Positions 1-64,000 of a stretch of DNA of 64,000 nt are shown here, one piece after another (within the stretch, counting starts at the first letter, position 1; each line of letters opens with the position of its first letter). Made by a program: the position numbers and the translations under genes. Source of the stretch: Lysobacterales bacterium (GTDB taxonomy: Bacteria > Pseudomonadota > Gammaproteobacteria > Xanthomonadales > SZUA-5); assembly GCA_022844135.1 (NCBI GenBank), contig JALHMG010000014.1, positions 5,555-69,554 of the forward strand, written 5' to 3'. Under the pieces are notes generated by a model. The model was not told where the DNA came from. It ran no database searches and worked only from the letters and a program-made list of their open reading frames with translations.

Positions 1-234
1 TCGCGGATATTTTTCAGGCGCGCGGCGAGTTGGACGAGGCGCTGCGCATCCGGCGCGAGGAGGAGCTGCCGGTGTATGAGCGCCTCGGCGATGTGCGCTC
101 ACGCGCGGTGACGATGGGCAAGATCGCGGATATTTTTCAGGCGCGCGGCGAGTTGGACGAGGCGCTGCGCATCCGGCGCGAGGAGGCGCTGCCGGTGTAT
201 GAGCGCCTCGGCGATGTGCGCTCACGCGCGGTGA
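1..234 (+). repeat. 123-bp tandem DNA repeat inside the TPR gene
   Basis: The segment starting at base 1 (tcgcggatatttttcagg) recurs at 124 with a period of 123 bp. The copies run from 1 to about 123 and from 124 to about 234 and are nearly identical, including third codon positions. One visible difference is an A/C change that turns a Glu codon into an Ala codon. This points to recent duplication or gene conversion of one 41-residue TPR unit. More copies probably lie left of the window. Confidence 0.85.
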
Positions 235-554
235 CGCTCAGCAGAATCGCCGGTGCACTTATAGCGAGCGGCGGTTTAACAAATGGCCGTATCCAGGAGA
301 TTTACGAAGCACTCGCCGAGTCGTTTGCGATTGCCCAGAAGCTGGGCCTGCGCGATGGCATCGGCTACGTTGGAATACAATTGGCGCAGGTGCTGGCGAT
401 ATGCGGCATGCGCGATGAAGCACTGGCGGTGCTTTCCGAGGCCGAGAATGCGCTTCGCTCCTTACAACAGGCACAAATGCTCGCGAACGTGCAACAACTC
501 AGGGAAACGATCTCTGCGATGACGATCAACGATCGCACGCCGCCGAACTATTAA
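1..554 (+). CDS. TPR-repeat protein, 3' part (gene starts before the window)
   Basis: The reading frame is open from the first base (first full codon at 3) to a TAA at 552-554, so only the C-terminal ~183 residues are seen. The protein is built of tetratricopeptide-type helices with a 41-residue period (cores like ELDEALRIRREE and LPVYERLGDVRSRAVT). Two units are almost identical at DNA level, and then comes a diverged capping part (GRIQEIYEALAESFAIAQKLG). TPRs of this EALRIRREE kind are protein-protein scaffolds, often at the end of large NACHT/STAND ATPases or serine/threonine kinases. Which one applies cannot be decided because the N-terminus is missing. No signal peptide or membrane segment is present in the visible part. 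Confidence 0.85.
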   Translation, partial: ADIFQARGELDEALRIRREEELPVYERLGDVRSRAVTMGKIADIFQARGELDEALRIRREEALPVYERLGDVRSRAVTLSRIAGALIASGGLTNGRIQEIYEALAESFAIAQKLGLRDGIGYVGIQLAQVLAICGMRDEALAVLSEAENALRSLQQAQMLANVQQLRETISAMTINDRTPPNY

Positions 555-753
555 GGCGGCACGATTTATTCGTCAACCGACGCGGGGGCGGACGGCGGGG
601 ATCTCGGGCCGAGCATGAACTCCTTCGTAAGCACTTCCCTGCGTCTGCCCGGGCTAAAGCGGCCATCGGCCTAGACGAAAAGTTTGGCCCCTGCCCCCCG
701 CCCCGTCGCTGAACTTAAATCGCCGGATAATTCTGGCCGGATCGCCGCGGGCG

Positions 754-1881
754 TTAGTGCGAAGGCGCAGTCGGTGCTGCCGGGTTCGTCTTCGTCGACA
801 ACGCCTCTTGCGATTGCAGCCAGCGATCGACGTTGTCGAAAAGTCGGAACACGTACGCCCGGTCGGTGTCGACGCCGCGCCAGAGGAACCAGCCCTGCGC
901 GAGCAGGTTGGTGCCGGTGTTGCGGCGGTTGACGAGCACCAGGCGGGTCTCGGGGTCGATGACGATGAACTGGCCACCCCAGCCATCGGCGTGGATGCGA
1001 CGGCGGCCGTCGCTGTGGCGTGTCCACCAAAGATGGCCATAGCCGTCATAAGCGCCGAACGTCTGCTTCGGATCGGTGTCGGACGAGGAATGCGCCGTGG
1101 TCATTTCCCGGATCCAGTCGCTGGATACGACTCGCTGACCGCGATACTCGCCTTTATTCGCCACCAGCAGCGCGAAGCGGGTCAGGTCGTCGGCGCTCAT
1201 GTAGATGATGTACTGGCGGACACTGGAGCCCTTGATCCGGTCCCAGTCGACGTCCGCTGCCGTGAAGTGCTGCATGCCCAGCGGCTGGGCCAGCCATTCG
1301 ACGATGATCGTGCCCAGCGGCTTGCGCGCCTTGCGCTCCAGGATTTCGCCCAGGGCGTTGAATCCCCAGTTGTTGTAGAAGAAGGCATCGCCGGGCCTGG
1401 ACGAATGGCGAGCCGGGCGCTCCCAGTTCTGGCCGGAGGCATCGATGTAGATGCCGGATCGCGACTTGAGCAAATCCGCGACCGTCGCCTGCTTCTCCAG
1501 GGGCGTCAGCGGAGATTTCTGGTCGTCGTAACCCAGGGCTTCGAGGGTGTCGTCGCGTTTCAGCAAACCCTTTTCGATGGCGATGCCATACAGCACGGCC
1601 ATGATGCTCTTGCGAACCGAGTGGGTATTGATCTTCTGGGTGACCTGACCGTCCCGGTACAGCAGTTGCCCTTCCTTGACGATGACCAGCGCATCGGACC
1701 GGTTCGCCTCAGCGTCCCGGGTCAGTTCGAGGATCCCGGGCGCATTCCATTGCGGCGCCCTCGGCAGATCCTCGACGTCCGCCGGTCTGCCGCCGGACGT
1801 GCAGCCGCTGAGTAGCGTCAGCAGCAGGACCAGGCCGATGCGCTTGAACAGCGCGTGGGAGTGGATGTGTAGTGTGATCAC
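754..1881 (-). CDS. Lipoprotein serine hydrolase of the class C beta-lactamase / penicillin-binding fold
   Basis: A protein of about 375 residues. I start it at a GTG at 1881, because this gives a classical lipoprotein signal (LLLTLLSGC, lipobox Cys27). The upstream in-frame extension would overlap the divergent AraC gene. The serine beta-lactamase motifs are present: Ser88-Val-Arg-Lys91 (SxxK), Tyr169-Asn-Asn171 (YxN) and a C-terminal HADGWGG segment in the place of the KTG/HxG box. Family members are periplasmic or outer-membrane serine hydrolases (esterases, DD-peptidases, 6-aminohexanoate-dimer hydrolase-like enzymes). Sequence alone does not show antibiotic hydrolysis. The gene diverges from the AraC-type regulator across 242 bp, which suggests local regulation. 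Confidence 0.85.
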   Translation of the reverse strand: MITLHIHSHALFKRIGLVLLLTLLSGCTSGGRPADVEDLPRAPQWNAPGILELTRDAEANRSDALVIVKEGQLLYRDGQVTQKINTHSVRKSIMAVLYGIAIEKGLLKRDDTLEALGYDDQKSPLTPLEKQATVADLLKSRSGIYIDASGQNWERPARHSSRPGDAFFYNNWGFNALGEILERKARKPLGTIIVEWLAQPLGMQHFTAADVDWDRIKGSSVRQYIIYMSADDLTRFALLVANKGEYRGQRVVSSDWIREMTTAHSSSDTDPKQTFGAYDGYGHLWWTRHSDGRRRIHADGWGGQFIVIDPETRLVLVNRRNTGTNLLAQGWFLWRGVDTDRAYVFRLFDNVDRWLQSQEALSTKTNPAAPTAPSH

Positions 1882-2123
1882 GGTACGAGCCTCGCTGAAA
1901 GGAGAGTCGAGGCTCTCGCACCAAATGCCGCCATACCTCCTGTTGCGCAAACGGATGCTCTCAAAACAAAAATGGGAGTCGAGAAAGCCCCCTCGCCTTG
2001 CGTTCCCGGCGGCAGGGACCGGAACGAGCCAATAGAATCGACGGCCCCGCAAGCCCACTCGGCGAGACGCGTCCTGTCCTGCGGGTCTTGCTCCACAGCG
2101 TTCAGCGGAAAGGTCAGCGCGAC
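1882..2123. promoter_or_regulatory. Divergent intergenic region between the serine hydrolase and the AraC-type regulator
   Basis: 242 bp separate the two divergent starts, so both promoters must lie here. I see no convincing sigma-70 hexamer pair. The AraC-type gene would have a weak ribosome-binding stretch (GGAAAGG near 2107-2113) upstream of ATG 2124. Confidence 0.4.
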
Positions 2124-3266
2124 ATGCAAACACTCATGAGCACGCTGCTGTTGCTCGGGGCGATCCAGGGCGGTATCACGGGCGTCGGGCTGCTGCTGTA
2201 CGCAGGCCGCAAGAACGGCACGCATTGGCTGGCGCTCGGCGTGCTGGGGCTGGCCCTGACTTTGTTACGCCTGTGGACACATGCCACGGGCCTGGAAGCG
2301 CAGCCACTGTTCCGGCGCCTGCCCTTGAGCTTTGACCTGGCGATCATGCCGCTGGCGTATCTGTATGCGCTGTCGCTCACCGCCGCGCCGGCAGCCGCGA
2401 TTCGTCGCGGGCTCGCGTGGCTGGTGCCCTGGGCGGTGATCTTGATCCATTCGGTGTTCGTTTACCTCGCGAGCCTGGGACAGGGAGAACTCGCTCGGAT
2501 GGATGCGATCTCAGAGCAATGGCATTACTCGCGCGTCAAGTACCTCGAAGATCTGTTGGCCGTTGCGATGAATCTGATCCTGGCCGGGCTGATCTGGCAG
2601 CGCGTCAGCCGCTACCACGCGCGCATCGAACATTGGCTGCCGGAGCAACCTGCCTCTTTGTTGGGCATCCTGAAGTTCAGCATGGCATTGGCGCTGATCG
2701 CTGCCGTCGCCAACCTGATCGGTTTCGTGACCAACGTCGTGCTGCAACTGGGAGATCGCCACTACATCAGTCTCGGAGTCAATGCCTGCTATGTCGCCGT
2801 GGTCTACATCGCCGGAATCGTCGGGTTTCGGTTGAAGGACCTGCCGCAGTTCGCAGCGGCGCCTGCCGAGCCATCCGTTCCCGCGCCAACGGAATCGGCG
2901 CTGGATGCGACCTATCAGCGAGTGCAGACGCTGATGCAGGTCGAACGTCTGTACACCGAACCTGATCTCAATCTCAACGACGTCGCGAAGCGCCTGAATC
3001 TGCCTGCAGCCGAAGCCTCAAAAGCGATCCGCGAGGGTTCCGGCAAGAATTTCCGATCCTACGTCAACGACTACCGCATTGCATCCGTCAAGCAAAAACT
3101 CACCGACCCCAACTACGCCCAGGTGTCGATCCTGGCCATCGCCTTGGAAAGCGGCTTCAACGCGGAATCGAGCTTCTATCGGGTGTTCAAGGCCGCCACT
3201 GGCCTGTCGCCGACGATGTTCCGGCAGACGCATGCGAACCCGGCATCTCCGCAGACCTCTGGATGA
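2124..3266 (+). CDS. Membrane-bound AraC-family transcriptional regulator
   Basis: A protein of 380 residues starting at ATG 2124, preceded by GGAAAGG. The N-terminal ~235 residues contain about seven hydrophobic segments (for example TLLLLGAIQGGITGVGLLLY and LAWLVPWAVILIHSVFVYL). The C-terminal ~105 residues form an AraC/XylS helix-turn-helix (DLNLNDVAKRLNLPAAEASK, then VSILAIALESGFNAESSFYR and FKAATGLSPTMFR). Such 7-helix plus HTH_18 proteins are common in Gammaproteobacteria and are thought to sense a membrane or periplasmic signal; the ligand is generally unknown. The divergent hydrolase gene is the most likely target. A GC-rich hairpin follows the stop. Confidence 0.85.
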   Translation: MQTLMSTLLLLGAIQGGITGVGLLLYAGRKNGTHWLALGVLGLALTLLRLWTHATGLEAQPLFRRLPLSFDLAIMPLAYLYALSLTAAPAAAIRRGLAWLVPWAVILIHSVFVYLASLGQGELARMDAISEQWHYSRVKYLEDLLAVAMNLILAGLIWQRVSRYHARIEHWLPEQPASLLGILKFSMALALIAAVANLIGFVTNVVLQLGDRHYISLGVNACYVAVVYIAGIVGFRLKDLPQFAAAPAEPSVPAPTESALDATYQRVQTLMQVERLYTEPDLNLNDVAKRLNLPAAEASKAIREGSGKNFRSYVNDYRIASVKQKLTDPNYAQVSILAIALESGFNAESSFYRVFKAATGLSPTMFRQTHANPASPQTSG

Positions 3267-3283
3267 ACTTCGTGGTCCTGCCC

Positions 3284-3306
3284 TCGGGCCGCAGCGCGCG
3301 GCCCGA
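3284..3306. terminator. Hairpin between convergent genes (likely bidirectional terminator)
   Basis: TCGGGCCGC at 3284-3292 pairs perfectly with GCGGCCCGA at 3298-3306 around a 5-base loop. It lies in the 56-bp gap between the AraC-type gene (ending 3266) and the large protein gene ending at 3323 on the other strand. No T-run follows, so termination is inferred from stem strength and position. Confidence 0.55.
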
Positions 3307-3322
3307 TGGGCATGGCCCACGT

Positions 3323-6300
3323 TTACTGCAGCGTCGCACTCTGCAAGCGCCAGCCCTCGCCGTCGCGCGTGGCGGTCCAGCGTAGCGTCGGGTCGCCACC
3401 GAAGCGCTGCCAACTGCCCAGTTGCCAGCCGATGCTGCCGCGCGTGGCCAACGCATACTCAACCTCGCCGTTGAACGTCCGCGCGTAAATCCGCAACACG
3501 CTGCCTTGCTTGTCGTCCAGGCGGAACACGCTGATCGCCACGCCATCCAGCGCGCTGCGCAGCGCCGCGCTCGGCAGAACGAAGCTGCCGCTCGGCGCGT
3601 TGATGCTGGCCGCTTCAAAGCCGTTGCGGAACAGCGTGTTCAACTGGTCGACGTCGGTCTGGCTGTTATTGCCAGGCGTTGGATCTTCGATCGTCGAATC
3701 GGCCGGCAACTGCACGCTCGCGGTATTGCTGATCTGATCCGGCCTGCCGATCACGGTACCGAACAACGTGTAGTTCAGCAAACCGGGCAACGGCATTTCA
3801 GCGATCGCCTGATCGATGTTGCCCGTGCCCGAGTTCTGCGGACAAATCGCGCCACCGGCGGCATCGCAGCTCCACTGCACGCCCGAGAGTTCTGCCGGCA
3901 CCGTATCCAGCAGCCGCAGATTGCGGGCCACATCCGGGCCGACATTGCGCAGCTGGATCGTGTACACCTGCAACTCGCCCGGCTCGTAGAACGCATCGCC
4001 GTTGCTCTTGGTCACCTGCACATCGCTGAGTGCAAACACCAACGTGCTTGCATTGCCGCTGCCGCTGCTGGTCGCGCCGTTGTAGTCGGCATTGCCCGCA
4101 TAACTCGCGGTGATGGTGCGGCTGCCGAGGCTCGCGAAGTTCAGGTTGCAGGTGGTTGCCGGCAACGTGACCGTGCAACTGTTGGCGCCGCTCGTGACAG
4201 TGACCGTGCCGGTGGGCGTGCCGCCGCCGGGCGCGACCGCAGCGAGTGCGATGGTGTAGGTCGCTGGCGTATTGATCCGCACGCGCGCCGGGCCGGTAAC
4301 GCTCAGCGTGGTGCTTGCGGCGTTGACCTGATGCAACTCGGTGTCGCTGCTCGCAGCAAACGCGGTGTTTGCGGGAGTGTATGTGGCAGTCAGCGTCTTC
4401 GCGCCCGCGGTGGTGCTGGTGAGCTGGCAACTGGCGCTGCTGTTGGGTACCGTGCCCGGAATCAAGTTCACCGGACCGCAGCTCGATGTGCCGTCGCTCA
4501 CCGTGATCGTGCCGGCAGGCGTGAGCGTTTGCGCCGCCACCGTTACATTCACCGTGTACGGCTGACCAACCAGACTCGCATCGGGATCATCGCTGGTGAT
4601 GGTGGTCGTCGTGGGCTGTTGATCGTCATCCTGCAACGTGCCGGTGGCGCTCAAGCTGCCCGGCGTGGCGTTGACGATGCTGGTCAGGTTCAGCGCAAAA
4701 CTCTGATCGCCCTCGAAGGTGGTATCGCCGTTGATCGTCACCGCAATCGGCACGCTTTGTGTGCCGGCTGGAATCGTGACCAGTGCGCTCGGCAACGCCA
4801 CAAAGTCGGCGTTCGGTGCGGTCGATACGGCCGTGCCATCTTGCGTGGCTCGGGTGAAGGTCACGTCGCGACCCGACACTGCGCTCAAGCTTGCGGTGAA
4901 CGTCAGCGTGTTGCTGGCATTGCCCTCAGGCTGCGCCACATTGGCAACGCTCAGCGTTGGTGTGGCGTCGTCGTCCTGAATCGTGCCGGTGGCGGTGGCC
5001 GTGCCCAACGGGAGCGTCACATTGCCGGTGGCGCCCAGCCCGGAGAGCGTGAGCGTGAACTGCTCGTCGTTCTCGTCCAGCGCGTCGTTGTTGATGATCA
5101 CGTTGACCGTCTGCGCCGTGCTGCTGTTCGGCGGGAAGGTGACCGTGGCATTCGCGATCGCCGTAAAGTCGGCGGCAGTGGCTGTTCCCGGTGTCGAGTT
5201 CGCCGTTACCGTGACTCCCGATTGCACGGGATTGCTTAGCGTCACCGTGAAGGCCATCGGACTGGTCGCCTCCGACTGACTGACGCTGGTCGGCGCGAAC
5301 TGCACGGTAGCGCTGTCGTTGTCGGTGATGGTTCCGGTGCCGCTGCCGTCGTCGATCGCCGCGGTGCCGAGGGTGTTCACCACATTGCTCAGCGTCACGG
5401 TGAAGGTCTCCGTGACTTCAACCAGCGACTCGCCAGTGATCGGCACATTGATGGTCTGGCTGGGCGCGCCGTTGGCGGTGAATGTCAGCGTGCCGGTGCT
5501 GCTCGTGTAGTCGCTGCCAGCCGTCGCCGTGGCATTGCTGGTGGCGAAGTCGACGCTGAAGGCGCCGCCATTGCCGCTGCGGCTCACCGTGAACTGCAGG
5601 TTCTGGCTGCCGCTGTCGCCTTCGGTCAGGCCGGCGTCGGTGATCGTGATCTGGGCGATGTCGTCATCGTTGATCGTGCCGGTGCCGCTCAGCGTGGCCA
5701 CGTTGGCATTGCTGATGCCGCTGAGCGCCAGCACCACCGTCTCGTTGCCTTCCGAGACCAAATCGCCGATCACGGTCACGGGCAACGTGACGCTGAGATC
5801 GCCCGCCGGAATGCTGCCAGCCGTGCTGGCGATGGCCGTGTAATCGGTCCCCGCCGTCGCCGTGCCCGCCGCGCCGTTCGTCGCGTAATTGAAGTTCACC
5901 GGCAGGCCAGACGCAGTGCTCAGGCTCACCACGAAGCTCAGCGGCGGATTGGTGGGCGGATTGCCTTCGGTGACACTGGGCGCGCTGATCGTGATCGTCG
6001 GCGCGTCGTCGTCGTTGGTGATGGTGCCGGTCGCCGTCGCGGTGCCCGGCGGCAGCGTGACATTGCCGATGGCGACGAGACTCGACAGCGCCAGCGTGTA
6101 GGTCTCGTTGCCTTCGAACAAGCTTTCATTGGCGATGACCACGTTCACCGTTTGCGGCGTGGTGCTGTTCGGCGCGAAGCTCACCGTGCCGCCGCTGATC
6201 GCGGTGAAGTCGGCCGGCGATCCAGCCGTTCCCGGCGTCGAGTTCACCGTCAGCGTCACGCCCGATTGCACGGGATTGCTCAGCGTTACCGTGAAGGCCA

Positions 6301-9300
6301 TCGGACTGGTCGTCTCCGACTGACTGACACTGGTCGGCGCGAACTGCACGGTGGCGCTGTCGTTGTCGGTGATCGTGCCGGTGCCCACGGCCGTGCCGAT
6401 CTGCGCGTTGCCGGTCGCATTGCTCAGCGTCACGGTGAACGCCTCGGTGCCTTCGACGATGTTGTTGCCAATGATCGGGACTTCAATGATTTGCGTTTCC
6501 GCGCCACCCGCCGCGAAGGTCAACACACCGTTGCTGGTTGTGTAGTCGCTACCGGCGACGGCCGTGCCATCCGCAGTTGCGTAGGCGACATCGAACGCTG
6601 AGCCAGTGGTGCTTCGCGTCACCGTGAACGTCAGGTTGCTGCTGCCGCTGTCGCCTTCGGTCATGCTGACGCTGTTGATCGACAGCACCGGAACTGCGAT
6701 CACCGTGTTGGTGTCGGTGGCGTTGTTGTTAGCCGGACTCGGGTCGGTCACGCCGCCCGCCGCCACGGTCGCTGTATTGCTCAAGACGCCGGAGGCGGCG
6801 GCGCTGATGGGACATGTGGCGCTGAAGCTCACCGAGCCACCTGCCGGCAGGTTGACGCTTTCGTTGATGTTGCCGGTGCCGTTGAGCGCGCACGTGCCGC
6901 CACCTGCACCGACGCAGGTCCACGTGGGTGCCACACAGGCTGCCGGGAAAGTGTCGGTCACTGTGACCGTCGGTGCATTGCTCGGGCCGGCATTGCTCGC
7001 GGTGATTGTGTACACCGTGCTGCTGCCGGCATTCACGCTGGTCGTGCCGTCGGTCTTGGTGATGCTTACATCGGCCTGCGGGCTCAGCGTGTCCGTATCG
7101 GTTGCACTGTTGTTCCCAGTGTTCGGATCGGTCATCGACGTGGACACCGTCGCGGTGTTGGACAGACTGCCGGTCGCCGCCGCGCTGATGGTGCAACTGG
7201 CCGTATAGGTCACCGAGCCGCCGCTGGGCAGGTTCACCGAGTCATTGATATTGCCCGCTCCGGCTGCCGTACACGCACCACCGCCCGCGCCGATGCAAGT
7301 CCAGCTGCAGCTCAGGCTCGGTGGGAAGGTATCGGCCACCGTGGCGCTGCCTGGGCTGCCGGGCCCAGCGTTGCTGGCGGTGATGGTGTAGGTCGTGCTG
7401 CCCCCCGGCACGCTGCTCGTCGTGCCATTGGTCTTCGTGATGGCCACATCGGCCTGTGGCAACACCGAATTGGTCTGCCTCTCGTAGGCACCGATATCCA
7501 CGATGGGCGCGCTGCCAACGCCGGTATCGGCGACACCCGTATCGTTGTAGCGACGCGGATTGCCATCGAGGTCCGTGGTCACGCCGCCGGGAATGAGGCT
7601 GTTACTGCCCGCGTCGATGGCTGGGCTGAAGGCTGCAAGTCGGTAATCGCCGCCGGTGGTCGGCGCTGTATCGCCTGCGTCCAACAGGTTGACGAACAAC
7701 GGGTTCAGACCGACAAGGCTGTTGTTGGCTGTAAACGTTCCTCGAATGTCATTTGTGGCAGGGAAGAAAGATGCTTCGTTGCCATGCACGATCGAATTAT
7801 TCAGGACCACCGTACCGCTGTTATTGGCGATACCGCCACCGCCTTCCGTTCCCGCCGTGGTGAAATTCGCCGCGATTGTCGAATTGTTCAGCGTGAGATT
7901 ACCGCGAGAACGGATGGCGCCGCCCGGACTGGTGGCGCGATTGCCCGAAAGCAGTGTGTTGGTGATGACCGCCGTTCCCGAAGAAGGAATGAAGATCGCG
8001 CCACCGAAGTTGCCAGAGTTGCCGACGATACGGCTGTTATTGATGATCAGGGTCGGGCTTCCAATCCCCCAGATCGCCCCGCCGTCCCACTCCGGATTGC
8101 CATTCGAGAGTGTGATGTTGTTGAGCGTGAGGCTGCTGCTGCCGCTGTGAACAAAGAAGCGGAATAAGTTAGCGCTGTTGCGAGTGATGGTGCCGTTCTG
8201 AATGACAACTGCCGTTGTGATTTCAGGCAAACCTGTTCCAGATCCATATGCGGAAGTGTTGATTTCCGTCAAAGTGACCGTCTGACCGTTGAGGTCAATC
8301 ACGTCTGCCGTGCCGTTGGCATTCGCGCAATTGATGGCTTGAATCAGCTCTGCCGGGGTATTGCCCGTCAGTGTATACGGGAAGGTGTAAGCCGCGCATG
8401 GGGTAGGCGTATCGGTCTGCTTCTCATACGCACCTATATCGACAATCGGCGCAGTACCTGAACCGGTATCGGTTACGCCCGTGTCATCATAGAAGCGCGA
8501 ATTACCGTCCAAGTCCAACGTGATGTTGGCACCGGTTGCCACGCTATTACTACCAGCATCAATCGCCACGCTGTTGTTGCTTAAGCGATAGTTTCCACCA
8601 GTGGTGGGGGCAGAAGTTGGGCTTTGTGGTGCAATAAATGCCGGGTCGATTCCAACTAAACTGCTTATATTGTTGAACGTACCAAACACATTACCACCCA
8701 AACCGGGTGAATTTCCGAAAACGATGCTGTTTTGCAAATTCAACACCGCTTCGTTGTAAATCCCACCCCCCGATGGAGCGGCATTCCCGGCGATAGTACT
8801 GTTGATTACTGTCAACGTACCAGTAAAGCTATCAAGTCCGCCCGCAAAGTCATTAGCACGATTACCAGTAACAAGGCTGTTTATTACAGTTCCTGCACCT
8901 TCGTTGCGTATGCCACCAGCTTCCCGAGCTTGATTTCCTGAAACGGTGCTACTCATCACCGTTAACGTGCCATTATTGAAAATAGCACCACCATTACTAC
9001 TGTAAGGCGGGCCACCTCCGTTGGTCAAAGTCATGTCGCGCACGGTCAAGTTACCCGTCGAACTCACCGCCAAGAGCCGGAAGTTATTCACGTCGCTGCG
9101 GGTAATCGTGCCATTGCGGATGGTGATATTGGTCGTGATTTGCGGTAAACCCGTCGCGCCAGAGTAATTCGCGAACGAGTCGGTCAAGGTGATTGTTTGC
9201 GTATTGAGGTTAATCACGTCTGCCGTGCCGTTGGCATTCGCGCAGTTGATGGCTTGAATCAGCTCTGCCGGAGTGTTGCCTGTCATAGTGTACGGGAACG

Positions 9301-12300
9301 GATAGAGCGCGCAGATGTCGTCATCATTGGTGATGGTTCCCTGACCCTGTGCGTCACCCGCCGTCGCGCCGACAATGTTGGTCAGGTTGACGAAGAAGGT
9401 CTCGTTCGGCTCGAAAGTCGTATCACGGGTGACCAGGACCAAGAAGGTCGTGCTGGTCTGGCCAGCAGGGATGACGACGCCCGTTTGGCTGTTGCTGACG
9501 TAATCGCCGTTGGCGACGGTGGCGGTGTTGTCCGCCGTGGCGATGTCGAACGTCACGGCGCTGAGGCTGGGCCCGTTCAAGCTGACGGTAAAGCTGAACG
9601 GCGTCACCCCGCTGTCGCCTTCTGCCAAAGCCACATCATTGATGCTGATTGTCGGCTGGCCGCCGGGGGCGATGGTCAGCGTGCCCAGATTGGCCGTGCT
9701 GAAACTCAAACCGGCATTTGTGCCGTTGCCATCTGTGTCGCAGTAGGTGTAATTGGCGCCGTTGTCTACCGAGAAGCGATAGGTATAGGACCGCTGCGTA
9801 TTGGTGGGCGCAAACGGAACGATGAATGTCGCTCGATATTCATCGTCATTACCCACTTGAACGTTGTACGTTGCCGGGACCCAAAGCCACGCCGGGTTGC
9901 CACCGCGCGGATCGCTGCCGAGCGGACCATGACCCACTTGGGCAACAATACTCGGGTGCGCGCCCGGTGAACTGGTCAATACACCGTTATCGTCTTCATA
10001 GATGCGCCCGAAGATCAGCGGAGACGTGCTGCCCGCCGCCGCCGTGAAACTGGTCGGGAACCGCAGATCGCAGAAATCGACGTCCATCGGGAAGACCGGC
10101 GGGGAGTTGGTCTGCTTCTCGAATGCGCCCATATCGACAATCGGCGCGGTGCCAGAGCCGGTGTTGGGGACGCCTGTGTCGTCATAGCGGCGCGGGTTGC
10201 CGTCGAGGTCGGGGGCTTCGTCGGTGGTGCTCGCATTGTCGTTCAAATCGAAGGTATCGACCGGGACGGCGGCATTGCTGCCCGCGTCGACGGCCGGACT
10301 GCTGTCTTGCAAACGATAGTTGCCCGCGGTGGTCGGCGCAGAGGTAAACGCCAGGGGTGAGACGAACAGTGGATCGACATTCAAATTGCCTGTCCCGGCG
10401 AAACCACCTTCGATGATGCTGTAGGTAATGGTTGCGCCGGTCAGCGTGTTGCCGTTGTTGCCCCAGACGACGCTGTTGGTGATGGTGGTCGTAGTGGCGC
10501 CGGGGATAAAAATACCGCCACCGGTGGTCGCATTATTGCCAGCGAACGTGCTGTTGGTGATTGTCAACGTGCTGGAGGCGTTGTTGGTCAAAGCACCGGC
10601 GGCATTCCCAGCGCGGTTGCCGGTGAACATGCTGTTGGTGATGGTCATCACGCCGCCGGCATTGTTCAAGACCGCCCCACTGGTGTTCGCGGCGCTGTTG
10701 CCCGCAAACACGCTGTTGGCGATGTCGGTGGTACCAGCGAAGTTCTGGACGGCCCCCACAGACGTCGTGGACGTGTTGCCGGTGAACGTGCTGTCGATGA
10801 TGTCGAGATCGGCTTCAAAGTTGTAAATCGCACCGTTGCCAGCGGTGCCGCTGGAGCTGTTGCCGGAGACCGTGCTGCGGATGATGGTCGCCGAGCCGCT
10901 GTCGTTCAGCATGAAGCCACCGCTTTGGGTAGCGCTGTTATTGGAAAGCGTGCTGTCTGCGATTGTGATCGCCGCTGCAGAGCCGCTGTTGTAGAGCGCT
11001 CCACCGAAGCCTGCGCTGTTGTTGGTTAGGGTGCTGCTGAGGATGGCCAGCGTCCCGCCGTCATTGAAGATGGCGCCTGCGTTGTCGTTTGAAGGCAAAC
11101 TGCCGCCCGATACGGTAACACCGTCTACGGTGAGGCTGCCCGTCGCGCCGACGCTCAACAAGCGGAACTGGGGCGCGCCGCCGCTGCGGGTGATATTCCC
11201 GTTTTGCAGCGTGATGGCGGTCGTGACTTGTGGCAGACCCGTCGCGCCCGTGTAGCTGGCGTACGACGCGGTCAGCGTCACGGTTTGGCCGTTGAGGTTG
11301 ATCACGTCCGCCGTGCCGTTGGCGTTGGCGCACTCAATTGCAGTGATCAGCGTCGCGGGCGCGTTGTTCGGCAGCGTGTAGGGGAACGTGACCGCGGCAC
11401 ACGGACTCACTGAGTTGGTCTGTTTCTCGTATGCGCCGAGGTCCGCGATCGGCGCCGTGCCGCTGCCGGCATCTGCGACACCCGTGTCGTTGTAGCGGCG
11501 CGGATTGCCATCCAGGTCCGTGGTGATGATGCCCGGGACCAGGCTGTTGCTGCCAGCGTCGATGGCCGGACTGAAATCGGCCAGCCGGTAGTTGCCCGCA
11601 GTCGTCGGAGCAGTGGCACTGGCGTCCAGTGGGGCGACGAATGCCGGGCTGCCCCCGATCAGGCTGAAGTTGTTCGTGATCGAACCGCCGAGGTCGCTGT
11701 TGGCAGGGAACAGGGAGGATTCGTTTCCGCTGATGATGGTGTTGTTGAGAACGACACTGGCCGCCGTATTCTCGTTGCGCAAACCGGCGCCCTGGTCATT
11801 GGTGCTGTTTCCCGCGATGGTGCTGTTATTCAACGTCAGCGTACCGCCGTTGTTGTTGTAGATGCCTGCACCCTGTACCCCGAGGTTGCCGGATATCAGG
11901 ACATTGCTAAGCGTGACGACACCGAAACTGTTGGCCAGGCCACCACCTACGCCGCCGAGCGAGGTATTGACTGAATTGCCCGAGAACACGGTGTAGCGCG
12001 CATTCACCGCGCCGCCATCATTGTGGATGGCACCGCCATCCAGCGCGGAATAGTTGTTGTTGAATTGTCCGCCCACGATGTTCAGCGCGCCGAGGTTGTA
12101 GATTGCGCCGCCGCCCCCCATCGAGCCGGGAGCAAGGCCGTACCCGTTGCTCGCCGTCACCTGATTCAACGTCAGATCGCCCGATACGCCCACGCACAGC
12201 AGACGAAACTGATTGCTGCCACTGCGCGAGATCGAGCCGTTCTGCAGAGTCATTGGGGTGTTGATCTGCGGCAGGCCGGTGGCTCCTGTGTAGTCGGCAT

Positions 12301-13138
12301 ACGCGGCCGTGAGCGTTACCATCTGGCCGTTCAGATCGATCGTATCCGCCGAAGGGCCGTTGGCGTTGGCGCACTCGATTGCCGTAACGAGTGTCGCGGA
12401 CGCGTTGTTGGGAAGCGTGTATGGGAAGCTGATCGCAGCGCAGGGGTCAGCAGCCGCGGTCAGCGAGAAATCGTCCACCGCCAGACCATCGTCAGCGCCC
12501 GATGCGTTCAGGTCGGTCCATCTGATCCAGAAGGTGGCGCCGTTGGCAATCGAAACCGGGGCGATAGTGTGCGTAAGGGCCGTGCGATTCGCCGCGGCAT
12601 TGCCGTCTCGGGCACCCGCTGTGGCGGTGAACGGCGTGGTGAAGTCCAATTCGTTGACGTCCGTCCAACTACCGGTGACCAGGCTGGCGGCGTTGGTGCT
12701 GTATTGGAAGTCGATCCGATCGGTGCGTGAAGTGGTACCAAGACGCCATTGCTCGCCGGTGTAGTCCACCCGCAACGACACCAGGGTGACGCCCGTGTTG
12801 TTGGTAAAACAGGCACCGAAGATCGGGATCAGCGCGCTGCTCTGGAGTCCACCAAGAGCGCGTTCAGTCGATGCCGCCGCGCCGTAGCTGTAGGTGTCTC
12901 CACTATTGCTGCCGCCAGCGTCGGCAGCGAACTGTTCGTTGTCCAGACTGCCGCCGCCCGACTCGGTCAGGAACCAACCGGTAATCGTCAGATTGTTAGT
13001 CGTGCCAGTGTTTGCCAGCGTGTTGAAGCTTTGGCTCACGGCCGAGCCGGCGGTCGTAAGCGACACGCACTGGGCAAGCGCGGGCGACTGCGCGCCAAGC
13101 AGGGCCAGCAGACCGAGTAAACGCAATCCGAACTTCAT
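3323..13138 (-). CDS. Giant secreted mosaic protein: beta-helix, Calx-beta, DUF11 and Ig-like modules
   Basis: 3271 residues, starting at ATG 13138 behind a clear AAGGA site. Signal peptide MKFGLRLLGLLALLG...ALA. Approximate layout: N-terminal jelly-roll-like domain 25-230; right-handed beta-helix units 233-575, 578-1010, 1276-1575 and 1578-1892, each opening with CANANG...LNGQTVTL and ending with DxGAYEKQTNS; a unique insert 1010-1160; one Calx-beta domain 1160-1273; two DUF11 domains 1893-2147; six Calx-beta domains 2150-2843 (EGDSG...GTITDND); Ig-like repeats 2845-3040; a third DUF11 domain 3037-3168; then LFRNGFE followed by ~95 residues with no recognised fold. Such modules occur in Ca-binding surface or extracellular adhesins. 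No enzymatic domain is seen. It is transcribed alone, and its role in attachment or matrix is inferred. Confidence 0.85.
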   Translation of the reverse strand: MKFGLRLLGLLALLGAQSPALAQCVSLTTAGSAVSQSFNTLANTGTTNNLTITGWFLTESGGGSLDNEQFAADAGGSNSGDTYSYGAAASTERALGGLQSSALIPIFGACFTNNTGVTLVSLRVDYTGEQWRLGTTSRTDRIDFQYSTNAASLVTGSWTDVNELDFTTPFTATAGARDGNAAANRTALTHTIAPVSIANGATFWIRWTDLNASGADDGLAVDDFSLTAAADPCAAISFPYTLPNNASATLVTAIECANANGPSADTIDLNGQMVTLTAAYADYTGATGLPQINTPMTLQNGSISRSGSNQFRLLCVGVSGDLTLNQVTASNGYGLAPGSMGGGGAIYNLGALNIVGGQFNNNYSALDGGAIHNDGGAVNARYTVFSGNSVNTSLGGVGGGLANSFGVVTLSNVLISGNLGVQGAGIYNNNGGTLTLNNSTIAGNSTNDQGAGLRNENTAASVVLNNTIISGNESSLFPANSDLGGSITNNFSLIGGSPAFVAPLDASATAPTTAGNYRLADFSPAIDAGSNSLVPGIITTDLDGNPRRYNDTGVADAGSGTAPIADLGAYEKQTNSVSPCAAVTFPYTLPNNAPATLITAIECANANGTADVINLNGQTVTLTASYASYTGATGLPQVTTAITLQNGNITRSGGAPQFRLLSVGATGSLTVDGVTVSGGSLPSNDNAGAIFNDGGTLAILSSTLTNNSAGFGGALYNSGSAAAITIADSTLSNNSATQSGGFMLNDSGSATIIRSTVSGNSSSGTAGNGAIYNFEADLDIIDSTFTGNTSTTSVGAVQNFAGTTDIANSVFAGNSAANTSGAVLNNAGGVMTITNSMFTGNRAGNAAGALTNNASSTLTITNSTFAGNNATTGGGIFIPGATTTTITNSVVWGNNGNTLTGATITYSIIEGGFAGTGNLNVDPLFVSPLAFTSAPTTAGNYRLQDSSPAVDAGSNAAVPVDTFDLNDNASTTDEAPDLDGNPRRYDDTGVPNTGSGTAPIVDMGAFEKQTNSPPVFPMDVDFCDLRFPTSFTAAAGSTSPLIFGRIYEDDNGVLTSSPGAHPSIVAQVGHGPLGSDPRGGNPAWLWVPATYNVQVGNDDEYRATFIVPFAPTNTQRSYTYRFSVDNGANYTYCDTDGNGTNAGLSFSTANLGTLTIAPGGQPTISINDVALAEGDSGVTPFSFTVSLNGPSLSAVTFDIATADNTATVANGDYVSNSQTGVVIPAGQTSTTFLVLVTRDTTFEPNETFFVNLTNIVGATAGDAQGQGTITNDDDICALYPFPYTMTGNTPAELIQAINCANANGTADVINLNTQTITLTDSFANYSGATGLPQITTNITIRNGTITRSDVNNFRLLAVSSTGNLTVRDMTLTNGGGPPYSSNGGAIFNNGTLTVMSSTVSGNQAREAGGIRNEGAGTVINSLVTGNRANDFAGGLDSFTGTLTVINSTIAGNAAPSGGGIYNEAVLNLQNSIVFGNSPGLGGNVFGTFNNISSLVGIDPAFIAPQSPTSAPTTGGNYRLSNNSVAIDAGSNSVATGANITLDLDGNSRFYDDTGVTDTGSGTAPIVDIGAYEKQTDTPTPCAAYTFPYTLTGNTPAELIQAINCANANGTADVIDLNGQTVTLTEINTSAYGSGTGLPEITTAVVIQNGTITRNSANLFRFFVHSGSSSLTLNNITLSNGNPEWDGGAIWGIGSPTLIINNSRIVGNSGNFGGAIFIPSSGTAVITNTLLSGNRATSPGGAIRSRGNLTLNNSTIAANFTTAGTEGGGGIANNSGTVVLNNSIVHGNEASFFPATNDIRGTFTANNSLVGLNPLFVNLLDAGDTAPTTGGDYRLAAFSPAIDAGSNSLIPGGVTTDLDGNPRRYNDTGVADTGVGSAPIVDIGAYERQTNSVLPQADVAITKTNGTTSSVPGGSTTYTITASNAGPGSPGSATVADTFPPSLSCSWTCIGAGGGACTAAGAGNINDSVNLPSGGSVTYTASCTISAAATGSLSNTATVSTSMTDPNTGNNSATDTDTLSPQADVSITKTDGTTSVNAGSSTVYTITASNAGPSNAPTVTVTDTFPAACVAPTWTCVGAGGGTCALNGTGNINESVNLPAGGSVSFSATCPISAAASGVLSNTATVAAGGVTDPSPANNNATDTNTVIAVPVLSINSVSMTEGDSGSSNLTFTVTRSTTGSAFDVAYATADGTAVAGSDYTTSNGVLTFAAGGAETQIIEVPIIGNNIVEGTEAFTVTLSNATGNAQIGTAVGTGTITDNDSATVQFAPTSVSQSETTSPMAFTVTLSNPVQSGVTLTVNSTPGTAGSPADFTAISGGTVSFAPNSTTPQTVNVVIANESLFEGNETYTLALSSLVAIGNVTLPPGTATATGTITNDDDAPTITISAPSVTEGNPPTNPPLSFVVSLSTASGLPVNFNYATNGAAGTATAGTDYTAIASTAGSIPAGDLSVTLPVTVIGDLVSEGNETVVLALSGISNANVATLSGTGTINDDDIAQITITDAGLTEGDSGSQNLQFTVSRSGNGGAFSVDFATSNATATAGSDYTSSTGTLTFTANGAPSQTINVPITGESLVEVTETFTVTLSNVVNTLGTAAIDDGSGTGTITDNDSATVQFAPTSVSQSEATSPMAFTVTLSNPVQSGVTVTANSTPGTATAADFTAIANATVTFPPNSSTAQTVNVIINNDALDENDEQFTLTLSGLGATGNVTLPLGTATATGTIQDDDATPTLSVANVAQPEGNASNTLTFTASLSAVSGRDVTFTRATQDGTAVSTAPNADFVALPSALVTIPAGTQSVPIAVTINGDTTFEGDQSFALNLTSIVNATPGSLSATGTLQDDDQQPTTTTITSDDPDASLVGQPYTVNVTVAAQTLTPAGTITVSDGTSSCGPVNLIPGTVPNSSASCQLTSTTAGAKTLTATYTPANTAFAASSDTELHQVNAASTTLSVTGPARVRINTPATYTIALAAVAPGGGTPTGTVTVTSGANSCTVTLPATTCNLNFASLGSRTITASYAGNADYNGATSSGSGNASTLVFALSDVQVTKSNGDAFYEPGELQVYTIQLRNVGPDVARNLRLLDTVPAELSGVQWSCDAAGGAICPQNSGTGNIDQAIAEMPLPGLLNYTLFGTVIGRPDQISNTASVQLPADSTIEDPTPGNNSQTDVDQLNTLFRNGFEAASINAPSGSFVLPSAALRSALDGVAISVFRLDDKQGSVLRIYARTFNGEVEYALATRGSIGWQLGSWQRFGGDPTLRWTATRDGEGWRLQSATLQ
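5280..6360. repeat. Recently duplicated Calx-beta coding segment
   Basis: The segment near 5255-5345 recurs near 6290-6385 with only a few changes (shared core ctggtcggcgcgaactgc and gcgctgtcgttgtcggtgat). At protein level the two Calx-beta domains share VQFAPTSVSQSE and SPMAFTVTLSNPVQSG. This is an internal duplication of a two-domain unit (~1.04 kb period) within the giant secreted protein. Confidence 0.7.
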
Positions 13139-13475
13139 GAAAACAATCCTTCCGGTGGAATGGCGACCATCCGAGCCGCGCCGTGGTCCTATTCTGCCCA
13201 CAGCTGTTTGCAAGAATCTCACTCGAAAGGCAACAAAGTGCGCTCAACGCGACCGCCTGCTCCGCCCCGCTGCTGTCACCGCCGCACACCTGAGCGGCTC
13301 CCTGGGCACTACAATGCGAGCTGCGCATGCGGTTCCCTTCGTGCTTTGCATTCGCGATCCAGCCAGTTGCCATCTGCGCGCGTCCGGCGCAGTCTCGCGT
13401 TTGCCCGCGGAACGCAGATTCGCGCCGGGCATCCAAAATGGTCCCCATGACCTGACAATCAGGAGCCGTCCCAAA
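13139..13475. other. 337-bp divergent intergenic region
   Basis: It lies between the giant secreted protein gene (leftward) and the M28 peptidase gene (rightward) and must hold both promoters. The only elements I can point to are the two ribosome-binding sites, AAGGA just right of 13138 and AGGAG at 13461-13465. I see no supported reading frame, RNA gene or strong inverted repeat. Confidence 0.5.
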
Positions 13476-14825
13476 ATGCGTTCGATCGCCGTGATCGTCC
13501 TGCTCTTCGCCACCCAGGCAGCAGCTGAAGGTCCCCAGTCGACTGTGATCGCCGATATTTCGGGCCTCGGCGCCGAAGGTGTGGCAGCGCTCAAATCGCA
13601 GGCGCATTGGTCAGTGGAAATGGGCACTGAGATGTTGCTGAGTATCGATGCATCGCAACGCGATCAATGGCTGAAACGCGACGGCGTTCGCGATGGTTTT
13701 GGGCCACTCAATCGCGACGAGGTCTGGATTCGCGATCACGTGTGCGTGCATCAAGCGCAAATGCCGGCGCTCGGCACCGTGGGCGGGTTCGAAGTGTTGC
13801 GGCAGCCGCCGGCGATGATTCGTTACGCGAAGGCGCACGCGATTCCGGGCACCGATGTTCCGGCCGATGGCGTGATCGCCCGCGAGGCGCGCAATGAGCC
13901 GGGTGGGCTCAAACGCGCCAAGTCGCTGCCGAGCGTGCAGTCGCTCGTGGATCGCGTCGATGCAGAACGGTGGTTTCAGACCATGAGCCTGCTTGCGGCT
14001 TTCAATCGCAACAGCTTCAGTCCGACGCTCACTTCAGCCCGCGATTGGATCTTGTCTTCTTTCGAGGGCGCGGCGCTGCGAACGGAAGTCTTCAACTACC
14101 AAATGCCGAGTATCACCAGTTGCACCCCAGCAACAGCGCCCATCAATTTGAGCAATCCGATCGGACGCAAGATCGGCGAGCGCTTCCCGGATGAGTGGAT
14201 CGTGGTCGGCGCGCATTACGACTCGCGCAACAGCGCGCGCTGCGACGGTACGGCCAATGCGCAACCGGGCGCCAACGACAACGCCTCGGGTTGCGCCGGC
14301 GTCATCGAGCTGGCGCGGATTTTTGCCGATGTGCCAACCCAGCGATCGATCCTGTTCATGTGCTACTCGGGCGAAGAGCAAGGCCTGTGGGGAAGCCGGC
14401 GGTACGTCGAGGCACTGCAGGCCAACGGCGATATCGCCAAGGTCAAGCACATGATCAATCTGGACATGCTCGGTTTCGACGCCGGCGGTACGCTCGACGC
14501 ACGTGTGGAGACCAATGCCACGCACGCAGCATTGTTGACCCAATACCGCAACGCCGCGACCACTTACGCCCCGGAGCTGAATCTGATCACCAGCAGCAAC
14601 ACCGGCGGCGGATCGGATCACTGGTACTTCCTGGGTGCAGGGGTGCCGGCAGTGTTCACGTGGGAAAATGGGGCCAGCATTTATCCGCATTACCATCAGT
14701 CCACCGACACGCCTGCGAACATGACGCGTGCCCGCGAGTTGGCGGGCGGGATCCTGAAGATGGATACAGCGATGCTGGCTGAGGTTGCGATTCTTGGAGC
14801 GACGTTCGCAAACGGCTTCGAATAA
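13476..14825 (+). CDS. Secreted M28-family zinc aminopeptidase
   Basis: 449 residues from ATG 13476 with AGGAG 10 bases upstream. Signal peptide MRSIAVIVLLFATQAAAEG. The C-terminal half is an M28 catalytic domain. Its two-zinc ligand and catalytic motifs are all present: VGAHYDS (His, Asp), ANDNASGC (Asp), YSGEEQGLWGS (catalytic Glu and ligand Glu), INLDMLGFD (Asp) and YPHYHQSTDT (His). The ~160 residues before it resemble the variable N-terminal region of bacterial leucyl aminopeptidases. The protein ends exactly with FANGFE, a tail resembling one in the giant secreted protein. Export followed by periplasmic, surface or extracellular proteolysis is expected. A strong hairpin follows the stop. 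Confidence 0.9.
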   Translation: MRSIAVIVLLFATQAAAEGPQSTVIADISGLGAEGVAALKSQAHWSVEMGTEMLLSIDASQRDQWLKRDGVRDGFGPLNRDEVWIRDHVCVHQAQMPALGTVGGFEVLRQPPAMIRYAKAHAIPGTDVPADGVIAREARNEPGGLKRAKSLPSVQSLVDRVDAERWFQTMSLLAAFNRNSFSPTLTSARDWILSSFEGAALRTEVFNYQMPSITSCTPATAPINLSNPIGRKIGERFPDEWIVVGAHYDSRNSARCDGTANAQPGANDNASGCAGVIELARIFADVPTQRSILFMCYSGEEQGLWGSRRYVEALQANGDIAKVKHMINLDMLGFDAGGTLDARVETNATHAALLTQYRNAATTYAPELNLITSSNTGGGSDHWYFLGAGVPAVFTWENGASIYPHYHQSTDTPANMTRARELAGGILKMDTAMLAEVAILGATFANGFE

Positions 14826-14826
14826 C

Positions 14827-14856
14827 CGAGATTCCGCCGACTCTGACGGAATCTCG
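14827..14856. terminator. Perfect 10-bp hairpin after the M28 peptidase gene
   Basis: CGAGATTCCG (14827-14836) and CGGAATCTCG (14847-14856) form a perfect 10-bp stem with a 10-base loop, 2 bp after the TAA. The next gene (14871-15152) is convergent, so this hairpin may stop transcription from both sides. There is no long T-run. Confidence 0.7.
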
Positions 14857-14870
14857 TATGGCCGCCGGCT

Positions 14871-15152
14871 TCAGCCTTTCGTCGGCGCTGCGGCCAGACG
14901 AATCAGCTCGCGGTTTTTCTCCACCGTCTTAAGGCCAATGCCTTTGACGTTGACCAGCTCGTCGGCGCTCTTGAACGGGCCGTTCTTCTCGCGATATTCG
15001 ACGATGGCCTTGGCCTTCGCATCGCCGACGCCATTGAGCGATGCGGCGATGGCGCTGGCCGAAGCGGTATTGATGTTCACCGGCTCCGCGGCGAAGCCGA
15101 ACATCGGCAGCATCATGGCGAAGGCGAGGATGAGGGACTTGATGGTACGCAT
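14871..15152 (-). CDS. ComEA-type helix-hairpin-helix DNA-binding protein
   Basis: 93 residues with a signal peptide (MRTIKSLILAFAMMLPMFGFAAE) and then one HhH pair: VNINTASASAIAASLNGVGD and GPFKSADELVNVKGIGLKTV. This matches the short periplasmic ComEA-like proteins of Proteobacteria, which bind double-stranded DNA during transformation uptake. An AAGGAG site lies just upstream of ATG 15152. No other competence gene is nearby, so a role in natural transformation rests on family knowledge only. Confidence 0.88.
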   Translation of the reverse strand: MRTIKSLILAFAMMLPMFGFAAEPVNINTASASAIAASLNGVGDAKAKAIVEYREKNGPFKSADELVNVKGIGLKTVEKNRELIRLAAAPTKG

Positions 15153-15395
15153 GGCTTTCTCCTTGGGTTAGTCCGACGCGTCGTGCGTCGGTGAGGAGAA
15201 CACTAGGCGCGCACCCAAATCGCGCCTATCGGCGCGGCGCGCATGCGATTGTCAGAGCAAGGCGCATTCGCCTGTCAGAAAATTCCTACAGCATCGGCCA
15301 TGGGGCCGATCCGCAGCGTTTGTGAGGCGATGCCGGAGACGATTGTCGGCCGCGCGCACCGCGCGCGACGCCGCGCTCACGGCGTCCGCGCGGCA

Positions 15396-18152
15396 TCACG
15401 CAAATTGAGCGCCGACGAATTGCTGCACCTCTGCGAGCGCGGCGGTGAGTGCCGGCCCATCGTTCGCGCCACCTTGCGCCATATCGGGCCTGCCGCCGCC
15501 CTTGCCGCCAGCCTTGCTCGCAACGAAACCGAGTACGTCGCCGGCTTTGACGCGGCCGAGTGCGCTGCCGCTGACGCCAGCGATCAAGGTCGCTTTGCCG
15601 TCGGCCACGCTCGCGAGTACGACCACGGCGTCCACGAGTTTCTGCTTCAAGGTATCCAGCATCTGCCGCAGCACTTTGGCATCGATGCCTTCCAGCCGCA
15701 CGCTCAGCAACTTGACGCCGTCTATATCGATCGCCGATGCGATCAAGTCGTCCAGCGAAGCGCTGGCGGCTTTGGCCTTGAGTTGGCCCAATTCGCGCTC
15801 GCCCTGTTTGACGCGATCGAGCAGTTGCTGGACTTTGACCAGCACCTGATCGCCGCCACCCAGCATCGAAGACAACTCGCGCAGGCGCTGCTCTTGTTCC
15901 TGGACAAACGCCACCGCGGCATCGCCGGTGATCGCCTCGATACGCCGCACGCCCGCGGAAATGCCGCCTTCGCTCAAGATTTTGAACAGACCAATATCGC
16001 CGGTGCGCGACACGTGCGTGCCACCGCACAGCTCGGTGGAGAACTCGCCCATGCGCAGTACGCGCACGCGCTCGCCGTATTTCTCGCCGAACAAGGCCAG
16101 AGCGCCAAAATCGAGCGCTTCCTTCATCGCCATCTGGTGCACTTCGGCCTGGGCGTTGGCGCGAATGTCGTGATTGACCTTGGCTTCGATGCGCGCAAGT
16201 TGCTCCGGCGAAATCGGCTCGAAGTGCGAGAAGTCGAAGCGCAGGCGATCGGGCGCTACGAGGCTGCCTTTTTGCTGCACGTGATCGCCCAGCTCACTGC
16301 GCAGCACGGCATGCAACAGATGCGTGGCCGAATGATTCAGCACTGTGGCGCTGCGACGTGTCGTGTCGATGCGCGCTTGGATGGTATCGCCCACATTGAG
16401 CGTGCCTTGCGTGACTTCGACCACGTGTCCGTGAAACACGCCAGCGATCTTGATCGTGTCGCGCACGCGCGCTGCGCCGCGTTCGCTGCTCAGTTCACCG
16501 TGATCGCCGACCTGCCCGCCGCTCTCGGCATAAAAGGGCGTGCAATCAAGCAGCACGATCGCGGTCTCGCCATCGCGCGCGCTTGGGCGCACTTGGCCAT
16601 CGACCAGCATGCGAACGATGGTGCCGGTAGCCGCATGCTGCTCGTAACCGAGGAATTCGGTAGGCGCGACGCCCTCGACGTGCTCGGCGGTGATTTTGAG
16701 GCCACTGCCGAAACTGCTGGCGGCGCGGGCCCGGTCGCGCTGCGCGGCCATGGCTTCATCGAAAGCGCGCTCGTCGACGACCAGATTGCGTTCGCGCGCG
16801 ATGTCCTGGGTCAAATCGAGCGGGAAACCATAGGTGTCGTACAAGCGGAAAGCGTCGGCGCCCGAAATGGTCTCGCCGCTTAGCGCAGCGACAATCAGCT
16901 CAAACTGGCGCATACCGCTATCGAGCGTCTCGGCAAACCGCTCTTCCTCGCCGGCCAGCACCTGCTCGACCAGACTTGCCTTCGCCGCCAGCTCGGGATA
17001 CGCGTTGCCCATTTGCTCAACCAGGGCACCAACCATCTTGTGGAAAAACGCAGCCCTGGTGCCGAGCTTCCAGCCGTGGCGCAACGCGCGGCGGATGATT
17101 CGGCGCAGCACATAACCCCTGCCCTCGTTGCTCGGCAGCACGCCATCGACGATGAGGAACGAGGTCGCTCGGATGTGGTCGGCGATCACGCGCAAGGAAG
17201 GCTCGGCGATGTCGGCGCAACCGGTCAGCTCTGCAGCGCGCTTGATCAACGCCTGGAACAAGTCGATCTCGTAGTTGGAATGCACGTGCTGGAGTACTGC
17301 GGTGAGGCGCTCCAGGCCCATTCCGGTGTCGACGCACGGCTTGGGCAGCGGCGCCATCTTGTATTCGGTGAGCACGTGCTTCAGTTCGCCTGACGGCAAC
17401 CGCTGCGGCACCGGAGGATTGACCACCTTGCCGCTGGCGAGCGCTACCTCATACGCCACGCGTGCGTCGGACTCGCTGGCGAACTCGCGAGAGCCGAGTA
17501 CCGAGCGGTCGAACTGCATGAACACCAGATTCCAGATCTCGATGTAGCGATCGCCGTCGGCATCTGGCGATCCCGGCGGACCGCCGGCAACGCCCGGACC
17601 ATGGTCGAAGAAAATTTCCGAGCACGGACCGCACGGGCCCGTGTCGGCCATCTGCCAGAAGTTATCCGAGGCGAACGGCGCACCTTTGTTGTCGCCGATA
17701 CGTACGATGCGTTCGGCGGGCACGCCGATCTCGCTGTTCCAGTAACCGTAGGCTTCGTCGTCGTTGTGGTAGACGGTGACCCAGAGCTTCTCCTTGGGCA
17801 GTCCGTAAACGCTGGTCAGCAGCTCCCACGCATAGTGAATCGCATCGCGTTTGAAATAGTCGCCGAAGCTGAAGTTGCCGAGCATCTCGAAGAAGGTGTG
17901 ATGCCGCGCGGTGTAGCCCACTTGATCGAGATCGTTGTGCTTGCCGCCCGCGCGTACGCAACGCTGCGAAGAGGCGGCACGCGTGTAGTCGCGCTTCTCC
18001 GCGCCCAGGAACGTGTCCTTGAATTGCACCATGCCGGAGTTGGTGAACAGCAGCGAGGCATCGCCGACCAGCGAACTCGACGGCACGTGACGGTGCCCCT
18101 TGCTCACGAAATAGTCGATGAAGGCTTGGCGAATTTCGTTTGTGCTGCGCAT
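15396..18152 (-). CDS. alaS: Alanyl-tRNA synthetase
   Basis: 918 residues, covering the class II aminoacylation domain ([50 protein letters not shown]), the editing domain ([12 protein letters not shown] with Hxxx[14 protein letters not shown] with CxxxH) and the C-Ala domain ([14 protein letters not shown]... to the end). It charges tRNA-Ala with alanine. Most bacterial homologues are about 875-885 residues. The extra length lies mainly at residues 217-264, where about 50 residues stand between MQFDR and [12 protein letters not shown] and the usual linker is 7-8. The gene is transcribed alone. The region before it holds a short repeat element. Confidence 0.97.
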
Positions 18153-18239
18153 GGCGGGGCGGGTACGAATGAGAGAGTAGACCGCTAAATGTACCTGAAA
18201 ACCGGCGAAGCTTTGCTTGAAAGAAGAAGTCCAAAAAGC

Positions 18240-18332
18240 TTTTCACACCAAGCCGCGAAGGAAGCACAAAGTGCTCAGTGGCGAAAGTCGTCATCCCGGT
18301 TCGGCTTTCGTGTCTTCGTGCCTTCGTGTGAA
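18240..18332. repeat. Intergenic imperfect palindrome with tandem TTCGTGYS octamers
   Basis: TTCACAC at 18241-18247 is complementary to GTGTGAA at the right end (18326-18332). Inside, TTCGTGTC, TTCGTGCC and TTCGTGTG follow one another at 18307-18330, and the left arm carries the partly complementary CGAAGGAAGCACAAAG. It lies between the divergent alaS and putP genes. It resembles small non-coding repeat elements (MITE/REP-like), though the copy number in the genome is not known. Confidence 0.5.
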
Positions 18333-18385
18333 CCGCATCTGTTCGCAACGGGCATCATTGCGGTCACTCGATATCTGGTGCCGCC

Positions 18386-19873
18386 ATGTCCCCAACCCTC
18401 ATCACCTTCGCTTTGTACCTTGGCGGCATGCTGCTCATCGGTGTGGTGGCCTCGCGTCAAACCAAGAACCTGGACGACTACATCCTCGGCGGGCGCAGCC
18501 TTGGTCCGGTGGTGACGGCGCTCGCGGCGGGCGCCTCGGACATGAGCGGCTGGTTGCTGATGGGCTTGCCCGGAGCGCTGTATGCCGCCGGGCTTATCGA
18601 AGGCTGGATCGCCATCGGCTTGATCCTGGGCGCCTGGGCGAACTGGCGTTTCGTGGCCGCACCGCTCCGTGCCTATACCGAACAGGCGAATAACGCACTC
18701 ACGCTCCCGGACTACTTTGCGGCACGATTTCCAGAGCGCAGCCGAGCGCTGCGCGTACTTGCGGCCATGGTAATCCTGGTTTTCTTCGCGATCTATTCGG
18801 CCTCTGGCATCGTCGCAGGCGCGCGTTTGTTCGAATCGATCTTCGATATGCCTTACGCAACGGCGCTCTGGGCCGGTGCGGCGGTGACCGTGCTGTACAC
18901 GCTGCTCGGCGGGTTTCTCGCGGTCAGTTGGACCGATGCGGTGCAGGCCACGCTAATGGTGTTGGCGCTGATCGTCACGCCGGTGGTGGTGGTCTCCGTG
19001 GGAGGCGGGATCGACGGCTCCTGGGCGACGATGGCGGCAGCGGCACCGGCGCGGGTCGATGCCTTCGGTGGGTTGACCTTGATTGGCTTTATCAGCCTGA
19101 TGGGCTGGGGCCTTGGCTATGTTGGGCAACCGCACATCCTGGCACGCTTCATGGCGGCATCGTCGGTGGCTGCGATCAAGCCGGCGCGGCGCATCGGCAT
19201 GACCTGGATGATCGTCTGTTTATTCGGCGCCATGGGCTGCGGCTTTTTCGGCTATGCATGGTTGAGCGCACATCCGGAGGCCAAGGCTATCGTCGACGCC
19301 AACCCCGAGCGGGTATTCATTGTGCTTGCGCAGCAGCTCTTCAATCCGTGGATTGCCGGCGTGCTGTTGTCGGCGATCCTGGCGGCAATCATGAGCACCC
19401 TGAGTTGCCAGTTGCTCGTGTGTGCGAGCGCCCTGGTGGAGGATTTCTACAAGCCGTTCGTGCGGCCCAAAGCGAGTGCCGCGGAGTTGTTGTGGCTGGG
19501 GCGTGCGGCGTTGCTCGTTGTTGCGCTGGTCGCGATCGCGCTGGCCATGGCGCCGGACAGTCGCGTGCTGAAACTGGTGAGCTACGCATGGGCGGGCTTT
19601 GGCGCGGCGTTCGGCCCGGTGGTCGTGCTATCGCTGTATTGGCGACGCATGACCGGCGCTGGCGCTCTGGCCGGGATGGTCACCGGCGCCGTCACTGTGC
19701 TCCTCTGGGGTCACTATCAGGTCTGGGGACTGTACGAAATGGTTCCGGGCGTGCTGCTGGCGACGTTGGCGATTGTGCTGGTCAGCCGGCTGGGCGATGC
19801 CAACCACACGCATGCGCTGTTCGACCGGGTGTGGGCGTCGCTGTCGACGCCGGCAGGAACTGCCGGCAAGTAG
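18386..19873 (+). CDS. putP: Sodium/proline symporter, PutP type
   Basis: 495 residues of a sodium:solute symporter (SSS/SLC5) with about 13 transmembrane helices. PutP-like signatures are clear: NLDDYILGGRSLGPVVTALAAG, ASDMSGWLLMGLPGALYAAG, GYVGQPHILARFMAA and LSAILAAIMSTLSCQLLVCASAL. The family imports proline with Na+ across the inner membrane. I assign proline as substrate from these motifs; close relatives sometimes carry other solutes. It starts at ATG 18386 without a good ribosome-binding site. No proline dehydrogenase (putA) gene is nearby. The sensor kinase downstream is convergent. Confidence 0.88.
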   Translation: MSPTLITFALYLGGMLLIGVVASRQTKNLDDYILGGRSLGPVVTALAAGASDMSGWLLMGLPGALYAAGLIEGWIAIGLILGAWANWRFVAAPLRAYTEQANNALTLPDYFAARFPERSRALRVLAAMVILVFFAIYSASGIVAGARLFESIFDMPYATALWAGAAVTVLYTLLGGFLAVSWTDAVQATLMVLALIVTPVVVVSVGGGIDGSWATMAAAAPARVDAFGGLTLIGFISLMGWGLGYVGQPHILARFMAASSVAAIKPARRIGMTWMIVCLFGAMGCGFFGYAWLSAHPEAKAIVDANPERVFIVLAQQLFNPWIAGVLLSAILAAIMSTLSCQLLVCASALVEDFYKPFVRPKASAAELLWLGRAALLVVALVAIALAMAPDSRVLKLVSYAWAGFGAAFGPVVVLSLYWRRMTGAGALAGMVTGAVTVLLWGHYQVWGLYEMVPGVLLATLAIVLVSRLGDANHTHALFDRVWASLSTPAGTAGK

Positions 19874-19914
19874 ACCGCGGACTTACTGGACGCCGAGCGC
19901 GATAAATTGCCGAC

Positions 19915-21234
19915 CTACGAGCGGCACTCGACGATCGCAAAATCAGGGAACTTCACTGTCACCGATGTGCCAACACCCACCTGGCTCGTCAATTCGATCG
20001 GCCAGCGGAATCGATCCGACATGCGTTTGACGATCGACAATCCCACGCCATGCCCGCCGCGTCGGCCGTGTTGGGCGCGAAAGAACGGCTTGAACACCTG
20101 CTTGAGATCCTCGTCCGACAAGCCAATGCCGCTGTCCTCGATGCGAACCTGCCCTTGATCAATGGTCACGCGCACGAATCCCTGATCGGTGTAACTGACG
20201 GCGTTGCGAATCAGGTTGCCAAGCAGGATGCCGACCACTTTACTCGGCGCATGCAGGCAGAAGGTCGCGTTCTCGATCAGCTCAAGCTTGATGGGCTTAT
20301 CGCCGAGCAGCGCTTCGGCGCGTTCGATTTCATCGTGGACTACCGTATTGACCGCAAAATCATCCGCGGGCAATCCACCTTCGGCCTCGCGCGCGATCAG
20401 CAAGAACGCCTCGATCAGCGCCTCCATATCGCGCGCTGAGGAGTGAATACGTTCCACGTTGCGTCGCCCGTAGTCGTCCAGCTCCGCCTCGCTGCGCAGC
20501 ACCTCGGCAGACATCTTGATGACGGTGAGCGGCGTGCGCAATTCATGGCTGGCGTCGCGCGTGAAGTTGCGCTCGCGATCGACAAATTCGTTGATCCGCC
20601 GCCCATAACTCTCGATCGCTTCAGCCAGCATCAGGGTATCGCCGTCCATGTCCGGCGGCATGCGCTCATCGGCCAGCGCTTCGAAGTCCGGACGTTTGGG
20701 ATCCCAGCTCTTGACCTCGTTCGCCAGCCAGATCACCGGCGAAATCGCGCGCCGGGAAAATCGATACGTCAACCAGGTGGTGATGTAGATGAACAACAGC
20801 ACCAAGGTCAGGGGCACGAGACCGAAAAACAATGCCAACTGGCCGATATGCGCCTGATCGATCACCAGGAACATGCGCCCATACGGCGAGTCGGAAACGT
20901 AGACCAGCGCTCGCGAACCGTTTTCCCGCAAAGCATGAAAGCCGAGCGGCAGGTCGCGCATGGTGCTCGGCACGGACGCATTGTCTTCGCCGTTGCGATG
21001 AATGTAGCCCTTCATGTTGTGCGTGTCCGGCGTCGCCTGCTCGGGATTCTTTTCGAGCAGTTCGGCAAAGTGCGCGGTCTCTTCGCGCAACGCACGCTTG
21101 ATCAACACGTCTTCGAGTACCGCAGCGGCCGCATATACGCCGAGTACAGTGCCGCATGAGATCGCCGCTGCCTGCAAGATGAACGCAACGCCAATCTTGG
21201 CGCGCAGACCGCGATGGTGATTGCTCTCGGTCAT
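19915..21234 (-). CDS. Membrane sensor histidine kinase (orphan)
   Basis: 439 residues. Transmembrane helices lie near residues 14-40 and 130-155 and flank a periplasmic sensor loop of about 90 residues. They are followed by a HAMP-like linker, a HisKA domain (FTRDASHELRTPL, phospho-acceptor His) and a HATPase_c domain (N-box NLIRNAVSYT, G1 DSGIGLSDED, G2 GGHGVGLSIVKRM). All kinase motifs are intact. No response regulator gene adjoins it, so its partner is elsewhere. It ends 41 bp from the convergent putP stop. Confidence 0.9.
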   Translation of the reverse strand: MTESNHHRGLRAKIGVAFILQAAAISCGTVLGVYAAAAVLEDVLIKRALREETAHFAELLEKNPEQATPDTHNMKGYIHRNGEDNASVPSTMRDLPLGFHALRENGSRALVYVSDSPYGRMFLVIDQAHIGQLALFFGLVPLTLVLLFIYITTWLTYRFSRRAISPVIWLANEVKSWDPKRPDFEALADERMPPDMDGDTLMLAEAIESYGRRINEFVDRERNFTRDASHELRTPLTVIKMSAEVLRSEAELDDYGRRNVERIHSSARDMEALIEAFLLIAREAEGGLPADDFAVNTVVHDEIERAEALLGDKPIKLELIENATFCLHAPSKVVGILLGNLIRNAVSYTDQGFVRVTIDQGQVRIEDSGIGLSDEDLKQVFKPFFRAQHGRRGGHGVGLSIVKRMSDRFRWPIELTSQVGVGTSVTVKFPDFAIVECRS

Positions 21235-21559
21235 GACCTGCCTTCGGGATGCGATGTTCGCAGTTTGCCTGACTCACGCTCCGTTGCGCAGTCAAGATCA
21301 AGTCGAGGAATTGTGATTGGCGCGCGCCTGCCTGCATCGCTGAGTTGCACTGGGCGCCTCTCACTCAGCGCGCGCCAGCTGCAACGGCCGAGTGCAGCCT
21401 GGCGTTTCATTCAGGCCACGACGGCCGCCGACGAAACGCGGCGGGCGGCTCTGATGCGGCGAAAGAGCCGCCAAGCGCGGAGCGAAAACCACGTTTCGCT
21501 CCGCGGATCTGCTTGAAGGCCGGGTCAAAGATTCCGCAGGAAACTTCGACCGGAGGCCG
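21235..21559. other. 325-bp intergenic region
   Basis: It lies between the sensor kinase start (21234, leftward) and the acylase stop (21560, leftward). It holds the kinase promoter, which I could not locate with confidence, and two strong hairpins at 21444-21505, annotated separately. I see no supported reading frame. Confidence 0.5.
21444..21505 (-). terminator. Double hairpin downstream of the acylase gene
   Basis: Reading leftward from the acylase stop, CGCGGAGCGAAA/TTTCGCTCCGCG (21476-21487 with 21494-21505, 12 bp, 6-base loop) comes first. GGCGGCTCT/AGAGCCGCC (21444-21452 with 21464-21472, 9 bp) comes next. The first stem has A/T bases next to the loop and no U-tract. Either a terminator or a REP-type element is possible. 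Confidence 0.5.
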
Positions 21560-24400
21560 TTACGGGCGGAACTCGATCTTCTCGCGCTCGGCAGCCAGGG
21601 CCGCGTCGCGGTTGAGGATCAGCGTCTTGTAGCGGTTGGTCAACCAGCGACCGAGCTGGCTCGCATACGTGGGCGATCCAAGCACGCCAGACTGCCCGCC
21701 CGGATGGATGTTTTCGGCCACCACCGGCGTGGTCATCTGACCAATGAAGCGACGCGCTGGGCCGGAGCCGAACATAAAGCCATTGACCGTGTTGGCGCGC
21801 GTGCTATGTCCGGAGGCGTCGAGCACCTCATATCCGCCAGGACGCGCCACGCCCGGCAATTGCGCCGAAACGTTGGTAAAGCCATACGGATTTGCGCCCG
21901 GCAAATTGAATGGCCCGCCTAAGGGATGATCGAAGACAATGCGATGCAAACGACCCCAACGATAGTCGTCGAGATTGGTCGAGTTCGCGAATGCCGCCGC
22001 AAAATCGTTGCTCGCCAAGGCATTGAGGCCATCGCGAAGCGACCGGAGCAGCAACAGATCGCGCGCCACGTTGGCATCGGTGACGCCGGTCACTTCGAAG
22101 AAATTGACGCCGCTTGCGCCGACGCCGCGCGCCGTTCCGTAGCGCTCCAGCAGGTTCAACAAGGTGCGCACGCTCTCTTCCGAACCGGGCAACTGCGTTC
22201 CCAGACCAATACGCGTCATCGTGCCATCGACGATATTGCGAATCGCGAACGACCGCCAGATCGCGAACACCGTTGCCGCCGTGGAATTACGCACCTCGGT
22301 GGCGCTGGGCGCCGGCAAATTGGCCGGATCGTCGCCCGGATCGAAACCCGCCTGGATGCCGGTGGGGGTCGAATAGTCCCATTGCGCGAGGCGATCGATC
22401 GCAGCAGCAACGCGCGCATCGTTGATCAGCGCGCGCAAATCCGCGGGCGCGCTTGCGGCGCGCGCGTTGGCGGCAGCGGTCAGCAGGAACGGCGTCAACT
22501 TCTCGGCATCGAGCGGTTGGTTGTTGGCCTGCGCGCGCTTCAGGAAGTCCGCGTCGATCGGCCGATTCGCCGCTGTTTCTGCGGCAAGAATGCGATCGAT
22601 GCGGCCCTGCCGAAATGCCGAATAGCCCTTGTCCAGATAATACAAGCCGCCACCGCGGCGCACCTGATTGAGCGCGTTATTGTCGAGCGTCACACCGACC
22701 GGATCGTTGTTGGCGTTGGCGATGTAGCCGCTGCTCGGGTTGATCACAAACGGCATTTCGGCCGGCGGCAGGATTTCGAAATTGAGCGCCTGATTGGGGT
22801 AGGTGTTGGTGCGCGGCAGCCAATCGTGTTGCAGCGTGCCGGTGCCATTGCGAATCAGGAACGGCGGGATGCCGCCGTCGGGGCGGCCGAGCGTCTGCAG
22901 ATCGGTGCGCAGCGGCGCCTCTGCGGTCACAAAGTACGCGATATTGCCCTCGACATCCGCGTACGCGAAGTTCTGCGAGCCCACATCGAAGAAACTCAGT
23001 GCGTCGCGGAACTCCTGCAGATTGCGGGTCCGCGGCAGACGCCGGAAGGCTTCCAGCTCATTGGTCGCGCCCCAGCCGGTATACGCCACGCTGAGCCCAG
23101 TGTCGCCCAGGATTTGCAGCACCGGCCCATTGTTGCGCCGCGGGACAATGACCGTGACGCCGCCGTTCGTATATCCGATCGAATTGGTGCGCGCGATGTT
23201 GTTCTGCACGCCATCGCCCACTGCGTTCACGAAATAACTCTGGAACACCCACACCACCGGCTCGGCGACGCCACCGTGGATGGTGTGCGTGGGCAAGCCG
23301 TAGGGATTGAGCCTGAAGCTTTCTTGATAGGTGTCGGTGACATCCATCGGATTGGTGGTCAGACCCCAGCACATGCGCTCGGTACAGCCGAGCAGCGAGC
23401 CTGGCACGCCAGCCGGCGTGGAGCCGCTGAAACTGTATGGCGTCGGGAAACGGCTATCGGTGGAGAACAGGCGGTTCTCGTAGAAAATCGATGGCGTGTC
23501 GAGCCCAAGGTGCGGATCGTTGGCCAGAATCGGGCGGCCGTTGTTGGTTCTGCTTCCGGCAACGATCCACCAATTGCTCGCACCCCTGCCCTCGCGGAAC
23601 TCCAGCGTCGGGCCAATCAGCGGATGGTCGGCGATTTTGTCGCGATAGGCTTGTGCCAGCTGCACCGTGGTCGGATCGATGGCCGGCACCTCACTGGCCA
23701 CTTTATCCGATTCGCCGACGACACCGATCGATGCCAGAAAGCCGGGGATCGACACGCGATTGTCGCCCGGTGCCACGCGATGAGTGTCCTCGAAGAACAG
23801 CCGCGTGCCGTCGAAGCCACGAGCGGTACCGGCAGTCTGATAAGCCTGCAGGCGCAGGGTGTAGTCGATATCGAGATCGAACGACAGCTGGAATGCGAGG
23901 ATCTTGCCGATCACCAGAGAATCGACGGGAGACCAAGGCTCGGCGCGGGTGATTTCGAGCGCCGCATACTCCGGCGGCAGTGGATTGCTGCGCAACCAGA
24001 AGTTCACGCCATTGGCGTAGGACTGCAGGAACTCGCGTTGCTCGGCGGAAGCCCGGATGTACGACTCCCAGGCCGCTCGACGCAGGCCCAGCGTGCGGAT
24101 CTGAACATCGTTCGCCAGCGCCGCGGCGCCGACCAATTCCGCCGCGGTTCCACTCGCACCGCGACGGTTAAAGTCCATCTGGAAGAAGCGATCGCGCGCG
24201 TGGATAAAGCCCTGCAAGAAAGCCATATCGGCATCGTTGCTGGCGACCACCGTTGGCACGCCTTCGGCGTCTATCGAAATCTGCGCATTGGCGATCAGGC
24301 CCGGCGCCGTAATCGGTGTGCTTTGGGCGAACCCTGACTGCGCGACGAACGCGGCAGCGGCAATGGCCAACGGCCGCCACTTTGACGTAAACCTTTCCAT
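21560..24400 (-). CDS. Penicillin acylase-family Ntn hydrolase (S45), secreted
   Basis: 946 residues from ATG 24400 with GGGAGG just upstream. Signal peptide ending ...FVAQSGFAQS. The family is made as a precursor and cleaves itself before a serine, which becomes the N-terminal nucleophile of the beta chain. Here that residue is the Ser in GRGASNWWIVAGSRTNNG. Other family segments include ILANDPHLGLDTPSIFYE, GVPGSLLGCTERMCWGLT and the C-terminal LGGPFNLPGANPYGF. It should hydrolyse an amide in the periplasm or outside the cell. Relatives include beta-lactam acylases and acyl-homoserine lactone acylases, and sequence reading does not separate them. It is transcribed alone. Confidence 0.9.
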   Translation of the reverse strand: MERFTSKWRPLAIAAAAFVAQSGFAQSTPITAPGLIANAQISIDAEGVPTVVASNDADMAFLQGFIHARDRFFQMDFNRRGASGTAAELVGAAALANDVQIRTLGLRRAAWESYIRASAEQREFLQSYANGVNFWLRSNPLPPEYAALEITRAEPWSPVDSLVIGKILAFQLSFDLDIDYTLRLQAYQTAGTARGFDGTRLFFEDTHRVAPGDNRVSIPGFLASIGVVGESDKVASEVPAIDPTTVQLAQAYRDKIADHPLIGPTLEFREGRGASNWWIVAGSRTNNGRPILANDPHLGLDTPSIFYENRLFSTDSRFPTPYSFSGSTPAGVPGSLLGCTERMCWGLTTNPMDVTDTYQESFRLNPYGLPTHTIHGGVAEPVVWVFQSYFVNAVGDGVQNNIARTNSIGYTNGGVTVIVPRRNNGPVLQILGDTGLSVAYTGWGATNELEAFRRLPRTRNLQEFRDALSFFDVGSQNFAYADVEGNIAYFVTAEAPLRTDLQTLGRPDGGIPPFLIRNGTGTLQHDWLPRTNTYPNQALNFEILPPAEMPFVINPSSGYIANANNDPVGVTLDNNALNQVRRGGGLYYLDKGYSAFRQGRIDRILAAETAANRPIDADFLKRAQANNQPLDAEKLTPFLLTAAANARAASAPADLRALINDARVAAAIDRLAQWDYSTPTGIQAGFDPGDDPANLPAPSATEVRNSTAATVFAIWRSFAIRNIVDGTMTRIGLGTQLPGSEESVRTLLNLLERYGTARGVGASGVNFFEVTGVTDANVARDLLLLRSLRDGLNALASNDFAAAFANSTNLDDYRWGRLHRIVFDHPLGGPFNLPGANPYGFTNVSAQLPGVARPGGYEVLDASGHSTRANTVNGFMFGSGPARRFIGQMTTPVVAENIHPGGQSGVLGSPTYASQLGRWLTNRYKTLILNRDAALAAEREKIEFRP

Positions 24401-24590
24401 GAATCCCTCCCGGATGCGTGCGACAACAGCGTCGAACGTGGTCCGATTATGCTCCGCGCGTTTGCGTTGTCGAGCGGCCTTTCAAAGGACGGCGGATCGG
24501 GCTCCCTGGAGCCCTGATGAATTTCTTGCCTCCCAACCAACCATCAACCTCGGCTATGGTCTGCTCCCCGATGTTCTGACGGTCACACGG

Positions 24591-25865
24591 ATGTCCTCGA
24601 CCACTTTTCTGCTCGCGACCGCAGTGTTGGTCGCAACGGCGCTATTGATCCTGTTGATTCCGCTATTGCGTCGCCCCGCTCTACGTACCACGGAGTTGCG
24701 CGCGCAGCTCGACCGGCTGCAGGAAGCGCATGGCGCCGGGCTGATCGACGATGCGACATTCGCTGAGCGCAAAGCGGCGCTCAGCGCCGAGGCGCTGGCG
24801 ATTGTGGACGGCTCTGCGCAACAGCCGCGCTCGAAGCTGGCGTTGGCGCTGGCCATCGCGCTGGCCGCATCCATCCCGTTTGCGACCTACGCGCTGTATC
24901 AGAAGATCGGCAATCCCAATGCGCTGGCGTTTGCTGGTGTGACACAAACGCCGCCGTCGGCGGCGGCAAATGGCGCGCCCGACGCCAACGCGGCGCCGGA
25001 TCTGGCGGCAGCGGCCGACACGCTCGCGGCGCGCCTCAAGAACAATCCGGACGATGGCGAAGGCTGGCTGTTACTGGCACGCACGTATCGGCAGATCGAA
25101 CGTTTCGCCGATGCCCGCGACGCCTTCGAGCGCGCCAACAAGTTGCTGCCAGTGAGTGCCGACCTGCTGTCCGAATATGCCGAGGCCTTGGGTTTGGCCA
25201 GCGAGCCCAGAGCACTGTTCGGGGAGCCGGAGAAGCTCCTCGATCAAGCACTGGCAATGGACGGCGAGCATCAACGCGCCCTGTGGCTCAAAGGATTCGC
25301 GCGCCGCCAGGATGGCGATGCGGCCGGCGCAGACGCCGCGTGGACCAAGCTGCTCGGGGGCATGGAACCCGGCTCGCCAGTGCACACGGCAGTCGTCGAG
25401 CAGCTCAATCAGGTGCGCAGCGAACTCGGACAGCCGGGCGTTACCGCTGCCACGCCGGCATCCAGCGCGCCTGCGCCCGCGCCTTCAGCGGCGCCTGCGC
25501 CTTCCGACAGCTCGGCGGCACCGGGCATCGATGTCGACGTCAGCCTGGATGCGGCGCTGGCTGACAAAGCCGCTCCGGGCGATGTGCTATTTGTCTTCGC
25601 ACGAGCGCAGGCGGGTCCACCCGTGCCCTTGGCGATTGCGCGCCTGAGCGCCGGCCAATTGCCCACGCGGGTACGCCTCGACACCTCAATGGGCATGGTC
25701 GCGGGCGTTTCGCTGGAACAGTTTCCCACCGTCGTGATCGGCGCACGTATTTCCAAGAGCGGCAATGCGCAAGCGAGCCCGGGCGACCTCGAAGGTTTCA
25801 GCGAAGCGGTGGAGTGGCGAAGCGCGGGAACTGTTTCGGTCGACATCGATCAGATTCGGCCATGA
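24591..25865 (+). CDS. ccmI: Cytochrome c biogenesis protein, CcmI-like
   Basis: 424 residues from ATG 24591. A first transmembrane helix (FLLATAVLVATALLILLIPLL) is followed by a cytoplasmic stretch typical of CcmI (LRAQLDRLQEAHGAGLIDDATF) and a second helix (LALALAIALAASIPFATYALY). The periplasmic part has TPRs (PDDGEGWLLLARTYRQIERF) and a C-terminal CcmI domain (IDVDVSLDAALADKA ... FVFARAQAGPPVPLAI ... SMGMVAGVSLEQFPTVVIGARI). CcmI brings apocytochrome c to the haem ligation complex CcmFH. The rest of the ccm operon is not in the window, so this copy may stand alone. Its TGA overlaps an ATG of a small reading frame. Confidence 0.85.
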   Translation: MSSTTFLLATAVLVATALLILLIPLLRRPALRTTELRAQLDRLQEAHGAGLIDDATFAERKAALSAEALAIVDGSAQQPRSKLALALAIALAASIPFATYALYQKIGNPNALAFAGVTQTPPSAAANGAPDANAAPDLAAAADTLAARLKNNPDDGEGWLLLARTYRQIERFADARDAFERANKLLPVSADLLSEYAEALGLASEPRALFGEPEKLLDQALAMDGEHQRALWLKGFARRQDGDAAGADAAWTKLLGGMEPGSPVHTAVVEQLNQVRSELGQPGVTAATPASSAPAPAPSAAPAPSDSSAAPGIDVDVSLDAALADKAAPGDVLFVFARAQAGPPVPLAIARLSAGQLPTRVRLDTSMGMVAGVSLEQFPTVVIGARISKSGNAQASPGDLEGFSEAVEWRSAGTVSVDIDQIRP

Positions 25866-25984
25866 TTCGACACGACGATGGGCTGGCGATGCTTGAATGT
25901 TCCGGGCGGTGCCTGTTTGCGATGCCGGTCGCAGACGCAGTACAGGCAACGCCGTCCCCACGCGGCAAGCGGGAGTTAGCCTGA
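25862..25984 (+). CDS. Possible 40-residue small protein between ccmI and prmA
   Basis: An ATG at 25862 overlaps the ccmI stop (ATGA). The frame runs 40 codons to TGA 25982-25984, one base before the prmA ATG. The product would begin MIRHDDGLAMLECSGRCLFA and end RGKRELA, with two cysteines and no membrane segment. The coupled geometry on both sides is what supports it; codon usage cannot be judged at this length. It may instead be only a spacer carrying the prmA ribosome-binding site (GGGAG). Confidence 0.3.
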   Translation: MIRHDDGLAMLECSGRCLFAMPVADAVQATPSPRGKRELA

Positions 25985-25985
25985 C

Positions 25986-26867
25986 ATGGCCTGGCTGGAA
26001 CTTCACCTGCGTCTGCCGAACGAAGACTATCCCTTGGTCGAAACGGCGCTCGAGGACGCTGGAGCGCTGGCGCTGACGCTGACCGACGCGCTCGACAATC
26101 CGGTCCTGGAACCCGCGCCGGGCGAGACGCCGCTGTGGCCGGAGATGAAAGTGCAAGCGCTGTTTCCGATCGAACAAGAGCCGATGGCGCTGCTGATCGC
26201 GTTGGAGAACGTGCTTCCAGATCGAATTCTCCGCAGCGCAAGAATGGCCACGCTCGACGACCGCGATTGGACACGCGCGTGGATGGATCACTATCAACCA
26301 ATGCGCTTCGGCCAGCGATTATGGATCTACCCGACGACCGTTGAACCTCCCGGCGATGGTGGGTTAACTATCGTGCGCCTCGATCCCGGACTCGCATTCG
26401 GCACCGGCACACACCCGACAACCGCGCTCTGTTTGCGCTGGCTCGATGGCTTGACGTGGGACGGCGAAACGCTATTCGACTATGGCTGTGGCTCGGGTGT
26501 ACTCGCGGTTGCCGCCCTTAAACTCGGTGCGTCGGCCGCCATTGGTCTGGATAACGATCCGCAAGCTCTGCTGGCGAGCCGTGAGAACGCGGCGCGCAAT
26601 GGCGTCGAGGCGCAACTGGCGCTGCTGCGCGCCGATGCGCCGCTCCCGCCACCGTGCGATCGTTTGTGCGCCAATATTTTGCTGAATCCGCTCATCGAAC
26701 TGCGCAACCGCATCGCCGCCACCGTCAAGCCCGGCGGCCTGGCCGCCTTCAGCGGCATGCTGGCGCACCAGGGCGAGGAATTCATCGCGCGCTATCGCGA
26801 GCTGTTCGACGACTTTGTCGTCACGCAGCAGGAAGATTGGATTCGGGTCACGGCGAGGAAGCGGTAA
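25986..26867 (+). CDS. prmA: Ribosomal protein L11 methyltransferase
   Basis: 293 residues from ATG 25986 with GGGAG upstream. The N-terminal domain (MAWLELHLRLPNEDYPLVET) binds L11. The SAM-dependent Rossmann domain has the PrmA signatures RLDPGLAFGTGTHPTTALCL, LFDYGCGSGVLAVAALKLGA, GLDNDPQALLASRENAARNG and CANILLNPLIEL (NILxxPL). It trimethylates ribosomal protein L11 in the cytoplasm. It probably shares a transcript with ccmI. The stop codon is followed after one base by a 70-bp heptanucleotide repeat array. Confidence 0.95.
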   Translation: MAWLELHLRLPNEDYPLVETALEDAGALALTLTDALDNPVLEPAPGETPLWPEMKVQALFPIEQEPMALLIALENVLPDRILRSARMATLDDRDWTRAWMDHYQPMRFGQRLWIYPTTVEPPGDGGLTIVRLDPGLAFGTGTHPTTALCLRWLDGLTWDGETLFDYGCGSGVLAVAALKLGASAAIGLDNDPQALLASRENAARNGVEAQLALLRADAPLPPPCDRLCANILLNPLIELRNRIAATVKPGGLAAFSGMLAHQGEEFIARYRELFDDFVVTQQEDWIRVTARKR

Positions 26868-26868
26868 C

Positions 26869-26941
26869 GGGGCACGGGGCACGGGGCGCGGGGCACGGGG
26901 CGCGGGGCACGGGGCGCGGGGCGCGGGGCGCGGGGCGCGGG
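26869..26941. repeat. (GGGGCRC)10 tandem heptanucleotide array
   Basis: Ten perfect 7-bp units (GGGGCAC or GGGGCGC) run from 26869 to 26938 plus a trailing GGG, starting one base after the prmA stop. The G-runs could form a G-quadruplex on the plus strand. Two inverted units (GTGCCCC twice, 27032-27045) lie ~90 bp away before the convergent tetR stop, so a stem could also form. Confidence 0.9.
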
Positions 26942-27031
26942 AGCGTGACACGGTGCCGGTCAGATTGAGGCAACCGATTGCCGAAGAAAACTGTATGTAT
27001 CCGATCCCAGACTGCCGCTTGGCCGTTGCCC

Positions 27032-27045
27032 GTGCCCCGTGCCCC
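27032..27045. repeat. Inverted (GTGCCCC)2 counterpart of the heptanucleotide array
   Basis: Two tandem GTGCCCC units, the exact reverse complement of GGGGCAC, lie just beyond the end of the convergent TetR gene (27047). They face the 26869 array across 93 bp. Confidence 0.75.
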
Positions 27046-27046
27046 G

Positions 27047-27649
27047 CTATTCCCCCACAAACCCGTCCTGCAAGGCATCCAGCGCCTGCGCGCCGAGCTT
27101 GCCCAGATCGGGTCGGCCGTCGTTGGCGAACCAATGGCGCATGGTGGCGCGGATCACGCCGATCGCGGCGCCAGCGAGCATCTGCGCGCGCAGCTCGGCA
27201 TTCGGGCTGCCCTTGAATCGCTTGGCGAAGGTTCGCGCCATCGCCTGCTCCCAATCCTGATCGATCTCGTGCTCCCGGGCGATCAGCGATGGAACGCTCT
27301 GAACCAGGCGCTGTTGCGCCAGTAACCGCTCGCGGTTCGCCGCGTATTCGCGCGCCATCAGTTGCGCAATGGCGCGCAGCGAGGTGAACGGACTCTCGCC
27401 CTGCGGCGCGCCTTCCAGCAACTCCAGGAACCGTTCAAGCCGCTCAGCGCGATGGGGAAACGCCAGCGCTTCCTTGTTGCCGAAGTAGCGGAAGAAGGTG
27501 CGGCGGCTGATGCCGACATCGGCACAGATATCGTCGATGGTCGTGAGCTCGAAGCCATCGCGATGGAAACGCCGGTTCGCGGCACGCACCAATGCTCGAC
27601 GGGTGGCGTCCTTTTTCGACTCACGCAATTTCGTGGGTGACTTTGTCAT
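27047..27649 (-). CDS. TetR-family transcriptional regulator next to the lipid synthase
   Basis: 200 residues from ATG 27649; an in-frame TTG ten codons upstream is less likely. The N-terminal HTH is clear: AANRRFHRDGFELTTIDDIC, then ADVGISRRTFFRYFGNKEAL. The C-terminal part is an all-alpha ligand domain of the TetR_C group (RAIAQLMAREYAANRERLLA ... RATMRHWFANDG). The gene diverges from pfaD with only about 80 bp between the starts, including a perfect 13-bp palindrome. It is therefore the likely repressor of the pfa cluster; the inducer is unknown (acyl-CoA or fatty acid would fit TetR relatives in lipid metabolism). Confidence 0.9.
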   Translation of the reverse strand: MTKSPTKLRESKKDATRRALVRAANRRFHRDGFELTTIDDICADVGISRRTFFRYFGNKEALAFPHRAERLERFLELLEGAPQGESPFTSLRAIAQLMAREYAANRERLLAQQRLVQSVPSLIAREHEIDQDWEQAMARTFAKRFKGSPNAELRAQMLAGAAIGVIRATMRHWFANDGRPDLGKLGAQALDALQDGFVGE

Positions 27650-27682
27650 GCGGGGAGCATATAAGGCACGACGATACAAACT

Positions 27683-27695
27683 GCCACTCAGTGGC
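27683..27695. promoter_or_regulatory. Candidate TetR operator in the tetR-pfaD divergent region
   Basis: GCCACTCAGTGGC is a 6+1+6 palindrome. A related half-site (CTCAGTGCCAC) lies 13 bp further on, near 27704-27714. Both sit in the ~80-bp space between the divergent tetR and pfaD starts, where a self-regulating TetR operator is expected. The assignment is positional. Confidence 0.5.
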
Positions 27696-27729
27696 GTTTT
27701 GCCCTCAGTGCCACATTTCGAGCGCTCAC

Positions 27730-29307
27730 TTGCCAGACGATTTCTCTTCCGCGAATCAAAAGCCGCCGCTTACAACCGCATTCATCCCCCGGGCGATCGC
27801 CCACGTTGCGGCGCAGCCGCGCGAGACGGTGCGTGTAATCCGCAGCCGCGCCAATGGCGGAATCGGCGTGGCATTGGAAAACGCCAAGCTGGATGACGCC
27901 GATACGATCGGCACTCTGCCGCCACTGTATCCAGAGTGGCTCGGGCACCGTGGCTTTGCCAGCAAATTCGGCACGCGTTTCGCATACGTCGGCGGCGCGA
28001 TGGCCAATGGCATCGCCACCACTCGCATGGTCATCGAACTGGCGCGCGCGGGGTGTTTGGGATTCTTCGGCGCCGCCGGATTGTCGTTATCGCGCATCGA
28101 GGCTGCCATCTTTGAACTGCGCTCGGCGTTAAGCGAACCGGCCCTGCCCTGGGGCGTGAACCTGATCCACAGTCCAGCCGAGCCGGAGCATGAGGCTGCA
28201 GTTGCCGACTTGCTGATCCGAACCGATGTTCGCTGCGTCGAGGCTTCGGCTTATCTGCGACTCACGCCAGCGGTGGTGCGGTACGCCTGCAGCGGACTGA
28301 CGCTCGGCAACGATGGGCGCGTACAGCGACGCAATCGCGTCATCGCCAAAGTGTCGCGCACCGAAGTGGCCAGGCAATTCCTGTCTCCGCCGCCGGCCGC
28401 CATTCTCGATGCGCTGCGCGTCCATGGCGGGCTGACGCCTGAGGAAGTGAAACTCGCCGCGCAGCTGCCGCTGGTGGAAGACATTACCTGCGAAGCGGAC
28501 TCCGGCGGGCATACCGACAACCGGCCATTGTCCGTTCTGCTGCCGGAAATCGCCGCGTTGTGCGCCCGCTTAGGGTGCGATGCCCGCGTCGGCGCCGCAG
28601 GTGGCCTTGGCACACCCGCGGCGGTCGCAGCCGCGTTCGCGCTAGGCGCCGATTACGTGCAAACAGGGTCGATCAATCAGAGTTGCATCGAAAGCGGCTT
28701 GTCTGCCAGCGCACGCGCGCAACTGGCCCAGGCCGATATGGCCGATGTCGCGATGGCGCCGGCGGCGGATATGTTCGAGATGGGCGTGGATGTGCAGGTC
28801 TTGCGCCGCGGCACGCTGTTCGCGCCGCGCGCGCGCAAGCTCTACGAGTTGTACCGCAGCTATCCCTCGCTCGCCGCGATCCCGCCCGAGGAGAGAGAGA
28901 AAGTCGAATCGACCTACTTGCGCGCAACGTTCGCGCAGGCCTGGGCATCGACGCGCGAGTTCTGGTCCAGGCGCGATCCGGAACAAGTCGCGCGTGCGGA
29001 GCGCGATCCCAGACATCAGATGGCCTTGGTGTTTCGCTCCTACCTTGGACTGGCGAGCCGCTGGGCCATCGATGGCTTGTCGGAGCGCAGCGCCGACTAC
29101 CAAATCTGGTGCGGACCGGCGATGGGCGCCTTCAATACCTGGGTCAAGGGCAGCTTTCTGGAGCCCGTCGAAAACCGCCGCGTCGCGCAGGTTGCGCTCA
29201 ATTTGCTGGAAGGCGCTGCCGCCATCGCGCGCGCACAGCAACTGCGTAGTTATGGCGTGCCGGTGCCGGCCAGTGCGTTCGACTATCGGCCGCGGGTGCT
29301 GGGGTAG
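27730..29307 (+). CDS. pfaD: PfaD-type enoyl reductase / nitronate monooxygenase-like protein of a PUFA synthase
   Basis: The protein is an FMN TIM-barrel of the PfaD family. Evidence is GGAMANGIATTRMVIELARA, LGFFGAAGLSLSRIEAAIFE, NLIHSPAEPEHE, EADSGGHTDNRPLSVLLPEI, GLGTPAAVAAAFALGADYVQ, TGSINQSCIESG and the PfaD tail DYQIWCGPAMGAFNTWVKGS. PfaD is the trans-acting enoyl reductase of polyunsaturated fatty acid synthases. The first ATG in frame (27592) lies inside the tetR gene, so I favour the TTG at 27730 (525 residues). A GTG near 27829 is also possible, so the start is uncertain. It is followed by pfaA after 136 bp of repeats. Confidence 0.88.
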   Translation: MPDDFSSANQKPPLTTAFIPRAIAHVAAQPRETVRVIRSRANGGIGVALENAKLDDADTIGTLPPLYPEWLGHRGFASKFGTRFAYVGGAMANGIATTRMVIELARAGCLGFFGAAGLSLSRIEAAIFELRSALSEPALPWGVNLIHSPAEPEHEAAVADLLIRTDVRCVEASAYLRLTPAVVRYACSGLTLGNDGRVQRRNRVIAKVSRTEVARQFLSPPPAAILDALRVHGGLTPEEVKLAAQLPLVEDITCEADSGGHTDNRPLSVLLPEIAALCARLGCDARVGAAGGLGTPAAVAAAFALGADYVQTGSINQSCIESGLSASARAQLAQADMADVAMAPAADMFEMGVDVQVLRRGTLFAPRARKLYELYRSYPSLAAIPPEEREKVESTYLRATFAQAWASTREFWSRRDPEQVARAERDPRHQMALVFRSYLGLASRWAIDGLSERSADYQIWCGPAMGAFNTWVKGSFLEPVENRRVAQVALNLLEGAAAIARAQQLRSYGVPVPASAFDYRPRVLG

Positions 29308-29315
29308 CTGGTGAT

Positions 29316-29343
29316 TGGTTGTTGGTTCTTGGTTCGTGGTTCC
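29316..29343. repeat. (TGGTTNN)4 heptanucleotide array after pfaD
   Basis: Four tandem heptamers, TGGTTGT, TGGTTCT, TGGTTCG and TGGTTCC, start 9 bp after the pfaD stop. Bases 29317-29330 are a perfect 14-bp inverted repeat of 29413-29426. Confidence 0.85.
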
Positions 29344-29413
29344 CACGAACTGTTTGCAGAGATCTTGCGCCTGGAGTGCTCTGAGCCAATTGCCGAACGC
29401 CAAACGAGAACGA

Positions 29414-29434
29414 AGAACCAACAACCGAGAACCA
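29414..29434. repeat. Inverted heptanucleotide array before pfaA
   Basis: AGAACCA, ACAACCG and AGAACCA in tandem are the reverse complement of TGGTTNN-type units. They end 10 bp before the pfaA ATG (29444), so the ribosome-binding region of pfaA is formed by repeat sequence. With the 29316 array they could fold into a stem-loop. Confidence 0.8.
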
Positions 29435-29443
29435 ACAAAAGCC

Positions 29444-32400
29444 ATGCACGAACCCATCGCCATCGTCGGCTTGAGCGCCCTCTTCCCCGGTTCGTCCGAT
29501 GTCACCGGCTTCTGGCGCGACATCCTCGCCGGGAAGGACTTACTGACGGACGTGCCGGCGACGCATTGGCGTATCGAGGATTATTACGACGCCGATCCAA
29601 ACGCGCCGGACAAAACCTATGCGAAACGCGGCGGGTTTTTGCGCCCGGTGGATTTCGACGCGCTTGGATTTGGCGTGCCGCCCTCGACATTGCCCGCCAC
29701 CGACACCTCACAATTGCTCGCGCTGATCGTTGCGCAGACGGTATTGCAGGATGCAGTCCGGGAGCGCTTCGAGACCATGGACCGCTCGCGAGTGTCGGTG
29801 ATCCTGGGCGTGACCAGCGCGCAGGAACTGCTGTTCTCGCTGGTATCGAGATTGCAAAAGCCGGTGTGGGTAAAGGCGTTGCGCGAAAGCGGTTTGCCAG
29901 AAGACGAGGTCCAGGCGGCCTGTGCGCGTATCGCCGCGCAGTATGTGCCGTGGCAGGAAGCCAGCTTCCCGGGTTTGCTCGGCAACGTTGTCGCCGGACG
30001 CATCGCCAACCGACTCAATCTGGGCGGCACCAATTGCGTTACCGACGCGGCATGCGCATCGAGCCTTAGCGCTCTCTCGATGGCAGTGGCCGAGTTGCAG
30101 CTTGGCCATAGCGATCTGGCGATCGCTGGCGGCGTCGATACGCTCAACGACATCTTCATGTACCTGTGCTTCTCAAAAACACCGGCGCTGTCGCCCAGCG
30201 GCGACTGCCGCCCGTTCAGCGACAAAGCCGACGGCACCATGCTGGGCGAAGGTCTGGGCATGCTGGCGCTCAAGCGCCTTGGCGATGCCGAACGCGATGG
30301 CGATCGCATTTATGCGCTGCTGCGCAGCGTCGGATCAGGCAGCGATGGCCGATCCAAGAGTGTCTACGCTCCGGTTCCTGAGGGTCAGGCGCGAGCCTTG
30401 AATCGCGCCTACGAGGCGGCCGGCTTCAGCCCTCGCAGCGTCGAACTGGTCGAGGCGCATGGCACCGGCACCAAAGCTGGCGATATTGCCGAGTTCGATG
30501 GACTGCGCAGTGTGTTCGCCATCGGTGCCGATCGGCAGTGGTGCGCGCTCGGTTCGGTGAAGAGTCAGATCGGGCATACCAAGGCGGCAGCGGGCGCCGC
30601 CGGTTTGATCAAAGCAGTGCTCGCGCTGCAGCACAAAACGCTGCCTCCAACGATCAAGATCGACCGACCAGATCCACGCCTGGAAATCGAACAGAGCCCG
30701 TTTTATCTGAACACGCGGGCGCGCCCGTGGGTACGCGGCAACGACCATCCGCGCCGCGCGGCGGTCAGTTCCTTTGGCTTCGGCGGCTCGAACTTCCATG
30801 CAACGCTGGAAGAGTATCGCGGCGAGTTGCGCGCCGAGCGCCTGCCGGTGCATGCCCACGATCTGGTGCTGTTCGGCGCCGAAACGGCGGACGATCTGCT
30901 CGCCGCTGCCCGCGAAGCCTTGAGCGCCGAATTGCCGCTGCCGCAGATCGCAACACGCAGCCGCGAGCGCTGGCAAAGCACGGCACGACATCGCCTGGCG
31001 ATCGTGGCCAGCGACACCACGCAATTGCGCGACCGGTTGAACCGGGCCGCGACCCGACTATCGGCGGCGCCGACAAGCGCGTTTACGCTCGACGGGGCGA
31101 GCTACGGCGTGGGTGCCGTGGAAGGCAAAGTGGCCTTCCTTTTCCCCGGTCAGGGCAGCCAATATCTCAATATGGGCGCAGCGCTGGCGATGCAGTTCGA
31201 CGCTGCGATGGCGGCGTGGGATCTCAGCGCCGAGGTCTCCAACGCTTGGTCCGCGGGCGAACGGCTGCATCAGATCGTGTTTCCGATGCCTGTTTTCGAC
31301 GATGCGTCGCTCGCCAGCCAACGCCAACGCCTGACCGCAACCGAATGGGCGCAACCGGCACTCGCCGCACACGCTCTGGCGCTGCTGGCGATCCTGCGCG
31401 ACCTGGGACTGGAGGCCGCGATGACCGCGGGCCATAGCTTCGGCGAGTTGACAGCCTTGCACGCCGCTGGCGCGTTCGATGCCGAGACCCTGTTGCGTTT
31501 GGCGCGCGCACGCGGCGAGTCGATGCGCAATGCGGCTACAACACCGGGCACGATGACTGCCGTCTCAACTGACATCGAAGTTGTGCGTACGGTACTGGCG
31601 GAACTCGGCAATCAGGCGGTGATCGCCAATCACAACGCGCCGCAACAAGTGGTCATTTCCGGATCGACGATTGCGATCGAAGCCGCAGAGGCTAGTCTGC
31701 GAGCAAAAGGCATCGGCTATAGCCGGCTGTCTGTTGCCAGCGCTTTTCACTCGCCGATTGTGGCCGCCGCGAGCGTCGAATTTGCGCAAGCCCTGGCGAC
31801 TGCACGCGTCGCCCATCTCAGCATGCCGGTTTACGCCAACGGCACCGCCCTGCCCTACAGCGATTCCTCGGTCTGCGACGCACTGGCGCAGCAGCTGCAG
31901 CGCCCGGTGCGCTTCGTCGAAGCGATCGAGAACATGTATGCGGACGACGCGCGGGTTTTTGTGGAAGTCGGGCCGGGCAGCGTGTTAAGCGGTTTGTGCG
32001 GCGCCATCCTGGGCGACCGGCCGCACCATGCCGTTGCGCTCGATCGCAAAGGCGCCAGCGGTTTAGAGGCGTTCCTGTCTGGCCTCGCGCAACTGGCTGC
32101 GCTTGGCGTACCGCTACGCGCAGCGCGATTGTTTGCCGATGTGCGTACGCCCGCCGCCGCGCCTCGACCTAAACACGCCGTCGCGATTTCCGGCAGCAAT
32201 GTAGGTAAGCCTTATCCGCCCGCCGATGGCCAATGGCCGCCTCCCAATCCGCCGCGTTCGGTCTCGGTGTCTGAACCGCGACGCCCTGACGAGCGCGCCG
32301 CGCCTGCGGCGCGGGCCGCGGCGGCCGCACCCGACCAGCCCTCCCAATCGCATCACCTCACGACCCACGCAACCATGCCCTCAACAATCGACAGCAACTG

Positions 32401-35400
32401 GCTGAGCACTTTCCAGGCGTTGCAGCAGCAAACCGCCGCCGCTCACGAGTCGTATCAGCGCGCGCTGACCGAGAGCCACACAGCGTACCTGCGCGTTGCC
32501 GAAACGGCCCTCGCCGGCTTGAGCGGCATGCTCGGCGGCGCAAGCGTCAGCGCGGTTCCTGGACTGGAAGCCGATTTACGCCAGACCACATCGGCGCCGC
32601 AAATTTCGACCAACCGTTTATCGCCAGCGATTGCGCCAGCGCCGGCGCAATCGACGTTTCCGACTGAAGCCTCCGCATCGGCCTTACAAAACGCAGCTAC
32701 TGCACCAGCGGCCCCTGTCGTAACGGGGACTGCGGTCGAAGGCGGTGCGTCGCTCGCCACGTTGCTGCTGCAAATCGTCGCCGACAAGACCGGTTATCCA
32801 GTCGACATGCTCAATCCAGGGATGGACCTTGAGGGCGATCTTGGCGTCGATTCGATCAAGCGCGTCGAAATCCTCGCCGCCATCGACGAGCGCGCGCCGC
32901 ATCTGCCAAAGGTCGATCGCACGCGCCTGGGGTCGATGCGCACACTGGCGGAAATCGTCACCGCACTCGAGGTCGCGCAACCGGCCGGAGGCGATGCGAA
33001 GACTCAAGGGCAGGGCGCGCAAAAGCCAGCTGCAAAAAATGCCGGCAATACATCGCTGCAGACCTCCGAGCCGCTGGCTGACTTGATGCTCAAAGTCGTC
33101 GCCGACAAGACCGGCTATCCGGTCGACATGCTGAATCTCGACATGGATCTTGAAGGCGATCTTGGGGTCGATTCGATCAAACGCGTGGAGATTCTCGCCG
33201 CCATCGACGAGCGAGCGCCGCAGTTGCCCAAAGTCGATCGCTCGCGCCTCGGCGCCATGCGCACGCTCGCCCAGATCGTCGCTGCGCTCGGTGGCGCCGC
33301 GCTCAATGGCGCTGCGCAAGATCCCAACAGTCAGCCGCAAGTGCAACCGCCAACCGGAAAGCAGCAGCCAGGCGCCCTGGGACGATTCGAGCTCGAACTG
33401 ATTCCGGCGCCGCCCTCAGGTTTGGCCATGCCCGGCCTGCTCAGCGGCGAGCCCGTGTGGATCGTGGGCGAGTCCGCGCTGGCCCAAGCGCTGGCTTCTG
33501 AGTTGGCGCAACGCGGCGTGGACGCCACAGCGGCTCAGCGCTTGCCAAAAGACGCGCGGGCCTGCGTGTACATTGCATCGCGCGAGTACACCGGTGTCGA
33601 CGCCGCAATGCGCGTCAGCACCGACGCTTTTGCTGTCGCGCGCGCACTGGCGCCGCAGCTGTCGGAACGGCCGGGCCTGTTCGTCACCGTCCAGGACACC
33701 GGCGCGTTTGGCTTCGAGCGTACGCCGGCGCACGCCGAGTGGGCCGCCGGCTTGGCGGCGCTGATCAAGACCTGCGCGCTCGAATGGCCGCAGACAGCGG
33801 TCAAGGCCATCGATCTCGGATTTGGCGAACACGACGATCTCGCCGCAGCGCGCGCAATCGCCGATGAATTGCTGACCGGCGGCGGCGAGATCGAGGTTGC
33901 GCTGGGCGCTGGCGGGCGACGCACCCTGCGCAGCGTTGCCCGCCCGGCGCGCGCCGATTCGCCGCTGATCGCGCCTGAGGATGTCATCGTCGTATCCGGC
34001 GGCGCGCGTGGCGTGACGGCCGCCTGCTTGGTCGAGTGGGCCAGAACCACGCCCGCGCAATTCGTGCTGCTTGGGCGTACCGAACTGATCGAAGAGCCGG
34101 CCGAACAGAACGCCATCGCCGATGCCGATCTTGGCACGGCGCTGCTCGCTGCCGCCCGCAGCCGCGGCGAGACCTGGACGCCCGCGCAGCTCTCCGCTCG
34201 CGTGCACGCTGTGCAAGCGGCGCGCGACGTGCGCCGGACACTGGCGGCGCTCAAGGCGCTTGGCGCCGGTGCGCACTACCGAGCCGTGCCCATCGAGGAC
34301 CGCGAGCGCGTCGCTCAGGCGCTGGCGCAGGTACGCGCCGAACTGGGACCCATCCGCGGCGTAATCCACGCGGCTGGCGTGCTCGCCGATAAGCGCATCG
34401 CCGAGAAAACCGATGCGCAGTTCGCCAGTGTATTCGGCACCAAAGTGAACGGGCTGCGGGCATTGCTCGATGCCACCCGCGAGGATCCGCTAAAGCTCCT
34501 GGTGGCGTTTTCGTCCGTTTCGGCACGCTGCGGAAACGCCGGCCAAGCCGACTATGCGATGGCCAATGAAGTGTTGAATAAGGTGCTTCAGAGCGAAAAG
34601 CGGCGACGTCCGGACTTGCGCGTCAAGGCGCTCGCATGGGGACCGTGGGAAGGCGGCATGGTCAGTCCGGGTCTGCGCGATCGATTCGCCGCGCTCGGCG
34701 TGCCGATGATTGCGCTGCCCGCAGGCGCGCACATGTTCGCCCAGGAGATGGCCGACGCTGGTGCACTGGAGCTGGTGCTGGGCGGCGAGCCGCGTGTGCA
34801 GGCGCTGCTGTCGAGTGGATCGCAGGCACGCGTCGATGCATTGGAGATTCGTGTCGATTGCAGCAGCCATCCGTGGTTGGCCGGACACAGCATGGCCGGC
34901 ATGCCGGTACTGCCGGTTGCGCTGATCGCCGAATGGATGGCGCGCGCGGTGCGCAGTTGGCGACCTGGACTGCAACTGCTCGCGTTGCACGAACTCAAGG
35001 TGCTCAAGGGCATCCGATTGCGCGGCTTCGAGAACGGCGGCGACCGATTGCGCATCGAAGGTACGCCGCACGCCCCGCGCGCCATGCAGCTGCGCGTACT
35101 CGGGGCGCGCGGCGAGGTGCATTACAGTGCGCGCGCCGAACTCGGCGACGCGCCGCTGCTCACGGCGCCGGGGCTGCCGGCCCTCAAACTCGATCTTTGG
35201 CACGGCGCGCCGCTGTACGAGCACTTGTTGTTCCATCGCGACAGCTTCGAACTGATCGAACGTGTCGACGGCGTGTCCGATGTCGGCATTGCGGCGCAAT
35301 TGCGTGGCATGGACGTGGCACGCTGGACGGACGAAAGCTGGCACCTTGATGCCGCCGCCATCGATGGCGGTCTGCAGATGGCAGTGCTGTACGGACAGCG

Positions 35401-35602
35401 CATGCTCGGCGGCCCCAATCTGCCGACCTCGATTGCCGAAGTCCGCTGTCACGCTGCGCCCTGCGCCGGTCCGGTCCAGGCCGTGGCCACCAGTCGTCAG
35501 GTCACTGCGACGGCAACCACAATGGACATCGTGTTCGCCGACGCGCGCGGCCAACGCATCGCCGAGCTGATTGGCGTACAGAATCACGCGCTGCCGGCAT
35601 GA
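29444..35602 (+). CDS. pfaA: PfaA-type polyketide/PUFA synthase subunit (KS-AT-ACP-ACP-KR-DH)
   Basis: 2052 residues from ATG 29444 (MHEPIAIVGLSALFPGS). KS 1-465: active Cys in TDAACASSLSALS, His in EAHGTGTKAGD and GSVKSQIGHTKAAAG. AT from ~559: AFLFPGQGSQYLNMG, AGHSFGEL (Ser ~663) and SAFHSPIV. After a Pro/Ala-rich linker come two ACPs with the Pfa motif LGVDSIKRVEIL (Ser ~1137 and ~1244). KR ~1513-1735: VVSGGARGVTAACLVEWA, VIHAAGVLADKRI, FSSVSARCGNAGQADYAMAN. A C-terminal PKS-type DH has both catalytic motifs, HSMAGMPVLP (HxxxGxxxxP) and DGGLQ. It should build a long-chain acyl group on its tandem ACPs with PfaC and PfaD. Its TGA overlaps the pfaC ATG. EPA/DHA synthases usually have 4-9 ACPs. 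Confidence 0.93.
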   Translation: MHEPIAIVGLSALFPGSSDVTGFWRDILAGKDLLTDVPATHWRIEDYYDADPNAPDKTYAKRGGFLRPVDFDALGFGVPPSTLPATDTSQLLALIVAQTVLQDAVRERFETMDRSRVSVILGVTSAQELLFSLVSRLQKPVWVKALRESGLPEDEVQAACARIAAQYVPWQEASFPGLLGNVVAGRIANRLNLGGTNCVTDAACASSLSALSMAVAELQLGHSDLAIAGGVDTLNDIFMYLCFSKTPALSPSGDCRPFSDKADGTMLGEGLGMLALKRLGDAERDGDRIYALLRSVGSGSDGRSKSVYAPVPEGQARALNRAYEAAGFSPRSVELVEAHGTGTKAGDIAEFDGLRSVFAIGADRQWCALGSVKSQIGHTKAAAGAAGLIKAVLALQHKTLPPTIKIDRPDPRLEIEQSPFYLNTRARPWVRGNDHPRRAAVSSFGFGGSNFHATLEEYRGELRAERLPVHAHDLVLFGAETADDLLAAAREALSAELPLPQIATRSRERWQSTARHRLAIVASDTTQLRDRLNRAATRLSAAPTSAFTLDGASYGVGAVEGKVAFLFPGQGSQYLNMGAALAMQFDAAMAAWDLSAEVSNAWSAGERLHQIVFPMPVFDDASLASQRQRLTATEWAQPALAAHALALLAILRDLGLEAAMTAGHSFGELTALHAAGAFDAETLLRLARARGESMRNAATTPGTMTAVSTDIEVVRTVLAELGNQAVIANHNAPQQVVISGSTIAIEAAEASLRAKGIGYSRLSVASAFHSPIVAAASVEFAQALATARVAHLSMPVYANGTALPYSDSSVCDALAQQLQRPVRFVEAIENMYADDARVFVEVGPGSVLSGLCGAILGDRPHHAVALDRKGASGLEAFLSGLAQLAALGVPLRAARLFADVRTPAAAPRPKHAVAISGSNVGKPYPPADGQWPPPNPPRSVSVSEPRRPDERAAPAARAAAAAPDQPSQSHHLTTHATMPSTIDSNWLSTFQALQQQTAAAHESYQRALTESHTAYLRVAETALAGLSGMLGGASVSAVPGLEADLRQTTSAPQISTNRLSPAIAPAPAQSTFPTEASASALQNAATAPAAPVVTGTAVEGGASLATLLLQIVADKTGYPVDMLNPGMDLEGDLGVDSIKRVEILAAIDERAPHLPKVDRTRLGSMRTLAEIVTALEVAQPAGGDAKTQGQGAQKPAAKNAGNTSLQTSEPLADLMLKVVADKTGYPVDMLNLDMDLEGDLGVDSIKRVEILAAIDERAPQLPKVDRSRLGAMRTLAQIVAALGGAALNGAAQDPNSQPQVQPPTGKQQPGALGRFELELIPAPPSGLAMPGLLSGEPVWIVGESALAQALASELAQRGVDATAAQRLPKDARACVYIASREYTGVDAAMRVSTDAFAVARALAPQLSERPGLFVTVQDTGAFGFERTPAHAEWAAGLAALIKTCALEWPQTAVKAIDLGFGEHDDLAAARAIADELLTGGGEIEVALGAGGRRTLRSVARPARADSPLIAPEDVIVVSGGARGVTAACLVEWARTTPAQFVLLGRTELIEEPAEQNAIADADLGTALLAAARSRGETWTPAQLSARVHAVQAARDVRRTLAALKALGAGAHYRAVPIEDRERVAQALAQVRAELGPIRGVIHAAGVLADKRIAEKTDAQFASVFGTKVNGLRALLDATREDPLKLLVAFSSVSARCGNAGQADYAMANEVLNKVLQSEKRRRPDLRVKALAWGPWEGGMVSPGLRDRFAALGVPMIALPAGAHMFAQEMADAGALELVLGGEPRVQALLSSGSQARVDALEIRVDCSSHPWLAGHSMAGMPVLPVALIAEWMARAVRSWRPGLQLLALHELKVLKGIRLRGFENGGDRLRIEGTPHAPRAMQLRVLGARGEVHYSARAELGDAPLLTAPGLPALKLDLWHGAPLYEHLLFHRDSFELIERVDGVSDVGIAAQLRGMDVARWTDESWHLDAAAIDGGLQMAVLYGQRMLGGPNLPTSIAEVRCHAAPCAGPVQAVATSRQVTATATTMDIVFADARGQRIAELIGVQNHALPA

Positions 35603-38600
35603 CGGCAACGATGCTGCCGATTGCCATCGTCGGGCGCGCCTGCGTGCTGCCCGGCGCGCTCAGCCCGCAGGCTTTGTGGCAAGCCGTGATTGAGCAGCGC
35701 GATCTGACGCGCTCGGTGCGCGAGGTTGCCGGCGATCGCTGGCGCATCGATCCGCCAGCGGTGGTTGCCACGAACGCTGCGCCAGATCGCTGCGGCAGCG
35801 ATCGCGGCGGTTATGTGGAGGGCTTCCACGCCCTCTGGGACCCGCAGGGATTTGCGATGCCAGCGGCGGAGCTTGTGGGCCTCGATCCGTTAGTCCATTG
35901 GCTGCTGCATTGCGCGCGCGCGGCGTTACGCGATGCGCGCATCGGCGTTGGTGCTGCCTCGGCGCTGCGCGTCGGCGGCGTGTTCGGCAACCTCGGCTAT
36001 CCGAGCGCATCGCTGGCGGCTTTCGCCGGCGACATCTGGACGCAAGGCCGCAGCGCCATCGATCCGCGCAATCGCGCAATGAGCGGCGGCACCGCACTCA
36101 TCGCGGCCGAGGCGCTGGGCCTCAGCGCCGGCAGCTATTGCGTGGACGCCGCCTGCGCCACTTCGCTATACGCCATTAAGCTGGCCTGCGATCAACTCGC
36201 CGATGGCGGCGCCGATGCGATGCTGGCGGGAGCCGTGCAGTGCGCCGACCCACTCTTCCTGCACCAGGGTTTCGGGGCCCTGGGTGCGCTGAGTGCGACC
36301 GGCCAGTCGCGACCTTTTCATCGCGACGCCGATGGATTGCTGCCGGCAGAGGGCTGCGCGATGCTCGTGCTTAAGCGCCTGAGCGATGCGCACCGCGACG
36401 GCGACCGAATCCATGCGGTGATCCGCGGCATCGGCCTTGGCAACGACGGTCGCGGTAAAGGCTTTTTGGCGCCCGACGAGGCTGGCCAGCAGCGTGCGAT
36501 GCGCGCGGCATACGCGAATGCCGGCATTGCGCCCGAAGCAGTCTCGCTGCTCGAATGCCACGCCACCGGCACCAGCGTTGGCGATGCCTGCGAACTGCGC
36601 AGCAGCGCGGCGGTGTTTGCCGGCGCACATAGCTTGGCAATCGGCTCGTTGAAATCCAATCTGGGCCACCCGATCACCGTCGCTGGCGCCGCAGGCATCA
36701 TCAAGCTGATCGAAGCGATGCGGCACGGCGTGCGTCCACCCAATCGCACCGTCGACGCGCCGCACCCAGCGTTCGCCCACACGCCTTTTCGGCTGTTGCA
36801 AAGCGCCGAACCCTGGCTGAGCGACGGCCCGCGCGTCGCCGCCATTTCCGCCTTCGGCTTCGGCGGCAACAATGCGCACCTGGTGTTGTCCGACGATGCC
36901 GCGCCGGCACGCTCATCGGTTCGACGGGTACCGGCCTCGGGCGTGGTCTCAACGCCGCGAAAACCAGGATCCGGCGACGATTGCTTGAGTGCCGATTTCG
37001 TTTCGCGCGGTGCCTCGACGGCCACAAGACCTGAACTTCTCGCCCTGACCGGCCTTGGCATCAAGGCAGGCAATACGGCCGACCGCCACGCCTTCGCGGC
37101 TGCGCTGTTCTCCGGCCCAGCGCTGGAGCGGGCGATGACCAGCATCGACATCGATCTTGCGTCCTCACGTTTCCCGCCGAACGACCTGAAGCAAACGCTA
37201 CCGCAACAACTTGCGCTGCTCAGCGCCGCGCAACAGGCGCTCGCCGAGCTTCCAGCCTTGCCGCAGAACACCGCCGTGTTGATCGGCATGGAGCCGGATG
37301 CAAACGTTGCTCGCTTCGGTCTGCGCTGGCGCCTGGGCGAAGCGCGCGCGGCCAGCGCCTGGATCGCCGCGGCAAAGGACGCGGTGATCGCGCCGCTGCA
37401 AGCAGCAGGTGTCGTCGGTTGCATGCCCAACATGCCCGCGAATCGAGTGAGCTCGCAGCTCGACTGCATCGGCCCGGCGTACACCGTTCAAGCCGGCCCA
37501 GAATCGGGGCTACGCGCACTGAGCATCGCCAGTCGCGCACTTTCGACCGGCGAAATCGATGCGGCTATCGTCGGCGCCGTCGATCTTTGCTGCGAAGCGG
37601 TGACAAGAGCCAGCGGAAACACCGAACCTGGGGACGCCGCAATCGTCTGGGTCTTGAAGCGCAAATCCGATGCCGAGCGCGACGGTGACGCGGTGTTGGC
37701 GTGGCTGGAGCCAGCCGATTCGAAACCGCAGTCGTCCCCGGATACGGCCAGACCCACCAACCTTGCGTCGACAATCGCCGAAGTTCAGTCGATGGAAGCC
37801 CGGTCTCGCGAGACTGATCGGATTTCCGAGCTACCGAAGACCTCGTCGCTGACCGGCGACTGCGGAGCTGCCGGGGAGCTGCTTCGCGCCAGCGTTGGTG
37901 CGCTGATGCTGATGCATCGACGAGCGCTCGACGGCCGCCCCTGGCTTAGCGCCACGCCGAGGGCATTGCGCATCGGGGCTGATCTGATCCTGCACGAGGC
38001 TGCGGCCTGTCCGCTGCCGGTTGCGTCGCGTTTGCACGTTTATGCCGGTGCCGACAAGGCCGCCGTGATTGCAGCCGTTCGCGACCATCGCCCGTCACTG
38101 GTCGGTCCTGCGCGCGCCGTACTGATCGCCGCCGACGCCGACTTGCCCGCGGTCCGCGCCCGCGCACTCGCGCACCTTTGCGACGGCGCGCCTGCGGGCG
38201 CCAACGTGTACTTCAGCGAGCGACCGATCGACGGCGAAATCGCCTTCGTGTTTGCCGGCGCGGGTGCCTCCTACCCTGGGATGGGGCGCGAGTTCCTGGA
38301 GCGCTACCCTGCCCTGCTCGACAGGCTCGCAGCACGCAGCCGGCGACTGCTCACGGCGCTCGACTGGACCGTTGATGGCACAGCGAAACCGAGCGCAATC
38401 CAGCAATTGTGGGGCGCCTCGGCCCTATCGCAACTGCATCTGGAGTTCAGCGAAGCGCTCGGCCTGCGCGCCGACGCATGGCTCGGTTACTCGTCCGGGG
38501 AAACCAACGCCCTGGTGGCTGCCGGCGTGTGGACCGACCCGGACGCGCTGATGGACGAGATGGACCAGACGGCGCTGATTACCACCCAGCTGGGCGGCGA

Positions 38601-41600
38601 GTTTGCTGCCGTAGCGCCGCAATGGAATGGCCCGGTGCGCTGGGCGAGCTGGAACATCAGTGCGCCCGTCGATGAGGTGCGCGCCGCGATCGGCGATCTC
38701 GCATACGTGCATCTGGCGATCATCAACGCCGATAACGACTGCCTGATCGCTGGTGATGCGCACGCATGCGATATTGCTGTCGCGCGGCTCGGCGCTGCGC
38801 GCTGCATCGCGCTCGATTACCCCATTGCCGTGCACGTTCCGGAACTGCATGCGGTGCGCGACACCTGGTATCGCCTGCACCTGCGCGCGAGCTTCGCGCC
38901 ACGATCCGGCCGCGTGTATTCCACCGCCAATGGCTGCGCGTACACGCCATCCAGTGCCGCCTGCGCGCAAGCGATTCTCGATCAGGCCGAGCGCACACTC
39001 GATCTGCGTCCGGTGGTGCAGCAAGCCTGGAACGATGGCGTGCGCATATTCATCGAACATGGCCCCGGCGGCACCTTCGCGCGCGCCATCCGCAGCATTC
39101 TCGGCGAGCGCGAGGCGCTGGTCGTGAGTCTGGATCGCAAAGGCAGCGATGGCTCTCTCGGTGCGGCTGCCGCGTTGCTGGCCGCGGGGGTTGCAGTCGA
39201 TATCGAAGCGCTGCACGCGACGCTCGATGTTCCGAGCGCGCCAATCGCGCAACGCCCTCTGCAGCTGCCAGCACATTGGCCGATCATCGAATGGCCGGTG
39301 GAGACCATGACCCCGGCGCCCGCACTGCCTGACCTGGAAAGCGCCATCGACGATGCGCCCGTTCGTCATTCCAGCGGACGTAGGGATCCAACACCTTCGA
39401 TCTCGCCACTTGAGGCCAGGCAAAGTCAGGGCAAATCCGCTTCGTCGGGCATGACGGCCGGTTCGCCCACCGAGACCTTCGAGCTATCCATCGCTGCCTC
39501 GGTCGCGGCAACGCTTGCCGAACTCGCCGACCAACACAGGCGCCACATCGCACTCTGCACCGCCGCGCATCAGCAATTCCTCGCGATGCGCGCGCGCGGG
39601 CAAGAACTGCTTTTCAGGGTCCATTCCCAGCCCGCGACCCAGGAACGCCAAGTTGCGCTCGCTGTTGACCTGGCGTTGCCGCCAGAGGCACGCAACCCGA
39701 ACTGTGCCGCGCGCAGCTCGGGATTCCAACAAGGCACTGCAACGCCCTTATTCGATCGCGCGGCACTCAAGGTCCACGCCAGCGGTCGAATCTCCGAGAT
39801 CTTCGGCGCGGATTTCGCCGCTCAGGACGCCTACGTGCGCCAGGTGCGCATGCCGCAGCCGCCGCTGCTGCTCGCCGATCGCGTCGTCGAACTCGATGGC
39901 GCTCCAGGCAGCATGGGCAAAGGCCGGATCGTCACCGAAACCGATGTCGACAACCATGCCTGGGCACTGCATGCCGGTCGTCTTGGGGCGGGTGTCTTGA
40001 TCGAGGCCGGACAGGCCGATCTGCTGCTGATTTCCTGGCTCGGCGTCGACGCCCACAATCGCGGCGAACGCGTCTATCGCTTGCTCGGTTGCGAGCTGAC
40101 CTATCACGGCGACTTGCCCTTTGTGGGCGACACGCTACGTTTCGACATCCACATCGACGGCCACGCCGTGCAAAACGACGTGCGTCTGATGTTCTTCCAC
40201 TCCGATTGTGTTAATGGCGATCGCCAGCAGCTTTCCGTGCGCCAAGGACAAGCCGGATTTTTCAGCGACGAAGAATTAGCCGCCTCCATGGGATGTTTGT
40301 GGCGACCGGAGACGCAGGCCATCGTCGCGCAGCCCAGGCTCGATCCGCCGCTGGTGGCGTGCACGCGAACGGCGCTCGATCGCGCACTTCTGGAAGCATT
40401 CGCCGAGGGCGACGCTGCCACATGCTTCGGCCCCGGCTTCGAGTTAGCGCACACCCACACACGCACACCGGGAATCGGTAAAGGTCGATTGTTGCTGCTC
40501 GATCGGGTCACGCAACTGCAGCCAGAAGGAGGCCCCTGGCGCCGCGGCTACCTGCGAGCCGAACTCGACATCCACCCCAACCAGTGGTTTTTCGAGGGCC
40601 ATTTCAAGAACGACCCGTGCATGCCCGGCACATTGATGTTCGAGGCCTGCTTGCAAGCGATGGCGATCGTCCTGGCCTCCGGCGGCCACACGCTCAAGCG
40701 CGACGGCTGGCGTTTCCAGCCTGTGCCCGAACTGCCTTATCAATTGCAGTGCCGTGGCCAGGTGACACCGCGCTCGAAGCTGCTGGTCACTGAAGTCTTC
40801 GTCGAGGAACTAATAGCCGCGCCCGTACCTACCGTGTATGCGGATCTGCTGTGTAGTGTCGATGGCCTGAAAGCCTTTCATGCCCGGCGCGTTGCCTTGC
40901 AACTGGTGCCGGATTGGCCGCTGGATGAACTTGAGGTGTCGCTCGCAAGTTTCGACGACGCATCAGCCGCAACCGCAACAAGCCCCAACTTCACCGCCAG
41001 AGCTGCGGACGAAGTCGATCGAACGACGAGGCCAGCGGTGGACATGGTACCCGTCGTGGACGGCTTCCGCTTCGATCGCCGCAGCCTTCTGGCTTGCGCG
41101 CTCGGCCGTCCGTCCGACGCCTTCGGCCCGATGTATCGACGCTTCAACAACGGGCAGCGTGTGGCGCGCCTGCCGAGCCCACCCTATCACTTCATCACGC
41201 GAATTGCGCAGATCGACGGCGCGATCGGCGTCATGAAAAAAGGCGCGAGAGTGGTCGCCGAGTACGATGTGCCCGATCACGCCTGGTACTTTGAAGCAAA
41301 CCATGGCGCAATGCCCTTTGCAGTGTTGCTGGAAGCCGCATTGCAACCCTGCGGCTGGCTGTCCAGTTACGTAGGCTCGGCACTGAGCGCCGAAACTGAG
41401 CTCGGTTTTCGCAATCTCGATGGCGAGGGCGAAGTTCTGCTGGCACTCGAACCTGGCTCCGGCACGCTCATTACCGAAGTCGAACTCACCGATGTCTCGG
41501 CCAGTGCCGGCATGATCATCGAGAGCTTCAGCGTGCGCTGCCGTTTGAACGGGCGCGATGTGTATCGGCTGCGCACCGTGTTCGGCTTCTTCCCGCCAGA

Positions 41601-42147
41601 GGCGCTTGCGGCGCAGGCCGGGCTGCCAGCGAACGTTGCGCATCGCGAGCTGCTGGAACTCACCCAATTCCAGGCCGCGGGATCGACACCCGCCTCACTC
41701 CCCACCGGCATGCTCCGCATGCTCGATCGCATTGAAGGCTGGTGGCCCCACGCGGGCGCCGCCGGACTCGGACGGGTGCGCGCCGCCAAAGACGTCGATT
41801 CGCGCGACTGGTTCTTCAAGGCGCATTTCTTCCAAGACCCGGTGCAACCGGGATCGTTGGGGTTGGAGGCGATGCTGCAGACGCTGCAGTGGGTGCTGTC
41901 GCAAGATGCGCAGGTTCGCAACATGCACGCACCGCGATTCGAATCGATCGCACTCCACAAGCCGCACGCCTGGAAGTATCGCGGGCAAGTCCTGCCGCAT
42001 CATCGCTGTATGCAAGTGACGTTGGAGGTGACCGACCGCGGCACCGATGCGCGCGGCGTGTACGCGATTGGCGATGCCAGCCTGTGGGTCGACGGGCAGC
42101 GAATCTACGAAGCGCGCGGTCTGGGCGTTCGCGCCATCGGGCGATGA
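35599..42147 (+). CDS. pfaC: PfaC-type synthase subunit (KS-CLF-AT-DH-DH)
   Basis: 2182 residues, translationally coupled to pfaA (ATGA). KS 1-430: active Cys in VDAACATSLYAIK, His in ECHATGTSVGD and SLKSNLGHPITVAG. Chain-length-factor-like KS ~475-715: the Cys position is Pro in YTVQAGPESGLRALS, so it cannot condense. AT ~870-1185: FVFAGAGASYPGMG, GYSSGE (Ser ~962), IAVHVPELHAV. Two FabA-like double-hotdog dehydratases follow, the first with HFKNDPCMPGTLMFEA (His ~1667) and the second with HFFQDPVQPGSLGLEAML (His ~2075). In marine Gammaproteobacteria the AT sits on a separate PfaB; here, as in myxobacterial Pfa3, it is fused. The acyltransferase (AGPAT) tail of Pfa3 is absent. A hairpin follows the stop. 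Confidence 0.92.
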   Translation: MTATMLPIAIVGRACVLPGALSPQALWQAVIEQRDLTRSVREVAGDRWRIDPPAVVATNAAPDRCGSDRGGYVEGFHALWDPQGFAMPAAELVGLDPLVHWLLHCARAALRDARIGVGAASALRVGGVFGNLGYPSASLAAFAGDIWTQGRSAIDPRNRAMSGGTALIAAEALGLSAGSYCVDAACATSLYAIKLACDQLADGGADAMLAGAVQCADPLFLHQGFGALGALSATGQSRPFHRDADGLLPAEGCAMLVLKRLSDAHRDGDRIHAVIRGIGLGNDGRGKGFLAPDEAGQQRAMRAAYANAGIAPEAVSLLECHATGTSVGDACELRSSAAVFAGAHSLAIGSLKSNLGHPITVAGAAGIIKLIEAMRHGVRPPNRTVDAPHPAFAHTPFRLLQSAEPWLSDGPRVAAISAFGFGGNNAHLVLSDDAAPARSSVRRVPASGVVSTPRKPGSGDDCLSADFVSRGASTATRPELLALTGLGIKAGNTADRHAFAAALFSGPALERAMTSIDIDLASSRFPPNDLKQTLPQQLALLSAAQQALAELPALPQNTAVLIGMEPDANVARFGLRWRLGEARAASAWIAAAKDAVIAPLQAAGVVGCMPNMPANRVSSQLDCIGPAYTVQAGPESGLRALSIASRALSTGEIDAAIVGAVDLCCEAVTRASGNTEPGDAAIVWVLKRKSDAERDGDAVLAWLEPADSKPQSSPDTARPTNLASTIAEVQSMEARSRETDRISELPKTSSLTGDCGAAGELLRASVGALMLMHRRALDGRPWLSATPRALRIGADLILHEAAACPLPVASRLHVYAGADKAAVIAAVRDHRPSLVGPARAVLIAADADLPAVRARALAHLCDGAPAGANVYFSERPIDGEIAFVFAGAGASYPGMGREFLERYPALLDRLAARSRRLLTALDWTVDGTAKPSAIQQLWGASALSQLHLEFSEALGLRADAWLGYSSGETNALVAAGVWTDPDALMDEMDQTALITTQLGGEFAAVAPQWNGPVRWASWNISAPVDEVRAAIGDLAYVHLAIINADNDCLIAGDAHACDIAVARLGAARCIALDYPIAVHVPELHAVRDTWYRLHLRASFAPRSGRVYSTANGCAYTPSSAACAQAILDQAERTLDLRPVVQQAWNDGVRIFIEHGPGGTFARAIRSILGEREALVVSLDRKGSDGSLGAAAALLAAGVAVDIEALHATLDVPSAPIAQRPLQLPAHWPIIEWPVETMTPAPALPDLESAIDDAPVRHSSGRRDPTPSISPLEARQSQGKSASSGMTAGSPTETFELSIAASVAATLAELADQHRRHIALCTAAHQQFLAMRARGQELLFRVHSQPATQERQVALAVDLALPPEARNPNCAARSSGFQQGTATPLFDRAALKVHASGRISEIFGADFAAQDAYVRQVRMPQPPLLLADRVVELDGAPGSMGKGRIVTETDVDNHAWALHAGRLGAGVLIEAGQADLLLISWLGVDAHNRGERVYRLLGCELTYHGDLPFVGDTLRFDIHIDGHAVQNDVRLMFFHSDCVNGDRQQLSVRQGQAGFFSDEELAASMGCLWRPETQAIVAQPRLDPPLVACTRTALDRALLEAFAEGDAATCFGPGFELAHTHTRTPGIGKGRLLLLDRVTQLQPEGGPWRRGYLRAELDIHPNQWFFEGHFKNDPCMPGTLMFEACLQAMAIVLASGGHTLKRDGWRFQPVPELPYQLQCRGQVTPRSKLLVTEVFVEELIAAPVPTVYADLLCSVDGLKAFHARRVALQLVPDWPLDELEVSLASFDDASAATATSPNFTARAADEVDRTTRPAVDMVPVVDGFRFDRRSLLACALGRPSDAFGPMYRRFNNGQRVARLPSPPYHFITRIAQIDGAIGVMKKGARVVAEYDVPDHAWYFEANHGAMPFAVLLEAALQPCGWLSSYVGSALSAETELGFRNLDGEGEVLLALEPGSGTLITEVELTDVSASAGMIIESFSVRCRLNGRDVYRLRTVFGFFPPEALAAQAGLPANVAHRELLELTQFQAAGSTPASLPTGMLRMLDRIEGWWPHAGAAGLGRVRAAKDVDSRDWFFKAHFFQDPVQPGSLGLEAMLQTLQWVLSQDAQVRNMHAPRFESIALHKPHAWKYRGQVLPHHRCMQVTLEVTDRGTDARGVYAIGDASLWVDGQRIYEARGLGVRAIGR

Positions 42148-42184
42148 CCGTAGATCAGCATGTGCTGGTCAGGACATGCTACGG
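42148..42184 (+). terminator. Hairpin after pfaC
   Basis: AGCATGT (42157-42163) pairs with ACATGCT (42174-42180), and CCGT (42148-42151) pairs with ACGG (42181-42184) across a bulge. It sits directly after the pfaC stop and could end the pfa transcript. No U-tract is seen. Confidence 0.45.
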
Positions 42185-42255
42185 CGGTGAGAATCCGGTC
42201 AACCAAATTGACCTTGCAACGTTGAGCCCGCGATTCGTTGGGCGAGAACACACCG

Positions 42256-43221
42256 ATGCAGACCACGACAAGCCGCCATTCGCCACTCGCAGGCCGCTGG
42301 ATGCTGATCGCAATTGGGCTGCTCGTTGCTCCCGGATGGGCGCACGCGCAGTCGCCTGTCTGGGTCACACCCGCGGTCAACGCCCCCAACGTGACCCGTC
42401 AGCTGTTCTTCAGCGCCGCAGTCGGTGCGCAGGTCAGCTATCACGTCTACCTGCCGGACGAGTACGCGCAAAACCCGACGGCCCGTTATCCGGTGCTCTA
42501 TTACCTGCACGGCTCCGGTAGCGTGCTGCCCGGCATCGCGCCAATGTCCGCGCAGTTCGATCTGGCCATCGAGCAGGGCCATTTGCCGCCGTTGATCGTG
42601 GTATTCCCGAATGGCCAGCCCTATGGCATGTGGTGCGATGCGCACAACGGTTCGCAACCCGTGGAATCGATGGTCATTCATGACCTGATTCCGGAGGTCG
42701 ACACGCGCTTTCGGACCGACGCTCACTGGCGCGCGCGTCTCGTCGATGGCTTCAGCATGGGCGGCTATGGCGCGGCGCGATTCGGCTTGAAGCACCAGGA
42801 TAAATTCGCCGCTTTCTCGATGCTCGGCGCCGGTCCGCTGCAGCTGGATTTTCTGGCCAACGATCCCGGCCTGGCGCCGCTCGCGCTGCGCGAACGAATC
42901 TTGCTGGAGGTCTACGGCAATTCGCTGGAGATCTTCGAAGCACAAAGCCCGTGGCGCCTGGCGCAGGCGCAGCAAGCGGTATTGCGGCGCGGCTATCCGA
43001 TTCGCCAGATCATCGGCAGCGCGGACTCGACGCTGCCGGCAAACCAGGCCTTCCACCAGCACCTGTTGGCACTCCCGGTGATCCATCAGTACGTGGAAGC
43101 GCCGGGCGTGGGTCACGATGTGCTCGGCCTGATTGAAGCGCTGGGACCCGCCTTCTTCCACTTCCACCGCGATGCGCTACGCAGCGCCGATGTGTTCATG
43201 GCCAGCGACTTCGAATCCTGA
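42256..43221 (+). CDS. Secreted alpha/beta-hydrolase esterase (esterase D / feruloyl esterase-like)
   Basis: 321 residues from ATG 42256; a TTG six codons upstream is in frame. Signal peptide MQTTTSRHS...LLVAPGWAHAQ. Family features of putative esterases (PF00756 type) are YHVYLPDEYAQNPTARYPVL, YYLHGSGS, the nucleophile elbow GFSMGGYGA (Ser in GxSxGG) and a late His in GVGHDV. The product should cleave an ester in the periplasm or outside the cell. The C-terminus VFMASDFES is a weak match to the x-G-F-E tail of the M28 peptidase. It lies 108 bp after pfaC on the same strand, behind a hairpin, so membership of the pfa operon is doubtful. Confidence 0.85.
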   Translation: MQTTTSRHSPLAGRWMLIAIGLLVAPGWAHAQSPVWVTPAVNAPNVTRQLFFSAAVGAQVSYHVYLPDEYAQNPTARYPVLYYLHGSGSVLPGIAPMSAQFDLAIEQGHLPPLIVVFPNGQPYGMWCDAHNGSQPVESMVIHDLIPEVDTRFRTDAHWRARLVDGFSMGGYGAARFGLKHQDKFAAFSMLGAGPLQLDFLANDPGLAPLALRERILLEVYGNSLEIFEAQSPWRLAQAQQAVLRRGYPIRQIIGSADSTLPANQAFHQHLLALPVIHQYVEAPGVGHDVLGLIEALGPAFFHFHRDALRSADVFMASDFES

Positions 43222-43235
43222 CCGCTCGCAGGCCA

Positions 43236-46730
<3,495 letters not shown>

Positions 46731-46884
46731 CAGTACGGGGTTCGACAGCGAGATGGGACGGCCCAGGTGGCGGAGGCTACAAGGCGCCGCCAGCGGGGCG
46801 CGGAATATAGCATTGCCCCCCGCTTGCACCTGACCAAGGCAAACGGTCATGATCCGCGCGGGGATTTGCGCCGAAGGAAACGCG

Positions 46885-47322
46885 ATGAACGACATGAACC
46901 TGGCCCTTGCCGGCGCCGTAATCGTCGTGATCATTTTGATGGCCGTTGGCTGGGTGCGACGAGATCGCGCGTACAAAGCAAAACGGCAATTGGAAGTCGA
47001 ACAATTGCCCAAGCGCGTGACCAATCCCAAAGATCACAAGGAGCTGCGTACGCTCAAGATTTGGGAGCTGAAGACCGATGAAACGCCCACCAAATGCACC
47101 TGGGCGCGGGAATGGTCCAATCGCCGCTTTCCCACCGAGAACGCGATTCCGCTTCCGGCAGTCGGCTGCACGCAGGATTGTCACTGCAAATACAAGCCTG
47201 TGCCCGATTCGCGTCAACGCAAACGTCGCGCCGGAACGGCGGAGTCCGGCATGGAATTCACCACCGCCGGCGATCGGCGAGCCGGCGGACGGCGCAAGGA
47301 AGATAACTGGGGGAACAAATAG
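46885..47322 (+). CDS. Small membrane-anchored protein with a C-x(3)-C-x-C basic motif, unknown function
   Basis: 145 residues from ATG 46885 with GAAGGA six bases upstream. One N-terminal transmembrane helix (LALAGAVIVVIILMAVGW) is followed by a charged cytoplasmic domain. That domain contains CTWAREWSNRRFP and the compact cysteine motif GCTQDCHCKYKPVPDSRQRK, then a basic tail. The Cys cluster followed by a D-R-R/K-rich stretch occurs in hypothetical proteobacterial proteins I recall, but I know no function. It diverges from smc across 154 bp. A TGGTTNN array begins 5 bases after its stop. Confidence 0.7.
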   Translation: MNDMNLALAGAVIVVIILMAVGWVRRDRAYKAKRQLEVEQLPKRVTNPKDHKELRTLKIWELKTDETPTKCTWAREWSNRRFPTENAIPLPAVGCTQDCHCKYKPVPDSRQRKRRAGTAESGMEFTTAGDRRAGGRRKEDNWGNK

Positions 47323-47326
47323 CCTT

Positions 47327-47347
47327 TGGTTGATGGTTCTTGGTTGA
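47327..47347. repeat. (TGGTTNN)3 heptanucleotide array
   Basis: Tandem units TGGTTGA, TGGTTCT and TGGTTGA start 5 bp after the stop codon at 47322. They are the same repeat family as at 29316 and 29414. Confidence 0.85.
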
Positions 47348-47406
47348 AGAGCGCGCCGAATGAGCGCTTTATGCCGGTGTCTTGACGCCTCCTGGACAGC
47401 TCCTTG

Positions 47407-48207
47407 ATGGCGGCGACTACCGTTCTGGTCGACTCGCACAGTCACATCGACGCGACCGAGTTCGATGCCGACCGCGAGGCAGTGATTGCGCGCGCCAGGT
47501 CCGCAGGCGTGGTGTGCCAGATTGTGCCGGCGGTGACGGCGGCCAGCTTCCCTGCCCTGCGCGATTTGTGCCTGACGCACTGCGGATTGTTACCGGCATT
47601 CGGCTTACACCCGGTCTACCTCGCAGAGCATCGCGATGAACACGTTGCCGAGATACGCACGAAGCTTGAGTGTGCCATTGCGGTGGGCGAATGCGGACTG
47701 GACGGCTTTGTGGACGGGCTCGACTGGCAGCGCCAGATCGAGGTGTTCCGTGCGCAGCTGCTGCTCGCTCGCGAGTTCGAGTTACCCGTCGTGGTGCATG
47801 CCAGACGCGCCTTCGACGCAGTCCACGCGGAATTGAAGCGTTTTCCAGGATTGCGCGGTGTGGTCCACAGCTTCAGCGGCAGCCATGAGCAACTGCGGCA
47901 ACTGCTCAAGCTCGGCTTCCTGATCGGTATCGGCGGGCCGGTCACTTACGAGCGGGCGCAGCGGCTGCGCGCCACGGCAGCCCAGGTGCCCATCGAGCAT
48001 CTGCTATTGGAGACCGATTCGCCGGACCAGCCGGGCGCCGCGCACCGCGGCCTGCGCAACGAACCTGCCAACTTGCTCGATGTACTGGCGACGATCGCCG
48101 AACTACGCGATCAATCCTGCGAGGAGCTGGCGGCTGCAACCAACGCGAATGCCGCGCGACTGTTCGGCGCCCGCGTCAGCCGCTTGCTGGAGTCTTCGCC
48201 TGTTTGA
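47407..48207 (+). CDS. TatD-family metal-dependent hydrolase (DNase)
   Basis: 266 residues from ATG 47407. The TatD TIM-barrel metal ligands are present: DSHSHID (HxH), AIAVGECGLDG (Glu), VVVHARRAFDA (His), VVHSFSGS (His) and LETDSPDQPG (Asp). Family members are 3'-5' exonucleases or deoxyribonucleases in the cytoplasm. Which paralogue this is (TatD, YcfH, YjjV) cannot be told here. Its 3' end overlaps the convergent DUF2069 gene by 32 bp. Confidence 0.92.
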   Translation: MAATTVLVDSHSHIDATEFDADREAVIARARSAGVVCQIVPAVTAASFPALRDLCLTHCGLLPAFGLHPVYLAEHRDEHVAEIRTKLECAIAVGECGLDGFVDGLDWQRQIEVFRAQLLLAREFELPVVVHARRAFDAVHAELKRFPGLRGVVHSFSGSHEQLRQLLKLGFLIGIGGPVTYERAQRLRATAAQVPIEHLLLETDSPDQPGAAHRGLRNEPANLLDVLATIAELRDQSCEELAAATNANAARLFGARVSRLLESSPV

Positions 48208-48523
48208 TGCTTCTGGTTCGCAGCCAATAGCCGCCAAAGAACAGCAGCGACAGCGTTACCTCGATGCTCGCCAGCAGCACATGGTTGCCAGCCATCAGTT
48301 CCATTACGCCGTGGCAAAAGAACCACATCGGCGCGAATCCGGCGTAAACCCAGAAGCCGCGCAAACGAAAGGCCGCCGCGGCGAGCGCGGGAAGCAAAGG
48401 CACCACGATGCCGACAATGCCGAGCGCCAATGCGCCATCGGTCTTGCCATGCAACGCCGACCAGACGAGCTTGAGCGCCACCAGCGCCAGCAGCGCAGCC
48501 GCACAAATGCGGGTTCCAATCAT
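48176..48523 (-). CDS. DUF2069 inner-membrane protein
   Basis: 115 residues with four predicted transmembrane helices (ICAAALLALVALKLVWSAL, LALGIVGIVVPLLPALAAAA, VYAGFAPMWFFCHGVMELM, IEVTLSLLFFGGYWLRTRS). The size and the W-F/Y-x-H-G-V-M-E pattern fit DUF2069, whose function is unknown. In Gammaproteobacteria this gene usually follows wrbA, as here: its ATG overlaps the wrbA stop by four bases, so the two are translationally coupled. Confidence 0.85.
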   Translation of the reverse strand: MIGTRICAAALLALVALKLVWSALHGKTDGALALGIVGIVVPLLPALAAAAFRLRGFWVYAGFAPMWFFCHGVMELMAGNHVLLASIEVTLSLLFFGGYWLRTRSIKQAKTPASG

Positions 48524-49113
48524 CCGAGTTTCTTCGCAATGTCCGCCACGCGCCGACCCAGCGCGCGCGCCAGCGTTTTTTCGTCGTCGCTGAGCGCAGT
48601 GTCGTCTTGCTTGCGCGCAATGTGGCCGGCACCGTAGGGCGCACCGCCTGAGTCAGTTCGAGCCAGCGCCGGCTCGGTGAATGGTATGCCGACGATCAAC
48701 ATGCCGTGGTGCATCAGCGGCGTGATCATGCTGAGCAAAGTGCTCTCGTGACCACCGTGCAAGCTGCTTGTCGAGGTAAACACAGCGCCGGGTTTACCCG
48801 CCAATGCCCCGCTCATCCAGGCGCCGCCGGTGGAGTCCCAGAACGCCTTCATCGGCGCAGCCATGTTGCCAAAGCGCGTCGGGCTGCCGCAAATAAGCCC
48901 GCTGCACGACTTCAGATCGTCGATCGTGGCATACGGCGGGCCCTCGTTCGGTACCGGTTGGCCCGGAGATGCGTCGGCCACGCTGCGCAATGCCGGCACG
49001 GTGCGCAGGCGCGCGCTCATGCCATCGACTTCTTCCACGCCATCGGCAATGCGCCGAGCCAGATTGGCGACGCTGCCGTAACGGCTGTAATACAAGATCA
49101 GGATTTCGCTCAT
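48520..49113 (-). CDS. wrbA: NAD(P)H:quinone oxidoreductase, WrbA-type flavodoxin
   Basis: 197 residues. The flavodoxin-like FMN-binding loop is ILILYYSRYGSVANLARRIA. WrbA features follow: GLICGSPTRFGNMAAPMKAF, WDSTGGAWMSGALAGKPGAV, FTSTSSLHGGHESTLLSMI and GAPYGAGHIA. The enzyme reduces quinones by two electrons with NAD(P)H and protects against redox cycling. It is the first gene of the wrbA-DUF2069 pair. Confidence 0.95.
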   Translation of the reverse strand: MSEILILYYSRYGSVANLARRIADGVEEVDGMSARLRTVPALRSVADASPGQPVPNEGPPYATIDDLKSCSGLICGSPTRFGNMAAPMKAFWDSTGGAWMSGALAGKPGAVFTSTSSLHGGHESTLLSMITPLMHHGMLIVGIPFTEPALARTDSGGAPYGAGHIARKQDDTALSDDEKTLARALGRRVADIAKKLG

Positions 49114-49227
49114 GGGAGACTTTCTACAATGTCTGGGTAAGGCTATCGCAACGAGTGTCGACGTCGAGTCTGGCGATCACACAGTTCAACGGCGGGACCT
49201 GGCAAAGGGCGCAGGTCGAGTGGCAAT

Positions 49228-50760
49228 TCAAGCCCCCGGCAACAAGCGCTTCATCCACGCCAGGAACTTTGGCATATCCAGCGGCTTGGCGAGGAATGCG
49301 TCGGCGCCGGCGGCTTTGGCGGCCTGACGCGTATTGGTGTTGTTTGCGCCGCTGAAAACGATGATCGATCCGGTGTAACCACGGAGACGCAACTCTTGCG
49401 TCACTGCCAGCCCAGAGCGCACACCGAGATCGACATCGATGATGATCAAACCTGGCGGCTGCGCAGCCACACGCGCCAGCAGCACCGACGGATCGTGGAT
49501 CAATTGCGGCATATAGCCGATTTCGTGCAGCGACCACACCAGCATCTCGGCGACATCGGGATCATCGTCGACGATGATCACGCGCTCGCTCTGCACACGC
49601 AGGCTGGGCTCGGCGCGCGCTGCAGCCGGCTCCAATGCTGCGGCACGTTCAGGTAGCACGATCTGGATGCGAGTACCCACGCCCACAGCCGACTGTAATG
49701 CGATCGTGCCGCCCATCTGCTCCACGAGTTGCTTGACGATCGATAAGCCTAGACCCGCGCCTTCGCAGCCCTGCTGGGCTCCGCGGTTGAGCGGCTCGAA
49801 GATAGTGTCCTGATACTCAGATGCGATGCCGATGCCGGTGTCGGTCACGCGCAATGTCAATTGATCGCCGTCGTAGCGCAATTCGACATCGACCTTGCCT
49901 TCGCGCGTATAGCGCACCGCGTTCGACACCAGATTCAGCAGGATCTGCCGCAAGCGCAGATCGTCGAACACGGGCATCTTCTGTACAGTCGATTGCCAAT
50001 CGACGTTGAGCCGAAGGCGCTTGCCATCGGCCATCGGGCGGATGATGGATTCGACATCTTCGGCCAGTTGTTCGAGCGCAAACGGATGGGCCAGCAGCGG
50101 CGCGCTGCCATTGTCGGCCGCAGCCAGATGCAGCAAATTCTCGGCCAGGTTTTTCAGGTAAGTGGCGTTTCGCTGGATGGCAGACAGCGCACGCATCGTG
50201 ACCGGATTTTCGGCCAGATGCGGTTCCAGCAGCGCGGCATAACCGCTGATCGATGTCAGCGGCGTGCGCAGATCGTGCGACAAGGTATCGATCAGGCGCC
50301 GCTGAAATTTGTGGATCTCGTTCAAAGCCGCAGATTTGGCCTGCAACTCGTCGCGGACGGCTTTGAGCTCGCGAATGGTCTTGGACTTCTCGACGTTGGC
50401 GAGCGCCAGTTCGTTCGCAGCCTGCTGCCGTTCGGTGAGCTCTTCGCCGCACATTTCGGCGTCGGTCACGATGATGTGATCGTTGGGTTTATCGGGCACC
50501 CAGAGGATCGAGGTATGGCGACGATTGCCGATGTCGACCAGCGGCCAGACCGTCAGGCGCTCGGCATCGACACCGACCAGCAGATTACGCACCAACTCCA
50601 GCACCGAGCCGAAATCGCCATTGCGAATGCCATACAGCGCTGGATCGCCCTCCACGCTGAGCACCTGACGCTGCCGAAACACCGTCAGGATCAACGGCTT
50701 CGAGCGCTCCATCAGGAATCTCGTCAGCGCGCCCTGGACCACACTGGCCGCCTTGGTCAT
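49228..50760 (-). CDS. Soluble hybrid histidine kinase with C-terminal receiver domain
   Basis: 510 residues from ATG 50760 (MTKAASVVQGALTRFLMERS). A ~130-residue N-terminal PAS/GAF-like domain and a short coiled coil (ELALANVEKSKTIRELKAVR) are followed by HisKA (IDTLSHDLRTPLTSISGY), HATPase_c (N-box NLVSNAVRYTREG, G1 DTGIGIA, G2 GAGLGLSIVKQLVEQMGG) and a REC domain (VIIVDDDPDVAEML, acceptor Asp in LIIIDVDLG, FSGANN, AKPLDM). It has no transmembrane segment, so its input must come from a partner. It is the last gene of a coupled set: its ATG overlaps the GTPase stop by four bases. The sensor may therefore be the upstream OmpA-like protein or the GTPase. Confidence 0.92.
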   Translation of the reverse strand: MTKAASVVQGALTRFLMERSKPLILTVFRQRQVLSVEGDPALYGIRNGDFGSVLELVRNLLVGVDAERLTVWPLVDIGNRRHTSILWVPDKPNDHIIVTDAEMCGEELTERQQAANELALANVEKSKTIRELKAVRDELQAKSAALNEIHKFQRRLIDTLSHDLRTPLTSISGYAALLEPHLAENPVTMRALSAIQRNATYLKNLAENLLHLAAADNGSAPLLAHPFALEQLAEDVESIIRPMADGKRLRLNVDWQSTVQKMPVFDDLRLRQILLNLVSNAVRYTREGKVDVELRYDGDQLTLRVTDTGIGIASEYQDTIFEPLNRGAQQGCEGAGLGLSIVKQLVEQMGGTIALQSAVGVGTRIQIVLPERAAALEPAAARAEPSLRVQSERVIIVDDDPDVAEMLVWSLHEIGYMPQLIHDPSVLLARVAAQPPGLIIIDVDLGVRSGLAVTQELRLRGYTGSIIVFSGANNTNTRQAAKAAGADAFLAKPLDMPKFLAWMKRLLPGA

Positions 50761-51257
50761 GGCCGCTCCGTCACGCGCTGGGCCAAGGTTGTGAAGGCTG
50801 CCTCCACACCTTCGCCACTGAGCGCACTGGTACGAAATGTGGGAACACTTTCGCTCAACCGCGCGATATCGGCGGAGGACACTTCCCAGCGATCGATCAT
50901 ATCGAGCTTGTTGATCATCAACACCACGGGTACCTGGGCGAGTTGCTTTTGCGACTGCATCCACAAATACAAGGCCGCGCGCAGCGACGCCTCGCGCGTG
51001 CCATCGACGACCAGCATCAAGCCATGCGCACCGCGGATGTAGGTTTTGTTGAGGCTGTCGAGCTCGGCCTTGCCCGCCAGATCCCATACCACCAATTTGA
51101 CGGCGCGGTCGGTGAGCCGCACCTCTTTGCTATCGACTTTGACACCGACGGTCGTCAGATATTTGTCAGAAAAGGTATTACGCACGAAGCGCGCGACAAG
51201 ACTGGATTTGCCTACGGCGAAATCGCCCAAGAGACAGATTTTTCGGGCCTCGCTCAC
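50757..51257 (-). CDS. Rab/Ras-like bacterial small GTPase
   Basis: 166 residues consisting only of a small G domain: G1 GDFAVGKSS, G2 Thr in YLTTVGVKV, G3 WDLAGKAEL, G4 NKLD and G5 SALSGEG. The layout is Rab/Arf-like rather than TRAFAC-translation-like. The residue after DxxG, catalytic Gln in Ras/Rab, is Lys here, so intrinsic hydrolysis may be slow or may need a partner. Family members act as membrane-recruited switches, for example MglA in myxobacterial polarity. It overlaps both neighbours by four bases (start with the OmpA-like gene, stop with the kinase), which makes a physical link with both plausible. Confidence 0.92.
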   Translation of the reverse strand: MSEARKICLLGDFAVGKSSLVARFVRNTFSDKYLTTVGVKVDSKEVRLTDRAVKLVVWDLAGKAELDSLNKTYIRGAHGLMLVVDGTREASLRAALYLWMQSQKQLAQVPVVLMINKLDMIDRWEVSSADIARLSESVPTFRTSALSGEGVEAAFTTLAQRVTERP

Positions 51258-52894
51258 CGAATCTCCCAGTGCATGGTGGCTTTTGGCGCCAACGCTTGCG
51301 GATTGTCGACCGCGATAACGATCTGATCCGCGCCCACTCCCGCGGCGCGCAATGAATCATGCAGGATTTGCGCGCGTTCGGCACGCAAAAGGCGATTGCG
51401 GCGTTCGCTTCCGCCTTCGTCGCTGTGGCCGGTCACGGTCGCTGCAATGCGCACATCCAGCGACTGCGCCAGTTCGACCAGACGCCGCACCTCGGCCACC
51501 AGAGCCGACCGCTGGTCCGCATCGACGTCTGCGCTGCCGCGCGGAAACACCAGCGCGCGGCGATTCAGCTCCTCGGCAAGCGCTTGCAATCGCTCGCGCG
51601 CCGTCGGGCCGATTCGCAGCGCGCGGGTGTCGACATCGCGCACTCCCGCAATCGCCGACGCCAGCGGCAGGTAACGCTCGGCCCAGGCAGAATCGACCTC
51701 GCCGGAGAGCGCCAGAACACCGCGCTCGACACGCACCGACGCCGTCGCCGGTATCGCCAACGTGCGTTCGGCGCGACGCGCGATGGGCATATCGTCGAGA
51801 CTCAAGAACGCAATTTCGTCGACCTCCACCGGGCCACCGAATTGCTTTTCCAGGTGTGCAACACTGCGCGCATCCGGGTCGCGCAAGAGCTGGAGTTGCC
51901 ACACACCATTGCGGTCGAGTGCGATCAGCCGCCAACCCGGCTCGGCCGCCACTATCGACTGCAACTGCGCGCGTTCGCGGCCTTGCTCGATGCGCTGCCA
52001 GATCAGCCAGGAAAAGCCGATGGCGAGAAACAGCGCCAAAACGATCCACGGCCACTTCGGCATCGGAGCGCGTTGCTCTTCGCCGCGAACGACGAGCGCA
52101 GCAGTCACGTCGAGCGCTCGCGCTGCCTCGATCGGCCAATCGAAGCCTGGAACGCCCGCGGCGCCTCGATGCAGGTCTTCCAGCTTCTGGCTCAAACGCT
52201 CATGCAGCGCGGCCGGCGGAACGCCGCGGACAAAGGCGGCAAGCGTTGCCTGCGGGCCTTCGCGCACCAGCAGCAAATGCTCGCCGACTGTCGCCGACGC
52301 CAGCGACCCGCCGCCCGGCGCCTGCACCGAATCGCGCACGAAATCGCCGATTGCGGTGAGCATGCCGGCGATCGCGTCCGCATCGAGATCGGGCAACTCG
52401 GGCGCCGAATAGCGATACAGCAAAATGCCCGCTTCGCGTTCGATGAGAAACAAATGATCGATGCGATAGCTCAATGTGTGTTTGAGCACGACCTGGGCAA
52501 ACGGCACGCCGCTGCGCCAGGATTCCAGCCGCCAGCGCAGGCCGCGCGGCGTGAAGCTCATTTCCATGGCCCGATTAATGTCGAGCACAAAACCGCGCAG
52601 CGCCTCGGCAATCGCTTTCCGGATGGCCGGTCCGATGATTGGAAACAGCGCATCGACGATGCGCTGCGGCGCGCGCCGCACGCTGTCATCGAGCGCTGCC
52701 GCAACGACAGGACTCAAGGCCTGATGCAAAGCTGGCTTTGCGGGCCCCTGCTCGGCCGCCTCAATCAATGCCGGCAGTTGTTGCGCCAGATCGGCATGCG
52801 CATCGCTCAGTGCGTCGATCTGCGCCTGCTGGCGCTGCAGTGCTCGCCGCTCATCGCCCAGCAGCAGCTCGCGCAGTTGCTGGTATTTCGTCAT
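51254..52894 (-). CDS. OmpA-family inner-membrane protein with a large cytoplasmic N-terminal domain
   Basis: 546 residues. The cytoplasmic N-terminal ~275 residues contain LRELLLGDERRALQRQQAQI and SVRRAPQRIVDALFPIIGPA followed by IRKAIAEALRGF, a domain I recall in uncharacterised OmpA-like proteins of Proteobacteria and Cyanobacteria. One transmembrane helix follows near 278-298 (WPWIVLALFLAIGFSWLIW). Then come a BON-like segment (VRVERGVLALSGEVDSAWAE) and a C-terminal OmpA/MotB peptidoglycan-binding domain (RRALVFPRGSADVDADQ, TVTGHSDEGG, RAERAQILHDSLRAAGV). The protein should link the cell wall to the cytoplasm. It lies between the coiled-coil gene (3-bp gap) and the GTPase gene (4-bp overlap). 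Confidence 0.85.
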   Translation of the reverse strand: MTKYQQLRELLLGDERRALQRQQAQIDALSDAHADLAQQLPALIEAAEQGPAKPALHQALSPVVAAALDDSVRRAPQRIVDALFPIIGPAIRKAIAEALRGFVLDINRAMEMSFTPRGLRWRLESWRSGVPFAQVVLKHTLSYRIDHLFLIEREAGILLYRYSAPELPDLDADAIAGMLTAIGDFVRDSVQAPGGGSLASATVGEHLLLVREGPQATLAAFVRGVPPAALHERLSQKLEDLHRGAAGVPGFDWPIEAARALDVTAALVVRGEEQRAPMPKWPWIVLALFLAIGFSWLIWQRIEQGRERAQLQSIVAAEPGWRLIALDRNGVWQLQLLRDPDARSVAHLEKQFGGPVEVDEIAFLSLDDMPIARRAERTLAIPATASVRVERGVLALSGEVDSAWAERYLPLASAIAGVRDVDTRALRIGPTARERLQALAEELNRRALVFPRGSADVDADQRSALVAEVRRLVELAQSLDVRIAATVTGHSDEGGSERRNRLLRAERAQILHDSLRAAGVGADQIVIAVDNPQALAPKATMHWEIR

Positions 52895-52897
52895 GCG

Positions 52898-53563
52898 CTA
52901 CTTGCGCGCCAACGGCAGTTCGAACTCGCCTTTCAAGCGCAGCGCGACTTCCGTCAGCAACGCGGCCAGATCGCTGCGCCCAACTTTGTCGGCACGCAGA
53001 TCCTGGTCCGATCTGCCGAGCGCGGCACGGAGTTCGCTGGCGCGATCGAGCAATTGTTGCTGTAGTTCGCCAAGCTCCTCGCGCAATCGCGCTTCGCGCG
53101 TACCGAGATCGTTCTCCAAGGATTTCACCGCACCCTGCAATTCCGCGCGCATCGTGCGCTGCGCTTGCAAGGTACGCGACTCCAGATCGTCGACACCCTG
53201 GGTTCGATCGGCGGTCTCTTGCTTGAGCGCCTTGCCGAGCTTGTCGAACTCAGCATCGAGTCGCTTGTCGAGCATTCCCAAGCGCTTTTCCATCTCTTGC
53301 CGCAAACGCGAGTTCTCATCATCGACCCGCTGGGTGAGTTCAACGAAGCGCCGCTCGTAGTCGCGCATCTGGCCGCCGAATAAAATGTCGCGGATTTGAT
53401 CGACGTTGCGGTCCTGTGGGTTTTCGTTCATCGGTGCACTCCGAAGGGGCATCACGGGCTGTGTGCCCGGTTTTGGTTCAGCAGTAGTCTTCGTCGCACG
53501 CGCGGGCTTGGTTGCCGGCGCACGTTTGCGCGCTGGCTTGACAGATTTCCTGGTGATGGCCAT
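52898..53563 (-). CDS. Coiled-coil cytoplasmic protein, partner of the OmpA-like/GTPase set
   Basis: 221 residues. A Lys/Ala/Pro-rich N-terminus (RKSVKPARKRAPATKPARAT) is followed by IRDILFGGQMRDYERRFVEL, which echoes the LRELLLGDERRALQRQQAQI start of the OmpA-like protein. A long coiled coil (about residues 75-190) rich in Glu, Arg and Leu follows. No membrane segment or signal peptide is present. The shared I/LR-x-I/L-L-x-G motif suggests that both proteins bind the same target or each other; this is inference. It is first in the coupled set and lies 71 bp after the anti-sigma-like gene. Confidence 0.75.
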   Translation of the reverse strand: MAITRKSVKPARKRAPATKPARATKTTAEPKPGTQPVMPLRSAPMNENPQDRNVDQIRDILFGGQMRDYERRFVELTQRVDDENSRLRQEMEKRLGMLDKRLDAEFDKLGKALKQETADRTQGVDDLESRTLQAQRTMRAELQGAVKSLENDLGTREARLREELGELQQQLLDRASELRAALGRSDQDLRADKVGRSDLAALLTEVALRLKGEFELPLARK

Positions 53564-53634
53564 CGCGATTCCCGGCTACGCGGATGAAGCAAACATTACA
53601 TTTTTGCAGCCCGGTCTGCGAGAGCCACGCGCGG

Positions 53635-54633
53635 CTATCGCGGCCAATGCCGTTCGGCCAGATCGCTCGGCCACTGCTCGCGAGGGACCTCACGCTTGAG
53701 TGCGTCCAACAACGCTTTGACGCGCTCGGCATCGCCCGTCGCCAACGCCGTGCGCAATTGCGCAAAGCGCGGATCGAACTGTGCGTCCATCGTGCGCGCT
53801 TCATCGCGAGGCTGTTCGTGAACCGGCTCAGGCGGCGCCGGCGCGGACAAAGGCGCTGGCGATAGCTCAGCCGGCGCAGACTTTGTGGAAGGAGGCGCAG
53901 CAGGAGCCGGCGGCGCTGCTGGCTTGGCCACTGGCAACGACAGTGCTGGATCGGGAACGAAGGGCTCCTGCGGAGCGTCGGCGACGACTGGTGCAGGGCC
54001 TGGCAATGACTCTTGCGCGGCCGTCGCGAGCGTTTCGTCATCCAGAGCCGCGCCAGGGCCCTCAGGCCGGGCAACGCCCAGCTTGTCGCTCGGTTGCTCC
54101 ACCCTTTTCGCCACCGCTGCATCAGCACGTTGCAGATCAGATTCGAGCGATTCCGGCGAAACCGAAACTGGCGATTGCACGCGAGATGTCGCCGAAGCCG
54201 GATTATCGGCCAAACTGGAATCGGCTGGCGTCGTGGCCGGCGTCCCAAACGTGATTGCCTCACCCGGCTCCTCCTCTCCGGTTTTTTGAGGGACGCGGGC
54301 GCGTTCCATCTGCGCAGGCAAAACCTCGGACGACAACGCTTCGGGAGCCACCGCCGGGGCGCTTGGCGGCGCTGTGGACAACGGGCTCGCTGGCGGTGGC
54401 ATCGTGGCCATCGGCGCCATCGCATCGGGCACGCGCTCGGCAACGCGCAGCCAGGACGCGGCGCCGACCACCAACACCAGCGCTGCCGCCACGTTGATCC
54501 AGGTCGGCAGGCCGCGCCTTCGCAGCGCAGCCACGGCCCTGGCGCGGACCGCAGCCGTCAGCTCGGCGCTCGGAACCGGCCCTGGCGCACGACGAAGCGC
54601 ATCGATCACAAGCTCGTCTGGCTCGCGCTTCAT
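53635..54633 (-). CDS. Membrane protein with anti-sigma-factor layout
   Basis: 332 residues. A short cytoplasmic N-terminus (MKREPDELVIDALRRAPGPV ... AELTAAVRARAVAALRRRG) is followed by one transmembrane helix (WINVAAALVLVVGAASWL), a ~200-residue Pro/Ala-rich linker and a conserved-looking C-terminal helical segment (FDPRFAQLRTALATGDAERV). Its ATG overlaps the stop of the ECF sigma gene (ATGA), the classical position of a cognate anti-sigma factor. There is no HxxxCxxC zinc motif. The anti-sigma role is inferred from position and topology. Confidence 0.65.
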   Translation of the reverse strand: MKREPDELVIDALRRAPGPVPSAELTAAVRARAVAALRRRGLPTWINVAAALVLVVGAASWLRVAERVPDAMAPMATMPPPASPLSTAPPSAPAVAPEALSSEVLPAQMERARVPQKTGEEEPGEAITFGTPATTPADSSLADNPASATSRVQSPVSVSPESLESDLQRADAAVAKRVEQPSDKLGVARPEGPGAALDDETLATAAQESLPGPAPVVADAPQEPFVPDPALSLPVAKPAAPPAPAAPPSTKSAPAELSPAPLSAPAPPEPVHEQPRDEARTMDAQFDPRFAQLRTALATGDAERVKALLDALKREVPREQWPSDLAERHWPR

Positions 54634-55172
54634 CGCAACGCCTCCTTGAGCTTGGCCAGCGCATAGCGCAGCCGCGACTTGATGGTTTCCCGCCCGGTGT
54701 TCATGGTTGCGGCGATTTCCTCCAAGGTCAGATCGCCCTCGGCGCGCAACAACACTACGGCGCGTTGCTCGGCAGGCAGCGTATCCAGGGCATCGACCAG
54801 ACGCTGCAGCTGGGCTTCGTCTTCGATGGCCTGCAAAGGCGCGGCGCTGGTATCGGGGAAATGCGCCAGCACGCTGACGTCGACTTGCGGCTGCTCGCGC
54901 CGAATGTGATCGATGGCCAGATGGTGCGCAATGCGAAACAGCCAGGCTGCGAACCGTGCCGTGGGCTGGTAACGTTGGCGCGCGTCGATCGCGCGTTGCC
55001 AGGTGTCCTGGAACAACTCCTCCGCCACCGATGGCCGCTGGACCAGCCGCGTCAGATAGCGCAACAAGCGCGTTGCGAAACGCGCGTACAGCGCATCGAA
55101 CGCGCGCGCGTCGCCGGCGGCATACGCCAGCATGAGCTGCTCATCGCTTCGGTCCTGTCCAACGGGTTCCAT
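54630..55172 (-). CDS. ECF-type RNA polymerase sigma factor
   Basis: About 180 residues from ATG 55172; a longer in-frame start at 55238 is unlikely. Region 2 is SDEQLMLAYAAGDARAFDAL, LTRLVQRPSVAEELFQDTWQ and FAAWLFRIAHHLAIDHIRR. Region 4 is LDTLPAEQRAVVLLRAEGDL, TLEEIAATMNTGRETIKSRL and RYALAKLKEAL. It is a sigma-70 family ECF factor that would direct RNA polymerase to a small regulon, probably held by the coupled membrane protein downstream. The divergent FHA gene starts 103 bp away. Confidence 0.93.
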   Translation of the reverse strand: MEPVGQDRSDEQLMLAYAAGDARAFDALYARFATRLLRYLTRLVQRPSVAEELFQDTWQRAIDARQRYQPTARFAAWLFRIAHHLAIDHIRREQPQVDVSVLAHFPDTSAAPLQAIEDEAQLQRLVDALDTLPAEQRAVVLLRAEGDLTLEEIAATMNTGRETIKSRLRYALAKLKEALR

Positions 55173-55275
55173 CCGCGCACGATAGCGCGTCGCGTGGGGC
55201 GGCCAAAAGCATGGCTGGAGGGTGGTCGCGTAGGTCATACTTCACCCAACGCATCGGGGCGACCGTTGGGGTTTT

Positions 55276-55665
55276 GTGGATCGCATCATCATCGAGTTCT
55301 TGAATGGAACACGCGTGGGGCTGGTCGAGGTCTACCCAGCCGCGCGCTTCGCCAGCCTTTATCTTGGCCGCGACGCCAAGTGCGATGTGCGCCTGGATTC
55401 AGACAGCGACACGATGGTCTCGCGCAATCATGCTGTCATCGAATGGGTCGACGAAGACAAGCTCCGGCGTTACACGCTGTCTGACTTATTGAGCAGCAAT
55501 GGCACGTACTTGAACGGCGAACGCGTGCTCGGCACCGTGGCGCTGCGCGATGGCGACATCGTCCGTCTGGGCGCTCAGGGCGTCGAATTCCGCGTGCGTA
55601 TCGAAAAGGCCATTCGCAGCGGCGACAACGAAGTCACCCAGTCGATACGCGGAGTCCGGTCGTAG
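55276..55665 (+). CDS. FHA-domain protein
   Basis: 129 residues from a GTG at 55276. Nearly all of it is one forkhead-associated domain: LYLGRDAKCDVRLDSDSD, MVSRNHAVIEW, then SDLLSSNGTYLNGERV and DGDIVRLGAQGVEFRV. The Arg of LGR, the Ser of SRNH and the Asn of SNGTYLNG are the usual phosphothreonine-binding residues. FHA domains read out Ser/Thr kinase activity, and a Hanks-type kinase gene lies at the right end of the window. The gene diverges from the ECF sigma gene, so the two may be co-regulated. Confidence 0.92.
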   Translation: MDRIIIEFLNGTRVGLVEVYPAARFASLYLGRDAKCDVRLDSDSDTMVSRNHAVIEWVDEDKLRRYTLSDLLSSNGTYLNGERVLGTVALRDGDIVRLGAQGVEFRVRIEKAIRSGDNEVTQSIRGVRS

Positions 55666-55789
55666 GGCGCAACTGGCAGCAGCTGTTTCACGCGAGGCCA
55701 TCAAGAAAACGGTCCGCTTTTGACAGTGAACTATCTGTTACAACGTGTTCAGCGCCCGAATTGGCCCATTGCTAGACGGAACTGACTGC

Positions 55790-57352
55790 TCACTCCCACT
55801 CAATCGTCGCCGGTGGCTTACCGCTGATGTCGTACACCACGCGACTGACGCCGCGGACTTCGTTGACGATACGCCGCGCAACCTCGTCGAGCAGCTCGTA
55901 GGGCAGATGTGCCCAATGCGCGGTCATGAAATCGATGGTCTCGACTGCGCGCAGTGCGATGACCGGCTCGTAGGCGCGCGCGTCGCCGACGACGCCGACT
56001 GAGCGACATGGCAAATAGACGGCGAACGCCTGACTGACTTTGTCGTACCAGCCGCTGCGCCGCAACTCATCGATAAAGATCGCGTCGGCGCGCTGCAATA
56101 CATCGGCAGCCTCACGGCTCACCTCACCAAGAATGCGCACGCCCAGTCCGGGGCCGGGGAACGGATGGCGATACACCATCTCGCGCGGCAGGCCGAGCGC
56201 CAGACCCAAACGCCGCACTTCGTCTTTGAACAACTCGCGCAGAGGCTCAACCAGGCCCATGCGCATTCCGGCCGGCAATCCGCCTACATTGTGGTGCGAC
56301 TTGATCACATGCGCTTTGCCGGTCTTCGAACCCGCCGACTCGATCACATCCGGATAAATCGTTCCCTGCGCCAACCACTTCGCGTCGCCATACCGGCGCG
56401 CAGCTTCATCGAACACGGCAACGAACTCGGCGCCGATAATTTTGCGTTTGGCCTCCGGATCGGCAACGCCCTGCAGCTTGCCGTAGAAGCGGTCGCGCGC
56501 GTCGACTCGCACAACGTTCAAATGATGTTGCCCTGCGAACAGTGCCATCACCTGGTCGCCTTCGTTGAAGCGCAACAGGCCAGTGTCGACAAACAGACAG
56601 ACCAACTGTGCGCCTATCGCTTTGTGCAGCAGCGCGGCGACGACGGAGGAATCGACGCCACCCGACAGTCCCAGCAACACCGTATCCCCGCCGACCTGCT
56701 CGCGCACGCGTGCGACAGCGTCGTCGATGATCAGGTCCGCAGTCCACAACGTGGCTGCACCACAGATGTCCACCAGGAAACGCCGCAACATCGCCTCGCC
56801 TTTGGCGGTGTGCGTCACTTCGGGATGGAACTGCACGCCATAAAGCCCGCGCGTCTCATCGGCCATCGCTGCAATGGGAACGTTAGGGGTAGAACCGATC
56901 ACCTCGAAGCCCGGCGGCAGCGACGCAACCCGGTCGCCATGGCTCATCCATACATCCAGTGCGGGCGTTTCGTTGTCGCCTGCCAGCCCATCGAACAGCC
57001 GCGAGCGGCCCGCCGGCAACACGGCGGCATAACCGAATTCGCGCTCGTCCCCCGCTTGCACACTGCCACCCAACTGCATGGCCATGGTCTGCATGCCATA
57101 GCAAATGCCGAGCACGGGCACGCCTGCGTCCCAGACTTGCTGAGCAGCGCGGGGCGAACCGGGATCGAGCGTCGATTCTGGGCTGCCCGAGAGCACAATT
57201 CCCTTGGGCGCGAAGGCGACAATCTCGCGCGGATCGTGATCCCAGGCCCAGATCTCGCAATACACACCGATCTCGCGAATACGACGTGCGATCAGCTGGG
57301 TGTATTGCGAACCAAAGTCGAGGATCAGAATTTTATCGGCGTGGATGTTCAT
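55790..57352 (-). CDS. guaA: GMP synthase (glutamine-hydrolysing)
   Basis: 520 residues. The N-terminal class I glutamine amidotransferase domain has GSPESTLD, the nucleophile Cys in [11 protein letters not shown] and the His/Glu of QFHPEVTHT. The PP-loop ATP pyrophosphatase domain has [17 protein letters not shown]. The C-terminal dimerisation domain holds [17 protein letters not shown] and ends with PPATIEWE, the canonical GuaA terminus. It converts XMP to GMP. The usual partner guaB is not in the window. Confidence 0.98.
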
Positions 57353-57427
57353 CGAGACAGATTCGAGCAGGTTAGCAGTACAGCATAGCGGGCTATGGGT
57401 ACTGGGTTGGCGACACGTCGCCGCACG

Positions 57428-58114
57428 TTAACCAACACGCTCCAGGCGATAGCCAATTCCATACACGGTACGCAGCAAGAGACCATTGCGCGGCTCCAGG
57501 CCGAGCTTCTTGCGCAATCGGTACACTGCGGTGTCGAGGCTGCGCGAATCGACCATGCCGCGCGCGCCCGAGATGCTGCGTGCCAACTCATCGCGCGTAA
57601 TCAACGTACCGACATTGCCGAAGAACAACCATGCAAGCAGGAATTCGCGATCGCTGATATCCACCTCTTCCCCATTGACCAGTGCGCGTCCCACGCGCCG
57701 GTCCAGGCGGATATTGCCGATACTGCGTTCGTTGTCGTCGCGCAGCGCATTGGTCCGACGCAGCTGGGCATTGACGCGCGCGATCAGCTCCAGACTGCGA
57801 ACGGGCTTGCTGAGAAAATCGTCGGCCCCTGCGCCAAGCGCGAGCACTACGTCGGCCTCGGTATCGCGATGCGTGACGAACAAAACGGGCGTGCGAATGT
57901 TCAGCGCGCCGCGCATCAGGCGCACGATTTCGATGCCAGAGATATCCGGCAGTTCCCAATCGAGAACCACCAACGCAAAACGCCTTTGCGCCAGCGCCGA
58001 GACAAGCTTGCGCCCATCCTCGAAAGCGGTGACATCAAAACCGGACTCAGTGAGCACGCGCGCCAAAAAGCGGCGGATGTTGTCGTCGTCCTCGACAATG
58101 GCGATCGCGCTCAT
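57428..58114 (-). CDS. OmpR/PhoB-type response regulator
   Basis: 228 residues. The receiver domain has acidic pocket IVEDDDNIRRF, acceptor Asp in VVLDWELPDISG, switch Thr in FVTHRD and Lys in LSKPVRSLEL. The winged-helix DNA-binding domain is RSLDTAVYRLRKKLGLEPRN with GLLLRTVYGIGYRLE at its end. Its ATG overlaps the stop of the sensor kinase gene (four bases), so the pair is translationally coupled. The input signal and target genes are unknown. Confidence 0.94.
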   Translation of the reverse strand: MSAIAIVEDDDNIRRFLARVLTESGFDVTAFEDGRKLVSALAQRRFALVVLDWELPDISGIEIVRLMRGALNIRTPVLFVTHRDTEADVVLALGAGADDFLSKPVRSLELIARVNAQLRRTNALRDDNERSIGNIRLDRRVGRALVNGEEVDISDREFLLAWLFFGNVGTLITRDELARSISGARGMVDSRSLDTAVYRLRKKLGLEPRNGLLLRTVYGIGYRLERVG

Positions 58115-59580
58115 GGCTTGTTCTCCATTTGCTTCGCTAGGATCGCGCGCCTCGATGGCGGCGCGCGCAACACATCGGCCAGGAAGTGCAAAGTGGCTTC
58201 GAAATGCTCGCCATCGGCTGCCATGCCGGCGGCGAAACTGACGCCGTGTTGTTTGGCCACGCTTTCTACATAGCGCAAGCCCAGGCCGAGACCAGGACGA
58301 CGCTTACCCGGTTCCAGCACTTGGTTGCGTGCCCGAAACTGCGTGCCCAATGGACTGCGCGTGGAAACCAGAATCACGCTACTCCCCGGCGGGCTGTGTT
58401 CGATAGCGTTGTGCAAGATGTTGCTGACCACGCGCAGCAGGGATTCGCGATGACCGCGCACGGTGACCTCGTCGTTGCCCACGAGCGCCAGTTCGATACC
58501 CACCGCACGTGCATGCGTCCACCAGGTTTGTACCGCTTCATCGATCACTTCGTGTAGCGGAATCTGTTTGAAGTTCTTGGGTTCGAGCGTACTGGCCTGC
58601 AGCAGCGCCGCCATGTTCTCGGCCCAACGCAGTCCCAGACGCGCCAGTCGCCGGATCTCTACGAACTGTTGAGGCGTCGGCGTCGTCGGCGCCACATGTT
58701 CATCGCCCGTCACCGCCAGAATCGACGACAACGGATGCCGCAAATCGTGCATGAAAAAAGTCAGCAACTGATCCCGCTGACGCTTCAAGTGGTGCGTGGC
58801 GCTAACATCCAGCACCGACCACAACCACATTTCGCGATCGCCCATCAGCCGGGTTTGATTGACCACGAAATGCCGTTCGCTCTCAGGGTCGAAGAACTCG
58901 CCGGTCCGAGGCGTTCCTGCCAGTTTCACTGCGAGCGCTTCGAGAAACGGCGCAGGCGCAACGCGACTTTCCAAGCCAAGCAAAGTCTGGGCAGTGGTAT
59001 TGAGCAGCACACGTTCCTGATCCTGCAGAATCATCGCAACGGGAGAACCATCGAACACGCCGCTCAGCAGCGCGTGCGAGTCATGCAAGGTCGCAAGATC
59101 GCGATGGATCTCTGCGATCCACGCCGCAAATGCGTCAGAACCGACCGGCGGTTGGTCGGACCGCGAGTTTCCGGTTGCGTCGAACACCGCCTCGGCCAGT
59201 CGCGTCAACTCCTGCCGCAGAACGCGGCGGCTTCTCGTCAATCGTTCCAACTTCAACCCCAGCCAATCGACGCCGATGACCAGCGATGCAGCGAGCGCAG
59301 GCAAAGCCATCTGCGCGTACCTCAGCGATAGATAGCCGGCGAGCAAGAGCAGCGCGACCGCACTGGCCGCGATCGCCGCCGAACGACGTGGCCGCCGCCG
59401 CTGCAGCCACGCGACGATGGTCACGAACAGTAGTACCGGCAGCGACCATAGCGCCGACCAGACAGCATCGACGCCTTGCACATTCGCAAGCGCGGACCAC
59501 GCCATCTCAATGAGCGCCGCAAAACCCGTGGCGACCAGCAGCGCCAGCACCAGCGTCGGTAGCAAAACGCCGAGCCGCAT
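58111..59580 (-). CDS. Sensor histidine kinase with degenerate ATP-binding motif
   Basis: About 489 residues from ATG 59580 with GGGAG nine bases upstream; a GTG at 59604 is also possible. Four hydrophobic segments lie in the first ~130 residues (LGVLLPTLVLALLVATGFAA, LWSLPVLLFVTIVAWL and two more). A PAS domain follows (LLSGVFDGSPVAMILQDQER), then HisKA (FFMHDLRHPLSSI) and HATPase_c with N-box NILHNAIEHSP and G2 RPGLGLGLRYVES. The G1 box, normally DxGxG, reads ARNQVLEPG, so nucleotide binding may be altered. It pairs with the overlapping response regulator gene. Confidence 0.88.
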   Translation of the reverse strand: MRLGVLLPTLVLALLVATGFAALIEMAWSALANVQGVDAVWSALWSLPVLLFVTIVAWLQRRRPRRSAAIAASAVALLLLAGYLSLRYAQMALPALAASLVIGVDWLGLKLERLTRSRRVLRQELTRLAEAVFDATGNSRSDQPPVGSDAFAAWIAEIHRDLATLHDSHALLSGVFDGSPVAMILQDQERVLLNTTAQTLLGLESRVAPAPFLEALAVKLAGTPRTGEFFDPESERHFVVNQTRLMGDREMWLWSVLDVSATHHLKRQRDQLLTFFMHDLRHPLSSILAVTGDEHVAPTTPTPQQFVEIRRLARLGLRWAENMAALLQASTLEPKNFKQIPLHEVIDEAVQTWWTHARAVGIELALVGNDEVTVRGHRESLLRVVSNILHNAIEHSPPGSSVILVSTRSPLGTQFRARNQVLEPGKRRPGLGLGLRYVESVAKQHGVSFAAGMAADGEHFEATLHFLADVLRAPPSRRAILAKQMENKP

Positions 59581-59786
59581 TCGAATTCGCTCCCGCTTGA
59601 CCACCTCTCAGGCTAGCAAACGTGAGCGGCGATGCACGTCAAGAGCGGCGAGTTTGCGCTTTCAATTCTCGCGAATTCTCACAGCGGCCCCGGCGTCGGC
59701 GCAGGCGCCCAACGATCTGTGACTCAATAGGTCGGCGATTCGATCGCCAACCCACTCATGCGCGTTTTGCGCTCAAGGAAACCACT

Positions 59787-62462
59787 ATGAAAGCCATAGC
59801 TTTGACATTACTACTCGGCGTTCATGCGCACGCCGCAGACAACCGCTGGGCGCTCCAAGGCCCCGATGGCGGCCGCATCGACAGCGCTGCCGCCAGCAAC
59901 GGCGCACTGTATGCGAGCGCGCATCGAAGCGTATATAAATCGATCGACGGTGGAACCTCGTGGTTCTCCGCATCCAATGGACTGAAGGCTCTGATTCCTG
60001 GAAGCGTGCGTGTGGTCGCGCACCCATCCCGACCGGGCACGCTCGCCGTGGCTGGTGGTGCGTCGGTGTTCATAACGACAGATGGTGGCGGCAACTGGCA
60101 CAGCAGACGCACTGGCCTGCCGAACGGACTGGCGACTTTGGACGTGGCCTTTGCGCCTGACGCAACTTCGCATTTATGGCTGGCTTCGCGCAACGGATTG
60201 TGGCGTAGCAACGACGGTGGCGAAAACTGGACCGCGGCGGCCGCCGGGCAGTTGCCCGCCAACATCGAACGCGTTGCGGTCGATCCCGCCAATGCAAACC
60301 GCCTCTTGGTCTGGGCTGGGACCCGAAACACCAAACTCTTCCCGGCTGCGCTTTATCAGAGCACCGATGGCGGATTCCGCTTCGTGCCGATCGAGGGAGT
60401 GTGGGACGCGAATGGGCCGGCACGCGCAGATCTATTCGCTTTCAACCCGAATAGTGGCGAGCAGTTTTTTCTTGCGGGCTCATTCGGCAGCTACGCTATG
60501 ACCGATGGCGGTACCCGTGTCCGGGACTTGAGCGCTGCCGTGGGAGGCGCGCGTCTGCAAAGCCTGGCCGCCACACCGCTGAGCGGCGGGCGGCTCGTCT
60601 TCGGCACCACGCAAGGCATTATGGTGAGCGATGATGGCGGTGCCAGCTTCACCATTCAGCGCGGTGCCAGCGGGTCGTTGTCAGTGCGCAACATCGCGAT
60701 CGATCCGCAAGCCAGCGGACGCTGGGTCGCGTTCGCTGCCTCCGGCGAGGTACTGGTCTCCGCAGACGCCGGCCGCGGCTGGTCGAACGCGGGTAGCGGC
60801 CTTCGTGGCAATGGGATCGCTGCGCTTGCCGTCCAACCGCAACTGACTTCGAACTTGCTCGCTGGCGTGCGCGGCGACACCGATGGCGCGACAGCGCTGT
60901 ATCGCTCCGAAAACAACGGCCAGAACTGGACGCGCTCGAACGCGGGGCTCACGCTCGATCGCGTCAACACGATCGCCTTCGATCCCGGCAACGCCGGCGC
61001 ACCCTCTAATGTTCGGGTCTATGCCGCGGGCGCCGAATTGGCGAGCGGCAACGCAGCGGTTGCCGGTGCGGTCTTTGTCAGCAACGATAGCGGTCGCTCG
61101 TGGTCGTCTTCGAGCCAGTTTTTGCCGGCGCCTGTTGGCGGCATCGGCGCGGTGAACGCTATGTTGATCGACACCGCCTCGACCCGGGGCAATGTTGCGC
61201 AAACGCTGTACTTCGCCGCGGATGGGCGTATCCAGTGCAACGATGGCGCACCCAAACTCAGCGCACCCCGTATCTGGCGCAGCGTCGACGCCGCAGCGTC
61301 GTGGCAGCCTATCGACGGCCTGCCGCTCGGCGCATGCAAACCCAAGGCTCACGCACCGCGCGTGGTCGCGCTGGCATACCTGGCATCCGATCGCATCGTG
61401 GCCGGTACGCGCGTCGATGCTTACTGCGCCGAGTGTGGCGATACGCTGCCGACGGTTGGCAATGGCATATTCGTTTTCAGCGGCGGCCGTTGGAGCGAAG
61501 CGAACGATGGCTTACCGCGCATGAGCGGCAACGGCGCAGTATGGGACGTCACGGCGCTGGCGGCGGCTGGGGGTACTTTGTACGCGGGCCTGCGCGATCC
61601 AAGCAGCTCCGCGCCGGCGCGCATCTATCGTAGCGAAGACGGTGGCATACGCTGGGTGCGCAGCGACGCTGGTGTGGCTGGCGCCGAGGTTCGCGCATTG
61701 CATTTGGACGCGACCAAACCCAACCGCGTCTTTGCCAGCCTGGCCGGCACAGATAGCGCACCCGGAGGCGTCTATCGCAGCACGGACGGCGGCGCCTCCT
61801 GGAAGTCGACCAGTATCGATTTACCGAGCGATGGCGGCGGTGCCCTGGCGCTGACACAACTGGGCGGCGCGGAAACGCTCCACACCGGATCTGGCGAGGG
61901 CGCATGGAGCTCGCCGCAGCAGCCCGATACCGATGCAGATGGCGCCGTCGACAGTGCCGAAGACCTGGCTCCCAATGGCGGCGATGGCAATAACGATGGC
62001 ATAGCCGATCGCCTGCAGTCGGGCGTGGCGACGGTAAACCTCGACGCCGACAAAGGTGCGGCCCAGCAGGGTACGCTGAGCGACATCCAATTGCGTCCAT
62101 CGATCAAGGGCGCCTCGTGCACGCAAATCGTCAACGTCGGGTCGCTGAGCAGCGAATCACTGCCGGACGATCCGAACCTGTACCAAGGGCGATTGCCAAT
62201 GCAGTTCGAGTTTGTCGATTGTCCGTACGCGCTGGTGGAAATCGTGTATCACAATTTCACGTTCGAAGGCTCAGGATGGCAACTGCGTCGCTACGGCCCG
62301 ACCATCGTCGGCGATGCCACCAGCTTTGCGTGGCAAACCGTGAACGGGGCAGTGTTCAGCGACAATAGCGTGGTGTTTCCGTTGACCGACAATACCGCTG
62401 GCGATCATCAATCGGTCAGCAATCGCATCTTCGGTATCGTGGTGCCGGTGCAGCCCGAGTAG
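59787..62462 (+). CDS. Secreted BNR/sortilin-like beta-propeller protein
   Basis: 891 residues from ATG 59787 with AAGGA upstream. Signal peptide MKAIALTLLLGVHAHAA. About ten Asp-box (BNR) motifs of the form S-x-D-x-G-x-x-W/F (IDGGTSWF, DGGGNW, DGGENW, DAGRGW, NNGQNW, DSGRSW, DGGIRW, DGGASW) indicate one or two beta-propellers like the sortilin/photosynthesis-stability-factor type. A Ca-binding linker (DTDADGAVDSAEDLAPNGGD) leads to a ~130-residue C-terminal domain with two Cys, similar to the choice-of-anchor U type. No catalytic residues can be assigned. It probably acts outside the cell as an adhesive or glycan-binding protein. Confidence 0.82.
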   Translation: MKAIALTLLLGVHAHAADNRWALQGPDGGRIDSAAASNGALYASAHRSVYKSIDGGTSWFSASNGLKALIPGSVRVVAHPSRPGTLAVAGGASVFITTDGGGNWHSRRTGLPNGLATLDVAFAPDATSHLWLASRNGLWRSNDGGENWTAAAAGQLPANIERVAVDPANANRLLVWAGTRNTKLFPAALYQSTDGGFRFVPIEGVWDANGPARADLFAFNPNSGEQFFLAGSFGSYAMTDGGTRVRDLSAAVGGARLQSLAATPLSGGRLVFGTTQGIMVSDDGGASFTIQRGASGSLSVRNIAIDPQASGRWVAFAASGEVLVSADAGRGWSNAGSGLRGNGIAALAVQPQLTSNLLAGVRGDTDGATALYRSENNGQNWTRSNAGLTLDRVNTIAFDPGNAGAPSNVRVYAAGAELASGNAAVAGAVFVSNDSGRSWSSSSQFLPAPVGGIGAVNAMLIDTASTRGNVAQTLYFAADGRIQCNDGAPKLSAPRIWRSVDAAASWQPIDGLPLGACKPKAHAPRVVALAYLASDRIVAGTRVDAYCAECGDTLPTVGNGIFVFSGGRWSEANDGLPRMSGNGAVWDVTALAAAGGTLYAGLRDPSSSAPARIYRSEDGGIRWVRSDAGVAGAEVRALHLDATKPNRVFASLAGTDSAPGGVYRSTDGGASWKSTSIDLPSDGGGALALTQLGGAETLHTGSGEGAWSSPQQPDTDADGAVDSAEDLAPNGGDGNNDGIADRLQSGVATVNLDADKGAAQQGTLSDIQLRPSIKGASCTQIVNVGSLSSESLPDDPNLYQGRLPMQFEFVDCPYALVEIVYHNFTFEGSGWQLRRYGPTIVGDATSFAWQTVNGAVFSDNSVVFPLTDNTAGDHQSVSNRIFGIVVPVQPE

Positions 62463-62491
62463 CATTGTCGTTCGACGAGCGAGGTCTGGTA

Positions 62492-64000
62492 ATGGAGCAA
62501 CCGGCGACGTTGGTGCAAGCGATAGAACCGCCTTCGCGAGTACCAGTGACCGCGCTCGCCAGTCCCACGGTCGTGCCCCTTGCACTGTCGCCAGCGGCAT
62601 GGATCGGGCACGACATCGACGACTTCCGTATCGTCCGCGTCCTGGGCGCGGGCGGTATGGGTGTGGTTTTTCTAGCCCAACAGCGCCACCCTCAGCGCCT
62701 GGTCGCAGTCAAGACTTTGCATGCGGGTATCTCGCAACCCGAGCACCTGGCGCGCTTCCAGCAAGAGGCGGAAATACTGGCTCGGTTCACGCATCCGGGC
62801 ATCGCGCAAGTCATTGCGAGCGGTCGCACGTCGCCTGAGATGGGCGCGGTACCGTACATCGCGATGGAATATGTGCAAGGTACGCCGCTGCTCGAATTCT
62901 GTGCGACGCAAAGCGTGCGCGAGCGCCTGGAGCTGCTGCGACGCATTTGCGATGCCGTAGAACATGCGCATATTCGCGGCGTCATCCATCGCGACTTGAA
63001 GCCTGGCAATATCCTGGTGCTGGAAGGCGGCCAGCCCAAAGTGCTCGATTTTGGCGTTGCGCGACTGGCGGCCGATCGCGGCGGCGATGAATTGACCGGC
63101 GTCGGGGTCATTGTCGGCACCGTCGCCTACATGAGCCCGGAGCAAGCGTCGGGAGACCCGGCAACTGTAGATATCCGCACCGACGTTTACGCGCTCGGCA
63201 TGATCGGTTTTCGCATGCTCACCGGACAGCTGCCCTATGCGGTCACGGGGCTCAATCTGGCGCAGGTACTGAGGGCCATTTGCGATGCGCAACCGCGCGC
63301 GCTGGCGAGCTTCGAGCGGCGCTTCGCGGGCGATCTCGACACGATTTTCGCCAAGTCGCTGGCCAAGGAAAAAGACCAGCGCTATCGCAACGCCGCCGAG
63401 TTCAGCGAAGACTTGCGACGCTATCTCGCCGACGAAGCGATCGTTGCGCGCAAGGCGAGCCTCATGGCCGAATTGCGCCGTTTCGCACGGCGCAATCGCG
63501 CCGTCGTGGTAGCCGCATCGATGGTAGTGATTGCGCTCATCGGCGCGGCCCTGATCAGCACATCGTTTGCGCTTCGGGAGCAGGCGCAGCGCCGCGAAGC
63601 CGACGCGGTGATCGAGTTTATGAAAGGCTTGCTGTCGAGCGCGAACCCCGTATTCGCCAAGGGTAGAGCCGTCACGGTGCACGATGTGCTGGGCGATGCC
63701 AATGCCGCGCTCGAGCGCGATCTTCAGGCGGCACCAGCAGCCCGCGCCCGCCTGCGCGCTACGTTGGCGGAAACCTGGCGCGCGCTCGGCGACACTCCGC
63801 GCGCTGCCGAGTATTTTGCGCAAGCCGCTGCGGACTTCAACACGGCCGGCATCGGCGGCGCGAGGCTTCAGCTCACGGAATTCGGCAAAGCGCGAGCATT
63901 GCTCGAAGGCGGTCGCGCGCTCGAAGCGCGCGATGAATTGCAGAAGCTGTTGCTGAATCGCTCCGCCAGCACAGCCGTTCGCTTGCACATCCAGGCGGCG
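62492..64000 (+). CDS. Hanks-type serine/threonine protein kinase, truncated by the window end
   Basis: The frame starts at ATG 62492 and stays open to the last base (503 codons seen). The kinase domain (about residues 44-320) has the full motif set: glycine loop LGAGGMGVVF, Lys74 in VAVKTL, Glu in FQQEAEIL, HRDLKPGN with Asp168, DFGVARL, GTVAYMSPEQ and DVYALGMIGFRMLTG. A juxtamembrane stretch and a transmembrane helix (AVVVAASMVVIALIGAALIS) are followed by a helical, TPR-like extracytoplasmic part (AETWRALGDTPRAAEYFAQA). This is the PknB-type layout with a C-terminal TPR sensor. It starts 30 bp after the BNR protein gene and may be co-transcribed with it. The FHA protein at 55276 is a possible reader. 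Confidence 0.92.
   Translation, partial: MEQPATLVQAIEPPSRVPVTALASPTVVPLALSPAAWIGHDIDDFRIVRVLGAGGMGVVFLAQQRHPQRLVAVKTLHAGISQPEHLARFQQEAEILARFTHPGIAQVIASGRTSPEMGAVPYIAMEYVQGTPLLEFCATQSVRERLELLRRICDAVEHAHIRGVIHRDLKPGNILVLEGGQPKVLDFGVARLAADRGGDELTGVGVIVGTVAYMSPEQASGDPATVDIRTDVYALGMIGFRMLTGQLPYAVTGLNLAQVLRAICDAQPRALASFERRFAGDLDTIFAKSLAKEKDQRYRNAAEFSEDLRRYLADEAIVARKASLMAELRRFARRNRAVVVAASMVVIALIGAALISTSFALREQAQRREADAVIEFMKGLLSSANPVFAKGRAVTVHDVLGDANAALERDLQAAPAARARLRATLAETWRALGDTPRAAEYFAQAAADFNTAGIGGARLQLTEFGKARALLEGGRALEARDELQKLLLNRSASTAVRLHIQAA

Follow-up and report, generated by a model that had tools for sequence, protein, structure and literature searches.

A four-gene Group 1 Rup-type locus in a Lysobacterales bacterium, with a predicted longin/Roadblock-like domain in its OmpA-like protein

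Among bacterial proteins, those of Group 1 of the Rup family have been described as the most similar to Rab, Ran, Ras, and Rho (PMC4316618; repeated in PMC4915359). A signaling set around such a small Rab-like GTPase was predicted in 2014 by Wuichet and Sogaard-Andersen, whose account states that no Rup family member had been experimentally characterized as of that year (PMC4316618). Its description of Group 1 names a coiled-coil protein, a protein in which a conserved domain is followed by a transmembrane helix and an OmpA domain, a GTPase without the Gln of the G3 motif, and an output protein, either a kinase or a c-di-GMP enzyme, with an N-terminal invariant Gln; no MglB (Robl_LC7) is coupled to the set. 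Within that description the conserved domain is left unknown, and neither a linked response regulator nor a common motif is named. Among the literature matches listed (titles, abstract starts, and term counts, with subscription journals outside), “Rup GTPase” occurred solely in PMC4316618, PMC4915359 also used “Rup proteins” with this meaning, and longin occurred together with both OmpA and GTPase in none.

Three further systems invite comparison. MglA/MglB of Myxococcus and Thermus likewise pair a small GTPase with a partner of Roadblock fold, but MglB is described as a separate protein recognized by Pfam (PMC4316618). The actinobacterial conservons (CvnA-D) cluster a histidine kinase, a Roadblock-type protein, a protein of unknown function, and a small GTPase, but as described in the same paper their kinase is membrane spanning, their GTPase is of the MglA type, and neither a response regulator nor an OmpA protein is named (PMC4316618). 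The longin Rab GEFs TRAPP and Mon1-Ccz1 also act on a Rab-like GTPase partner and were the closest structural matches to the domain described below, yet they are eukaryotic and heterodimeric and lack a wall anchor, and a GEF activity like theirs is only a candidate role for the bacterial domain.

The locus studied here lies in a window of 64,000 nucleotides (the whole stretch of DNA that was analyzed) from contig JALHMG010000014.1 of assembly GCA_022844135.1. All six open reading frames of a sequence-only reading were present on the minus strand, on which the parts of these six genes located below all lie, and inspection of the letters bore out its junctions: from upstream to downstream, an ATGA overlap, gaps of 71 bp and 3 bp, a GTGA overlap, and an ATGA overlap. 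A scan for sigma-70 promoters gave 0 sites versus 1.9 expected. Four of the six genes, encoding a coiled-coil protein (52898..53563, 221 amino acids), an OmpA-like protein (51254..52894, 546 amino acids), a small GTPase (50757..51257, 166 amino acids), and a soluble hybrid histidine kinase (49228..50760, 510 amino acids), fit the Group 1 Rup system, judged by gene set, domains, and G3 motif. As in that system, no ordinary MglB was found in the genome, since no Robl_LC7 match was obtained at an E value of ≤1e-6. To the published description the present analysis adds a predicted longin/Roadblock fold, a junction between a PAS-like domain and a Gln-Gln pair in the kinase, a motif of the LR.LL.G type, and a candidate OmpR-type partner. 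The earlier statement that no function had been described for these genes stands within the literature searched, but the four-gene set itself had been in print since 2014 as the Group 1 Rup neighborhood (PMC4316618).

The gene set, its conservation, and its co-occurrence were observed across several collections of genomes. The order coiled-coil protein, OmpA-like protein, GTPase, and kinase was intact in 24/24 relatives, in all of which the coiled-coil orthologue adjoined the OmpA-like gene, and was the same in 60/60 named loci for which all four genes were found. Among named loci with room, the coiled-coil gene lay upstream in 73/75, and downstream of the OmpA-like gene the GTPase was found in 64/69 and the kinase N-terminal domain in 60/69. 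The GTPase was not adjacent in the remaining 5/69; in the six searched genomes without an adjacent GTPase, it was encoded elsewhere in five and not found in one. Across 276 genomes of the class, 24 encoded the OmpA-like domain (E ≤ 1e-5), 24 a close GTPase (E ≤ 1e-25), and 23 both, so that the two occurred together in 23 of the 25 genomes having either; the cutoff of 1e-25 was chosen after the list had been seen, and at the search's own cutoff of 1e-10 a GTPase was present in 30 genomes, 7 of which had no OmpA-like protein. A different protein followed the GTPase in three Nitrospirota loci, and kinase-type N-terminal domains with no kinase attached stood alone in L133, L156, and L158.

The other two genes encode an ECF sigma factor (Sigma70_r2/r4; 54630 to 55238 or 55172) and a membrane protein (53635..54633). 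The sigma start is perhaps at 55238, because comparison by eye showed the frame upstream of 55172 to be conserved in the sister genome. The sequence-only reading had joined all six genes into one signaling unit, and the pair does share a strand with the core, across a 71-bp gap that would permit read-through. A neighborhood survey, the check that this reading had itself proposed, kept the four core genes together in the relatives but placed a sigma-like frame near them in 0/24 stretches (some shortened by contig ends) and in 0/80 named loci, with both strands checked. In 7/7 other family genomes having both, sigma and core lay on different contigs, and in the sister genome each site was >35 kb inside its own contig. 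The gene adjoining sigma encoded an FHA protein in 5 of 9 sigma contexts from family genomes and a core protein in 0 of 9. On this evidence we rejected the six-gene unit, which we regard as very improbable, and kept its four-gene part; sigma and its membrane partner are judged to form a separate unit and look like an unrelated neighbor. Zinc-type anti-sigma factors carry the motif HxxxCxxC. The membrane protein contains no cysteine and therefore no such motif, and it matched no Pfam family, so its reading as an anti-sigma factor of this type was dropped.

The OmpA-like protein appears to be built as a trans-envelope anchor, with a cytoplasmic N-terminal half, one transmembrane helix, and a periplasmic part, a topology we infer from domains and hydropathy. 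The helix, at about residues 281 to 302 (51989..52054; 280 to 302 by the hydropathy plot), is the sole membrane-like stretch of the protein. The peptidoglycan-binding OmpA-like domain (residues 450 to 527, 51314..51547) scored 27.1 bits, just under the Pfam cutoff of 27.2, and carries D492 and R507; this Asp/Arg pair was present in 22/24 sequences, the remaining 2 being gapped there, and thus in 22/22 of those having the domain. The OmpA-like proteins of L048 and L049 are without an OmpA domain.

For the cytoplasmic half, an AF2 model of residues 1 to 285 (pLDDT 85.5, pTM 0.58) predicted a longin/Roadblock fold at residues 142 to 271 (52082..52471). The predicted order of elements, beta-beta-alpha-beta-beta-beta-alpha, is that expected of such a fold, with three helices after the last strand. 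In Foldseek, 27/27 PDB matches at E ≤ 0.001 were chains of Roadblock/longin entries (MglB, TRAPP, Mon1-Ccz1, Ragulator, and AP sigma), and the three best were MglB chains. VIA-align placed TRAPP chain 2j3t_D first (Z 13.9, 124 aligned residues, 2.8 Å), gave Z scores of about 11 for MglB (2.2 to 2.7 Å over about 105 residues) and of 10.5 to 11.6 for Mon1-Ccz1 entries, and was still at 10.5 at rank 50; long-helix models may reach Z scores of 13 to 14 by chance arrangement, and the part matched here is an alpha/beta domain. Sequence comparisons gave little trace of such a kinship. Pfam searches of 60 domain members returned scattered weak matches only, with Robl_LC7 in 1/60 (E 0.028), and a PDB sequence search with the cytoplasmic domain returned one match, to an unrelated protein (E 0.34). 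The domain would thus differ from MglB in being joined to a transmembrane helix and an OmpA domain and in being unseen by Pfam. By its predicted fold it does look fitted to the GTPase, as had been proposed from the sequence, although such a fold does not by itself prove GTPase binding.

That fold could instead belong to a passive anchor that shares only a common alpha/beta core with Roadblock and longin proteins, the GTPase being regulated elsewhere. Consistent with such an anchor, an hhalign profile comparison with Robl_LC7/bacterial Roadblock proteins (21 from 30 loci, 9 having been dropped for ORF length or frame) was not significant and no better than the best of five controls (E 0.076, probability 0.7%; controls, E 0.083 to 0.5), the Foldseek superpositions on MglB were loose (rmsd mostly 10 to 15 Å over aligned columns, target TM-score about 0.5), and related folds were also found for the kinase PAS-like domain. 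The uniformity of the matches at E ≤ 0.001 and the high Z score at rank 50 argue against it, as the PAS-like model reached neither, and so does the shared occurrence of domain and close GTPase in nearly all genomes having either. We consider a passive anchor improbable and take the domain to be a predicted regulator of the GTPase.

Searches with the coiled-coil protein gave only weak coiled-coil matches. Its motif VDQIRDILFGGQMRDYE (residues 54 to 70, 53354..53404) resembles the N-terminal helix motif YQQLRELLLGDERRALQ of the OmpA-like protein (residues 4 to 20, 52835..52885), and a helix motif of the LR.LL.G type is common to both proteins. Scored with the OmpA-like N-terminal matrix, it ranked first among 17-mers in 69/69 coiled-coil proteins matching the motif expression (76 examined); its score was weak, exceeding the 99th percentile of shuffles in just 23/76.

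The GTPase is a single Ras-superfamily domain (Ras family, 116 bits) of a length within the Rup range of 150 to 240 amino acids, with G1, G3, and G4 motifs present. Its G3 motif, WDLAGK (51069..51086), lacks the catalytic Gln, a difference from MglA/MglB. Gln was absent from this position in 95/96 sequences (two overlapping sets), and in the remaining one, L143, the motif is irregular and likewise has no Gln.

The kinase (HisKA, HATPase_c, and Response_reg) showed no membrane-like stretch by hydropathy, in keeping with its earlier description as soluble. Its residues 1 to 101 (50458..50760) form a predicted PAS-like domain: the AF2 model of residues 1 to 150 (pLDDT 90.9) has an order of elements that fits PAS, with weak best matches to the SrrB PAS domain (Foldseek, 3e-3) and a phytochrome PAS region (Z 8.0), and with nothing at E ≤ 0.001 in Foldseek or above Z 8.0. 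Roadblock chains also appear among its matches. The long helix after this domain carries, close to where it begins, Gln112 and Gln113 (50422..50427), a pair invariant in 25/25 sequences; in a wider set both Gln residues were present in 57/60 and a single one in the other 3. We infer that this pair is the invariant Gln of PMC4316618, whose authors speculated that it helps GTP hydrolysis in trans. The kinase of L044 is without a phospho-acceptor His.

An OmpR-type regulator gene lay upstream of the core in 32/75 named loci with room; cultured relatives in which such a gene is linked include Tahibacter, Dokdonella, and Marinicella. In the genome studied here, an orphan OmpR-type regulator on contig C45 (11726-12430) is 71% identical to the core-linked regulator of two same-family genomes and, judged by sequence, is the orthologue of the regulator adjoining the core in relatives; its orthologue was present in 8/9 family genomes (this one included), and the ninth is also without the OmpA-like gene. 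A second orphan, on C30, is 38 to 52% identical to ten core-linked regulators (49% in another comparison), with the identities of L087 and L088 discounted for short alignments, and may be an alternative partner of the kinase. The OmpR regulator at 57428 to 58114 of the window was set aside as partner of the core: its identity to the core-linked regulator of L039 is only 34%, and the C45 orphan fits far better.

Regulator linkage also bears on the direction of flow. The signal could run inside out: the soluble kinase would use its PAS-like domain to sense a cue in the cytoplasm and would set the GTPase, whose action on the envelope would go by way of the longin-OmpA protein. The predicted PAS-like domain would suit such a sensor, the GTPase has been posited as the output of conservons, to which Rup systems were likened (PMC4316618), and the kinase is absent or replaced in the three loci with stand-alone N-terminal domains and the three in Nitrospirota. 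The OmpR-type regulator, linked to the core in many named loci and co-occurring with it unlinked in the family, instead fits the kinase as output, and we hold the reversed flow to be unlikely, if less so than a passive anchor.

We give an even chance to the converse, a switch that spans the envelope and acts on a Rab-like GTPase, with every contact, the signal direction, the GEF or GAP sense, and the phosphotransfer proposed as follows. The OmpA-like protein would grip periplasmic peptidoglycan and cross the inner membrane, and its longin/Roadblock-like domain, probably dimeric, would bind the GTPase and set its nucleotide state, by analogy to MglB with MglA and to TRAPP or Mon1-Ccz1 with Rabs. 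A change in the wall would alter this OmpA-like/longin platform, which the soluble coiled-coil protein may join or compete for through its similar N-terminal helix motif. In one nucleotide state the GTPase would dock on the PAS-QQ-coil segment of the kinase and turn it on or off, one kinase Gln perhaps aiding GTP hydrolysis in trans, and the kinase would signal to an OmpR-type regulator encoded elsewhere in the genome.

New here are the predicted fold of a formerly “unknown” domain, the common helix motif, the kinase QQ pair, and the orphan OmpR-type regulator. With a probable regulator domain, motifs that are candidates for docking, and one particular response regulator now named, the system is testable with purified proteins. 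It is a possibility to which we give slightly less than even weight that bacteria own a transmembrane, peptidoglycan-anchored regulator of the longin/Roadblock type gating a Rab-like GTPase, in a circuit that would predate or parallel eukaryotic TRAPP/Mon1-Ccz1 and whose output would be a soluble hybrid kinase with an OmpR-type regulator. The locus thereby bears on the age of the pairing between Rab-like GTPases and longin/Roadblock platforms.

Six ORFs lie in the order, on the strand, and with the junctions described by the sequence-only reading (4-bp overlaps at three, gaps of 71 and 3 bp at the other two), which had taken them for one signaling unit. Pfam recognized ECF sigma regions, OmpA, Ras, and HisKA/HATPase/REC among the products; the coiled-coil protein had weak coiled-coil matches alone, and no Pfam family matched the membrane protein beside the ECF sigma factor. 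By hydropathy, the OmpA-like protein has a single membrane-like stretch (about residues 280 to 302) and the kinase has none. A search with the OmpA-like protein matched 27 of 61 genomes (own included); two, G018 and G051, matched the OmpA domain only (about 2e-4) and were left out, so that the window plus 24 others remained. In all 24 relatives, the coiled-coil, OmpA-like, GTPase, and kinase genes (the core; 49228-53563, minus strand) occurred together in the same order and direction, whereas no sigma-like ORF was found in any of the 24 stretches fetched around the core, some of which are shortened by contig ends. Among the best 80 of 101 named loci, in part from the same genomes, where the contig left room, the coiled coil lay upstream (73/75) and the GTPase (64/69) and kinase N-terminal domain (60/69) downstream, the core was in order at all 60 loci where its four genes were found, and a sigma-like ORF was found at none of the 80 on either strand.

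The family has orthologues of the ECF sigma factor (54630-55172), at 90% within the genus, and sigma and core lie on different contigs in all seven other family genomes having both; in one of these (G001) each site is >35 kb inside its contig, while several other contigs are short. The same FHA gene as in the window (55276-55665, plus strand, divergent to the minus-strand sigma gene within 54630-55665) adjoins the sigma factor in five of nine fetched sigma contexts, with the membrane partner (53635-54633 in the window, where it has no cysteine) evident by sequence in two of those five; no core gene was found in any of the nine. Among the genomes examined, sigma and core are juxtaposed in the window's genome alone. 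The neighborhood survey of the OmpA-like domain that the earlier reading had proposed thus upheld four of its six genes: the sigma pair is not part of the core unit. Conservation of the sigma reading frame extends upstream of 55172, so the gene may instead start at 55238. The 71-bp gap 5' of the coiled-coil gene (53564-53634) contains the hexamer TGTAAT, a possible -10 box for a promoter of the core's own, and GCTAA-like boxes were seen by eye upstream of the coiled coil in some relatives.

The core fits a known, apparently experimentally uncharacterized kind, Group 1 Rup. In the portion of the description available to us (Wuichet and Sogaard-Andersen 2014; PMC4316618), this set comprises a GTPase whose G3 motif has no glutamine, a coiled-coil protein, a protein in which a conserved domain of unknown function often precedes a TM helix and an OmpA domain, and, as output, a c-di-GMP enzyme or kinase whose N-terminal part has an invariant glutamine; all these features are found in the window's core, with Gln112-Gln113 of the kinase as the putative counterpart of that glutamine. 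The term "sigma factor" is absent there, and as of 2014, according to the same portion, no Rup member had been experimentally characterized, transcription having been shown for one. We found no later work on the family in the literature searched, PMC4915359, as far as its available text goes, citing it only.

An OmpR/PhoB-type regulator sits just upstream of the coiled coil in 15 of 24 relatives (a 16th, at L054, by a weak receiver match) and, where the contig left room, in 32 of 75 named loci (best 80 of 101). The window's core has no linked regulator, and its genome encodes an orphan that is 71% identical to the linked regulators of two relatives (L043 and L045). Orthologues of the orphan occur in eight of nine family genomes, own included: off the core contig in five (89 to 95% identical) and on the core contig itself in G002 and G005 (70%). 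G007, the remaining genome (84% complete), has neither the regulator nor the OmpA-like gene. The orphan, rather than the ECF sigma factor, is the likely output of the core, through a putative phosphotransfer from the kinase. Separately, an OmpR-type regulator and kinase lie at 57428-59604, the kinase possibly degenerate given its HATPase score (21.6 bits against a Pfam cut-off of 26.4).

Residues 1 to 101 of the core kinase are predicted to be PAS-like and to continue into a long helix (pLDDT 90.9), with weak structural matches (best Foldseek 3e-3, best Z 8.0), Roadblock chains among them. Near the helix start, Gln112 and Gln113 are invariant (25/25), the phospho-acceptor histidine being present in 24 of 25; in a wider, redundancy-filtered set, 57 of 60 have both glutamines and 3 have one. 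At L044 (10881-12296), Thr replaces the histidine and both glutamines are kept. Stand-alone, kinase-less PAS-like domains with the glutamine pair follow shortly after the GTPase gene at L133 (9406-9816), L156 (5246-5647), and L158 (9403-9834), suggesting an independent role for the N-terminal domain. Three Nitrospirota loci (L131, 9176-10975; L150, 7797-9596; L152, 9313-11112) instead have a 599-residue protein unmatched by the N-domain profile. Of 96 GTPase sequences (71 named and 25 order-level, overlapping sets), 95 have no glutamine at the G3 position, and the 96th, with an irregular motif, also lacks it. The conserved glutamine pair and the glutamine-less G3 motif are compatible with glutamine supply in trans, without proving it.

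The motif VDQIRDILFGG is found in the coiled-coil protein, and LRELLLGDE at the N terminus of the OmpA-like protein. Scored with a matrix built from 53 of 60 OmpA-like N termini, the motif came out top among about 186 windows in each of the 69 coiled-coil proteins, out of 76 examined, that match the motif expression; inspected by eye, six of the remaining seven show a variant, while L095 is truncated. Scores were modest (median 5.4, against a shuffled-sequence 95th percentile of 5.3), exceeding the 99th percentile of shuffles in 23 of 76. Position is consistent and likeness weak by sequence, and the two proteins may dock via this helix to one partner or each other.

At the periplasmic end, D492 and R507 are present in 22 of 24 OmpA-like sequences, with a 15-residue spacing that we take to be that of the diaminopimelate-binding pair of Acinetobacter OmpA. 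The other two are 455-residue orthologues without an OmpA domain (L048, 8574-9938; L049, 2879-4243), which keep the cytoplasmic domain and hydrophobic stretch. Seven loci (L149, L153, L154, L160, L167, L168, and L169) encode long forms of 885 to 1471 residues; in the two whose starts were inspected (L149 and L167), long coiled-coil-like stretches are inserted after the N-terminal region, and some of these loci have the GTPase gene elsewhere in the genome. Of 276 genomes from the class, the window's own among them, 24 have the cytoplasmic domain (E ≤ 1e-5), 24 have a close GTPase (E ≤ 1e-25), and 23 have both, the exceptions being G223 and G070; at the search's own cut of 1e-10, 30 genomes had the GTPase, 7 of them without the domain. 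Fisher tests gave 3e-31 and 2e-26, for genomes that are related and with the tighter cut picked afterwards. Of six genomes with no GTPase adjacent to the locus, five have it elsewhere and one has none.

Conservation within the OmpA-like protein is strongest in its cytoplasmic half, where P85, I91, G156, A174, M178-I182, F185, and G224 are invariant in 60 sequences. AlphaFold2 modeling of residues 1 to 285 with 59 relatives gave pLDDT 85.5 and pTM 0.58, the latter as expected for a single compact domain with a long helical arm; from residue 144 the domain runs beta-beta-alpha-beta-beta-beta, followed by three helices up to residue 272. Foldseek gave 27 PDB matches at E ≤ 0.001, all of them chains of Roadblock or longin protein entries: MglB (11 chains), Asgard Roadblock, AP sigma subunits, Fuzzy-Inturned/CPLANE, TRAPP, Mon1-Ccz1, p14/MP1 and Ragulator, and GATOR1-Rag/Gtr-Ragulator, where we judge the identity of chains in large complexes with the entry title as a guide. 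These superpositions were loose (rmsd mostly 10 to 15 Å on MglB chains; target TM-score about 0.5). A second aligner placed the alpha/beta part (residues 142 to 271) on 2j3t_D of the Bet3-Trs33-Bet5-Trs23 complex, which we take to be Trs23 (Z 13.9; 124 of 210 residues, 2.8 Å), Asgard Roadblock3 (Z 11.9), and M. xanthus MglB (Z 11.5; 105 aligned, 2.5 Å), with Z still 10.5 at rank 50; its typical best Z without a clear match is 7 to 8, and 14 for mostly helical models. Sequence comparison did not detect the relationship: by hhalign against 21 bacterial Roadblock proteins, the domain gave E 0.076 with strands in register, a control being no worse (E 0.083); Robl_LC7 weakly matched one of 60 members, and no match at E ≤ 1e-6 was found in the own genome. 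The domain is predicted to have a longin/Roadblock fold; every contact among the core proteins, the signal's direction, and whether the domain would act as GEF or GAP are inferences. Such a domain would account for how a wall-bound protein signals to a Rab-like GTPase, and it can be tested directly.
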